Source: Ignavibacteriales bacterium (GTDB lineage Bacteria > Bacteroidota > Ignavibacteria > UBA10030). Taken from it: a stretch of 44,172 nt of DNA. The notes beneath the pieces are model-generated. The model ran no database searches and was not told the origin of the DNA. It saw only the letters and a program-made list of their open reading frames with translations. Positions 1-44,172 of the stretch are shown piece after piece. Position 1 is the first letter of the stretch; every line of letters begins with the position of its first letter. Made by a program: the position numbers and the translations under genes. The stretch covers positions 1 through 44,172 of the forward strand of contig JACPLA010000046.1 of NCBI GenBank assembly GCA_016186715.1. The letters are read 5' to 3'.

Positions 1-5
1 TTTCG

Positions 6-66
<61 letters not shown>

Positions 67-78
<12 letters not shown>

Positions 79-172
79 ATGTATTTGCTATTCTATGCCG
101 CCGAGAGAGTGGTGAGCGGCGAGCTTCGAGCTTGTCGAGAAGTCGAGCCGTCGAACCACTCCACCCCGCGAT
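67..172. repeat. 14-bp direct repeat of the tRNA-fMet 5' end flanking a 78-nt insert
   Basis: CTCCACCCCGCGAT occurs at 67-80, covering the 5' end of the tRNA, and again at 159-172. The 78 nt between contain GAGCTTGTCGAG (128-139), the reverse complement of CTCGACAAGCTC, which also sits inside the broken tRNA copy at 28104-28115. This resembles insertion of a dispersed repeat with a short duplication. The rest of 173-315 shows no gene; a small palindrome AATAT-AGCG-ATATT near 187 is the only other structure seen. Confidence 0.6.
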
Positions 173-315
173 CATTCGAATAAACAATATAGCGATATTC
201 CTTTTCGGAGTCAATGCTATTCCATTCTCTTCTCCCCACATTTTTTGCCGCCTTGCTTGCAACTTTCCCTCAAAATACCTAACCTCCCTTTGCTTGTTTC
301 TGCTCAGCAACGCCG

Positions 316-936
316 ATGACCCTCCCTCCCCTATACGGTGAATGGTCTGGCAGTTCCGATCTTCGGGACAAAAACCACGCTCAACAAATACGCCTGGGAA
401 GCCACCATGCCTTCGAAGCCCTGTTTCGCACCTACTACCCCCGTCTTTGCCGATTCGCCTTCCGATTAACCGGATCGCGCTCTACCGCCGAAGAACTCGT
501 CCAGGATATCTTCGTCCGGTTGTGGAAGAATCGAACCGCCTGGACCCCCCTCGGGTCGGTCCGAACATACCTCTACAGGGCTGTGAGAAATCAGGCCATC
601 AACTATCAAAAACATCAAAACCTGACCGGTAGCGACGACGTCGACCTCGAGAAAGTTCTTTCAGAACTCCCCGGCCCCGAAGAGGAACTCTATGAAAAGG
701 AGCTTCAGAAGGCCGTGGGAGAAGCGGTAGAACTCCTCCCCCCACGCTGCCGTGCCATCTTCCTGCTCCACCGGGTCGAAGGACTCACTTATGCCGAAAT
801 CGCCCAGGTCCTCGATCTTTCCACGAAAACCGTCGAAACCCAAATGGGCCGGGCCCTGAAAACCCTGAGACGTCTCCTTGTCCATTACCTGCCTACCTTA
901 AGCATCCTCGCTGTTTCCGTCCAATCCCCCTTTTAA
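316..936 (+). CDS. ECF RNA polymerase sigma factor, FecI-like
   Basis: This 206-aa protein has the sigma-70 region 2 fold at about residues 30-95 (FEALFRTYYPRLCRFAFRLT, EELVQDIFVRLWKNR) and region 4 at about 135-190 (LPPRCRAIFLLHRVEGLTYAEIA, TKTVETQMGRALKTLRR), with no other domain. It should direct RNA polymerase to a few promoters, most likely those of the receptor locus downstream. A FecR-type anti-sigma factor and an STN-type TonB receptor follow on the same strand, the standard cell-surface signalling trio in which substrate binding at the receptor releases the sigma factor. The start at 316 is the first ATG that leaves region 2 complete; I see no strong ribosome site there, so the first residues are uncertain. 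Confidence 0.9.
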   Translation: MTLPPLYGEWSGSSDLRDKNHAQQIRLGSHHAFEALFRTYYPRLCRFAFRLTGSRSTAEELVQDIFVRLWKNRTAWTPLGSVRTYLYRAVRNQAINYQKHQNLTGSDDVDLEKVLSELPGPEEELYEKELQKAVGEAVELLPPRCRAIFLLHRVEGLTYAEIAQVLDLSTKTVETQMGRALKTLRRLLVHYLPTLSILAVSVQSPF

Positions 937-1030
937 GCCCCATTTACATCGATTTTTGAAAAAAAAGAATTCCCCCCGCCCGGTTGTAAGGGTGAAAGGA
1001 ACTTCAGTTGTTCTCTATGGAGAGACTCTC

Positions 1031-2107
1031 ATGTCCGACAACCAGATCGATTGGAAACTGCTGGCCCTCTATTTCTCGGGCGAATCAACAGAGGCGCGCA
1101 GCCTCATTGAAGCCTGGATGGAAGGGGATCCCCTTCGCAAGGGGTACGTGGAGTCCCTCCGATCCGTCTGGCGGGCAGCGGGCCGAAAAGGCTCCGACTG
1201 GGACGTTGACTCGGCTTGGAATTCTGTCGCATCGAAGGCGGGACTTGGCGCCATTGGGTTTCATCCACCACAGGAATTGAGGCAATCGGAAACCCCATGG
1301 TCCGTGAGAACTCGGTCGGAAGGACGCCTCCGCTCAGCCTTGCGACTTGCCCTCGCCGCCACCCTCCTGGCAGGAATTCCTTATCTTGTTTTCAGGTTTT
1401 TTGTTCCGGACCTGAATTCTCCGGACCGGGTTTCAATGAGAGAGGTCGTGACGGAAAAGGGGGAACGCGCTCGTATCCGATTAACCGACGGCAGCACCGT
1501 GCTCTTGAATTCTGCCAGCAGTATCAGATTCCCCGAAAGGTTTGCCGAAAACGTACGAGAACTCTACCTCCAGGGCGAGGCCTACTTCAATGTTGTTCCG
1601 TCGGGAGGGAAACTCTTTGTTCTGCGCGCCCAGAATGCTTCCGTCGAAGTCCTCGGGACGGAATTCAATGTGCGTGCCTGGCCGGATGAACCCGATCTGC
1701 AGGTCGTGGTGGCCGAGGGGAGCGTTGCCGTTCATGCACAGGGTGAAGGACCAGCACAGCATATCGTTCTCACAAGCGGGGAAATGTCCAACCTCAACGA
1801 GGACGGTACGCTTTCGCCGCCCATGCCAGCCGACCTCTCGCGTTGCCTCGACTGGGTCAATGGAAAGCTCGTGTTTAGCAATGCCCCCTTCCACGAAGTC
1901 ATCCGGCGTCTCGAGCGCCACTATAATCTCCGTTGCTTTGTTCAAGATACCTCGGTCTCCCGACGACACCTCACCGCGTCGTTTAAAGATGAACCGACCG
2001 ACGAAATCGTCCGCATCATTGCTTTGACCCTTGACCTGCAGTACAAAAAGGAGGGAAATTCTTTCTTGTTCTCATCCAAAAGAAAGAGAACACCAAAACG
2101 CCTTTAA
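1031..2107 (+). CDS. FecR-family anti-sigma factor
   Basis: The 358-aa protein has a short cytoplasmic N-terminal region (MSDNQIDWKLLALYFSGE), one membrane segment at about residues 100-121 (LRLALAATLLAGIPYLVFRF), a periplasmic FecR beta domain (ERARIRLTDGSTVLLNSASS through LYLQGEAYFNV) and a C-terminal DUF4974-like domain (LVFSNAPFHEVIRRLERHYN) that in this family contacts the STN domain of the partner receptor. Family knowledge says it holds the preceding sigma factor inactive until the receptor is occupied. I chose ATG 1031 over the in-frame start at 956 because GGAGAG lies just upstream and the preceding 25 codons encode a non-conserved basic stretch. It sits between the sigma factor (94-nt gap) and the receptor (33-nt gap). 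Confidence 0.9.
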   Translation: MSDNQIDWKLLALYFSGESTEARSLIEAWMEGDPLRKGYVESLRSVWRAAGRKGSDWDVDSAWNSVASKAGLGAIGFHPPQELRQSETPWSVRTRSEGRLRSALRLALAATLLAGIPYLVFRFFVPDLNSPDRVSMREVVTEKGERARIRLTDGSTVLLNSASSIRFPERFAENVRELYLQGEAYFNVVPSGGKLFVLRAQNASVEVLGTEFNVRAWPDEPDLQVVVAEGSVAVHAQGEGPAQHIVLTSGEMSNLNEDGTLSPPMPADLSRCLDWVNGKLVFSNAPFHEVIRRLERHYNLRCFVQDTSVSRRHLTASFKDEPTDEIVRIIALTLDLQYKKEGNSFLFSSKRKRTPKRL

Positions 2108-2140
2108 CATCACTTTGTACCACGATCCAAGGAGGACACC

Positions 2141-4939
2141 ATGAGTAAGAATCGTTTTCTGTCTCGCGCAGGGACCCTCGTCCTTGCAGTCTTGTTCTTG
2201 TCGGTTTGGTCGACTGTCGTTGCCGGGGCCCAAACCTCCAGCGCTTCCCCGCGGCTGGCTCTGGCAACCGATCTTGCCTACCTCGGCAAGACCATCTCCC
2301 TTTCCCTCAACGCAGTGCCTCTCAAACATGTCCTGACTGAAATTTCAGAAAAGGCAAATATCCATTTCTCGTACAGCGAGGATGTCGTACCGGCCGCTCA
2401 GGGGGTATCGATGGCCGCCGAGAATGTGACCGTTGCCGAGGCGCTTGACCGGGCTCTTGAGGAAACGAGCGTCGGGTGGATCCCCTTGAACGACGGCTGG
2501 GTTGTCCTGGCTCCCCGAGGGACGGTCATGCAGGAAACCGGAACCATCTCCGGCAGGGTGACGGACGACACCGGTGAACCGATTCCGCTTGCCAATGTCC
2601 TGATCGAAGGCACCACGATTGGCGCGGCGGGGAATATCACCGGTTCATATGTGATTTCACGCGTCCCTCCCGGAACCCATAACGTTCGCGCCAGTGCTGT
2701 CGGCTTTCGGTCTCAAACGCATGCCGTGACGGTGCGACCTGGGGAAACTGTGACACAAAATTTCACACTTGCCACGGATATCTTGCGGATGGATGCCATC
2801 GTGGTCTCAGGTACTCCCGGCGGGGTGGGAGTGCGCAAACGCGATGCAAGTTTTGCCATAACGACGGTGGAGGCGTCCGACATCGTCCAGTTTTCACCGG
2901 CAAGTACAGCGAATCTGATGGAACTGGTCCCCGGTGTCTGGTCGGAAAGTTCAGGCGGAGTTGCCGGAGCGAACATTGACGTGCGCGGACTTCCGGGCGG
3001 GGGCGACGCGCCGTTCGTGACGATGTCTATCAACGGCGCGCCGCTGTACGGCACGGAAATGCTCTCGTTTTTCGAGCAGAGCACGATATTTCGCGTCGAC
3101 GAAACAGTTGCCTCAGCCGAGGCTCTCCGTGGGGGTCCGAACTCCGTCTTTTCGAGCGGAGAACCGGGTGTCACAATGAATTTTAACTTACTGCGGGGGA
3201 CTGATGAAACCAGAGCCCGGGTGAAATACTCGACATCCGACTATAACCTTCAACGAGTCGACGCCGTTGTCAGCGGCAAGCTGACCGACGGCCTCTACTA
3301 CATGGCTGGCGGCTATGCACAAACTTCTCCCGGCGTCCGCAAGGCGGAATTTAATGCCGAGAAAGGACAGCAGTTTACAACACAGCTCACCAGGATCTTC
3401 GATCGCGGCGTGATCAACGCGTTCACACGCATCACTGACGACCACGGGCAGTGGATCCTGCCAATGTCGTTGGATACAGACAACAAGCTCGGCACTTTCG
3501 CACAACTCGGCAACGCGACGCGTTTTCGGGAACTGCAAATAAACGCCCAGGGTGACAGCGCGATCTTCGATTTTTCCAAAGGCCGCGGCTGGGCGGGGAG
3601 CGTCAGCGGCTTGAACGCGACCTTTGATCTGGGCACCGGCTGGACTGTCCGCGATAACCTTTCATACACCAAGGGGGAAGCGAATACGTTCGGTTTCGTA
3701 CCCGACGGTAGTCCGATTCGAGTATCGAGTCTTGGAGTTTCCAGTGTCGCGACCAGAGGCGGACAGACGTTGAGCGGTTCGGCGTGGATCCAGAACTACG
3801 GCCACTGGGTTGTCATGAAAGATATTGAATCGTTTACCAACGACGTCAGTCTCGCCAAAGTCTGGGGAGAACACGACATTACGATCGGTTTTTACCAGGC
3901 ATGGTGGTCGGCAAAAGATTTCTGGACGCTGGGGAACTTCACGCCCGTCCATAACGTACGAAACGGCGATTTCCTCGAAGCGGGCATTGGCTGTGACAGC
4001 TTGGCGAACAATGGCTCTAACTCCGGATGCTGGTCGTACGGAATCCGATCCGCCGGCGATGCGAGGGTGTTTGCTTTCTATGCGGCAGAATCATGGAAAG
4101 TAACACCTGTCCTTCGGATTGACCTGGGCGTTCGTTACGAGAAGATAGACCTCGAATATATTCTGGACGCGGGTCCCGGTTATCCCGATGGTGTTCGCGA
4201 TATGGCAATTTCGCTCGACGACAATAAATGGGCTTTCACGGGTGCAGTCAATTACGATGTGACTGAAGACCTCGGTGTCTTCGGGCGCTTCTCGGATGGA
4301 TTTGTGTTCCCTCATTTCGATAATCTCCGTGAGAATGATCAAAGCACGAACAAAGTGCGGCAATATGAAGCCGGCGTAAAATATGCCCCCAGGAAACTCT
4401 TCAGTCTGTTCGGCACCGGCTATTTTACCAATTACGACGCATTTGAGAGTCTCGTCGGAGGCGGATTCACACCCCGGCGATTCAAGACCGAATCCTACGG
4501 CGTCGAGCTTGACGGCGCATTGTTCATCGGTGACCTTACGGTACGGGCGATCGGGACTATTCAGAAGACGAAGATCAAGGAATCCGACAATCCGGCCCTC
4601 GTCGGAAATTCAGTCCTTCGTCAGCCCGATCTGCAGATCCGGCTTGCGCCGAACTATAGTTTCCCTGCCGGCGACTTCAACGCAAACGTCTATGCTGCTT
4701 TGCGTCTCGTCGGCAAGCGGTGGGCGGATAATGACAACGTCGTCGAACTGGATGGCTATAGCAAGATCGACGCGGGTGCTACCGTATCGACGAAGACCGG
4801 ATTGTCCTTCAACATCCACATTGACAATCTGACCGACTCCGATGCTCTCACCGAAGGTGATCCCCGCGTCCTGGGGGCGAGGAACGGTCGCCCGATTTTC
4901 GGTCGTTCAATGAAATTCTCGGTTGGGTACGATCTCTAA
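2141..4939 (+). CDS. TonB-dependent outer-membrane receptor with STN signalling domain
   Basis: The protein is 932 aa. In order it shows a signal peptide (about 1-30, ending near VVAGAQ), an STN domain (about 54-105, NAVPLKHVLTEISEKANIHF), a carboxypeptidase-regulatory-like beta-sandwich (about 131-212, ISGRVTDDTGEPIPLANVLI), a plug (about 230-345, containing NIDVRGLPGGGDAPFVTMSI) and a long beta-barrel. The strong ribosome site AAGGAGGACACC fixes the start. The STN domain and the adjacent sigma/anti-sigma pair indicate a transducer-type receptor that takes up a substrate and reports its presence. No SusD-like lipoprotein is next to it, so it is not a classical Sus pair. The trehalase and Na+/sugar symporter downstream suggest a saccharide substrate, but siderophore-type ligands use the same architecture. 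Confidence 0.93.
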   Translation: MSKNRFLSRAGTLVLAVLFLSVWSTVVAGAQTSSASPRLALATDLAYLGKTISLSLNAVPLKHVLTEISEKANIHFSYSEDVVPAAQGVSMAAENVTVAEALDRALEETSVGWIPLNDGWVVLAPRGTVMQETGTISGRVTDDTGEPIPLANVLIEGTTIGAAGNITGSYVISRVPPGTHNVRASAVGFRSQTHAVTVRPGETVTQNFTLATDILRMDAIVVSGTPGGVGVRKRDASFAITTVEASDIVQFSPASTANLMELVPGVWSESSGGVAGANIDVRGLPGGGDAPFVTMSINGAPLYGTEMLSFFEQSTIFRVDETVASAEALRGGPNSVFSSGEPGVTMNFNLLRGTDETRARVKYSTSDYNLQRVDAVVSGKLTDGLYYMAGGYAQTSPGVRKAEFNAEKGQQFTTQLTRIFDRGVINAFTRITDDHGQWILPMSLDTDNKLGTFAQLGNATRFRELQINAQGDSAIFDFSKGRGWAGSVSGLNATFDLGTGWTVRDNLSYTKGEANTFGFVPDGSPIRVSSLGVSSVATRGGQTLSGSAWIQNYGHWVVMKDIESFTNDVSLAKVWGEHDITIGFYQAWWSAKDFWTLGNFTPVHNVRNGDFLEAGIGCDSLANNGSNSGCWSYGIRSAGDARVFAFYAAESWKVTPVLRIDLGVRYEKIDLEYILDAGPGYPDGVRDMAISLDDNKWAFTGAVNYDVTEDLGVFGRFSDGFVFPHFDNLRENDQSTNKVRQYEAGVKYAPRKLFSLFGTGYFTNYDAFESLVGGGFTPRRFKTESYGVELDGALFIGDLTVRAIGTIQKTKIKESDNPALVGNSVLRQPDLQIRLAPNYSFPAGDFNANVYAALRLVGKRWADNDNVVELDGYSKIDAGATVSTKTGLSFNIHIDNLTDSDALTEGDPRVLGARNGRPIFGRSMKFSVGYDL

Positions 4940-4974
4940 AACACGAGAAGTCAGCAGTACTCTCTCAGCCTTGG

Positions 4975-5019
4975 ATGTGAGCCGGCCGGGAAACGCCTCA
5001 TCCGGGCGGCTCACATTTT
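4975..5019 (+). terminator. terminator-like hairpin after the TonB receptor
   Basis: ATGTGAGCCG at 4975-4984 pairs with CGGCTCACAT at 5007-5016, extended inward by CCGG/CCGG across one G-G mismatch, and TTT follows. It lies in the 128-nt gap between the receptor and the next gene, so it could separate the receptor transcript from the sugar genes or reduce read-through. Confidence 0.6.
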
Positions 5020-5067
5020 GATATCGACCGCCAATCCCAGTCTGCGAAGGAAGATTCTTCCTTTCTT

Positions 5068-7452
5068 GTGATCCTCTCCATCTCCAAGGCCGTCTGGATT
5101 TTCTTCTTTCTGTTTTCCCTTCCGGGAAGCACACGCGCCCAGAGCATAACACCGGTTCTGGAATTCCCTCATCCGTCTCTCGATGATCCCGATACGTATC
5201 GGGGGTATGTCACCCGCTTCTACCGCGATAGAAACGAAAATACCATGCAGGTGTACATCGATCAGAGTTCCGGCAGAACAGTTCACGTCTGGGGGAACGC
5301 CGCAAACGAAAGCATCGGGTTCACTGCCCGGGACCGAAATGGCAGACAGGAACCATTCGCATGGGAGGGCACCGGGGCCGAACTGGACACATCCAACGGA
5401 ATACGTCTCCTCCGCCACACCTTCCGCTCAACATCGCCACACGTTTCTGTCGGCCTCTTTCTTCTGGGATCGATGCGGAGGGAACGCGAGTATCAGTACC
5501 ATCAAAAACACCTCCTTGAGTTCGGAACAGAACGGAAATTCGTCGAACCCGAAATCGTTGAATTCCTCGACCTCATCCAACCGCTGTCGAAAGCCGACCG
5601 TAAGAGAATTCTTTCAACGCTTGAGGCAGAATCGATGGAAGAACTCCGCGGGCGAATTTATCCGACGGTGACGATCGACGAAACCGAATCGACGACGACC
5701 GTTCGTATTCTGAAGTATTCTCTCGACGGAAAAAACCGTCTCCTCCTTGAATTGAAAGCAGATCGGAGGGACGTCTCCGTCGATTACTCTCCGTCGATGA
5801 CGACCTTTCGTTCTCTCAGCGGAAAACCGGTTGCAATTCATGTAACGGTCGGAACGGATGCGCCATCGTTGACTCCGTTGCGGCGGAATGAACTTTTCAA
5901 TGATGAATTCCTGCGGTTCCTTGAAAAAGCAAAAACCGAACACGAGGAGTTGCAGGCTCTTGAAGAACGGCAACCGGGTTCTGTTCAGCTCCGGAGGTTG
6001 CAACGGTTTCAATGGCTGGACCGTCAGGTCCGGAGTTTCGAACTCCTGAGTTCGCGTGAGAAACTCATGGCCGGTTTGCCGAACTTCGCCACCTACTTCG
6101 GCCGCGACCTGATCATGGCCATACTCATGCTCGAGCCAATCCTTCGCCCCTCCATTCAGGAGCATGCCATTCTCGCGATTCTTCGCAAACTCTCCCCCCG
6201 GGGCGAAGTCAGTCATGAAGAAAGTCTCGGCGGACAGGCGATCCGGGAAAACGCGGCTGCTGCGAATGGGTTGCTCCGCCAAGCACTAAAAGCGGCCTCA
6301 CCGGATTCGGTTCAGTCTTTGATCGATCAAGTTGCCGTACTCACTGCAAACCTCCAGGAGACCCGGGAAGACTACAAGATGCTGGATGATGATTTCCAGC
6401 TCCCGGTTCTCGTCGGACGGTATCTTGCCAGGCCCGATGTTCCTCAGGAGAGGAAACGATCGTTTATGCGGCAAACGGTTGGAACGGAGAGTGTTCTCCG
6501 TTTACTTCTTCGGAACCTTGCCTATGTGACAGGGCAAACCGAGGCGTATGCGAAACAACCCACAGCTGAAAACCTTCTTGCATTTCCTTCCCGTGGAAGC
6601 GGCCGATGGCTATCCGGAAGCTGGCGGGACAGCGACGCCGGGTATGCCAACGGCCGTTATGCGATGGATATTAACGCCATCTGGGTCCCCGAGGCGCTTG
6701 AGGCCACCCGAACCATTCTGCATGTCCTTGCCTCTTTTGGAATCACCGCCGATTCTCTGGAGTCCGTTTCACCGGATCTTCGCACATCGATGCTCTCCAC
6801 CTACGCTCGCCATCCTTCACTGCTGGAAAAAGCAGTCGGCACGTGGCGCGTGGCCATCAACCACTTCATGGTGACGATTCAAGAATCCGACATCCGCACG
6901 CGGGTTCAATCGCGACTTGAATGGCTTCCCGCCGAAGAACGGCAATACTGGCAATCGGCGTTCGAACAAATACCAATTCCCCGGCAATTTCGATTCTTTG
7001 CCCTGGCTCTGGATTCAAACGGGATCGCGATCCCGATTCCCCACACAGACGGAGGAATGATGCTCTTTCTCAGGAATCTGGCGGGGAGGGATCTGCTTGA
7101 GGTGATTTTGGCCCCGGTTGTTACTCCTTATCCCCTGGGACTGTTTGTCGAAGGGCTTGGTCCTCTGGCAGCAAACGATGCCTACGCGGCAAAAAAAATC
7201 TGGGAAGAATTCCAAAATGATCGTTATCATTCACCCTACGTCGTGTGGGGACGGGAAGTAAACCTGTTCCTGCTCGGCCTCTGGAACCATCTGTCAGCGA
7301 CGGGGGGCAGCCCACGGATCAGGGACGCATGGGAAACGATTGCCGGAGCCACAGCAGCTTCGGGGCTGACACACAATGAATTGTGGACATACAGGATTCA
7401 GAACAACGCGCTTGTTCCTGCCCAATTCCTGTTATGGAAGAACAGACACTAA
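5068..7452 (+). CDS. secreted six-hairpin glycosidase-like protein (unknown family)
   Basis: The 794-aa protein starts at a GTG (AAGGAAG lies about 14 nt upstream) and has a signal peptide ending near STRAQS (about residue 25). The first third has no recognisable motif. The rest resembles the helical barrel enzymes of the glycogen-debranching and trehalase type: a FATYFGRDLIMAILMLEP segment (about residue 345), GEVSHEE (about 378), then SWRDSDAGYANGRYAMDINA (about 515) followed by IWVPEAL, and several helix pairs. I infer a (alpha/alpha)6 barrel acting in the periplasm or outside the cell, but cannot name the family or the catalytic acids with confidence. Position between a surface receptor and a sugar symporter, with trehalase downstream, supports a role in oligosaccharide breakdown. 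Confidence 0.6.
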   Translation: MILSISKAVWIFFFLFSLPGSTRAQSITPVLEFPHPSLDDPDTYRGYVTRFYRDRNENTMQVYIDQSSGRTVHVWGNAANESIGFTARDRNGRQEPFAWEGTGAELDTSNGIRLLRHTFRSTSPHVSVGLFLLGSMRREREYQYHQKHLLEFGTERKFVEPEIVEFLDLIQPLSKADRKRILSTLEAESMEELRGRIYPTVTIDETESTTTVRILKYSLDGKNRLLLELKADRRDVSVDYSPSMTTFRSLSGKPVAIHVTVGTDAPSLTPLRRNELFNDEFLRFLEKAKTEHEELQALEERQPGSVQLRRLQRFQWLDRQVRSFELLSSREKLMAGLPNFATYFGRDLIMAILMLEPILRPSIQEHAILAILRKLSPRGEVSHEESLGGQAIRENAAAANGLLRQALKAASPDSVQSLIDQVAVLTANLQETREDYKMLDDDFQLPVLVGRYLARPDVPQERKRSFMRQTVGTESVLRLLLRNLAYVTGQTEAYAKQPTAENLLAFPSRGSGRWLSGSWRDSDAGYANGRYAMDINAIWVPEALEATRTILHVLASFGITADSLESVSPDLRTSMLSTYARHPSLLEKAVGTWRVAINHFMVTIQESDIRTRVQSRLEWLPAEERQYWQSAFEQIPIPRQFRFFALALDSNGIAIPIPHTDGGMMLFLRNLAGRDLLEVILAPVVTPYPLGLFVEGLGPLAANDAYAAKKIWEEFQNDRYHSPYVVWGREVNLFLLGLWNHLSATGGSPRIRDAWETIAGATAASGLTHNELWTYRIQNNALVPAQFLLWKNRH

Positions 7453-7480
7453 TCCCCAACCCCACTGAGCGAGAACTTCC

Positions 7481-9088
7481 ATGAGCACTCTTCACATTGT
7501 CGACATTGTTCTCATTGTTCTGTATTTCTTTTTGATTTTTGGAATCGGCTATTGGGCATTCCGAAAACGAAAGAACGACAGCGCCGACTATTTCCTGGCC
7601 GGCCGCGATGTGGGATGGCTCGCCGTGGGCGCCAGCCTTTTCGCCTCGAACATCGGGAGCGAGCATCTTGTGGGGCTCGCGGGGTCCGGCGCGGCGGGAG
7701 GACTTGCCGTCGGACATTTTGAGTGGCTCGCGACTCTCATTCTTCTCCTCCTCGGCTGGCTCTTCGTTCCTTTTTACATGCGAAGCTCTGTGTTCACGAT
7801 GCCGGAGTTCCTGGAGCGACGGTATAGCCCCGCGGCGCGTTGGTACCTTGCAACGATCTCGGTAATCGGATACGTGCTGACAAAGATCAGCGTGACGTTG
7901 TTTGCCGGCGGCATCGTCATCCGGGAGCTGACCGGTCTCGACATGTTTGAAAGCGCGGTCATCCTTGTTGTTCTGACCGGCATGTATACCGTCGCAGGCG
8001 GACTGAGAGCTGTGGTCTATACGGAGGTGGTGCAAACGTTTGTTCTCATCGGCGGATGTCTCGCCCTGACCGTTGCCGGATTAATCGAAGTCGGCGGGTT
8101 GCAGGGCCTTCAGGAACGCGTTCCCGCAGACTTCTTCTCGATGTGGAAATCCGTCGACCATCCGGACTTCCCCTGGACCGGCATTGTGTTCGGAGCGCCG
8201 ATTCTGGGAATCTGGTACTGGTGCACGGACCAGTATATTGTGCAACGTGTTCTTGCCGCACGCGGGGTCGACGAAGCCCGCACCGGCACCGTGTTCGCCG
8301 GTTTCCTCAAGATCCTTCCGGTCTTTATCTTCGTCTTCCCCGGTGTGATTGCCGCCGCACTGTTTTCCGACATTGCAGCCTCCTCTGACCGCGCGTTCCC
8401 TGTGATGGTGACTCGCCTCCTCCCGATCGGGCTTAAGGGACTTGTGATCGCGGGATTGCTTGCCGCCCTCATGAGCTCCCTCAGCTCAGTTTTCAACTCC
8501 TGTTCCACTCTCATCACGTGGGACTTCTACAAAAAACTCAAACCCGACGTCAGTGAGCAGCGGCTGGTGATTGTGGGCCGGATTGCAACAGGCGTCCTCG
8601 TTGTCCTCGGCCTGCTCTGGATTCCTTTCATGAAATACATCTCATCCCAGCTGTACATCTATCTGCAGAGCGTCCAGGCCTACATTGCGCCCCCCATTGC
8701 AGCGTGCTTCCTGCTGGGATTGTTCATCAAACGGCTGAACGGGCCGGGAGCGATTGCGTCCCTGCTGACGGGGTTTGTGTTCGGCGCTCTTCGGCTTGTT
8801 CTGGAGCTGATGAACGGAACCGACAAGACCGGGCTTGCTTCGGGGACCTTATGGGAATGGATTGCGGAAATTAATTTCCTGCATTTTGCCGTGTTTCTTT
8901 TCGTTCTTTGCACGGCCGTCCTCATCGGCGTCAGCTTCTTAACAAAAGCTCCGTCCGATGAAAAGATCAAAGGAATCACATTCGCTACTGTCGAACGCGA
9001 AGAGCCGGGAAAACGGGAAGGGGTGAATCGGATCCTTTCCTTTGTGCTTGCCCTGACGATCGGGATTCTCTGGTATGTGTTTGCTTGA
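7481..9088 (+). CDS. sodium:solute symporter of the SGLT (SSS) family
   Basis: The 535-aa protein has about 13-14 hydrophobic segments and motifs typical of sodium/glucose cotransporters: ADYFLAGRDVGWLAVGASLF and ASNIGSEHLVGLAGSGAAGG in the first two helices, YTVAGGLRAVVYTEVVQTF in the helix 5 region and GLLAALMSSLSSVFNSCSTL in helix 8. The family imports sugars, inositol or related solutes across the inner membrane with Na+. The gene begins 28 nt after the glycosidase-like gene and is followed by a small membrane protein and a trehalase, so glucose or another released sugar is the likely cargo. The ribosome site is weak (GAGCGAGAA). Confidence 0.92.
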   Translation: MSTLHIVDIVLIVLYFFLIFGIGYWAFRKRKNDSADYFLAGRDVGWLAVGASLFASNIGSEHLVGLAGSGAAGGLAVGHFEWLATLILLLLGWLFVPFYMRSSVFTMPEFLERRYSPAARWYLATISVIGYVLTKISVTLFAGGIVIRELTGLDMFESAVILVVLTGMYTVAGGLRAVVYTEVVQTFVLIGGCLALTVAGLIEVGGLQGLQERVPADFFSMWKSVDHPDFPWTGIVFGAPILGIWYWCTDQYIVQRVLAARGVDEARTGTVFAGFLKILPVFIFVFPGVIAAALFSDIAASSDRAFPVMVTRLLPIGLKGLVIAGLLAALMSSLSSVFNSCSTLITWDFYKKLKPDVSEQRLVIVGRIATGVLVVLGLLWIPFMKYISSQLYIYLQSVQAYIAPPIAACFLLGLFIKRLNGPGAIASLLTGFVFGALRLVLELMNGTDKTGLASGTLWEWIAEINFLHFAVFLFVLCTAVLIGVSFLTKAPSDEKIKGITFATVEREEPGKREGVNRILSFVLALTIGILWYVFA

Positions 9089-9107
9089 AGAACTAAGGAG
9101 GGACATA

Positions 9108-9293
9108 ATGCAAAGGTTCTTTCAGTCGGGAGCCGCCTTTTTAGTCGTAGCGCTCATTTGTATGATCGCCGGCGTGGTATCTGATAACGCGGGCGTTTTT
9201 GTCAGCATCGGAGCGTTCTGGTTGATCATGGCCCTGATCATGATGGGGAAGAACGCCAAGAAACCATCCGATAACAAATCGGAAAAGACCTAG
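9108..9293 (+). CDS. small two-helix membrane protein
   Basis: This 61-aa protein has two hydrophobic segments (AAFLVVALICMIAGVV and VFVSIGAFWLIMALIMMG) and a charged, lysine-rich tail. I chose ATG 9108, preceded by AAGGAGGG at good spacing, rather than an in-frame start at 9075 that would overlap the symporter gene. It starts 19 nt after the symporter stop, so it is probably translated from the same message. I do not recognise a family; a small accessory subunit of the transporter is possible but only a guess. Confidence 0.75.
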   Translation: MQRFFQSGAAFLVVALICMIAGVVSDNAGVFVSIGAFWLIMALIMMGKNAKKPSDNKSEKT

Positions 9294-9374
9294 CGCAGAT
9301 CAAATCGGATTGCACCGGTGTAGGGAGTGCCACTCCAGCCTACGCCTTCATGCTGCATCTTACAGATTTGGGGT

Positions 9375-9445
9375 TGTCCAAAAACAATTTTTACATTCAT
9401 CAAGGCGGGCCCGGGAATGTCGAATGATGAAGGAGTTTTTGGACA
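9375..9445. promoter_or_regulatory. 11-bp inverted repeat upstream of the trehalase gene
   Basis: TGTCCAAAAAC at 9375-9385 is perfectly repeated inverted as GTTTTTGGACA at 9435-9445, 49 nt apart, in the 185-nt gap before the trehalase gene. It could form a long hairpin in RNA or be a pair of operator half-sites. A short imperfect hairpin around GGAGTG/CACTCC precedes it near 9330. Confidence 0.35.
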
Positions 9446-9478
9446 GACTCCTCCACCCTGACAAAGCGCTCGAACGAA

Positions 9479-11458
9479 ATGGCAAGATTCATCTGTAACT
9501 CTGTTCTTCTTTCTTTTTTCCTTTCCCTCCAAGCCGCTGGCCAGCTGCCGGACAAGGGCGTACTCGTACCTGTCAACACAGTATTTGACTCGCTCCTGCA
9601 CGAAGAAGACACAGACGGAGATTCAAACATCACGATTGACGATCCGCACATGCCGGGGACCGTCCGAGGCGACAAGAGGTTCTGGCTGAAGGACACATGG
9701 GGAAAATCATACGAAATTGCAGGCCACTATTTCCTTTCCAATCTCCTGCAGGAACTAACTCTCGCCCGGCTTGACGGGCACGACACAGCTCGGATTTTCC
9801 CCTCGAGAATTTTCGAACCTCCCTCCCAACGCATCTCCCGCTTTATCCGGGAGTATTTCTGGGACAGTCTCACGCGTCGGGTTGATGAGAAGAATCTTGA
9901 TGTCATCCTCGCTGATGAAAAAACGATTTCAAAAGACGGCTATCGGTACCTTTACGTTGCTCCCTCGGACCGATCGGCATTCGACTATTTCACCGCGGCC
10001 GCGAGGCGGAATCCGTCCCTTCGTCTCAAAGTCGTCCGGCTTCCCCGCACCATCACAGCTGACTATGTCAAATCGTTGGAAGGATCCCATGGTATCGTGA
10101 CCCTTGCCCTGCAACAATCGGGTGAAAAGATCGAAGGCGTGCCTTTTGTCGTTCCGGGCGGGAGATTCAATGAGATGTACGGATGGGACAGTTATTTTAT
10201 TGCGCTGGGTCTTCTTCAGGACGGCCGCGTGGACCTTGCAAAGGCCATGGTCGACAATTTCGTGTACCAGATTACCCACTACGGAAAGATCCTGAATGCG
10301 AACAGAACTTACTTTCTTACCCGATCTCAACCTCCGTTCCTGAGTTCCATGGTGATCGCCGTTCATGAGCATCTTCAGAAAAGCGGCGGATCGGGGGAAT
10401 GGCTCAAGACAGGCTTAAAAGCAGCCATCAAGGAATACCGGGATGTTTGGACCAGCCCGCAGCGTACGACGGCAATCGGATTGAACCGGTATTTCGACCT
10501 CGGCTCGGGGCCGCCGCCGGAAGTCGAGCCGGGTCATTTTGATCCTCTCTTTCGTGTCTCTGCTAAGAAATTCGGCATGGGTCCGGAAGAATTCGAGCGT
10601 TCGTATCGCTCAGGCAAACTGAAAGTTCCGGAACTTGACGAGTATTTCATCCATGACCGTTGTATGCGAGAATCGGGTCATGATACGAGTTACCGCCTGG
10701 AAGGATGCTGTGCCGATCTCGCAACGGTCGACCTGAATTCTTTGCTCTACAAGACTGAATCGGATGTCGCGGATCTGATAGAGAAACATTTCGGGGGCCG
10801 AGTCGAATGGGGGGATGGAACAAGCGAGACCTCCGCCCGGTGGCGCTCCCATGCAAAACAGAGGAAAGAGCTCGTGGACCGGTATCTCTGGAACGAAACC
10901 CGCGGAATGTTTTTTGACTTCGACGTCAAGGAAGGACGTCAGCGGGAGTACGTCAGCGCCACAATTCTGTATCCCCTCTGGGCTGGACTCGCATCCGAGG
11001 AACAGGCACGCCTGCTTGTCCGTAACGCACTTCCGCTGTTGGAGGAATCAGGAGGAATCGTCAGTTCGACGGAAGCTTCGCGTGGACCGCTTTCAGATGA
11101 TCGCCCGCCCCGCCAGTGGGATTATCCGAACGGCTGGGCTCCGCATCAGATGCTGGCGTGGGACGGACTCCGGAGGTATGGGTATGACGAAGCGGCCGTG
11201 CGGCTCATCTATCGCTGGCTCTTCACCATAACCATCAATGCGGCTCACTACAACGGGACCGTGACAGAGAAATACGATGTAGTCAAGAGGTCGCATCAGG
11301 TATTTGCCGAGTACGGCAATGTGGGAACGACGTTTGCCTACATCACCAGGGAAGGATTTGGGTGGACGAATGCGTCGTATCAGGTGGGATTGTCGATGCT
11401 GCCGGGCCGGTATCGGAAGCACCTCGATGACCTGATACCGCCGGAGTGGGTTTTTTAG
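9479..11458 (+). CDS. treA: secreted trehalase, GH37
   Basis: The 659-aa protein has a signal peptide (about 1-20) and both trehalase signatures: PGGRFNEMYGWDSY at about residues 227-240 and QWDYPNGWAP at about 545-554. Glycoside hydrolase family 37 splits alpha,alpha-trehalose into two glucose molecules by inversion. Length and order of conserved blocks match periplasmic trehalases of E. coli TreA type, with extra sequence around residues 330-430. The signal peptide puts the enzyme outside the cytoplasm, so glucose would enter through the SGLT-type symporter encoded upstream. No obvious ribosome site precedes the ATG, but no other start keeps the signal peptide. The gene closes the plus-strand locus. 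Confidence 0.95.
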   Translation: MARFICNSVLLSFFLSLQAAGQLPDKGVLVPVNTVFDSLLHEEDTDGDSNITIDDPHMPGTVRGDKRFWLKDTWGKSYEIAGHYFLSNLLQELTLARLDGHDTARIFPSRIFEPPSQRISRFIREYFWDSLTRRVDEKNLDVILADEKTISKDGYRYLYVAPSDRSAFDYFTAAARRNPSLRLKVVRLPRTITADYVKSLEGSHGIVTLALQQSGEKIEGVPFVVPGGRFNEMYGWDSYFIALGLLQDGRVDLAKAMVDNFVYQITHYGKILNANRTYFLTRSQPPFLSSMVIAVHEHLQKSGGSGEWLKTGLKAAIKEYRDVWTSPQRTTAIGLNRYFDLGSGPPPEVEPGHFDPLFRVSAKKFGMGPEEFERSYRSGKLKVPELDEYFIHDRCMRESGHDTSYRLEGCCADLATVDLNSLLYKTESDVADLIEKHFGGRVEWGDGTSETSARWRSHAKQRKELVDRYLWNETRGMFFDFDVKEGRQREYVSATILYPLWAGLASEEQARLLVRNALPLLEESGGIVSSTEASRGPLSDDRPPRQWDYPNGWAPHQMLAWDGLRRYGYDEAAVRLIYRWLFTITINAAHYNGTVTEKYDVVKRSHQVFAEYGNVGTTFAYITREGFGWTNASYQVGLSMLPGRYRKHLDDLIPPEWVF

Positions 11459-11508
11459 AAACACTGGCGAAAAAGAAAAAAGAAAAGATCAAGAAGCAAT
11501 AAAACTGC

Positions 11509-11551
11509 AAAGAACAAAAAGAAAGTCGTTTCTTTTTTCTTTTTGTTCTTT
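11509..11551. terminator. purine/pyrimidine palindrome between convergent genes
   Basis: AAAGAACAAAAAGAAA (11509-11524) and TTTCTTTTTGTTCTTT (11536-11551) form a perfect 16-bp stem with an 11-nt loop. It lies between the ends of the trehalase (+) and mobA (-) genes. It is AT-rich rather than GC-rich, so it is not a textbook terminator, but position suggests a bidirectional one. A related palindrome occurs at 13631-13693. Confidence 0.5.
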
Positions 11552-11554
11552 CAT

Positions 11555-12163
11555 TTATTCTTGCCTTTTGCTGTTTGCTTTTTCGGCCTTGATTCGCCGA
11601 TAATCTTCCACTGTATTGACATTTAGAAGGATATCCTCCGAGAGACCCGGAATCAGGCTTTGTAAATCCACCGTCTCCGTTCTGCATTGCTTCAGAAATT
11701 CCCGAACCTTCCTTCCGCCCTTCTCCAAAAAATCGCTCAGTTTTGACAGACACCGCCTCTCGTAGATGCCCAGCAGGGGTTGAGTGACATCGTTATACCT
11801 TGCAATCGTAATCTCAGAGTCCTTTGATCTCTGTCCCACGAGGCTTTCAAGGACCCCGGCAGAAATCAGCGGAAGATCGCAGGCGCAGACCAGGACATGA
11901 TCTATCGTTGAGTGAGTGAGGGCCGAGTGGATGCCTCCGAGCGGTCCGGCGCTTGGAATGATATCCTCAAAGCAAGAATACGAAAGATCAGAGAACCGTT
12001 CAGTTTTGTCGCCGATGATGACGACTTGAAGGCAGACTTCGGAAAGGATATCCGCCGTGTGTCCCACAAAAGGCTTTCCCTTCCACTGCAGCAAAGCCTT
12101 ATCACTGCCCATCCTGCTGCTCCGACCTCCTGCGAGGACGGCCCCGGTCAGACTGATTTTCAC
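11555..12163 (-). CDS. mobA: molybdenum cofactor guanylyltransferase MobA
   Basis: The 202-aa protein begins with the nucleotidyltransferase signature AVLAGGRSSRMGSDKALL (residues 8-25), with LQWKGKPF next, and has CACDLPLIS as the metal-binding segment. MobA attaches GMP to molybdopterin to make the bis-MGD cofactor of nitrate, DMSO and formate-type oxidoreductases; it acts in the cytoplasm. Its start overlaps the stop of the upstream carboxymuconolactone decarboxylase-like gene by 4 nt (ATGA), showing translational coupling. No molybdoenzyme gene is in the window. Confidence 0.9.
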   Translation of the reverse strand: MKISLTGAVLAGGRSSRMGSDKALLQWKGKPFVGHTADILSEVCLQVVIIGDKTERFSDLSYSCFEDIIPSAGPLGGIHSALTHSTIDHVLVCACDLPLISAGVLESLVGQRSKDSEITIARYNDVTQPLLGIYERRCLSKLSDFLEKGGRKVREFLKQCRTETVDLQSLIPGLSEDILLNVNTVEDYRRIKAEKANSKRQE

Positions 12164-12474
12164 TGTTTCTCTTCGATCACATCCTCGACCCAGCTCATGG
12201 CAGCCATCATCGACGGCAGGCCAATCGTGGGCAACGAAAGCAGAACAGTATGTCTCAGTTCCTCAGGCGTAACGCCCACGGCGAGTGCTTTCCGCGCGTG
12301 CGCGTGAACCGCCCCCTCAAACCTCGCGCCTGTCGAAATCGCAAGCTTGATGAGCGCTCGCGTCTTTTCGTCAAGCGGTCCCGCTCCATGGACCGCATCC
12401 CCCAGCTTCTCATAGGCTTTTGCAACATCCGGATATTGTTCTGTGAATTGCTGGAATCGTTTTGGAAGTGCCAT
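12160..12474 (-). CDS. carboxymuconolactone decarboxylase-like protein without the redox cysteines
   Basis: The 104-aa all-helical protein matches the CMD/AhpD fold: DEKTRALIKLAISTGARFEG, HAHARKALAVGVTPEELRHT, then LSLPTIGLPSMMAAM. In AhpD-type members a CxxC sits just before the conserved histidine; here the equivalent places read F and A (RFEGAVHAH), as in the decarboxylase-type branch, so a peroxidase role is unlikely. The start has a strong AGGAGG site 6 nt upstream. It overlaps mobA by 4 nt and follows the FecCD permease by 83 nt. The substrate is unknown. Confidence 0.85.
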   Translation of the reverse strand: MALPKRFQQFTEQYPDVAKAYEKLGDAVHGAGPLDEKTRALIKLAISTGARFEGAVHAHARKALAVGVTPEELRHTVLLSLPTIGLPSMMAAMSWVEDVIEEKQ

Positions 12475-12557
12475 TCATTCCTCCTTTAACTTTACTTTGT
12501 CGACTTTCACCATGTTAACAAACTTCTCGTAATTCTACTCTTCCCGTTTGCTCTTCG

Positions 12558-13553
12558 CTACGATCGTTTTAACAAGTAGATAAAAATGGGCGCTCCCAGG
12601 GCTGCCGTAATCGCTCCCACGGGAATTTCCGTCGGCGCGAGCAGCAGACGTGAAAGAATATCGCACCCCACGAGAAATGTCGCACCCACAAGGATCGAAG
12701 CCGGCATTACGATCCTGTTGTCGGAGCCGAACAGGAGCCTGCAAACATGCGGGACCAGGAGACCGACAAAGCCGATCACTCCACTTGCGGACACCGCCAA
12801 CCCTGTAATCAAAGATGCTCCAACATAGCTGACTCGCCGGACCAGCTCGACATTAATGCCGAACTGTTTTGCCGATTCGTCTCCCGTTGCAATCAGGTTC
12901 AGGGCTCGAGACTGAGAAACCAGCACAAGGCCGGCGACGAGAATCAGAGGGCCGACAACCATCACGGTCGACCCGTCCGCGCTGCTCAGATTTCCCAGCA
13001 ACCAGAGATATGCCGTCCGCAGTTCCTGATGAAAGATCGCCACTGCCATGAGAATGAGGGCATTGAAGAACGCTCCCACCATGACTCCGGAGAGAAGAAG
13101 CGCGTTCGGATCGAGGAATCCCCTCCGGTGACCGAGCGAATACACGAGCAACATCACCAGCCCGGAGCCTGCGAACGAAAACAGCGGAGTGGTCAGGGAG
13201 GCAAACCCGAGGCCTATTGTTACCGCCAGAAATGCGCCTGCCGTCCCGCCACTGGAGATCCCGAGTATATACGGCTCTGCGAGCGGATTGCGAAGCAACG
13301 ACTGAAGGGCCGCACCAGCGATCGAAAGTCCGGCGCCGACCACAATTGCGAGGAACAACCGCGGTAGACGAAGCTGGAGCACGATAATTCTCACCGTCTC
13401 ATCCGTCTCCCCCCCGGTCGCCACACTCCAAACGTCCGCCACCCCCACCGGTGAAGCCCCCAGAGACAGCGAAAGAAACGACACCGCAACCAGAATCAGC
13501 AGCAGACCAAGGAGAACAACGACAGTGTGTCTGAAGGTAAGATATGGGGTCAT
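12558..13553 (-). CDS. FecCD-family ABC transporter permease
   Basis: The 331-aa protein has about ten hydrophobic helices and the FecCD/BtuC signatures LRLPRLFLAIVVGAGLSIAG, ALQSLLRNPLAEPYILGISS and GVIGFVGLLVPHVCRLLFG. Members form the membrane channel for siderophores, cobalamin, heme or, in MolB-type systems, molybdate and tungstate. No binding protein or ATPase gene is adjacent, so it is an orphan here. Its neighbour mobA makes a molybdate role conceivable but unproven. I chose ATG 13553 (MTPYLTF); an upstream in-frame ATG at 13610 lies inside a palindrome and adds a non-family leader. Confidence 0.88.
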   Translation of the reverse strand: MTPYLTFRHTVVVLLGLLLILVAVSFLSLSLGASPVGVADVWSVATGGETDETVRIIVLQLRLPRLFLAIVVGAGLSIAGAALQSLLRNPLAEPYILGISSGGTAGAFLAVTIGLGFASLTTPLFSFAGSGLVMLLVYSLGHRRGFLDPNALLLSGVMVGAFFNALILMAVAIFHQELRTAYLWLLGNLSSADGSTVMVVGPLILVAGLVLVSQSRALNLIATGDESAKQFGINVELVRRVSYVGASLITGLAVSASGVIGFVGLLVPHVCRLLFGSDNRIVMPASILVGATFLVGCDILSRLLLAPTEIPVGAITAALGAPIFIYLLKRS

Positions 13554-13861
13554 GGATGGATCATTGTGAAAGAGAAAAAAGCAAACAGTAAATGTACGCC
13601 AGAGGCGCATGCGCCTTTGGCGCAGAAATAAAAAAGCAAGAAGGAAAAAGAAATTCTTTTTTCTGTTCCCCCTTTCATTTCTTCTTGCTTTTTAGCTTTT
13701 TCTTTTTCCTTCTCGAGGCCCTCTTGTGCTGTAAAATCGTTGAAGCGTCTCTACTGATTTCCCGCCTCGCCCATCGCCCTCTGGTGTCTGATCTCTTTCG
13801 GTCACTCGTTTTGCCTTTTGGGAGGTTAAAACCTCGAATCTGGAACTTGGAACCTTCTTCT
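13554..13861. other. 308-nt non-coding spacer between obg and the FecCD gene
   Basis: No credible gene. It holds two structured elements. The first (13597-13623) is a pair of abutting hairpins with 3-nt loops, CGCC-AGA-GGCG and GCGCC-TTT-GGCGC. The second is a perfect 13-bp palindrome, AAAAAGCAAGAAG (13631-13643) with CTTCTTGCTTTTT (13681-13693), enclosing a smaller AAAAAGAA/TTCTTTTT hairpin (13645-13661). Lying downstream of obg on the minus strand, the second may act as its terminator. Confidence 0.6.
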
Positions 13862-14854
13862 TCACTTCCTCTTTTGAAGAACCTTCCACATCGCCTTCAC
13901 CAGATCATCGATCCCCTTGTTTGCAACAGACGAGATGAAAAACGATTGCACAGCTCGGCCGAACATGACTTTCTTCAGTTTCCTCAGCTCATCGTGTGAA
14001 AGCAAATCGATCTTTGTGACGGCGACAACCTTGGGCTTCCGGGTCAACGCGGGATCATGAGATTTCAACTCATTGAAGAGGATTTTGAAATCCTTTTTAG
14101 GATCGCGGCTGATCGCTTCGACCAGAAACACCAGAACCTTGGTTCGCTCGATATGACGAAGAAACTGAAGGCCCAATCCCTTCCCCTGATGAGCTCCTTC
14201 AATCAATCCAGGAATATCCGCAACGACGAAACTTCTTTCTTCCGCAATGCGAACAATTCCCAGGTTCGGATGCAGAGTTGTAAACGGATAATCGGCGATC
14301 TTTGGTTTCGCCGCAGAGATGACGGAGATGAGCGTTGACTTTCCGGAATTGGGTAAACCCACAAGGCCCACGTCGGCAATAAGCTTCAGCTCCAGGATCA
14401 TTGAGCGTTCCTCGCCTGCCGTGCCTGGTTCTGCATGACGGGGGGCCCGGTTGGTTGGAGTGGCAAATTCCGCGTTCCCGCGTCCGCCCCGACCGCCCCG
14501 CGCAACAAGAACCTCCTGCTGATGATCAGTCAGATCTGCCAGGATCGCTCCGGATTCAGCATCACGCACAATCGTCCCACATGGGACTTTAAGCACAATG
14601 GCGGTACCCCATTTCCCGTCCTGCTTTTTTCCTTTCCCGTGCTCGCCCCGCTCTCCCAGATACTGCTTCCGGTATTTGAAATCCAGAAGCGTACTCAGAT
14701 GGCGATCTGCGCGGATGACAACGCTGCCCCCATGACCTCCGTTTCCGCCGTCCGGTCCTCCTTTAGGGACGTACTTCTCCCTCCGGAAACTCACGCAGCC
14801 ATTCCCGCCGTTTCCGGCCCTGACGAACACGGTTACTTCATCGATGAATTGCAT
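13862..14854 (-). CDS. obg: GTPase Obg (CgtA)
   Basis: The 330-aa protein has the glycine-rich Obg fold (residues 1-158; GGPDGGNGGHGG, GGRGGRGN) followed by a G domain with GLPNSGKST (166-174), DIPG (213-216) and TKID. It lacks the C-terminal OCT extension, as many bacterial Obg proteins do. Obg binds the large ribosomal subunit and links GTP level to ribosome assembly and growth control. The gene follows the 417-aa unknown by 38 nt and is probably in its transcript. Confidence 0.97.
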   Translation of the reverse strand: MQFIDEVTVFVRAGNGGNGCVSFRREKYVPKGGPDGGNGGHGGSVVIRADRHLSTLLDFKYRKQYLGERGEHGKGKKQDGKWGTAIVLKVPCGTIVRDAESGAILADLTDHQQEVLVARGGRGGRGNAEFATPTNRAPRHAEPGTAGEERSMILELKLIADVGLVGLPNSGKSTLISVISAAKPKIADYPFTTLHPNLGIVRIAEERSFVVADIPGLIEGAHQGKGLGLQFLRHIERTKVLVFLVEAISRDPKKDFKILFNELKSHDPALTRKPKVVAVTKIDLLSHDELRKLKKVMFGRAVQSFFISSVANKGIDDLVKAMWKVLQKRK

Positions 14855-14892
14855 GCCGGGGATTTGAGTGCCGATTTCGGGAAAGCCGGCCG

Positions 14893-16146
14893 TTACACTT
14901 TCTCCCGCCCAGTCCCCCCATAACGGCTGGAGAGTTTGTCGGTGAGTCGAATGGCTTCTTTGGAAAAAGGATCCACGTTGTTGGCATTGAAGATCTCGTC
15001 AAGAACCAGCGAAGCTTCCTTCCAGGTGGAGATCGGGTTCAACCGGTCCAACGCATTCCGGAATTCCACCTCATCCTTCCGAAAGAGCTTCCTGACAAAC
15101 AGTCTTTGTTCTTTGAGCGTGAACAGGGAATAGACATCTTCAACGAGCCGATGAGGAAAAGTCTTTCCGGCCGGCCTGGTCTCGCTGACACGAGCATGAT
15201 CCGATGCCTCACTCCTTTGGTCTTTTCCTTGAATGTGCCGCTCTTTCTCGTGCACGGGAGTTACCGTCATGGTTTTCGCTTTTGTGACGCTCTTCTGGAC
15301 CGTCTCCTGGTGCTCGACCTCCCCCTTCTCCCTCGCTCCCGCTCCCCCCCGCTCGGTTTCCTCTCCTCTCACTTCTCCAATGATCCGAATCAGATCAGGA
15401 ATGCTCACGCCTTTGATCCCGTTCGAGTCCCGCTCGAATTCAAGCTTACTCTGGATGTCGTGCATGCCCTTATCTTCGAAGAACACGATAGCCGCGTTCA
15501 TCGGAAGCAGGGGCCCCGCTTCACTCATCCTGGTATCCGGAATGCCGACTTCGACAAATTCAACCATAGGCTTTAACAAGCGGGCCAGCTCTGTGCTGGA
15601 ATGGCGCGAGACCACCTCCATGTCGATTTTCTCCATGAGCCTTCGGAACTCCTCATAGCCGATTTCCGCCAACCCCCGGTCGATTACGTATCGTCGGAAA
15701 ATTTCTGCAAAGTACCTGTATTCAACGCAATACCTCAGCTTTCGGAGGATCTCACTGGTAGGGACGGCGCGCCTGTTCTCAAAAAGAAATTCCTGCAGCG
15801 TCCAGCGCGGCCGACAAAGGAAATTAAATTGAAAATGAACGGCCTCATCGAGGAGGGATTCAAATTCCTGCTGATTGAACTCGTAGTGATTGATGAGGAG
15901 AAGATCGATCTGCCGCTGAAGCCCTACGACTTCCGGAAGACCGTAGGTGAACCGCCCGGACCGCACTTCCTTTGCCCGCTCCTGCAGCAACATTCGCTCC
16001 ACCTCGGCTTTGAAGTATGCCTTGATAGCCGAATGGATGTCTGCGGCAAGGATCTCCTTGAGCTTGATCGCGTCACTCTCACCGATCGTCCGCACGCGGA
16101 CGGTGTTCATGATGGTAACGATCTCAGATTCAAAGATGTAGCCCAT
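14893..16146 (-). CDS. conserved-looking hypothetical protein, 417 aa
   Basis: I do not recognise a family. The protein is soluble and mostly charged and helical, with a variable, low-complexity hinge at about residues 255-330 rich in E, K, R and Q (GGAGAREKGEVEHQETVQKS). The N-terminal 250 residues and the C-terminal block (FPHRLVEDVYSLFTLKEQRL, FRKDEVEFRNALDRLNP) look folded. No transmembrane segment or signal peptide is visible. It sits between the large TPR protein and obg, all on the minus strand. Start alternatives (M13) exist close by. Confidence 0.7.
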   Translation of the reverse strand: MGYIFESEIVTIMNTVRVRTIGESDAIKLKEILAADIHSAIKAYFKAEVERMLLQERAKEVRSGRFTYGLPEVVGLQRQIDLLLINHYEFNQQEFESLLDEAVHFQFNFLCRPRWTLQEFLFENRRAVPTSEILRKLRYCVEYRYFAEIFRRYVIDRGLAEIGYEEFRRLMEKIDMEVVSRHSSTELARLLKPMVEFVEVGIPDTRMSEAGPLLPMNAAIVFFEDKGMHDIQSKLEFERDSNGIKGVSIPDLIRIIGEVRGEETERGGAGAREKGEVEHQETVQKSVTKAKTMTVTPVHEKERHIQGKDQRSEASDHARVSETRPAGKTFPHRLVEDVYSLFTLKEQRLFVRKLFRKDEVEFRNALDRLNPISTWKEASLVLDEIFNANNVDPFSKEAIRLTDKLSSRYGGTGREKV

Positions 16147-16214
16147 GAGGGTTCAGAGGTTGAATCAATGTGCAATGGGCAATCGGCAATTATCAATTAC
16201 TAATCGTTCATTGC

Positions 16215-16241
16215 TCATTGATCATTGATCATTGATCATTG
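16215..16241. repeat. heptanucleotide tandem repeat TCATTGA
   Basis: Almost four copies of TCATTGA in a row, in the 100-nt gap between the TPR gene and the 417-aa gene, flanked by looser AT-rich copies (GCTCATTG, CAATTATCAATTAC). Similar words recur at 26140-26205. Confidence 0.8.
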
Positions 16242-16246
16242 TTCCA

Positions 16247-19200
16247 TCACTTTGCTCTTACCAGCGCATTCACCCTATCAATTTCTTTTTGCGCCGCGGT
16301 CTTGAACGTGGGATCAATTCCCGGTCTTTCGATGATCTGTTTGTACATCGTAATTGCCTGGTCGAATTTCGACATCTTTTCGTAAGATTGGCCGGCCATG
16401 TAGTAAGACGTCGCAACCCAGTCGACCCTTGTTTGTTTGGTGATCAGATAGGGCACTTTCAGAAATTCAAGGATCGCCTGCTGGTAGCCCCCTTTGTAAA
16501 AATAGGCCTCTCCGATATAGTACCGCAGTTCTCCTTCCAGTTCGGGGGTCGCATTCTCCAGCATGGCCTGCAAATGCAGGATCGATTGATCGTAATATCC
16601 CAGCTTCTGGTAAATCACGCCGATGTCGATCCGCTTCATGACCAAATCCGGGTCTTCCGGGAACCGATCGATGTATTGTCGCGTGAGCTGCAGTGCCGCA
16701 TCGAACAGACCAATCTCCTTGTAGGCCATGATCAGGTTGCTCATCGCAAACTGATGGAGGTCGTGGCCATGCTGTGGGTTGTCCAGGATCGCTTTGTATT
16801 GCCGCGCCGCCGCGTCCCATTGCTCAAGATTGTAGTATACGTTCCCAAGACTCAATTGTACACGGGGAATGATCGGATTATCCGGAAATTTTTGGATAAG
16901 CGAGTCATACAACTGCACTGCGCGCTCCGGCTGATTCTTAAGTTCAAGAGCCCTGGCAAGCCAGTACACCGTTTCCGGAACAATCGGTGATTGCGGAAAG
17001 CGCTGGCGAACGTTTTCCAACCGCCTGATCGCCAGATCTGTCTCATCTCTCCTCAAGTGAAACCGTCCCCGCTCGAACTCAAATTCGGCTGCCTGGTCCC
17101 GGGCATTCGGATGTGCCTTGACGAACGCGTTCGCCCGCCTGTCCGCTTCAACAGCATTGTCAAGGCGGAAATAACCCACAATGATGCGCGCATCGAGAAG
17201 CCGCCGAAGGCTGTCGGTGTTTGCCTGCGGAAGAAGGTCATTGTACCGGGCGATTGCAGTCTTGTAATCTTCGCTCTGAAAGAGAAGATCTGCTGACTCC
17301 ACCGCGGCGCGTAACCTCTGCTCCGGCGTACCCGTGCCGTACCGACTCGCTTCCTGGAGATACCTGGCAGCGGCTTCCAGGTTTTTTTCTTCCTGCGCAA
17401 TCAAAGCCAGTGTTGTGTAAACGCCGGCTCGAACGGCTGAGGAAGTGTCACGAGCCAGTACGTCGGCATACAGTTTTTTTGCCTCGAGACGATTGCCCGT
17501 CCGCCGGTAGCAATCCGCCATTTTGGCAAGAAGATCGGCCGTGGGGTCCTGAAGGGAAAACGAATTACTTAAAAGCTCCTGAGCGTAGTTCTGATACAGG
17601 ATCAGGGCATTCGCAACGTCCCCGGCGCGATAATATGCGTCGCCGCGTGCCAGATCGAGTCCCTGGGCGTACCTGCTGTACGGAGAGCGCTGCTCCAGTT
17701 CCAGATAGAGTTGCAGGGCACGGTCGATCCTGCCGCGATCAACCTCGACCCCTGCAAGCATGAAACGCGCTTTTGCGCTCAGCTCATGCGAAGGGAATTT
17801 CCGCAGATACGATTCCAGCAGAGGAGCTGCCGTGTCCCTCTCCCCCAGTTCGAACTTTGCTTCTGCCAAACGAACCAACGCGCGAGCTTCCGCCTCTGCC
17901 CCGGGCTTCATCCGGAGAAGTTCTGCAAATACCGCGGCCGCGTCGCCTTGACTTTTGACGGCCTGGAACGATTCGCCAAGCGCCAGCCAGAGCTGCTCCC
18001 TGTTGCGTATTTCTTCAAGATTCCCGCGAAGATTGGCGGCCAGGTTTCGAAGTTCAACGGAAGTCTGAGTGCGACGAAGCTGAAGACGAATCATGGAAAA
18101 CCGGGCGTCAGCCGAATGCTCGGAAGTTGGAAACAGCATGAGGAACGCATCGTACGCCGCGATCGCACTCCCGTATTTCTCCGGGGATCCGGCATTCCTG
18201 AAGGCCTGGAATTCCAAAGCGCGCGCTTTGCGAAACGTTGCCCCGGCCCTCACTTGACGATCAAGGTCTCCCCTGAGCGCTGCCTCATATTGTACGGCCG
18301 CATTTTCGTACTCTTTGAGATCATTGAAGTAGATCTCTCCCAGACGAAATGCAAGTTCGCCCCGCGGTTTCGCGGCAATCACGTCGCCAATCAGAAGCGC
18401 GAGATTCCTGATTCCCCCCTCCCGGTCTTTCATTTCATAGGTGGTAATAGAAAAGCGTTCCTCCCGGGCCAGAGGAAGCAATTCGCTGGCTGGAAACTGT
18501 TTCTCCAGTCGTTCAAGCGCCTGGAGGGCTTCGGAAAGCGCCCCTGCCTGCCGCAAAGATTTCGCCATCGCAAACATTGCCTCGTCCGACAGCTCATTCT
18601 CCCCGAGACTCGTCACCTCCTCGTAGAACTCCAGAGAACGACGCGGGTCGCCGAGATCCGCGGCAACAAGATTCCCTGCCTCGAACAAGACCCGTGGCAA
18701 ATTCCGATCGGACGGAAACTCTTGCTGAAACTGCTGGGCTAACCGGAGAGCTTGCAGATACTTCTTTTGGAACTTCGCTCCGCGGAATCCCGCGACGAGA
18801 ATCGATCTCCGGTCAAATGTCGTTGCTGAGTCGCCAGCTGCCTTCAGGTACAGCTCCCCCGCTTTGGAAGTTTGACCAAGCCGTTCGGCCGTTCGGGCTG
18901 CTTTGAAACACGCCTCCCCGTGCAGAAGTCCGTCGAGCCTTATCGCACCCTCATAGGCCGTCAGGGCATCGCTCATCGACCCCCTGCCGACACGAGCATC
19001 TCCAAGTTCAACAAACGCTGCCTGGCGGGTTGCATCCGGAGAAGGTGACTTTGGATCCACAATGATGCCCCAGGTTTGCATGGCCCCGTCAAGGTCACCG
19101 GTCGTGCGGTGCAGTCTCCCCAATGCCAGCAAAAACTCGAAATACGGAGCGCCGGCACGGAATCGTGCGATGCTTTCATTCAGAACCGTTTTTGCCTCTT

Positions 19201-19876
19201 CAAATCTGCCAAGGCGGAGGAGGGATTCCGCCATCAGCTGAAGTGCCGGCACAACGACCGACGCATCGTTTGCAGCTTCAGCTGCCTTCTTTGTCTCGGC
19301 ACGGGCAAGCTCGTATTGGCGTTCGCTGTAATAAATACGGGCTAGTTGCAGGCGCCCTTCGGGAACGACGTCTGCCGAGGCGAATTCCTGGCCGAGCGCT
19401 CTCAAGACTTTTTTTGAACTTTCCCGGTCGCCGGCGAGTTGGAAATACTTTGCCGATTCAAGAAGCGCTGCGGGAGCGAGCTTGCTTTTTGGATGAAACG
19501 TCTTCACTCGCTCGTATGCCAAGGCTGCCTCGCGAAAATTGCCGAGCTTGAGGTATGCGTCCGCAACATTCCACCATGCTTCAGAAGCCCTGGGATGCTC
19601 GCGAAACATCAAAGCAAAATTCTGGAATGTGAAACGGGCTTCTTCAAATTGCTTGAGTTGGAGCTGACTCAATCCGAGATAAAAGCGGGCTTCGGTTCCC
19701 TGAGGAGTGTTTGGATAGGTTGCTACAAACTGGCGGAACTGCTCAAGAGCGAGATCGTAGAATTTATCATTATAGAGGCTGACCGCAAGCTTAAAATCGG
19801 CATTCTCCTTGGTATCCTGAGCCGCAGAAAACTGGACGAACGCAAGCAAAATCAGAATGAGACTTACCGTACGCAT
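16247..19876 (-). CDS. very large secreted or periplasmic TPR-repeat protein
   Basis: The 1209-aa protein starts with a signal peptide (MRTVSLILILLAFVQFSAAQ) and then consists almost wholly of tetratricopeptide repeats, with typical words such as LYNDKFYDLALEQFRQFVAT, ALEQFRQF..YPNTPQGTEARFYLG and WDAAARQYKAIL; I estimate 25-30 units. Long periplasmic TPR proteins act as scaffolds for envelope complexes (YbgF/CpoB- or BamD-like in repeat type), but no specific partner is visible. I chose ATG 19876 because an in-frame upstream start (20065) would add 63 unrelated residues ahead of a clean signal peptide; no Shine-Dalgarno is obvious. Its C-terminal repeats end in VNALVRAK. Confidence 0.88.
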   Translation of the reverse strand: MRTVSLILILLAFVQFSAAQDTKENADFKLAVSLYNDKFYDLALEQFRQFVATYPNTPQGTEARFYLGLSQLQLKQFEEARFTFQNFALMFREHPRASEAWWNVADAYLKLGNFREAALAYERVKTFHPKSKLAPAALLESAKYFQLAGDRESSKKVLRALGQEFASADVVPEGRLQLARIYYSERQYELARAETKKAAEAANDASVVVPALQLMAESLLRLGRFEEAKTVLNESIARFRAGAPYFEFLLALGRLHRTTGDLDGAMQTWGIIVDPKSPSPDATRQAAFVELGDARVGRGSMSDALTAYEGAIRLDGLLHGEACFKAARTAERLGQTSKAGELYLKAAGDSATTFDRRSILVAGFRGAKFQKKYLQALRLAQQFQQEFPSDRNLPRVLFEAGNLVAADLGDPRRSLEFYEEVTSLGENELSDEAMFAMAKSLRQAGALSEALQALERLEKQFPASELLPLAREERFSITTYEMKDREGGIRNLALLIGDVIAAKPRGELAFRLGEIYFNDLKEYENAAVQYEAALRGDLDRQVRAGATFRKARALEFQAFRNAGSPEKYGSAIAAYDAFLMLFPTSEHSADARFSMIRLQLRRTQTSVELRNLAANLRGNLEEIRNREQLWLALGESFQAVKSQGDAAAVFAELLRMKPGAEAEARALVRLAEAKFELGERDTAAPLLESYLRKFPSHELSAKARFMLAGVEVDRGRIDRALQLYLELEQRSPYSRYAQGLDLARGDAYYRAGDVANALILYQNYAQELLSNSFSLQDPTADLLAKMADCYRRTGNRLEAKKLYADVLARDTSSAVRAGVYTTLALIAQEEKNLEAAARYLQEASRYGTGTPEQRLRAAVESADLLFQSEDYKTAIARYNDLLPQANTDSLRRLLDARIIVGYFRLDNAVEADRRANAFVKAHPNARDQAAEFEFERGRFHLRRDETDLAIRRLENVRQRFPQSPIVPETVYWLARALELKNQPERAVQLYDSLIQKFPDNPIIPRVQLSLGNVYYNLEQWDAAARQYKAILDNPQHGHDLHQFAMSNLIMAYKEIGLFDAALQLTRQYIDRFPEDPDLVMKRIDIGVIYQKLGYYDQSILHLQAMLENATPELEGELRYYIGEAYFYKGGYQQAILEFLKVPYLITKQTRVDWVATSYYMAGQSYEKMSKFDQAITMYKQIIERPGIDPTFKTAAQKEIDRVNALVRAK

Positions 19877-20113
19877 GACGCAAAATGTACCACATAAAGG
19901 AAGGATTAGCAAGAATTCTGCTCGCGTTTGTGCCTTTGGCTCATCTGAGACCGGGGGATAACCAGGGAGAATCAGAGAGGCGGAACGGAGGAACACAGAG
20001 CGTGTAGATCTTCGCCGCCAATCCTCTGCCCAACAGCGCAACCCCTCTAAAACGACGAATCCCAAACGGATTTGCCGATCGGGATTCTTTCAGATCCAAA
20101 GACCAACCGATAC

Positions 20114-20854
20114 CTACGTCAACTTCGCTTTCAGGAATTCTCTGTTCAACCGCGCAATGTGCGCAACGGAAATTTCTTTCGGACACTCCGCCTCACATGC
20201 GTAGTTGTTCGAACAATTCCCAAAACCTTCCTTGTCCATCTGCTCCACCATCCGAAGCGCTCTTGCCTTACGTTCCGGCCCACCCTGTGGAAGGAGCGCA
20301 AGATGGGAAATCTTCGCAGCAACAAACAACATGGCCGACGAATTCGGGCATGCCGCCACGCACGCCCCGCATCCAATACACGCAGCGGCGTCGAATGCCT
20401 CATCGGAAACATGTTTGGAAATCGGAATTGCATTCCCGTCCGGAGCGCCTCCCGTCTTCACCGACACATAGCCCCCGGCCTGCATGATCCGGTCAAAAGA
20501 AGTTCTGTCCACTATCAGATCCTTGATCACCGGAAACGGCCCCGCACGCCACGGCTCGATGACGACGACGTCACCGTCCCTGAAAGAGCGCATATGCACC
20601 TGGCACGTGGCCACACCGCGACCCGGGCCGTGAGCCCTGCCGTCGACCATAAGACCACAGCTCCCGCAAATGCCCTCCCGGCAATCATGGTCAAACGCCA
20701 CCGGCTCATCCCCTTTCTTGATCAGATCCACATTCAGCACGTCGAGCATCTCAAGAAACGACATGTCGGGGGAAACATTGCTGATTTGATACGTTGCAAA
20801 CTTACCGGCATCGTCACGATTCCGCTGCCGCCAGATTTTGAGAGTGAGGTTCAT
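20114..20854 (-). CDS. sdhB: succinate dehydrogenase/fumarate reductase iron-sulfur subunit
   Basis: The 246-aa protein has cysteines for three clusters: [2Fe-2S] at C58, C63, C66 and C84 (CREGICGSC), [4Fe-4S] at C159-C162-C165 with C169 ([12 protein letters not shown]) and [3Fe-4S] with C214, C220 and C224 ([14 protein letters not shown]). It carries electrons between the flavin of SdhA and the membrane subunit SdhC. ATG 20854 was chosen because the family N-terminus ([10 protein letters not shown]) begins there; the 19 codons upstream run into the repeat cluster. The sdhA stop is 123 nt upstream, and that gap is filled by three REP palindromes. Confidence 0.95.
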
Positions 20855-20890
20855 GATGGTAGATGAGGCAAGAGAGTGAATCGTTCCTCG

Positions 20891-20975
20891 GTAGAAGTCC
20901 GACTTCTGCATTTGTTTTTCTGGTAGAAGTCCGACTTCTACATTTGTTTTTCCGTGGTAGAAGTCGGACTTCTAC
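20891..20975. repeat. three REP palindromes between sdhA and sdhB
   Basis: GTAGAAGTCCGACTTCTAC, an odd palindrome with one central base, occurs at 20923-20941. A one-mismatch copy ends in CTGC (20891-20909) and a copy with central G (opposite orientation) lies at 20957-20975. Spacers contain ATTTGTTTTT. The same palindrome flanks the RAYT transposase gene at 30484-31261. Confidence 0.9.
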
Positions 20976-20977
20976 CC

Positions 20978-22891
20978 TTATTTGTAACTCCTCTGCGACG
21001 GCTTCGCGTATTCAAACTTCAGCGGCTCTCTTCGCAATACGGCCGACTTTTTCGGCCCCCTGTACTCCCACGCTGCGACGTAGCTGAACCGGGCATCGTT
21101 TCGCTTCGCCTCGCCCTCCGCAGTCTGATGCTCCTCGCGGAAATGACCTCCACACGATTCTTCCCGATGCAGCGCGTCCAACGCCATCAACTCTCCCAGC
21201 TCGAAATAGTCCGCCACGCGGCCCGCCTTCTCCAGTTCCACATTCAGATCAAGATCCGTCCCCGTCACTTTGACTTCTTTCCAGAATCGACTCTTGAGCT
21301 CCGGAATCAACTTCAGAGCCTTCTTCAGTCCGGCGCGGGATCTCGCCATGCCGACGTGATCCCACATGATCTTCCCGAGCTCGCGGTGAAACTCATCGAC
21401 CGTTTTCTTTCCATTGATCGACACAAGTTTTTTCACCATCCGTTCTGTTTCTGTTTCGGCTTTCTTGAATTCGCGATGATCATTCTTCACCGGCCTGAAC
21501 TTCGTTGAGGCAAGGTAATCGCCGATGGTATAAGGAAGGATAAAATATCCGTCGGCGAGTCCCTGCATGAGGGCGCTTGCCCCCAGGCGGTTTGCGCCAT
21601 GATCGGAAAAATTCGCCTCGCCAATCACATAGAGGCCCGGAATCGTGCTCATGAGATCATAATCAACCCACAACCCTCCCATCGTATAGTGAACAGCAGG
21701 ATAAATCCGCATCGGGGTCTGATAGGGATCTTCTGCAGTGATTTGCTTGTACATGTCGAACAGATTCCCGTACCGTTCCTGGATGACGCTCCGGCCCAGC
21801 CGCTTGATGGAATCGGAAAAATCCAGGTGCACCGCCTGGCCTGTTGAGCCGACTCCGTATCCCTGGTCGCACATTTCTTTCGCCCGGCGGGATGCAACGT
21901 CGCGCGGCACAAGGTTCCCAAATGCGGGATACAACCGTTCCAAATAATAATCGCGGTCGCTTTCGGGGATCTCACCGGGAGGACGCTTGTCTCCCTTCTT
22001 CTTCGACACCCAAATCCTTCCGTCGTTCCGAAGGCTTTCCGACATGAGGGTCAATTTCGATTGATAATGTCCGCTCTCGGGGATGCAGGTGGGGTGAATT
22101 TGCGTGAAGCACGGATTCCCAAAGAGAGCGCCTTTCTTGTGGGCCCGCCAGATCGCCGTTGCATTGCTTGCTTTGGCATTGGTCGAAAGGAAAAAGGCAT
22201 TGCTGTAGCCGCCCGTGGCGAGGACCACGGCGTCGGCCACGTAGGATTCCATGATTCCATTGATCATGTTCCGGGCGACAATCCCCCGCGCCTGCCCGTC
22301 GATGATGACCAGATCGAGCATCTCCCGTCGATCGAAGAACTTCACCGTTCCGGCATCCATTTGACGGACCAGCGCAGAATAGGCGCCGAGGAGCAGCTGC
22401 TGCCCGGTTTGACCGCGGGCGTAGAACGTCCGTGCAACCTGTGCGCCGCCAAAGGAGCGATTGTCCAGATAGCCCGCGTAGTCACGGGCAAAAGGAACAC
22501 CCTGTGCCACGCATTGATCAATGATCGATCCGCTGACTTCAGCCAGCCGATAGACGTTTCCTTCGCGGGCCCGGTAATCGCCTCCCTTTACGGTGTCATG
22601 AAAGAGGCGCCAGACACTATCCCCGTCATTCGAATAGTTCTTCGGGGCATTGATGCCGCCCTGGGCTGCGATGCTGTGGGCGCGCCGCGGGGATTCGTGA
22701 TAGGAAAACGCCAGGACGTTATATCCGAGCTCACCCAGAGTCGCTGAGGCAGACGCTCCTGCCAGTCCCGTCCCTACCACAAGAATGGTATATCTCCGCT
22801 TGTTGGCCGGGTTGACGAGCTTGAGATGGAACCGGTGGTTCGACCATTTTTGCTGAATCGGTCCGTCGGGTATTTTCGCATCGAGTTTCAT
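20978..22891 (-). CDS. sdhA: succinate dehydrogenase/fumarate reductase flavoprotein subunit
   Basis: The 637-aa protein has the FAD-binding fold ([15 protein letters not shown] near residue 37), the segment with the histidine that binds FAD covalently ([12 protein letters not shown]), the catalytic region ([14 protein letters not shown]) and the second FAD motif ([19 protein letters not shown]). It oxidises succinate or reduces fumarate on the inner face of the membrane. Length matches the epsilon/Bacteroidota-type SdhA (about 640 aa). The gene starts 3 nt after the sdhC stop, so the two are tightly coupled. Order sdhC-sdhA-sdhB fits the b558 type. Confidence 0.97.
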
Positions 22892-22894
22892 GGG

Positions 22895-23584
22895 TTATTG
22901 CACTCCAAGAACAACTGCAGATGGGGTCGGGGGAGAGAAGAAATAAAAATACACCGGCAACGAAGCGAATCCGGCCGGGAGAACAAACCAAAACACGAAC
23001 GCCGTCAGACCAAGGAGCCATTGGTATTTCTTGTGCATCAGGCCCAGGGTTTGAAAGGCCGACTGGAATCCATGCTTGAGATGATAGCCGAGCACAACAA
23101 GGGCAAAGAGATAGAACGCGCAGAACCATGGATCGGAAAATTTCTGGACAACGAGCTGGTAGGCCGTCATCGTTGTTCCCGTGACGCGCAGCGGGACAAA
23201 GAAGCTCCAGAGATGGACAACGAGGAACAGAAAGATCACACTTCCGCCCAGCATCGTAATGCGGGATGCCAGTTCCGCGTTCTCATCGAGCCGGTACTTC
23301 GCATACTTGACCGGCCGAGCCCGGCGATTCTTGATCCACACCACAAGAGCGCTCAGTGCATGCCCAAAGAGCGAGGCAAACAGGACCACTTCGATCACCC
23401 GAATCACGGGATTCGAAACAAGCCATTGGGAATACTCCTCATACAGGTGTCCGCCGTCATTGGCAAACAGGAGGAGGTTTCCGACAAGGTGTTCAACAAG
23501 AAAGAGGCACAGGAAGAGTCCGGTCAAACTCATCACTACTTTCTTGCCGATGGAGGATCGGTAAAACGAGACAAGACTGTTCAT
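22895..23584 (-). CDS. sdhC: succinate dehydrogenase cytochrome b558 subunit
   Basis: The 229-aa membrane protein has five hydrophobic helices and conserved histidines within them (FLVEHLVGNLLLF, LFGHALSALV, FLVVHLWSFF, LGYHLKHGFQSAF), the expected ligands of two b hemes in the one-subunit b558 family. It anchors SdhA/SdhB and passes electrons to or from quinone (menaquinone in relatives). It is the first gene of the sdhCAB operon; the upstream 129 nt to ftsX should hold the promoter, though I see no clear consensus. Confidence 0.93.
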   Translation of the reverse strand: MNSLVSFYRSSIGKKVVMSLTGLFLCLFLVEHLVGNLLLFANDGGHLYEEYSQWLVSNPVIRVIEVVLFASLFGHALSALVVWIKNRRARPVKYAKYRLDENAELASRITMLGGSVIFLFLVVHLWSFFVPLRVTGTTMTAYQLVVQKFSDPWFCAFYLFALVVLGYHLKHGFQSAFQTLGLMHKKYQWLLGLTAFVFWFVLPAGFASLPVYFYFFSPPTPSAVVLGVQ

Positions 23585-23713
23585 AGCGGGAATTGTTGAT
23601 TGGTCGCTGGGGCTGACACGATGAGGATGAAGGTCAGTAGCGAGGGCCTTCGAAGAACAGAAAAATAGTATGGAAGAATTTCTGAAAAAGCAACAAACTG
23701 AGACAGGAACAGA

Positions 23714-24592
23714 CTAGCTCACGACGCTCTCGCCGATGAAACGCCGGATGGAGAGCACACTTCCCAGGAACCCCAGGAGACACCCCACACCCACGATCAG
23801 CCCGTACGCGAACACTTCGACCCGGACAAAATCCGACATAGGGACCGAAAGCCATTGCTCGAGGTAGTTGAAGAGGACAAACACAACCCCGGACGCGAAC
23901 AATCCGCCTACACAACCTTGAACAAGCCCTTCAACAATAAACGGGGTCCGGATGAAACTCCTGGTCGCCCCGATCAATTTCATGGACTGAATGATCTTTC
24001 GTTTCGCGTAAATTGCCAGACGAATCGTGTTCGCAACAAGAAAGATTGATGAGATCGTGATAAATAACCCGATTCCCAAGGCGCCCCACAGAAATGTCTT
24101 TGCTCTCTGATCCAGCATCTCGAGCAGGGCTTTCCGGTAGATCACATCTTCGACACCCCTGATCTGCTTCACATCATCGTACACGCTCGCCGCAGCGGCA
24201 GCAGTCTTGTATCCGTCAATCAGATAGATTTTGACCGAAGCCGGAAGCGGATTAAAGTCCAGCACGCGATAAATGTCTTCTCCGAACTCTTCTTCAAAGA
24301 TCCTCGCGGCTTCTTCTTTTGAAATAAATCGAACCTCCCTTACTCCGGTCACCGCGAGAACCCTTTTTTCAATCGCTTCGACTTCATCGTTTCTCAAACC
24401 ATCCTCGAGAAACGCCTCCATTTCCACTTTGTCTCTCAACGATTCAATGACGGAATTCGCATTGATGAGGAGGATGGTAAAGGAACTCAGGAGCAGCAGG
24501 GAGATCGAGACGGTGATGACCGCCGCGAACATTGAGAGTTTGGCTCTTTTGAAACCCGAGAATCCTTCTCTCAGAATGTAGCGGACTTGCAT
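23714..24592 (-). CDS. ftsX: cell-division protein FtsX
   Basis: The 292-aa protein has the FtsX layout: a cytoplasmic N-terminus (MQVRYILREGFSGFKRAKLS), a first helix (about 22-43), a large extracytoplasmic domain (VEMEAFLEDGLRNDEVEAIE to ISKEEAARIF) and three further helices. FtsX with the ATPase FtsE activates cell-wall hydrolases at the septum. FtsE is not next to it. ATG 24592 lies 2 nt after the pheA stop, so it is coupled to pheA; a longer in-frame start at 24736 would lie inside pheA. Confidence 0.92.
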   Translation of the reverse strand: MQVRYILREGFSGFKRAKLSMFAAVITVSISLLLLSSFTILLINANSVIESLRDKVEMEAFLEDGLRNDEVEAIEKRVLAVTGVREVRFISKEEAARIFEEEFGEDIYRVLDFNPLPASVKIYLIDGYKTAAAAASVYDDVKQIRGVEDVIYRKALLEMLDQRAKTFLWGALGIGLFITISSIFLVANTIRLAIYAKRKIIQSMKLIGATRSFIRTPFIVEGLVQGCVGGLFASGVVFVLFNYLEQWLSVPMSDFVRVEVFAYGLIVGVGCLLGFLGSVLSIRRFIGESVVS

Positions 24593-24594
24593 GC

Positions 24595-25425
24595 TCAACC
24601 CTGAATGGTTGTTCCTGTGGGGTAGGATCCGAACACACGCAAAAAGGTACTGACTTCTCCGAGATGATTCAAGGCGGCGCGCACTTTTTCCTCCCGCACG
24701 CTGCCCGAGATATCCAGGTAAAACAAATATTCCCACGGTTTCCCCAGCAGCGGACGAGATTCGATCTTGAGGAGATTTATGTCACGGAGAGCAAACACGG
24801 CCAACGCCTTGAAAAGTGCGCCGGGAATGTTCTGGGCCGCAAAAACAAGCGAGGTCTTACCGACCTTCAGGGGAGGAGCGGACCGCCGCGAGAGAGCGAT
24901 GAACCTGGTGTAGTTGTGATGGTTGGTTTCAATGTTTCGCCGGACAACCTTAAGCTTGTACGTTCGTGCCGCCTGAGTACTGGCTATGGCCGCGGCGTCC
25001 TTTCGCCGCTCTTCGCGGATCATCTTCGCCGCCCCTGCCGTGTCGTAATAAGCCACGGTCTTGACCTTGCCGAATTTCCTCAGAAATGCCGCGCACTGGC
25101 CGAGAGCCTGCGGATGAGAATAGACAAACCGAATATCGTTTAGTTTGGCCCCTGGAAATGTCATCAAATGATGATGGATACGGAGCGTAATTTCGCCGGT
25201 GATAAAAAGATTGTGTTCCATCAAAAGATCATAAATCTCGTGGACGCTTCCGTGCACGGAATTTTCAATCGGCACAATTCCCAACCGTCCGCTCCCGGCA
25301 GTCGCAAAGGAAAACACGTCCTTGAACTGTTCCCTCGGCTTGAGACGGGCTCTCGTTCCAAAGAAGCTCGTTGCCGCTTCCTCGCTAAATGCCCCCGGCT
25401 CTCCCTGATAGCTTACCTGAATCAT
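24595..25425 (-). CDS. pheA: prephenate dehydratase
   Basis: The 276-aa protein has a type II periplasmic-binding-like catalytic domain (YQGEPGAFSEEAA at the start; IVPIENSVHGSVHEIYDLL; NHHNYTRFIALS with the catalytic TRF) and a C-terminal ACT domain (about 190-270) with the phenylalanine-binding ESRP motif (KIESRPL). It turns prephenate into phenylpyruvate and is normally feedback-inhibited by phenylalanine through the ACT domain. No chorismate mutase domain is fused. It is directly followed by ftsX. Confidence 0.95.
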   Translation of the reverse strand: MIQVSYQGEPGAFSEEAATSFFGTRARLKPREQFKDVFSFATAGSGRLGIVPIENSVHGSVHEIYDLLMEHNLFITGEITLRIHHHLMTFPGAKLNDIRFVYSHPQALGQCAAFLRKFGKVKTVAYYDTAGAAKMIREERRKDAAAIASTQAARTYKLKVVRRNIETNHHNYTRFIALSRRSAPPLKVGKTSLVFAAQNIPGALFKALAVFALRDINLLKIESRPLLGKPWEYLFYLDISGSVREEKVRAALNHLGEVSTFLRVFGSYPTGTTIQG

Positions 25426-25496
25426 CTGTCACATCCATTCCTGTTCACAGTTCACTTCCCTGTTCTCAACGCTCTGTTGGAGGTAAACTAATCCGA

Positions 25497-26015
25497 CTAA
25501 AAATTCGACTCATCCCGCCATCGTGAAATCATCCAGGCGTTCTCTGCCGCCAATCGTGTCAACGTCAGTGTCGCGTATCCGTCCACCCGGATGATATCTG
25601 TGGGATTGAAGGTCACGGTCAGATTGAAATTGCGGCTTACCATCGTCCTCGTGTCAGTCGAATCTGTCGAGATCGAAATGATGTTATTCCAGACCAGGTC
25701 CAGTCGCTGGACATTCCGAAACAGCTGGTGGGTAATGCGCATCTCCTCATCTCTTCCCCACGAGACATCGACACCGCGATCATAGTCCCGATACACAAAC
25801 GAATAGTCGGAATAGATCAACTGACCGTAAATCGTTGTGTCCCTGAAGGTATAGGAAGCTTTGATGTTCTGAAAAATCCCATCAATGGTTTTGGTATCCC
25901 CCAGAATCGAGTCACCCGTCGCGGGGCTGTCGTCGAACGCGGGCGCAAAGGGATTGCAGGCTATGATGAGCAGCAGCCCCGGGAAGAGTCGTATGGCTCT
26001 CAGTGACTCAGACAT
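25497..26015 (-). CDS. predicted lipoprotein, 172 aa
   Basis: The N-terminus MSESLRAIRLFPGLLLIIAC has a lipobox (LIIAC) with the lipidated cysteine at residue 20. The remainder looks like a small beta-rich domain ending WMISRWRDESNF. It resembles the neighbouring lipoprotein (26195-26785), whose end also reads W-x-x-W-x-D-x-x; they may be diverged paralogues. No known family recognised. The start codon lies within the heptanucleotide repeat array, and no other ATG is available before the lipobox. Confidence 0.75.
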   Translation of the reverse strand: MSESLRAIRLFPGLLLIIACNPFAPAFDDSPATGDSILGDTKTIDGIFQNIKASYTFRDTTIYGQLIYSDYSFVYRDYDRGVDVSWGRDEEMRITHQLFRNVQRLDLVWNNIISISTDSTDTRTMVSRNFNLTVTFNPTDIIRVDGYATLTLTRLAAENAWMISRWRDESNF

Positions 26016-26205
26016 CAGAGGTCAGAGATCAGAGATCAGAGATCAGAAGTCAGCCCTTCGACACGCTCAGGGCTGACGGTGAGCGAAGTCGAACCGTCAG
26101 AGATCAGAGGTCGGAGGTCAGAAATCAGAGATTCAGCCAACCATCAATTATCAATGAGCAATATATCAATTGGTAATTGCTCATTGCAAATTGCTCATTG
26201 CCCAA
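26014..26205. repeat. RTCAGAG heptanucleotide array interrupted by a CTTCGAC-type repeat
   Basis: Tandem 7-mers (ATCAGAG or GTCAGAG) run from 26014 to about 26053, are interrupted at 26054-26095 by a different dispersed repeat (CCCTTCGACACGCTCAGGG, GAGCGAAGTCGAACC), and resume at 26096-26135. An AT-rich block with TCAATTATCAATGAGCAAT and GCTCATTGCAAATTGCTCAT follows at 26140-26205, like the block near 16190-16241. Confidence 0.85.
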
Positions 26206-26785
26206 ATTCCCCTTTGAGATCGCTCCAGGTGAAATCGCCCGGCTGGATTGCCAGATCCACCCATCTCCAGATCACCCAATTTTGGACGTTGTCTTTGCGG
26301 AGATAGAACTGCGCCCTTCCCTGGGCCGTTTGTGCGACATTCGGTTTTAAATGCGGAACTGTCAGTTGATACGTAGCCTCGAATTGCGCGGAATCGGATC
26401 CGACGCTTTGGGAAGTGAAACTCAGGGTCAGTGAAGGGACTGCGCTCGATTGAAGCTGCGACTTGAGATTATCAAAGTATCGGACCTCCGCCTGCCTTGA
26501 CCAGCTTAAGAAGACGCCGCTGTATTTGGATGCCGCCTGCGCCGTCGGCTCAAACACAAACGACCTCCCTGCCGTCACCGAATCGGAAAACGACTTCCCA
26601 TAGTTCAGCGAGCTAAGGTCATTGAATGCGTTGGACATGTTGGAGAACACCAGTGAGGGCTCGGTCGGCGGAGTGAAATTCGCGCTTGGCTGAACCGGGT
26701 CCTCCGGGCCCCGCGTATCAAAAAGGCCGCAACCGCAGAGGAACAGAACACCCGCGAACAGGCCTATGAGCGTTTCCGGCCTCAT
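26195..26785 (-). CDS. predicted lipoprotein, 196 aa
   Basis: The N-terminus MRPETLIGLFAGVLFLCGC ends in a lipobox (LCGC) with the lipidated cysteine at residue 19, followed by a flexible TRGPEDPVQPSANFTPPTEP stretch. The folded part (about 45-196) is beta-rich and ends WRWVDLAIQPGDFTWSDLKG. It is probably anchored in the envelope. Start is 6 nt after the recR stop, so it may share that transcript. No known family recognised. Confidence 0.75.
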   Translation of the reverse strand: MRPETLIGLFAGVLFLCGCGLFDTRGPEDPVQPSANFTPPTEPSLVFSNMSNAFNDLSSLNYGKSFSDSVTAGRSFVFEPTAQAASKYSGVFLSWSRQAEVRYFDNLKSQLQSSAVPSLTLSFTSQSVGSDSAQFEATYQLTVPHLKPNVAQTAQGRAQFYLRKDNVQNWVIWRWVDLAIQPGDFTWSDLKGEFGQ

Positions 26786-26791
26786 CGTGTC

Positions 26792-27338
26792 TTAGACTGC
26801 AATCCGCCCCTCAAGAGCTCGTGAGAGTGTGGCCTCATCGGCATATTCGAGATCTGACCCCACAGGCAATCCCCGCGCAATACGGGTAACCTTCGCCCCC
26901 AATGGCTTGAGGAGCTTAGACAAATACAGGGTCGTCGCTTCTCCCTCGACGTTCGGATTCATCGCCAGTATAACTTCCTCAACACTTGAGCCTGTAAGTC
27001 GGCTCAAGAGCTCTTTGACCCGCAGCTCCTCGGGTCCGATCCCATCAAGGGGCGAAAGCGCTCCTCCGAGGACATGATACAACCCCTTGAATTCATTGGT
27101 TTTTTCAAGCGCGAGCACGTCACTGGGCTCTTCGACCACATTCGGTAATATTCGAACAGACGGAGCAGTAGCGCACCTTGTCCTTTGCATTCACCAGGGC
27201 CTTTGCCAGCGACACAACTTCTTCCCTGTTCATCTTGAGAACGTACAAAGCCAAACGGTGTGCGGTTTTTCTCCCTATGCCCGGAAGTTGTGCAAAATGC
27301 TCGGCCAGTTGCTCAACGGATTCAGCAGTGTAAGTCAT
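26792..27338 (-). pseudogene. recR: recR with a deletion and frame break in the zinc finger
   Basis: Two overlapping frames together spell RecR. The first (from 27338) gives the N-terminal helix-hairpin-helix (LAEHFAQLPGIGRKTAHRLA) and the first half of the Cys4 zinc finger ([10 protein letters not shown]), then leaves frame and stops at 27120. The second carries [17 protein letters not shown], the Toprim domain ([33 protein letters not shown]) and the normal C-terminus. Normal RecR has about 18 residues between those blocks, including the second CxxC and a conserved RD...IC; here they are absent and the frames differ. The joined product would be about 181 aa against about 200. Either the gene is inactive in this genome or the assembly lost about 53 nt. 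It lies next to ybaB, as usual. Confidence 0.85.
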
Positions 27339-27377
27339 GGAGAGGAGAAGTTGAGGTTGAGGTTAAGGTTGAGGGTC

Positions 27378-27716
27378 TTAAAGGCCTGGGAGGTTCATGC
27401 CGGGAGGGATGATTCCTTGTGTGACCTTCTGCATTTCCTGTTGTGCCATGGCGCTTGCCTGCTCCAGCGCCTTGTTTGCGGCCGCCACAACAAGATCCTC
27501 CAGGATGTCCTTCTCCTCCGGCTTGACGACTTCCTGCTCGATTTCAATTTTCACAATCTGCTGTTTGCCGTTCGCCGTGACCTTCACCATTCCCCCGCCC
27601 GCATCCGCCGTCACGGTCTTCTGTTCCAACTCCGCCTGAACCTTTGCCATCCGTTCCTGCATTTCTTGGATTTGCTTCATCATCGCCTGCATGTTTGGCA
27701 TTCCACCTTTCAGCAT
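27378..27716 (-). CDS. ybaB: YbaB/EbfC nucleoid-associated protein
   Basis: The 112-aa protein has the YbaB/EbfC pattern: a methionine-rich start ([20 protein letters not shown]), a long helix, [20 protein letters not shown] strands and [15 protein letters not shown]. Dimers bind DNA loosely. ATG 27716 has AAGGAG 7 nt upstream. It precedes recR by 39 nt as in most bacteria, but the usual upstream dnaX is missing; the tRNA-Asn unit lies divergently upstream instead. Confidence 0.93.
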
Positions 27717-27886
27717 CACGCTCTCCTTGCTGGTTTTCTGTTCGGGATTCAATATACTTCGAATTGGAGGGAGAATCAACGTATCGCCGCAGTGTTCCCT
27801 CAGTTCTGGAGCAGACCTTTCCCCCTTTTTTCGCGCCTCATCATAGCGATTTCCGTCGGCAGTCGCGATTATTTTGATTCTCCTGA

Positions 27887-27938
27887 GCCGACGGATTTGA
27901 GCCTGAGGCTCATTCGCCTTGGGCGAACATCCGACGGC
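27887..27938. repeat. miniature cloverleaf palindrome, copy A
   Basis: An outer stem GCCGACGGAT (27887-27896) with ATCCGACGGC (27929-27938), one mismatch, encloses two perfect hairpins with 3-nt loops: TGAGCC-TGA-GGCTCA (27898-27912) and TTCGCC-TTG-GGCGAA (27913-27927). Only two bases remain unpaired outside loops. It lies in the non-coding stretch (27717-27995) upstream of ybaB, where nothing else was recognised. Copies with the same shape are at 34381-34463, 34469-34533 and 44114-44154. Confidence 0.8.
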
Positions 27939-27995
27939 ATGATCGCCGGCAGATACGGCAAAGCCAGACTTCCATGACCACTGCATTACCGTTTA

Positions 27996-28024
27996 TTGAC
28001 TTTCCTGCAAAATCAAAGTATATT
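27996..28024 (+). promoter_or_regulatory. sigma-70-type promoter of the tRNA-Asn unit
   Basis: TTGACT at 27996-28001 and TATATT at 28019-28024 are separated by exactly 17 nt, close to the consensus for the housekeeping sigma factor. Transcription would begin near 28031 and run through the leader hairpin to the tRNA-Asn gene. This differs from the -33/-7 elements typical of Bacteroidota proper. Confidence 0.75.
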
Positions 28025-28030
28025 CATATC

Positions 28031-28060
28031 GACCCGGAGCTTCATCCCGGGTCGTTTTTT
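28031..28060 (+). terminator. leader hairpin with T-run just after the promoter
   Basis: GACCCGG (28031-28037) pairs with CCGGGTC (28047-28053) and is followed by G and six Ts. It has the form of a rho-independent terminator but lies at the predicted transcription start, before the tRNA. It may act as an attenuator or simply cap the transcript. Confidence 0.6.
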
Positions 28061-28067
28061 CATAGCC

Positions 28068-28173
28068 ATTCCGCGATAGCTCAATGGTAGAGTCCCGCCA
28101 CCTCTCGACAAGCTCAAAGGCGGGATTTCGACCCGCCACCTTCGGTGTCGGGTCTCAACATGCGGCAATCGCA
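28068..28173 (+). pseudogene. broken duplicate of the tRNA-Asn 5' exon with a 66-nt double-hairpin insert
   Basis: 28068-28092 repeats, base for base, the first 25 nt found at the start of the intact tRNA-Asn gene. Then 66 nt (28093-28158) intervene, after which CATGCGGC and AATCGCA (28159-28173) continue the homology into the start of the intron, lacking the six bases TGTGAC that span the 5' splice site. The insert is two hairpins: TCCCGCC/GGCGGGA (28093-28125) and GACCCG/CGGGTC (28130-28154) around CACCTTCGGTG. It contains CTCGACAAGCTC. Confidence 0.7.
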
Positions 28174-28190
28174 CCGTTCTTTTCAGATAT

Positions 28191-28533
28191 TCCGCGATAG
28201 CTCAATGGTAGAGCATGCGGCTGTGACAATCGCAGCTTTCCCGAGCAATCGGGATTGAAAAACCGGGTGAATTCAGGGAAGCCTAATCTCCGCCCAGCGG
28301 AGGATGGTAATCCTGAGCGAAGTCCCGCGAAGAGGAACGCTTTTAGTAGCGGGAAACGTGCAGAGACTAGAGGATGAGGATCTCACCAATAAGCCTCACA
28401 AGCGCCCGGCCCCTGAGCGAGTGCCACGTTTTTTGTGGCACGAGTCGTAGGGTGATGAGATAGTCCGGACCACAGCGAAAGTTGTGGAACATCCGTAACC
28501 GCAGGGTTGTAGGTTCGAGTCCTACTCGCGGAG
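28191..28533 (+). tRNA. tRNA-Asn(GUU), interrupted by a group I intron
   Basis: Exon 1 is 28191-28224 and exon 2 is 28496-28533. Joined, they give a 72-nt tRNA: acceptor TCCGCGA/TCGCGGA, D-arm GCTC/GAGC, anticodon stem TGCGG/CCGCA, loop CTGTTAA (anticodon GTT, Asn), T-arm GTAGG-TTCGAGT-CCTAC, discriminator G. CCA is not encoded (CCG follows). The intron separates U35 from U36. Reading straight through exon 1 (CTGTGAC) would falsely suggest a GUG anticodon. Promoter at 27996 and terminator at 28545 frame the unit. Confidence 0.95.
28225..28495 (+). ncRNA. self-splicing group I intron inside the tRNA-Asn anticodon
   Basis: The 271-nt intron has the full catalytic core. P1: exon end GGCTGT pairs with the guide GCAGCT (28232-28237), with the required U-G pair at the 5' splice site. 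P2 is CCCGA-GCAA-TCGGG (28240-28253). Element P (AATTCAGGGAAGCC, 28270-28283) and Q (GGTAATCCTGAGC, 28306-28318) form P4 by TCAGG/CCTGA. P5 is CTCCGC/GCGGAG (28288-28302), P6 region CCCGC/GCGGG (28324-28353). Element R (GCAGAGACTAGA) and S (GATAGTCC) form P7 by GACTA (28365-28369) with TAGTC (28461-28465). P8-region hairpin GTGCCAC/GTGGCAC (28421-28441). P9 closes with a GAAA tetraloop (28470-28487). The last base is G28495. The layout resembles the IC3 introns of bacterial tRNAs. There is no room for an endonuclease gene. Confidence 0.93.
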
Positions 28534-28544
28534 CCGTTCGACTC

Positions 28545-28584
28545 ACCCGTTCCCCCAGGCTTGTGCAAGGGGGAACGGGTTTTT
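28545..28584 (+). terminator. rho-independent terminator of the tRNA-Asn unit
   Basis: ACCCGTTCCCCC (28545-28556) pairs with GGGGGAACGGGT (28569-28580), a 12-bp stem with a 12-nt loop, followed by a run of Ts. It ends the tRNA transcript 12 nt after exon 2. Confidence 0.9.
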
Positions 28585-28707
28585 GCTTTTTAGGGGAAAC
28601 GGGTTCGCTCACGGCTCCACTCGCTCCGATAATCGAATGAGCCTGAGCGAGCCACGCTGAAAGCGGGGCGAGTCGAAGGCCCGATACAACTGCACTTTCG
28701 GAGAGAA

Positions 28708-28992
28708 ATGCCGGCTTGGTTTTATGCGCTCCGTTTGTCTTCAGGTTCTCTGTATCTCGGTTCCACGAGGAGGTTTCAGAAGCGAATAAAAGATCATTTC
28801 GCAGGCACCGGATCCAGAACGACCCGTCTGGATCCACCCGTTTCCGTCGCCTATTCCGAGGAGTTCAAATCATACAAAGAAGCCTATCGGCGCGAGCAAC
28901 AGGTGAAACGCTGGAGCCGCGCAAAGAAAGAGGCCCTCATTCGCGGTGATTTGGCTGAGATGAGACGCTTGGCAAGAAGAAGGAAAAGATGA
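28708..28992 (+). CDS. GIY-YIG domain protein, UPF0213-like
   Basis: The 94-aa protein is one GIY-YIG nuclease domain: FYALRL and LYLGST (the GIY and YIG positions, residues 5-19), R22 and the helix QKRIKDH, then EAYRREQQVKRWSRAKKEAL with the metal-binding glutamate. Small stand-alone proteins of this type (YhbQ/UPF0213) are common and of uncertain function. GGAGAG lies upstream of the ATG. It begins 174 nt after the intron-bearing tRNA-Asn gene. GIY-YIG enzymes mobilise some group I introns, but this short form lacks an extra DNA-binding module, so the link is only positional. The stretch 28585-28707 holds only CTTCGAC-like repeat words. Confidence 0.85.
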   Translation: MPAWFYALRLSSGSLYLGSTRRFQKRIKDHFAGTGSRTTRLDPPVSVAYSEEFKSYKEAYRREQQVKRWSRAKKEALIRGDLAEMRRLARRRKR

Positions 28993-29150
28993 AAGCAATC
29001 CTGCCTATGTCGCTCACGGGATTTGATTTAGTCGAAGTTCCCCGTTCCGCACCCCTGGCGAACGCCCAGACAATCTTCAAGACTCTCCAACACGGTCTTA
29101 AGAATTTGCTGCCAGGCAACTCAGTCGCCTCCAGTTGCAATCCTCACAGT

Positions 29151-29191
29151 AAAGAAAACCCCGCGGCCTCAGGGGGCCCGCGGGGCTTTTT
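29151..29191. terminator. bidirectional rho-independent terminator
   Basis: CCCCGCGG (29159-29166) pairs with CCGCGGGG (29178-29185), with a T-run after it on the plus strand (29187-29191) and an A-run before it (T-run on the minus strand). It lies between the GIY-YIG gene (+) and trxA (-). The 29 kb gap 28993-29150 shows no gene. Confidence 0.85.
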
Positions 29192-29208
29192 CTCATCGTC
29201 GAGATCGC

Positions 29209-29574
29209 TTACTTGGTCACGGAAGCGAGAAGTTCTTCCTCAACCGCTTTCTTCATCGCATCTTTTGGCAACGCACCGACCGCCATCTTCGGCTGACCTT
29301 CCATCGGCACAAAGAGAAGTGACGGAATGCTTCTGATTCCGAACGCCCCCGCCAGCTCCTGCTCCTCGTCGGTATTGATCTTGTAGAAGTTGACTTTCCC
29401 CTCGTATTCTTTCGAGAGTTCCTCGATCACCGGCGCCACAGCGCGGCACGGACCGCACCACGGAGCCCAGAAATCGATGACGCAAGGAAGGTCGCCTTCA
29501 AATTTCCATTCTTTGTTTTGTTCGTAATTGAACACTTTCTGAAGAAAGGTGTCCTTATTCAAATTCTCAGGCAT
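29209..29574 (-). CDS. trxA: thioredoxin
   Basis: The 121-aa protein is a classical thioredoxin with the active site WCGPC at residues 39-43 (FWAPWCGPCRAVAPVIEEL), the cis-proline loop IRSIPSLLFV and no signal peptide, so it reduces disulfides in the cytoplasm. An AGGAGG site precedes the ATG. It follows the DUF302 gene by 30 nt and ends the transcript at the terminator near 29170. Neighbours (DUF302, DUF6132, rhodanese) suggest a redox or sulfur-handling group. Confidence 0.96.
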   Translation of the reverse strand: MPENLNKDTFLQKVFNYEQNKEWKFEGDLPCVIDFWAPWCGPCRAVAPVIEELSKEYEGKVNFYKINTDEEQELAGAFGIRSIPSLLFVPMEGQPKMAVGALPKDAMKKAVEEELLASVTK

Positions 29575-29604
29575 GAAGCCTCCTGTTCGTTCTTGATGTG
29601 AGAG

Positions 29605-29988
29605 TTACATTCGTTCAATGACATTCTTGAGCCGCATCCGGATCTCTTCCGCGACGGATCGGATCGTCGGGTTCTCCACGATCGCCGTCATGGTGATGGG
29701 ATCAAACGCGGAAACGACGGCCCCTCCATTCTTTTCGTAGACGATGACATTGCATGGGAGCAAAAGCCCGATCTCTTCCTCTGCCTGAAGAGCTTTGTGG
29801 GCAAAAGGAGGATTACAGGCACCCAGGATGACGTAACGCTTGAAATCCACATCCAGTTTCTTCTTGAGCGTTTCCTTGACGTCGATCGTCGTGAGAACGC
29901 CGAAACCTTCCTTCTTGAGCTCGTCCGTCACTTTTGCAACAGAGGCGTCGTAGGAAAGGTTCACAGATTTGGAAAATCCATACTTCAT
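29605..29988 (-). CDS. DUF302 domain protein
   Basis: The 127-aa protein matches DUF302 from end to end: GFSKSVNLSYDASVAKVTDE, EGFGVLTTIDVKETLKKKLD, LGACNPPFAHKALQAEEEIG and LLPCNVIVYEKNGG. The fold is a small alpha/beta dimer of unknown activity, often encoded beside thioredoxins, rhodaneses and other sulfur proteins. ATG 29988 has GGAG upstream and overlaps the stop of the DUF6132 gene by 4 nt (ATGA), so the two are translationally coupled. Confidence 0.9.
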   Translation of the reverse strand: MKYGFSKSVNLSYDASVAKVTDELKKEGFGVLTTIDVKETLKKKLDVDFKRYVILGACNPPFAHKALQAEEEIGLLLPCNVIVYEKNGGAVVSAFDPITMTAIVENPTIRSVAEEIRMRLKNVIERM

Positions 29989-30215
29989 TTTGATCGCTCC
30001 TTCGAGTCGTTTTCGCGTCTCGGTTCGGACCAGGAGATGAGAAAAGATCCGATCAGCGCTCCGTACGCGGTGCCGGACCAAGCGTTACTCGTGATGGGGC
30101 AGGTACCGGAAACGCATCCCACGAAGTGGTAATACGCATACCCTCCGGCCGCACCCAGCAGGACCGGTACCAGTCGCTTTCCCCAGGTTATGATGTCCGA
30201 TTTTGAAAATTCCAT
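29985..30215 (-). CDS. DUF6132-like small membrane protein
   Basis: The 76-aa protein has two hydrophobic segments with a conserved cysteine loop between them: VPVLLGAAGGYAYYHFVGCV then SGTCPITSNAWSGTAYGALI. This GC-x-SGTCPITSNP pattern is the hallmark of a small inner-membrane family found next to DUF302, rhodanese and DUF2892 genes; its activity is unknown. I chose ATG 30215 (MEFSKSD); an upstream in-frame ATG adds a non-conserved leader. It is the first gene of the DUF6132-DUF302-trxA run. Confidence 0.85.
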   Translation of the reverse strand: MEFSKSDIITWGKRLVPVLLGAAGGYAYYHFVGCVSGTCPITSNAWSGTAYGALIGSFLISWSEPRRENDSKERSK

Positions 30216-30483
30216 TCGGTGATTCCGCCCTTTTGAACTCATGCAAACGCGTTCCAAGCCGAACATGCCGATCCGTTTTATTGGATGCAGGAATTCGAGA
30301 AAGGATTCGGGGGAGTCTGAATCACGATTTTCAGGATGAAAGGATTACCAGGATTAAGTGTCGGGATCCGGATCAATCTCGACCATTAACCCCGCCTTCG
30401 AAAACCCTCCTCAGACCGCAATTCGCTTAAGAGTGGGGCTCTGCCTCTTTACACGCAGGTGCGCGTGGTTACGACCCGGGCTC
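30216..30483. other. non-coding stretch upstream of the DUF6132 gene
   Basis: With the following repeat this makes 315 nt without a gene. It should contain the promoter of the DUF6132-DUF302-trxA operon, but I see no clear consensus. Low-complexity words (GATTTTCAGGATGAAAGGAT) near 30325 look like dispersed repeat debris. Confidence 0.5.
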
Positions 30484-30533
30484 TAGAAGTCCGACATTTA
30501 CCGGGAAACTCCATTGCAAATGTCGGACTTCTA
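30484..30533. repeat. REP pair at the 3' end of the RAYT gene
   Basis: TAGAAGTCCGACATTT (30484-30499) and AAATGTCGGACTTCTA (30518-30533) form a perfect 16-bp inverted repeat around an 18-nt loop. The final CTA doubles as the TAG stop codon of the transposase gene on the minus strand. Confidence 0.9.
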
Positions 30534-31112
30534 CCACCCCAGAAGCCTTCTTTCAAGCGCCTGGATTTCCCGTTTCCTTGTTGCGTATTGATTCAAATAC
30601 CTGCGGTAGCTGGCCGCGCTGCCATAAAACTGTTTCCGAATTTCATTCCCCGCTCTATCTTGACACCAAACGTTGCAATCGGAAAACTCCCACTCCTCAG
30701 GATGTTGAACAAGGCGGGCGATGACCGGATTCAGATGTATATACGGAATGACCTCAATGAGGTGCTTGTCATCTCGAATCAACTTTGCCTGGTAGTCATC
30801 CTCGAAGAGATGCCCACTGGTCTTATGCCACGAATGAAACGACTTTACATATGATGTGGAGAACGATCTCATAACATTGGAAAAATCGAACTTCTGGAGG
30901 ATGAGGATGAGAAGATGAAAGTGATTGGGCATCAGACAGTATGCAACCAATCGTATTCTTTCTTCAGAAAAATACTTTCTGAATGTCCGAAGAAAGAATC
31001 TGAAATTTTCGCGGGTCCGAAAGATAGACTGCTTGTTATTGCCGCGATTGTAAAGGTGGTAGAAATGATCTGGAAGGATCTCAACGGATCGCGTCCCCAT
31101 GGCGGCCCCCAT
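30531..31112 (-). CDS. REP-associated tyrosine transposase (RAYT), Y1_Tnp family
   Basis: The 193-aa protein has the HUH nuclease signature HFH at residues 64-66 (CLMPNHFHLLILI), the N-terminal strand EILPDHFYHLYNRGNNK and a catalytic tyrosine candidate at Y88 (SFSTSYVKSFH), with GHLFEDDYQAKLI after it. RAYTs cut and join single-stranded REP hairpins. The gene appears intact and is flanked on both sides by palindromes of one family (30484-30533, 31123-31261), so it is likely to be, or to have been, active on them. The start is either codon 1 (31112) or M5 (31100). Confidence 0.93.
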   Translation of the reverse strand: MGAAMGTRSVEILPDHFYHLYNRGNNKQSIFRTRENFRFFLRTFRKYFSEERIRLVAYCLMPNHFHLLILILQKFDFSNVMRSFSTSYVKSFHSWHKTSGHLFEDDYQAKLIRDDKHLIEVIPYIHLNPVIARLVQHPEEWEFSDCNVWCQDRAGNEIRKQFYGSAASYRRYLNQYATRKREIQALERRLLGW

Positions 31113-31122
31113 ATTTTCAATT

Positions 31123-31261
31123 GAAAGTCCGCCATTGTGCTTAACGGATCACTGAAAATGTCGGACTTCGGTAAGTTACGCGATGAAAGCCTACGAGGCA
31201 AGTGTAGAAGTCCGACTTCTTACTTGGTGGAGCATTTGTAGAAGTCGGACTTCTACAAATG
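31123..31261. repeat. REP cluster at the 5' end of the RAYT gene
   Basis: GAAAGTCCGCCATT (31123-31136) with AAATGTCGGACTTC (31156-31169) is a worn version of the pair at the other end of the gene. Two simple REPs follow: GTAGAAGTCCGACTTCTTAC (31204-31223, one extra T) and a perfect 29-nt palindrome at 31233-31261 (CATTTGTAGAAGTC, central G, mirror arm). Confidence 0.88.
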
Positions 31262-31265
31262 TAAC

Positions 31266-31903
31266 TTAGCATCCCTCTTTTTTCTTTTTCTTGGTACCGC
31301 CGGGCACAACAACCGGCGAAGGCATTTCCAGTTCCGGCATCGTCATCCGTGGAGCAAAGCGTTCCTCGCCTCCGGATCGCGGAGCTCCTCCGAAGAACTT
31401 GCTGACTTCTTTCATCTTCTCAAAATCCGCATTACCATTCCCATCAGGGGTCGGAAACAAAACCCGGTCTTTCCACTCTTCCATTCCGCCGCTCAGAATG
31501 TACACTCCCCTGAACTTCCTTGCGTTCAGCAAGAACCACGCCTGCGCCGAATGGATACCACCGTCGGAATAGAGAATGATCTTCTCATTTCTCTGAATCG
31601 GGTATCGGTCCAACTCGCCCATTGTTACTTGTTCGGCGCCGGGAAGATGATACTCGGCATACTCTTCTGCGCTGCGCAAGTCGAGAAGCCGGAAATCCGA
31701 CTTCCCTTGTATGATCCAGTCCGCCAGTTCTTCCGGTGTCACATGATCAACCTCGCGCTGCACAAGAACCGCGAGTTCAGACGTGTTCAGGGTCGCCGTC
31801 GATCCCGAGTACGGGTTCCCGGCAAATAGGGCAAAGAAGCCAAGCAACCTGTGATTGCGGCCATTTTCTGATTCAGTGTCGAGTTCTGCATAATCCTTTT
31901 CAT
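31266..31903 (-). CDS. rhodanese-like protein with a probable N-terminal frameshift and no catalytic cysteine
   Basis: The rhodanese domain (HVTPEELADWIIQGKSDFRL, EYAEYHLPGAEQVTMGELDR, GGMEEWKDRVLFP) is in one frame. The natural start is probably ATG 31903 in another frame (MKRIMQNSTLNQKMAAITGC, GGAG upstream), which fits a signal or membrane anchor that continues as FALFAGNPYSGST in the main frame. One inserted or lost base near 31835-31860 would join them. Without the shift, only an implausible basic leader from 31991 is available. The active-site loop reads LYSDGGIHSA, with serine where catalytic rhodaneses have cysteine, so sulfur transfer is unlikely. The C-terminal tail is lysine-rich. 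Confidence 0.75.
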
Positions 31904-32138
31904 GACTGACTCCAGATTCCTTTCGGTCCGATCTTCTTTTCCAGCCAGCTTGCACCCGCGAATCCTCCGAGAGTTGTCGAGATTTTGACATGTAAACGGG
32001 ATTTCTTCCAAAGGTCTGGAAACTGCTTCTCAGAACTGAAAAGAAAATAGGCTGAAAGGCCGAAAGGAAACCAAACCGGGACGGAGGCTGACTCTCCCTT
32101 GAAGCCGAAGGGATTCCTTCTTATCATCTCCAGCATCG

Positions 32139-32759
32139 ATGGCCACTCGATCACATCCTGAAACCAAAGAAGACCTGGAACTCATTGGCCAGGCAGCTCA
32201 CGGCGATGAAGGGGCATTCACCCGCCTTGTGTCGAAGTACGAATCCGTTGTGTACCGCTTCGCGTTTCAGGTGTGCCGTGATGAGGAGAAAGCTGCTGAA
32301 ACGCTTCAGGATACGTTCATCAACGTGTATCGAAAGCTGAAGCAATTCGATCGGAAATCGCGATTCACGACATGGCTCTATCGGATCGTCGCCAACAACT
32401 GCCTGATGAAAAGAAGGCGACGGAAGCTGGACGCGGCTTCTGTGTCGATTGATGTTCCCGAGGGGTTCCGTGCCATCCCGTTAAGGGATGAGGAGGGAGA
32501 CGTTATCCAAACCGTCCCCTCCTGGAAGGAGACTCCGCTGCACACGGTTATGGATGGAGAATTACGGGATCAACTCGACAGGGCCATCAAGCGGTTACCT
32601 ATGGCGTATCGAATAGTCTTCGTGTTGCGGGACATTGAGGAAAAAAGCGCGGAAGAAACGGCTCAGATCCTGAAGCTTTCGATTCCAGCCGTGAAATCGC
32701 GCCTGCGCCGGGCAAGGATGTTCCTCCGTGAGCGACTGAACGGGTATATGAAAGCATGA
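32139..32759 (+). CDS. ECF RNA polymerase sigma factor
   Basis: The 206-aa protein has region 2 (GAFTRLVSKYESVVYRFAFQ, LQDTFINVYRKLKQF, FTTWLYRIVANNCLMKRRRR) and region 4 (AIKRLPMAYRIVFVLRDIEE, KLSIPAVKSRLRRARMFLRE), separated by a 45-residue linker. It differs from the FecI-like factor at 316-936 and pairs with the zinc-finger protein whose start overlaps its stop by 4 nt. It is divergent from the rhodanese gene across a 235-nt gap in which I recognise no gene. Confidence 0.93.
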   Translation: MATRSHPETKEDLELIGQAAHGDEGAFTRLVSKYESVVYRFAFQVCRDEEKAAETLQDTFINVYRKLKQFDRKSRFTTWLYRIVANNCLMKRRRRKLDAASVSIDVPEGFRAIPLRDEEGDVIQTVPSWKETPLHTVMDGELRDQLDRAIKRLPMAYRIVFVLRDIEEKSAEETAQILKLSIPAVKSRLRRARMFLRERLNGYMKA

Positions 32760-33013
32760 AAACAAGATTGATCAAGGTCCGCGACTGCCGCGACGTTGCC
32801 CGTCATCTCTGTGAGAACCTGGATTACGAGATGAATTCCCGGGAATGCAGGGAAATTCGGCGGCATCTCAAAGAGTGCCCGAATTGCAGTGCCTACCTGG
32901 ACAGCCTCAAAAAAACAGTCAGGCTCTACCGGAAACTCCCTGATCCCCGGGTCCCATCAAAGGTCAGGAAGAAACTTCACGCCGTGCTTAAATTCGGATC
33001 GGGCGGTCGATGA
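32756..33013 (+). CDS. zinc-finger anti-sigma factor (soluble)
   Basis: The 85-aa protein has the ZAS zinc-binding pattern H-x3-C-x2-C (RRHLKECPNCSAYLDSL), with earlier cysteines and an acidic helix (CRDVARHLCENLDYEMN), and no membrane segment. Such proteins hold their sigma factor and release it on oxidation or metal loss. ATG 32756 overlaps the sigma stop (ATGA), a tight coupling. A paralogue without a sigma partner is at 34139-34444. Confidence 0.88.
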   Translation: MKTRLIKVRDCRDVARHLCENLDYEMNSRECREIRRHLKECPNCSAYLDSLKKTVRLYRKLPDPRVPSKVRKKLHAVLKFGSGGR

Positions 33014-33072
33014 ACCGAAGTTGAACATGGGTCTTCCCGACTTGTGGCCACAAGATTCGAACTTGTCATAGT

Positions 33073-33162
33073 TCAGATGGCAAGGAATTCATCGATACTT
33101 GGATCGAACGTGAAGCCATGGACCCCGTCGCCGGTCGCATAGACCAGCATGGTGGAGCGACC
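33073..33162 (-). pseudogene. relic of a class I fructose-1,6-bisphosphatase gene
   Basis: On the minus strand 29 codons before a stop (33073-33075) read [20 protein letters not shown] followed by IDEFLAI. This matches the conserved core of class I fructose-1,6-bisphosphatase (E. coli Fbp: [20 protein letters not shown]). In a real gene about 100 codons follow and about 200 precede. Here the upstream side breaks at about 33162 where a CCCCATCCCC repeat begins, and the downstream side hits a stop. Confidence 0.8.
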
Positions 33163-33348
33163 CCATCCCCAGCCTTCCCCTTTGTCAGGGGAAGGAGTGA
33201 ATTTCGCCGTAGTGTCTGAAAAGCGATTTGTGAGATTATGTGACTTCTTCTTTTCCCCTGACGAATTCACTGTGCTTCGCAATGCAAATCCCCCTGAATC
33301 CCCCTTTACGAAAGGGGGAGAGATAAAGCTCACTCCTTCATTATTCGA

Positions 33349-33449
33349 CATTCGACGTTCCCGGCCCGCCTTATCAGATCTTCTGGCCGAGGGCATTATT
33401 CGATATTGTTCTTCAATAATATCAAATGTAGAACACTAAATGATGAATG
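33349..33449. repeat. 100-bp dispersed repeat, copy 1
   Basis: Begins CATTCGACGTTCCCGGCC and ends TGTAGAACACTAAATGATG plus AATG. About 85-90 percent identical by eye to 33583-33684. The internal hairpin is damaged here (ATTCGATATTG with CAATAATATCAAAT). Confidence 0.85.
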
Positions 33450-33550
33450 TTTTCGGTCGGTTTGATAATCCGACCTATTGTTGTAGCTCGGATTGGCCTG
33501 CTCTGCCGAAGCGGAGCGAAGGCGAGTAATCCGACTGATGGGCTCTCGGA

Positions 33551-33569
33551 GTCGGAATGACATTCCGAC
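33551..33569. repeat. REP-like palindrome GTCGGAATG-A-CATTCCGAC
   Basis: A perfect 19-nt palindrome with one central base, the same shape as the RAYT-linked REP but with a different sequence. Related words (AATCCGACCTATTG, CTCGGATTGG, GTAATCCGAC) surround it from 33455 to 33575. Confidence 0.7.
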
Positions 33570-33582
33570 CTACACCTCAGAA

Positions 33583-33684
33583 CATTCGACGTTCCTGGCC
33601 CGCCTTGTCAGACTCTTATGGCCGAGGCGGGCATTATTCGATATTGTTTTTCAATATCGAATGTAGAACACTGAATGATGAATG
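33583..33684. repeat. 100-bp dispersed repeat, copy 2
   Basis: Begins CATTCGACGTTCCTGGCC and ends TGTAGAACACTGAATGATG plus AATG. It contains a perfect hairpin at 33636-33662: ATTCGATATTG, loop TTTTT, CAATATCGAAT. Confidence 0.85.
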
Positions 33685-33863
33685 AAGAAATGGTTCACCG
33701 GCCCACGAGTCAGAATGATCCGCCTACCACGGGGGACGAAACGAGGCGGGCTGGCATTCCGATCTAAACGCCGGCTCTTCTCCGCGAATCCTTTTCCTTA
33801 TCGAAGCATCAAATTCCTTGAAACCTGTTACCTAAGAACAATTCTCATGATCGGAGATAATCT

Positions 33864-34076
33864 ATGAAACACAACATGGGGTCAGCGGATCGGATTCTTC
33901 GGAGTGCGATTGCCCTGACAATCGGCGGTCTGTACTTCGCCGACTCAATTTCCGGAACAACGGCCATTATCCTGGGCCTGCTGGCTGTAATTTTCCTCTT
34001 CACAGGTTCCGTGGGCTTCTGTCCTTTGTATGCGCCCTTCAAGTTCTCCACCAAGAAAGTGCAGAAGTCAGTTTAG
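33864..34076 (+). CDS. DUF2892 (YgaP-like) inner-membrane protein
   Basis: The 70-aa protein matches DUF2892: NMGSADRILRSAIALTIGGL, a second hydrophobic helix (AIILGLLAVIFLFTGSVGFC) and the ending CPLYAPFKFST. In YgaP this pair of helices anchors a rhodanese domain; here it stands alone, with a rhodanese encoded 2 kb away. GGAG precedes the ATG. The second zinc-finger gene starts 62 nt downstream on the same strand. Confidence 0.9.
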   Translation: MKHNMGSADRILRSAIALTIGGLYFADSISGTTAIILGLLAVIFLFTGSVGFCPLYAPFKFSTKKVQKSV

Positions 34077-34138
34077 GAGCGGTAAATCTTGCGCAAACGG
34101 ACGGCCGGACATCGGGTATGGCTGTCCGGCATCAGTCA

Positions 34139-34444
34139 ATGAAACAACATCGCGATCCTCCACGGTCCGCCATCGGATGCCTGCAAACGGCGCGGCATAT
34201 CACCGACCATCTGAATGCTTCTCTCCATAAGAGATCGCACCAACAGGTCCGGTTCCATCTGGAACATTGTCCAAATTGCTCAGCCTATCTGGACAGTCTG
34301 TTGAAAACCGTGAGTCTCTACAGGATGTATCCGCTTCCGCGGCGTATTCATCGAACCGTTATGGAGCGCCTGGCCCGGCATCGGATATTCGCCAGAGGCG
34401 CCAGCCCGCCTCCATCAGGCCCGGACTTAGGCTGGCGGGAATGA
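34139..34444 (+). CDS. zinc-finger anti-sigma-like paralogue without a sigma partner
   Basis: The 101-aa protein aligns with the anti-sigma factor at 32756-33013: VRFHLEHCPNCSAYLDSLLK against IRRHLKECPNCSAYLDSLKK, followed by KTVSLYRMYPLPRRI against KTVRLYRKLPDPRVP. The H-x3-C-x2-C zinc site is kept. No sigma gene adjoins. ATG 34139 matches the paralogue's N-terminus better than an in-frame ATG at 34118; neither has a clear ribosome site. The C-terminal 20 residues and the stop codon come from an inserted cloverleaf repeat (34381-34463), so the natural end may have been lost. Confidence 0.75.
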   Translation: MKQHRDPPRSAIGCLQTARHITDHLNASLHKRSHQQVRFHLEHCPNCSAYLDSLLKTVSLYRMYPLPRRIHRTVMERLARHRIFARGASPPPSGPDLGWRE

Positions 34445-34463
34445 GCCTTTGGCTCAAATCCGA
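34381..34463. repeat. miniature cloverleaf palindrome, copy B (three inner hairpins)
   Basis: Outer stem TCGGAT (34381-34386) with ATCCGA (34458-34463). Inner hairpins: CGCC-AGA-GGCG (34390-34400), CCAGCC/GGCTGG (34401-34406 with 34430-34435) and TGAGCC-TTT-GGCTCA (34442-34456). Read on the minus strand it shares CGGATTTGAGCC, GGCTCATTC and GGCGAA with copy A (27892-27938) but has an extra central arm of about 40 nt. Confidence 0.8.
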
Positions 34464-34468
34464 CACCT

Positions 34469-34533
34469 TGTAGAGTCCGATTCGTAATCGGACCTCACAA
34501 GCCTTCGTGTCCGGTCGCGGACCGTACTCTACA
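34469..34533. repeat. miniature cloverleaf palindrome, copy C
   Basis: Outer stem TGTAGAGT (34469-34476) with ACTCTACA (34526-34533). Inner hairpins CCGATT-CGT-AATCGG (34477-34491) and CGGTC-GCG-GACCG (34512-34524), both with 3-nt loops. Same shape as copies A, B and D, with a different sequence, lying 5 nt after copy B. Confidence 0.75.
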
Positions 34534-34552
34534 ACGTTGTTGTTTAGGGAAC

Positions 34553-34574
34553 AAAAAATCCCCCTTCGGGGGAT
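34553..34574 (-). terminator. rho-independent terminator of hemN
   Basis: On the minus strand ATCCCCC pairs with GGGGGAT around GAA (34558-34574) and a TTTTTT run follows (34553-34558). It lies 70 nt past the hemN stop. Confidence 0.85.
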
Positions 34575-34643
34575 GGGTAAAGAACGAGCAATGATGCGGG
34601 CTGGGGTTTTCACCGATGGCGATGATGTGGCAATCACCTTTTA

Positions 34644-36029
34644 TCACACCGTCCTTGAGAACACATTCTCCTTCTTCATCGATTTCAAATAAGCATCGAA
34701 ACACATGGCGATGTTGCGGAGGAACAGCCGCCCGGACTCGGTGACAGTGATTTTCTCGATCGTGTGTCGTACAAGGCCGGCGTCGATGTACTGCTGGAGA
34801 CCCGTCAATGCGCCATCAAAATATTCATCAAAGAGTACGTTGTACCGGTCCTCCACATCCTCTTTGATCACCTCCAGATCACACATCAACCGCATAATCA
34901 CATACTTCCTGATCTGATCATCCCTTCCCATGCGGTACCCGAGAGACGTTGCGAAGTGGCCGTTATGTACCGCGCCTTCGTACTCTCTCATACTCTTGTA
35001 ATTCTGCGCGTACACAGGACCGAAGTGTGAAATGGAGGACAATCCAAACGCGTAGAGATCCGCACCGGCATGAGTTGAATAGCCCTGGAAGTTCCGGTGG
35101 AGTTGCTTTCTGCGTTGCGCAACGGCCATTTCGTCGTCGGGTTTTGCAAAATGATCCATCCCGATGTACACGTAACCGGCCGCGATGAACGTATCGATCG
35201 TTGATTTCAGGAGTTGCAGCTTCGTTTCGGCCGAAGGAAGATCTTCCGGGTGGAGGAGCTTTTGGTGCGGCTTCATCCAGGGGACGTAGGCAAAATTGAA
35301 AACAGCGATTCTGTTTGGAGAGAGTGTGACCACTTTGTCAAGGGTCTTTTGAAAGGATTCAAGCGTTTGAAGAGGCAGCCCGTAGATGAGATCGATGTTG
35401 ATGCTCTCGATGCCGATGGTCCGTGCCCAGTCGATCGCATTGCGGGTCAGGCGTTCGGGCTGGATTCGGTGCACCGCGCGCTGGACGCGTTCATCGAAGT
35501 CCTGCACGCCAATACTGATTCGATTGACCCCTCCGCTGCGGAACGCCCGCATATGGTTGAATGTCAATCCCCTTGGATCGATCTCGACGCTGAATTCCGC
35601 GTTTTCTTCGAACCGGAACTTCCGCCGAACGAAAGTCGCCAGGTCGTCGATTTCGGCCGGACTCAGGTACGACGGCGTCCCTCCGCCCCAGTGCATTTGG
35701 ACCACCGGGCGCTGCTTGTTCATATAGAAAGCGGTCTTCGAGACCTCCTTCTTGAGAAGGCCGAGGTACTTCTGTATTCTTCCTCGCTCCGAAGTAACAA
35801 TGGTCGTGCAACCGCAAAAATAACAGAGTGTGTCGCAAAAGGGAATGTGGAAATAGAGCGAAAGGGGACTCCGGTTCTCGTCGTTGTTGGTGATCAGATC
35901 CACCTCGAAGCGCTTGGCATCGTACTCCGATGAAAACAGGGGCGCCGTGGGATAGCTTGTGTACCGGGGACCCGGCTTATCGTATTTTTTCAGAAGGGAA
36001 AGATCAACAGATGAGAATTCCGGGGGCAT
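34644..36029 (-). CDS. hemN: oxygen-independent coproporphyrinogen III oxidase
   Basis: The 461-aa radical-SAM protein has the 4Fe-4S motif C65-x3-C69-x2-C72 with C74 (FHIPFCDTLCYFCGC), the family start KYDKPGPRYTSYPTAPLF, MHWGGGTPSYL, IEIDPRG-type strand EFSVEIDPRGLTF and MDHFAKPDDEMA. These are features of true HemN rather than HemW. It converts coproporphyrinogen III to protoporphyrinogen IX without oxygen, in the cytoplasm, which suits an anaerobic or facultative lifestyle. AAGGAG precedes the ATG. It is downstream of the hybrid kinase gene on the same strand (139-nt gap). Confidence 0.96.
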   Translation of the reverse strand: MPPEFSSVDLSLLKKYDKPGPRYTSYPTAPLFSSEYDAKRFEVDLITNNDENRSPLSLYFHIPFCDTLCYFCGCTTIVTSERGRIQKYLGLLKKEVSKTAFYMNKQRPVVQMHWGGGTPSYLSPAEIDDLATFVRRKFRFEENAEFSVEIDPRGLTFNHMRAFRSGGVNRISIGVQDFDERVQRAVHRIQPERLTRNAIDWARTIGIESINIDLIYGLPLQTLESFQKTLDKVVTLSPNRIAVFNFAYVPWMKPHQKLLHPEDLPSAETKLQLLKSTIDTFIAAGYVYIGMDHFAKPDDEMAVAQRRKQLHRNFQGYSTHAGADLYAFGLSSISHFGPVYAQNYKSMREYEGAVHNGHFATSLGYRMGRDDQIRKYVIMRLMCDLEVIKEDVEDRYNVLFDEYFDGALTGLQQYIDAGLVRHTIEKITVTESGRLFLRNIAMCFDAYLKSMKKENVFSRTV

Positions 36030-36168
36030 CGCATCTCCTTTGCGTTAAATTCGCTCCGCAAACAAAATGCCATAGGAGGAATTGCCCTTTTCAGGTCGCT
36101 TTCCACTTTCAAAAAAGACCAAATTTCGCACAAAAGCTAAGGAATTTCCCAATTTCGGGAAATGGGGG

Positions 36169-39100
36169 TCACTTCCCGGCAAGCACATCCCTGATGTGCC
36201 GGAGCAGGACGGAAGGCGTGTACGGTTTCTGGATGAAATGGTGAATGCCGACTGCATGAAGTTTGTTTTTCACATTCGGATCGAAGTAGCCGCTCGCGAC
36301 GAGGATTCTCGGTTTCCCCTTTAGCCTCCGCATTTGCATCAGCGCGTCCAGCCCGCTCAATTGAGGGAGTTCAAGGTCCATCACGATCACATCGGTCTCT
36401 TTCCCGAATTTTCGGAATGATTCCACTGCTTGCAACCCATCACCGGCACCGATCACCTTGTACCCTTTCGACTGAAGGGCGAGCTCCATAAGAAACCGGA
36501 GGTCCTCTTCATCCTCGACAAACAAGATCGTCTCGCTGCCTCCTTCGATGTCCTCAACATCTTCAAACACCTTGGTCCCGGGCACCGCCTCGACCGGGAT
36601 CACCGGAAAGAACAGTTGGAATGTTGTGCCAAGGTTGGGAGTGCTTTCGACGTGTATGAACCCGTTATGTCCTTTCACAACGCCGTACACCACCGCAAGG
36701 CCGAGACCTGTTCCGTGTCCGCGTCCTTTCGTGGTAAAAAATGGTTCAAAGATTCTCTCCTTCGTCGCTTTGTCCATCCCCGTCCCCGTATCAGCCACCG
36801 AGATCGTGACATAATGGCCCAACGGAACATCGGATCGGATCTCCCTTAGTTTTGCACCGTCATCGAGGAGAGTACTGACCTCCAACATCCCGCCGTTCGT
36901 CATTGCGTCCCGTGCGTTGACGCAAAGATTCAGCAAAGCCTGATTAAGTTGATTCCGATCGGCGGAAATAAGCGGAATATCCTTCCGGAGATTCAGATTA
37001 AAGGTGATCACTCTCGGGAAAGTTTCCTTCAGCAGGTTGACCAGTCCCCTCGTCACCTCATTGATATCGATCGGCTCAAAATGGATCTCGGTTTTACGTG
37101 CAAATGTGAGGAGTTGCTTGGTCAACCCAGATCCGCGTTCTACGGCCTGGAGAATCATCTCACCAATCTTCCTTCTCCCCTCTCCATCGCTGCTCTGCAG
37201 CTTCAGCCGGGAAGCAGACACCATAATGATGCTCAGAATATTGTTAAAGTCGTGGGCGATCCCCCCGGCAAGCGTTCCAATCCCTTCCATCTTCTGTGAC
37301 TGTCGTAATTCCTCCTCCAGACGCTTCCTCTCGGTGTTGTCAAAGACATAGCCTTTCAACTCAATCAGTTCTCCTTCTTTGTTGAACGTTCCGATGACGT
37401 TCTCGATGATGTGAACGGGTTTCCCGTCACGCCTCCTTGCCTCCAATTCATAGTTCTCCAGCCGTTTCCGTTCACGGAGGAGACGGAGAAACGCTTCCCG
37501 GGACTGCGCGCTGCTGTGGAAAGCGCTCGCAGGGGTTTTGAGCACCTGTTCCACCGAGTCATAGCCAAAGATTTTTGCAAACATCGGATTACAGGCGAGG
37601 ATCTTGCCGCTCGGGCTCGAGATGAAATCCCCTGTGAGATCGTCCTCGAAGAAGCTCCGGTACCGGTCTTCGCTCTTCCGCAGTCCCTCCTCCGCGCGCG
37701 TCCGTTCGGTGATATCTGTGAGGGCGCCAACGATCGCAACGGTCTTTCCGTCACGAACGACAGGCGCCTCATTGACCTCAACCCAGATCTTCCGTCCGCG
37801 CTTTCCCATGAGTTCAAGCTGATACGTGGGCTGACGCTCCCCCGTGTCAATTGCTCGCTGCGTCGATGCGACTCCCCGGGCATTCACCGGATGATCCGTC
37901 ACAAAGTCCGTCCACTTCACGAGAGCTTCTTCGGGTTCACAATCAAGGAACAGGCGCGTTTGCGGGCTGACGTAGGTTAAGACGTGGTCCGGCGTATGGG
38001 AATAGAAGAGATTTGTGCTGTGCTCCACGATGTCGCGCAGTCGCTGTTCGCTCTTCCGCAACGCGGATTCCGTTATCTTCTGACGGGTAACGTCACGAAG
38101 AATCCCACGGTACGCGACCACTTTTCCTGTTTCGTCGCGGACTGCGGATGCCGTCTCGAGCACGACGATGACGTCGCCGGTCTTTCGCTTCAAGCGCGAT
38201 TCGAAGTCTTTGACAAATCCCTGACGTTCGAGCTCCCGTTCGAATCCGGTCCGCTCAGCGGGATCGACAAAAACATCCTTCTTGATATCGATCGCAAGCA
38301 GCTCCTCTTTCGAATTGTACCCGAACAAGGAGAGGCCGGCGGGATTCATGTCAACGAACTTTCCTTCCGGCGTGCTGATATAGACCGCGTCTTTCGATTC
38401 CTCGAAAAGCGACCGGTACTGCTGTTCCGACCGGATCCGGGCAAGTTCGGCGTCTTTCCGCCCGGTGACATCCCGGAAACTCCATACTCTCCCCGCGCTT
38501 TTTCCGCCAATCCGCTGCGGTTTCGAGAAACGCTCGAACACACGTCCGTCTTTGAACTCGATCATGTCGAAACTCTCGGCTTCCGGGAGTTGATAGAGCT
38601 CCCTCACCTTGGACAGGAACTTTTCCGGCTCTTTCAATTGACCGATGACAAACTCAAGAGCCCGATCATCCATTTTCGATTCAAGAATGTCTGCCGGGAT
38701 GTTCCACATCCGTGCGAACTGCTGATTCAAGCTGACGATTTTCCCCTCCCTGTCGACAACGAGAATACCGTCTGCAGTGGACTCCAGTGTGGCTTCGAGC
38801 AGGGAGAGTGTTCTCCTCAGATCTTCTTCCCCCTTTTTTCGCTCCGTAATATCTGTCGCGACTCCAATCAAAGCAACCACCTTCTCTTCCTCGTCGCGTA
38901 TCACTCCCGTGGACAAATAGATCGGAAAATCAGTCCCATCTTTTCTCCTGTTGATGATCTCCCCGTGCCATCCGCCCTTCACGGTTGCAGGATAGATTGG
39001 GGCAATGATGTCGGGCGAATTGCGAGGCGACCGAAGCGCAGCAATGTTCCGACCGAGGATCTCGTTTCGATCATAACCGTAGATCCTCGAAAAGGCCTCG

Positions 39101-39672
39101 TTGACAAAAATGATGGTTTCCTCCAGATCGGTAATGCAGACCGCCTCGAGAATGCTATGCAGGGCATGACTGAGGAGCGTCTTTTCGCGTTCAGATCGCT
39201 CCTGCTCGGTGATATCATACGAATTCACCACGACGCCCCGCACAACGGGATCATGAAGAAGATTGGTCCCGGTGACCTCGAGCAGCCTCCAAGAGCCGTC
39301 TTTCAACCGAAACCGGAGACGAAGATTTGCCGTGAATCCCGGGACAGCGATCCCTTTACGGAACACCCCCAGGGCGCCGGGAAGGTCTTCGGGATGGATG
39401 AAGTCAAAAACGTTCTTGCCAATGAGTTCATCCTGTTTATATCCCAGGAGCCTCATCACGGCCGGACTTTCAAAAACAATAGTTCCGTTCTGATTCAAAA
39501 TGGTGATGAATTCCGAGGCATGCTCAAGCAACGCCAGAAGAAAGCTTTCACGAAACGAGGCTGAATCGGACGGTGGGTGGGCGTTTTTGTTTGGAGCGAG
39601 CCGGCTGAACCGTTCTTTCAGCCGCAATCCTGTGCGGACGATCGCGGCAACGATGGTATCACGCATTCTCAT
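36169..39672 (-). CDS. soluble hybrid sensor histidine kinase with six PAS domains
   Basis: The 1167-aa protein has no membrane segment. Six PAS/PAC units follow one another from about residue 40 to 780; starts read LLALLEHASEFITILNQNGT, LHSILEAVCITDLEETIIFV, LEATLESTADGILVVDREGK, YRSLFEESKDAVYISTPEGK, LRDIVEHSTNLFYSHTPDHV and YRSFFEDDLTGDFISSPSGK. Then come the phospho-acceptor histidine (IGTLAGGIAHDFNNILSI, about residue 805), the ATP-binding domain (LLNLCVNARDAM, DTGTGMDK, GHGTGLGLAV) and a receiver domain (about 1045-1167; VIVMDLELPQLSG, IQKPYTP). It probably senses an internal redox or ligand signal. ATG 39672 (MRMRDT) was chosen; an in-frame start at 39879 would overlap the next gene. 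Confidence 0.92.
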   Translation of the reverse strand: MRMRDTIVAAIVRTGLRLKERFSRLAPNKNAHPPSDSASFRESFLLALLEHASEFITILNQNGTIVFESPAVMRLLGYKQDELIGKNVFDFIHPEDLPGALGVFRKGIAVPGFTANLRLRFRLKDGSWRLLEVTGTNLLHDPVVRGVVVNSYDITEQERSEREKTLLSHALHSILEAVCITDLEETIIFVNEAFSRIYGYDRNEILGRNIAALRSPRNSPDIIAPIYPATVKGGWHGEIINRRKDGTDFPIYLSTGVIRDEEEKVVALIGVATDITERKKGEEDLRRTLSLLEATLESTADGILVVDREGKIVSLNQQFARMWNIPADILESKMDDRALEFVIGQLKEPEKFLSKVRELYQLPEAESFDMIEFKDGRVFERFSKPQRIGGKSAGRVWSFRDVTGRKDAELARIRSEQQYRSLFEESKDAVYISTPEGKFVDMNPAGLSLFGYNSKEELLAIDIKKDVFVDPAERTGFERELERQGFVKDFESRLKRKTGDVIVVLETASAVRDETGKVVAYRGILRDVTRQKITESALRKSEQRLRDIVEHSTNLFYSHTPDHVLTYVSPQTRLFLDCEPEEALVKWTDFVTDHPVNARGVASTQRAIDTGERQPTYQLELMGKRGRKIWVEVNEAPVVRDGKTVAIVGALTDITERTRAEEGLRKSEDRYRSFFEDDLTGDFISSPSGKILACNPMFAKIFGYDSVEQVLKTPASAFHSSAQSREAFLRLLRERKRLENYELEARRRDGKPVHIIENVIGTFNKEGELIELKGYVFDNTERKRLEEELRQSQKMEGIGTLAGGIAHDFNNILSIIMVSASRLKLQSSDGEGRRKIGEMILQAVERGSGLTKQLLTFARKTEIHFEPIDINEVTRGLVNLLKETFPRVITFNLNLRKDIPLISADRNQLNQALLNLCVNARDAMTNGGMLEVSTLLDDGAKLREIRSDVPLGHYVTISVADTGTGMDKATKERIFEPFFTTKGRGHGTGLGLAVVYGVVKGHNGFIHVESTPNLGTTFQLFFPVIPVEAVPGTKVFEDVEDIEGGSETILFVEDEEDLRFLMELALQSKGYKVIGAGDGLQAVESFRKFGKETDVIVMDLELPQLSGLDALMQMRRLKGKPRILVASGYFDPNVKNKLHAVGIHHFIQKPYTPSVLLRHIRDVLAGK

Positions 39673-39769
39673 TGATCCACTCTTGCTTAAGGTAGAGAAG
39701 AGCCCTCCAAAAGGCAAAGGCAGGATGCAGACCCCGACTTGTTTTGAGCGGGAAAACGACCGGCGGACA

Positions 39770-40897
39770 TCATCCCCAGCGTTCCGCGGCCTCACGCATA
39801 AGCAGCAATTTGCTCCTCTCGACGCCCGGAGCCACGGAACACGCCGTGCTGAGAATATACCCTCCCCCCTTCTTCCCAACCTTCACTTTTTTCTCAAGAT
39901 CGGCCAGGATTTCATTTTCCCCTTTCAACAGCAGCGTATGGACGGAGTCGACGTTCCCTTTGATAAAGCCGCGACCCTCTGTTCGCTCTTTTGCTTCTTC
40001 CAGATCCACGTCGCCGAGCGGGGGCGGGTCAAGACATTCAATTCCATCCACACCTGCATCGAACATCAGGTCCAGCCTGTCGCCGACCGACCCACAGGTG
40101 TGCGTGTAAATCGGAACCCCGTGACGGTGGGCGGCCGCGGCAACGGCCGATTCGTGCGGAAGCACAAACCTTTGGTAGAAATCCCTCGAAATGAACGCGG
40201 AGCCGGCAAAGGGGGAAGAGATCTTGATCGCGTCAACCGACGTGGCGCACATCTCTTCCACAAGTGTTGAAACAAGACCGGTGAAGCGGGAAAGAACCGT
40301 CAACGATTTCTCAGGCTCCCGGAGAAGGCCAACCAGTCCTCCCTCGTAACCAAAAAGATCCAGGAAATAATCGAAGGGTGAAGTGACCTCCCCGTGTACC
40401 GAAATATCCCCCCCGCTTTTTTCTCGTACCATCCGGAAAACGTCGAATCGGTGAGAGGAATGAATCTGAAAATGAAGCCCGAGCGAAACGGGAATGTAGT
40501 CCAAAACCTCCGGGAGAAGGGACGGATCAAACGATTGGAGGGAAGGGGAATCGGTGCGAATCTCGGTTGTGGGCCGGGGGAGATTGTCGGTCGGATAGAT
40601 CATTTGATGCCCATCTGTGAATGTCACCACATTTCCCTCCTCTGAGGGTCCTGTGGAAGCGATTGTGCTGCGCCAGTCCGGGTCATGGCCATGCAGGCTG
40701 ACAAGAATTCCGTCAAAACCGTAGATGGAGCGCAGTCGTACCAGGCCGTCGGAAAACGTGACCGGGTCATGCCAGAACTCAAGGGGAGACACACCGAGCT
40801 GCAGCAGCATATGACCGATGCTCATCTGGCACATCACAGGAACCCGGTCAGGCGTCCCGCGCCGCATTGCAATCTTCATACGATCACGGGAAGTCAT
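39770..40897 (-). CDS. uroporphyrinogen decarboxylase-family protein, MtaA/corrinoid methyltransferase-like
   Basis: The 375-aa protein has the URO-D fold (MTSRDRMKIAMRRGTPDRVP at the start, GDISVHGEVTSPFDYFLDLF, FISRDFYQRFVLPHESAVAA). It carries the zinc pattern H-x-C (IYTHTCGSVGDRLDL, about residue 265) plus a distal cysteine (YILSTACSVAPG, about 347) found in methylcobamide:coenzyme M methyltransferase-type proteins and not in HemE. I therefore infer methyl transfer from a corrinoid or a similar substrate, not heme synthesis. No corrinoid protein is encoded nearby. It lies 97 nt upstream of the hybrid kinase. Confidence 0.85.
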   Translation of the reverse strand: MTSRDRMKIAMRRGTPDRVPVMCQMSIGHMLLQLGVSPLEFWHDPVTFSDGLVRLRSIYGFDGILVSLHGHDPDWRSTIASTGPSEEGNVVTFTDGHQMIYPTDNLPRPTTEIRTDSPSLQSFDPSLLPEVLDYIPVSLGLHFQIHSSHRFDVFRMVREKSGGDISVHGEVTSPFDYFLDLFGYEGGLVGLLREPEKSLTVLSRFTGLVSTLVEEMCATSVDAIKISSPFAGSAFISRDFYQRFVLPHESAVAAAAHRHGVPIYTHTCGSVGDRLDLMFDAGVDGIECLDPPPLGDVDLEEAKERTEGRGFIKGNVDSVHTLLLKGENEILADLEKKVKVGKKGGGYILSTACSVAPGVERSKLLLMREAAERWG

Positions 40898-40949
40898 ATC
40901 TGGCCAGAGGCGGTTCTTCTTGCAGAGAAAGTGATTTTGTTGTCATTCA

Positions 40950-41741
40950 TCAGTTATTCTGATCTTCAGGTTTCCTGGCGATCAGGACCAGGTCTTTCGA
41001 TTCGGCGGGATCAAAGTTGTCCAGGGCAATACTGCCGAACGGCTTGACATCAATGAACCCGGCTCCGGCAACAAGGGAGAATAACTCCTCCCGCAGAAGC
41101 GGGCGCAGGCGGACCGACCGCTGCGACTGCACAGGGATGCCGTTCGGCCTCTCGATCGTCTGAATCGTGAAAGTGATATCATCTTTGCCGTACTCATAGA
41201 GCCTGACAAAAGTCTTCCCCTTCACTTCTTTTACGCTCTGAATTCTCTCCCTCTCTTTGAGAATCCGATCATAATTCAAGTTCTGGAGGAAGAGAATGCC
41301 CCCCGGTTTGAGGACCTTGAAGAAGTTTGAGATCGATAACCGGAGATTTTTTTTCGAAAGAAGATGGGCGAGCGAATTCCCCAGGCAAAACACCCCATCC
41401 ACCTTTTCCCTCACAGACGTTGCAAGCGATTGGAATTCCTCCTGCATGATGTTCACGGAGAGGTTCATCCGTTTTGCGTGGCCCCTCACCTGCTCAAGCA
41501 TTGCCGACGAGATATCGACGGCTGTGACCCGAACCCCGAGTTGAGCGAGGAGGAGGGAATGAAAGCCGGTACCACATCCCGCATCGACAGCCGAGCCGAT
41601 ATTGTATTTCTCGACAAACATGTGAAAAAACGGCCTTTCGCGAACAAAGCGCCGGTCAAATTCCGTCATCGTATCATAGTCATAGGAAAGCGCGTCGTAA
41701 AAATCGGCCGCGGGCGCTGTTCTATCAGTCGTTGGGTCCAT
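40950..41741 (-). CDS. SAM-dependent methyltransferase
   Basis: The 263-aa protein has a class I methyltransferase fold: motif I VDAGCGTGFHSLLLAQLG (about residue 54), the acidic residue after strand 2 (VTAVDISSAMLEQV), FCLGNSLAHLL and LKPGGILFLQNLNYDRIL. The C-terminal part forms a beta-rich cap. The substrate cannot be told from sequence. ATG 41741 lies within the last codons of the polyferredoxin gene (17-nt overlap), so the two are coupled; an in-frame start at 41816 would add non-family residues. Confidence 0.88.
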   Translation of the reverse strand: MDPTTDRTAPAADFYDALSYDYDTMTEFDRRFVRERPFFHMFVEKYNIGSAVDAGCGTGFHSLLLAQLGVRVTAVDISSAMLEQVRGHAKRMNLSVNIMQEEFQSLATSVREKVDGVFCLGNSLAHLLSKKNLRLSISNFFKVLKPGGILFLQNLNYDRILKERERIQSVKEVKGKTFVRLYEYGKDDITFTIQTIERPNGIPVQSQRSVRLRPLLREELFSLVAGAGFIDVKPFGSIALDNFDPAESKDLVLIARKPEDQNN

Positions 41742-42939
41742 AAGAGGGTACCTCCCCTCGGAAATGCTGATACACGGGCTCGTGGAGTTTCTGAAACCGC
41801 CGGGCATATTCAGCATCAGTCAGGCTGTTCTGCCAGTGTCCGGCGAGCATCGCCAGGCCCGTTACGGCGGCAAACACGCCTGCCACGAGGGTGCCTATCA
41901 CCCAGGACGGTATCGCATTTCCCGACATGCCGGCTTTCAATGCGAGCGTGTTCTTAACCGGACAGACCTCAACGCACTCAAGGCAGCTCATACACTCGTC
42001 GCTCCAGACCCTCCCCGCCTTGTGAACGTTGATTGCCGAAGGGCAGGCGCGGGTGCATAATTCACAATCGATGCACGTCTCCTTGTTGCGTGTGATCTTC
42101 AACGGACTCAGCCAGCCAACAATGCCGAGCAATGCACCGTACGGGCACAAATAACGGCACCAAAAATTCTTGATGACAACGGAAAGAGCAATCAGAATAA
42201 GGATCGTCCAGAGAGCGAACGAGGTGATATTTGCAAAGAAGAGATACATCTTGATGTCGGCAACTTTGTTGTACGGGCTTTCAATGAAATTCCTGAGCCC
42301 CGGGACATCCATTTGCCAGATGGAAAAGACGAAGTAAAACAGGAGAAGGTATTTGAGAGACCTGAGCGGATAGTCGAGCCAACGAGGAATCAGGAGTGTT
42401 TTTCCAAACAGTTTCTGGCCGGCCGTCCAGAGAGACTCGCTCAGGGTCCCGACCGGGCACAACCAACTGCAGAAGGCCTTCTTGATAACAATGCTTACCA
42501 TGATGATGGCGAGAAGAATGAAGATTGAGGCAGGATGGATGGTATTGATGATGCCGGTTTGCATCCAGTACTTGAGGCTCATGAGCGCGCTGATCGGGAG
42601 AAAGCCCTCGACGCCCGCGGGGCGGCCCGGGGAGGGACCAATGCCACCGGAGGTCCCCCACTCCATGAACAGGTAGAATTCCACGCCGATCCAGACGCAG
42701 AGGAGCGCAACCACCAACTGTACCATGGAACGAAGGAACTGGGAATCTTCTCTCAGTCTCAGCAAGAAACGTTTATATCGATGGGGCTCCAGAGAGAAGT
42801 CCGTTTTTCTGCGGCGTTGTTCGGGCGGGATTTTCTTGACCGACCGGGGGCCACCTTGCCGGGCAACCTTCCGGAGAAAAGAATTGCTGACGGTGGAAGC
42901 ACGCGGAAGGACTTCAGATTCTTTTGGCGTTCTTTGCAT
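41725..42939 (-). CDS. NapH/NosR-like membrane polyferredoxin (4Fe-4S)
   Basis: The 404-aa protein has a basic cytoplasmic N-terminus, about five membrane helices, two CxxxCP motifs after helices (FCSWLCPVGTLSES and FWCRYLCPYGALLG) and two ferredoxin clusters (CIDCELCTRACP and CMSCLECVEVCP), then one more helix. This is the NapH/NosR/CcoG type of quinol-linked electron-transfer protein. It should feed electrons from the membrane to a periplasmic or cytoplasmic reductase. The next gene upstream is an Fe-S Rrf2 regulator. The start is uncertain: ATG 42939 is chosen, and a TTG at 42972 is also in frame. Confidence 0.88.
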   Translation of the reverse strand: MQRTPKESEVLPRASTVSNSFLRKVARQGGPRSVKKIPPEQRRRKTDFSLEPHRYKRFLLRLREDSQFLRSMVQLVVALLCVWIGVEFYLFMEWGTSGGIGPSPGRPAGVEGFLPISALMSLKYWMQTGIINTIHPASIFILLAIIMVSIVIKKAFCSWLCPVGTLSESLWTAGQKLFGKTLLIPRWLDYPLRSLKYLLLFYFVFSIWQMDVPGLRNFIESPYNKVADIKMYLFFANITSFALWTILILIALSVVIKNFWCRYLCPYGALLGIVGWLSPLKITRNKETCIDCELCTRACPSAINVHKAGRVWSDECMSCLECVEVCPVKNTLALKAGMSGNAIPSWVIGTLVAGVFAAVTGLAMLAGHWQNSLTDAEYARRFQKLHEPVYQHFRGEVPSYGPND

Positions 42940-42978
42940 TGTTTCAGGTTTTTTTATCCGAAATTCGTTCAAAAAAAA

Positions 42979-43419
42979 TCAATCTAAAAAGATCCTGTAC
43001 CCAGTTTTTTTCATCTCGCGTGCCCCCTGTGCAATGCTCTTGCTGACAAGCATCCCGTAGATATTATCCCTGAGCCCTGTCCACTTTTCGTGAACAGAGC
43101 ATGGAGTCTTCGAGGAACACTCCGGAAACCCGAGAACGCACTTATTGGTGAACTCGATCCCATCGATGGCCTCGACGACGTGAAAGAGGGTGACATCTTT
43201 GGCCGGCATTCCGAGACAAAATCCGCCCTTCGGGCCCTTTTGAGAGACAAGGAGTTTTTTGTACGTAAGGTCCTGAAGGATCTTTGCCAAGAAGTGATAT
43301 GGAATTCCAAGTTCCCGGGTGAGTTCTTTAATAGACGTCATCCCGCCGTTCGGTTTGAGCGCAAGATAGAGAACAGCCTGAAGGGCATATTCGCATTGCC
43401 GGCTGAAAAGAATGCTCAT
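42979..43419 (-). CDS. Rrf2-family Fe-S transcriptional regulator
   Basis: The 146-aa protein has the Rrf2 winged helix (CEYALQAVLYLALKPNGGMT, IPYHFLAKILQDLTYKKLLV, SQKGPKGGFCLG) and a ligand set C94-x6-C101-x5-C107-x2-H110 (CVLGFPECSSKTPCSVH), much like IscR and NsrR. It probably senses nitric oxide, oxygen or iron-sulfur status through a cluster and controls the surrounding genes. It lies between the 215-aa membrane protein (14-nt gap) and the polyferredoxin. Confidence 0.93.
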   Translation of the reverse strand: MSILFSRQCEYALQAVLYLALKPNGGMTSIKELTRELGIPYHFLAKILQDLTYKKLLVSQKGPKGGFCLGMPAKDVTLFHVVEAIDGIEFTNKCVLGFPECSSKTPCSVHEKWTGLRDNIYGMLVSKSIAQGAREMKKTGYRIFLD

Positions 43420-43433
43420 GGTCTCCGACTTTT

Positions 43434-44081
43434 CTAGCTGATGTAATCGCGTTTCGGTTGATGGTCTTTGAGCCAGGTCTTCCTCGAAATCAATATGCCA
43501 GCGACCAGGAGCAGCGGAATCGCAACAAGAAAGATCACCCCGACACCGGGAGCGCTGTAGACATCAATTTCAGCCACACTCACATATCCCCAGAGCGGCG
43601 GCGTGAACGGCTCAATTTTTACAGTCGCAAATGGATTCAGGGTGTGCCCCCAGGAATATAAGGTGCTTCGGAAGCTCCACAGCGCAAAGAGAACGGAGTA
43701 AACATAGAGGAAGAACAGGTCAACAAGTTTCGACATCCGGCCCAGGACAATAACTCGGAAACAAAGCATGATTGTCACACCCAGAAGGAACGGAAACCAT
43801 AGAAACTGAGAGAGGTTCTTCTCATCCACCATCGGCATTCCCAGATAATGGTTGAGGGCGTTGATTTCCATCAGGTCTGTGTCGTTGGCGCCGATAAGCC
43901 GATGGGCATAGATTTCCATTCCGAGCCCCTCCGGATAACGGGGAGATTCGAACCTCATCGTCCAGAGAGGGAGCGAGAATACCGGTACAACCGTCAGGGC
44001 GGCAATGAAAATCAGAACACGGGTTCGAAGATCAAGAGGAATGTCGAAGAAGGCAGTTGCTTTTTCAAGATATCGTTCCAT
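43434..44081 (-). CDS. polytopic membrane protein, possibly NosB-like
   Basis: The 215-aa protein has about four to five membrane segments (LIFIAALTVVPVFSLPLW, LLGVTIMLCFRVIVLG, LFFLYVYSVLFALWSF, VGVIFLVAIPLLLVAGILIS) and a conserved-looking periplasmic loop: FESPRYPEGLGMEIYAHRLI then EINALNHYLGMPMVDEKNLS. I recall similar loops in membrane proteins encoded beside nosZ/nosD in nitrous-oxide clusters, but cannot confirm it. Its upstream neighbour is outside the window. The Rrf2 gene follows by 14 nt. Confidence 0.7.
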   Translation of the reverse strand: MERYLEKATAFFDIPLDLRTRVLIFIAALTVVPVFSLPLWTMRFESPRYPEGLGMEIYAHRLIGANDTDLMEINALNHYLGMPMVDEKNLSQFLWFPFLLGVTIMLCFRVIVLGRMSKLVDLFFLYVYSVLFALWSFRSTLYSWGHTLNPFATVKIEPFTPPLWGYVSVAEIDVYSAPGVGVIFLVAIPLLLVAGILISRKTWLKDHQPKRDYIS

Positions 44082-44113
44082 GGTATTCTCCTAGTGTCAT
44101 GTCTCACAAATAA

Positions 44114-44154
44114 CTTTGGGCCATAGGCCGATGAGCCTCCGGCTCAGACCAAAG
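44114..44154. repeat. miniature cloverleaf palindrome, copy D
   Basis: Outer stem CTTTG (44114-44118) with CAAAG (44150-44154), inner hairpins GGCC-ATA-GGCC (44119-44129) and TGAGCC-TCC-GGCTCA (44132-44146). It lies upstream of the 215-aa membrane protein gene. The second hairpin matches the TGAGCC-NNN-GGCTCA arms of copies A and B. Confidence 0.75.
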
Positions 44155-44172
44155 ATACAACGCGGAGCCGCA

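Follow-up and report, generated by a model that had tools for sequence, protein, structure and literature searches.

The window analysed here is a 44,172-nucleotide stretch of DNA from an Ignavibacteriales bacterium, on contig C141 of a 2.39-Mb genome assembly (G000) that comprises 145 contigs and is 94.57% complete. Positions 28191-28533 hold a tRNA-Asn(GUU) gene in which a group I intron of 271 nt separates U35 from U36. The parts of this gene, the helices of the intron, and the neighbouring genes are listed in Table 1.

Table 1. Features of the split tRNA-Asn gene and its surroundings, in window coordinates. A1 is the alignment of 38 distinct introns described in the text; "changed" pairs differ on both sides within A1.
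Feature	Position	Strand	Remarks
RecR-like gene	26792-27190		Upstream of tRNA-Asn
YbaB-like gene	27378-27986		Upstream of tRNA-Asn
5' exon of tRNA-Asn(GUU)	28191..28224	+	Acceptor 5' strand, D arm, anticodon stem 5' strand, loop to U35; equals the intact gene of 15 related genomes
P1	28220..28236	+	GCUGU 28220-28224 (exon) with internal guide GCAGC 28232-28236, U-G at the splice site; 4 pairs nearest the splice site the same in 38/38, 5th mismatched in L032
Group I intron (271 nt) at U35|U36	28225..28495	+	RF00028 81.3 bits; same junction in 38/38 distinct family members
P2	28239..28254	+	UCCCGA/UCGGGA with GNRA-type tetraloop (GCAA); 6/6 pairs changed, 100% of cells paired; GNRA-type loop in 38/38
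P3	28263..28409	+	28263-28269 with 28403-28409; 3/7 pairs changed, 99.6% of cells paired
P4	28273..28316	+	28273-28278 with 28311-28316; invariant in 38/38
P6a stem	28323..28354	+	28323-28328 with 28349-28354; 6/6 pairs changed
P7	28365..28465	+	GACUA 28365-28369 with UAGUC 28461-28465, P3/P7 pseudoknot; never varies
P8 hairpin	28411..28452	+	Length varies among relatives; 78.9% of cells paired, window one column out of register in A1
P9.0	28467..28494	+	GGA 28467-28469 with UCC 28492-28494, adjoining terminal G 28495; 3/3 pairs changed, 87.7% of cells paired
P9	28470..28487	+	GAAA cap; 6/7 pairs changed; GAAA loop in 36/38
3' exon of tRNA-Asn	28496..28533	+	U36, A37, A38, anticodon stem 3' strand, T arm, acceptor 3' strand, G73; CCA not encoded
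Probable intrinsic terminator after the tRNA	28547..28584	+	G+C hairpin plus T run, by eye
IS200-like transposase	30531-31112		Downstream of tRNA-Asn

A preliminary description of this stretch had joined the two exons into a perfect tRNA-Asn and called the insert a group I intron. The joined exons (72 nt) proved to be letter for letter the intact tRNA-Asn found at 20 loci fetched from 15 related genomes, which fixes the U35|U36 junction independently of any model. One of the 15, G047, has a split copy as well. ARAGORN called the joined exons tRNA-Asn(gtt) and, with introns allowed, called the unspliced gene tRNA-Asn(gtt) with a 271-nt intron. When run without introns over the whole window, the only tRNA it reported was a Met gene at the edge, with nothing at 28191-28533. 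The group I identity was borne out by a match to the full length of Rfam model RF00028 (model positions 1-253; window 28215-28487) at 81.3 bits against a gathering score of 50 (E 3e-19), and by the covariation across 38 distinct introns presented below.

The same tools behaved unevenly on the wider family. All 38 distinct unspliced genes were missed by ARAGORN without introns; with introns it often returned tRNA-Thr by way of other junctions, and returned nothing for 8 of 53 sequences. We instead placed the junctions by the rule of a U before the intron and a G at its end, together with the intact genes of relatives. Both letters are present in 38 of 38 distinct members, and every one of the 38 joined exon pairs was then called tRNA-Asn(gtt) by ARAGORN. 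Intron sizes start at 197 nt, with 19 of the 38 below 300 nt.

We evaluated the fold of the family in an alignment of the 38 distinct introns (A1) that runs from the guide sequence to the 3' exon, counting the 52 pairs of a hand-drawn structure. Cells were paired in 95.9% of cases, compared with 82.0% in shuffled alignments, and 30 pairs showed changes on both sides, compared with 22.6. Changes on both sides were counted in 308 cells, whereas 500 shuffles averaged 102.1, all of them below 308, and slid controls reached at most 67, with the qualification that a structure drawn from A1's own sequences is favoured in the slid control and that kinship can push such counts above shuffles. Covariation was found in P2, P3, P6a, P9.0, and P9, and the P3-P9 core with its P3/P7 pseudoknot is present. 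The core helices P4, P5, P6, and P7 never vary in A1 and so give no covariation evidence, neither for nor against the fold. The weakest helices were P8 (78.9% of cells paired) and P7.1 (84.0%), partly as an effect of the alignment; P7.1 is a hairpin found in most members and absent from loci L032 and L070. Across phyla, the catalytic core is nearly invariant. The individual elements that the preliminary description had named also held up in A1: P1 with its U-G pair at the splice site and the terminal G were kept in 38 of 38 distinct members, the GACTA/TAGTC pairing of P7 was invariant wherever both letters were present in the 38 rows, and the stem beneath the GAAA tetraloop of P9 covaried, with the loop itself being GAAA in 36 of 38.

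Two other readings of parts of the window intron were considered and rejected. P8 (28411-28452) was tried as a copy of a dispersed REP-like palindrome, and its pattern had 2 near matches genome-wide, no more than a reversed control. The P1/P2 region was tried as a coding fossil of the C-terminus of an HNH protein, and its letters are accounted for by the P2 pairing and the GNRA loop. Separately, GC-rich palindromes of the CCCTTCGACTCG...CGCTCAGGG type were seen by eye in P8 of L012 and in the P1 loop of L020, and are perhaps small repeats that landed in tolerant loops.

The conserved fold bears directly on how the insert would leave the transcript. Removal by proteins, as for archaeal and eukaryotic tRNA introns, with the group I fold being a relic, would suit the position of the insert, since tRNA introns spliced by proteins likewise interrupt the anticodon loop. 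This does not sit well with a group I fold that covaries and accounts for the insert, or with a P1 U-G pair and terminal G kept in 38 of 38 members, and no tRNA splicing endonuclease is known from bacteria. We consider the chance of protein-mediated removal close to negligible.

We also searched for additional copies of the gene. RF00028 matched only once across the G000 genome, and DNA searches of this assembly with the exons and with the intact tRNA found no second tRNA-Asn. The preliminary statement that the window holds no unsplit Asn tRNA was thus right and extends to the assembled genome. The other exon matches in G000 were a 23-nt copy of the gene start (28070-28092) and a 77% partial match elsewhere. 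In the exon DNA search, the intron was present in 13 of 61 genomes (G000 and 12 relatives). A sample of the class gave at least 13 of 294 genomes, which is a lower bound because two candidate places were scored per genome. The union of both searches comprises 16 intron-bearing assemblies of the Ignavibacteria group. We searched these 16 with the intact tRNA, scoring every candidate, and found a full-length copy in G047 only and none in the other 15, G000 included. G047 thus has a split and an intact tRNA-Asn; the contig of its split copy ends inside an enlarged P8, and the intron copy of G279 is also cut by a contig end. A tRNA-Asn query against 28 further genomes, taken from the named loci, returned no near-identical full-length match. 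The best longer matches in 27 of them were Lys, Met, Arg, Thr, or Trp genes, and the 28th (G328) had the two exon halves only.

As MAGs, most of these assemblies are incomplete and may lack a second tRNA-Asn that the cell has. The split gene might then be dead, blocked by its intron, with the cell using another tRNA-Asn that is absent from the assembly. Such a state is compatible with the completeness and contig number of G000 and with the two gene forms in G047. It would, however, have to be reconciled with exons that are unchanged relative to the intact gene, with the near invariance of the catalytic core across phyla, and with intact copies going unfound both in 15 of the 16 intron-bearing assemblies and in the 28 further genomes, where the longer matches in 27 were other tRNAs. 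We therefore regard a dead gene as highly improbable.

Partial copies of tRNA-Asn were a recurrent side observation. Upstream of the split gene, the copy of its start, read here as 25 nt (28068-28092), continues into a structured element (28068-28176; z -3.6). Its hairpin letters change in step, by eye, among the relatives G007 and G008 and the three tandem copies of G040, and the element resembles a 5' half of tRNA-Asn that has been rebuilt and conserved. The intron-less loci L023, L024, L025, and L028 have partial tRNA-Asn copies beside an intact gene, in which a short hairpin replaces the 3' anticodon stem. A GIY-YIG-like frame lies near or between the tRNA-Asn copies of L024, L025, and L028, with the L025 frame matching PF01541 (1.6e-17). 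The tRNA-Asn gene may thus be the target of another type of nuclease as well.

The intron of the window is not a singleton: the preliminary description had proposed its site as one to look for in relatives, and the intron was found there and well beyond. An exact P3-P6 core pattern identified 40 loci in 84,980 species genomes, a lower bound that is biased towards introns like the starting ones because the pattern was exact. Both tRNA-Asn exons with the same junction were recognized in 33 of these (32 by script and L068 by eye). Six were partial, with the 5' exon only (L044, L059, L067), the 3' exon only (L055, L063), or the 5' exon followed by the beginning of the 3' exon (L069), and all six are cut by locus or contig ends. 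The remaining locus, L033, was counted apart from the junction tally; its contig is as long as that of L010, a locus with both exons. No family intron was seen in a gene other than tRNA-Asn among the 40 loci, which overlap in part, as several come from genomes also met in the searches of relatives and L054 and L069 belong to one assembly. By record title, eight phylum-level groups are represented: Ignavibacteriae/Bacteroidetes, Nitrospirae, Deltaproteobacteria with Desulfobacteraceae, Planctomycetes, Actinomycetota, Omnitrophota, Auribacterota, and Rokubacteria. The record title of L030 reads Klebsiella pneumoniae; as its intron groups with a Deltaproteobacteria row in the intron tree, we regard it as a mislabelled MAG. 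That tree is weakly resolved, with 9 of 35 inner branches starred, and was not used to propose particular transfers; one starred pair joins L036 (Actinomycetota) and the viral locus L070 on long branches. The plasmid collection gave no match.

Within the Nitrospiraceae, a match across the intron was found in at least 19 of 147 sampled genomes (the query's own included), again a lower bound because four candidate places were scored per genome. All 12 carriers that we fetched have the same junction, and some of the remaining genomes show the two exon matches side by side, as in an intact gene. This distribution bears on a possible regulatory role. Group I splicing needs guanosine, and the split gene is the sole tRNA-Asn found in G000, so splicing could be imagined as a regulatory step that couples the supply of tRNA-Asn to the guanosine or GTP level, rather than a neutral burden. 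The patchy presence in the class and in the Nitrospiraceae is instead what a mobile element would produce, and we judge a regulatory role to be very improbable.

The longer members of the family point to a possible means of mobility. In introns of 540-633 nt, the P1 loop, from the 5' splice site to the guide, holds an HNH frame. An uninterrupted frame with a Cys pair and the HH and CANCHRE pieces is present in 11 of the 38 introns (L010, L012, L013, L014, L017, L034, L042, L050, L061, L064, and L066, the last with only 84 codons). L015 has an HNH frame that lacks the Cys pair, and the frame of L077 contains a stop. No such frame was found in the other 25 introns, among them that of the window, which does not encode the endonuclease of a mobile intron. 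The two intron HNH proteins that we examined had no match in Pfam and matched HNH families in PHROGs (E 6.8e-28 and 6.6e-30). The best match of one intron HNH among solved structures was weak, to a maturase reverse transcriptase (E 0.0038). The HNH tree is weakly resolved with unsettled bootstrap, and the intron HNHs do not form one clade in it (3 changes).

Viral contigs contain both the intron and free-standing relatives of its nuclease. L070, a viral contig of 469,617 bp, includes a tRNA cluster, and its tRNA-Asn gene is interrupted at the same site by an intron of 197 nt; L190, a viral contig of 22,353 bp, has an HNH-bearing intron at the tRNA-Asn site (junction by eye). A search of viral contigs with an HNH query gave 270 loci, the best 80 of which were taken; 60 of these are distinct over the match, and their identity to the intron HNH reaches 68%. 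Among these best 80 of 270, a tRNA gene lies within 150 nt downstream in 37 of the 60 distinct loci and is tRNA-Asn in 25 of the 37, although these neighbours are not independent, since 17 of the 25 fall in one 18-row clade of the HNH tree. The eight outside that clade (L192, L193, L196, L198, L202, L209, L242, and L246) have gaps of -3 to 76 nt, with the tRNA of L242 on the strand opposite to the HNH frame. Another tRNA is next in 12 of the 37, and no tRNA gene follows in 23 of the 60. The HNH family is therefore associated with tRNA genes in general, most often with tRNA-Asn. By eye, the HNH reading frames of L202 and L233 extend into tRNA-Asn. By a coarse test, the group I core motif was absent from 79 of the 80 fetched loci, the exception being L190.

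Group I introns were also encountered in other viral tRNA genes. Among the 71 loci of a core scan, L070 included, nine group I introns of viral contigs lie inside tRNA genes other than tRNA-Asn (L100, L104, L106, L144, L150, L140, L110, L152, and L165), the hosts being tRNA-Leu(UAA) in five, tRNA-Thr(UGU) in one, and a CAU-anticodon tRNA in three (by eye; ARAGORN says Gln). Two large Klebsiella phages, L166 (OU509535.1) and L167 (LC768485.1, Klebsiella phage phiKp_21), have a CAU-anticodon tRNA (by eye) with a group I intron scoring 89.9 and 103.7 bits, respectively; the former record has no annotation at all and the latter none at the place of the intron. Two partial matches in the phage collection were tried as tRNA-Asn and rejected, both being CAU-anticodon tRNAs by eye. 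Beside the tRNA-Asn intron of L070, positions 1541-1818 hold a tRNA-Leu-like gene (by eye); its insert of about 200 nt gave no match in Rfam. The viral contig L071 has two group I introns (6014-6254 and 7234-7494), the first of which has the same core and no tRNA seen around it.

Taken as a whole, the locus is very probably an ordinary self-splicing group I intron that restores the GUU anticodon, belonging to a family most likely spread by HNH-driven homing with some loss of the nuclease. In the precursor, the internal guide GCAGC would pair with the GCUGU end of the 5' exon to form P1. An external guanosine bound in P7 would attack after U35, which is wobble-paired to G, and the freed U35 would then attack after the last intron G (28495), joining U35 to U36. 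Ordinary tRNA end processing and CCA addition would follow. The window intron has no endonuclease gene, whereas relatives have an HNH frame in the P1 loop; most likely, therefore, the family spread by invading tRNA-Asn alleles without an intron, and the nuclease was lost afterwards in part of it. Homing and nuclease decay would fit the patchy occurrence at a single exact site, the varied condition of the HNH frames, and the empty intact sites.

A broader reading would join the bacterial and viral observations, and we offer it tentatively, as a possibility just short of probable. In a dedicated parasite lineage of tRNA-Asn, a single type of group I intron, inserted at U35|U36, would be coupled to an HNH nuclease recognizing tRNA-Asn genes. 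Phages would have moved it among bacterial phyla, with either the intron or, next to tRNA-Asn, the free-standing nuclease in their tRNA clusters. The free-standing phage form would be either the source or the descendant of the intron-borne form, and the split genes would be missed by intron-blind tRNA finders. One nuclease family may be tied to one tRNA across bacteria and phages. In practical terms, genomes with the tRNA-Asn intron look short of an essential tRNA. The family adds one tRNA host and one site to the short list of bacterial tRNA introns, and as a set of compact ribozymes at one site in many phyla it offers a testbed for homing, nuclease loss, and persistence in an indispensable gene.

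Bacterial group I introns are known in tRNA-Leu(UAA), tRNA-Ile(CAU), tRNA-Arg(CCU), and tRNA-fMet. In the open-access literature, to which our claim of absence is limited, we found no report of a bacterial tRNA-Asn group I intron, and reports elsewhere are possible; this fits the earlier suggestion that host and site may be new. The intron is best classed as ordinary group I ribozyme machinery in a host, tRNA-Asn(GUU), and at a site, 35|36, that we found unreported. Like the bacterial tRNA introns of tRNA-Ile(CAU) (Azoarcus and others) and tRNA-Arg(CCU), it is a small ribozyme in the anticodon loop with a U-G splice-site pair and a terminal G. The family differs from them in its host and site, in the P7.1 hairpin of most members, and in the HNH frame in the P1 loop of 11 of 38. 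Its GNRA-type P2 loop (38/38) and GAAA P9 loop (36/38) presumably resemble the Azoarcus type, and the family may resemble subgroup IC3 (the tRNA-Leu/Ile type).

Published surveys give further points of comparison. The tRNAscan-SE 2.0 paper describes fMet and Ile2 genes missed through group I introns (PMC8450103), and an archaeal survey places 39 of 39 group I introns in rRNA (PMC6125680). Cyanobacterial tRNA-Arg, Gly, and Lys inserts of 22-49 nt are termed group I introns in one account (PMC5733544); in our view they are too short for ribozymes. A 2014 review of bacterial group I introns has all phage introns then observed in protein-coding genes, with none in a phage tRNA gene (PMC3984707). 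The free-standing phage HNHs in tRNA clusters (PHROG 2255 and 3106) are sequence relatives of the intron HNH and often lie just upstream of tRNA-Asn, nearly always at loci without the core motif. The tmRNA introns occur in 21 phyla at four T-loop sites and are much commoner than thought; 36 of 883 have a homing gene, and the 23 of these that were typed are LAGLIDADG (PMC11915505). They share with the tRNA-Asn introns their location in tRNA-like genes, but differ in the gene and loop they occupy and in having LAGLIDADG nucleases where 11 of the 38 tRNA-Asn introns have HNH.
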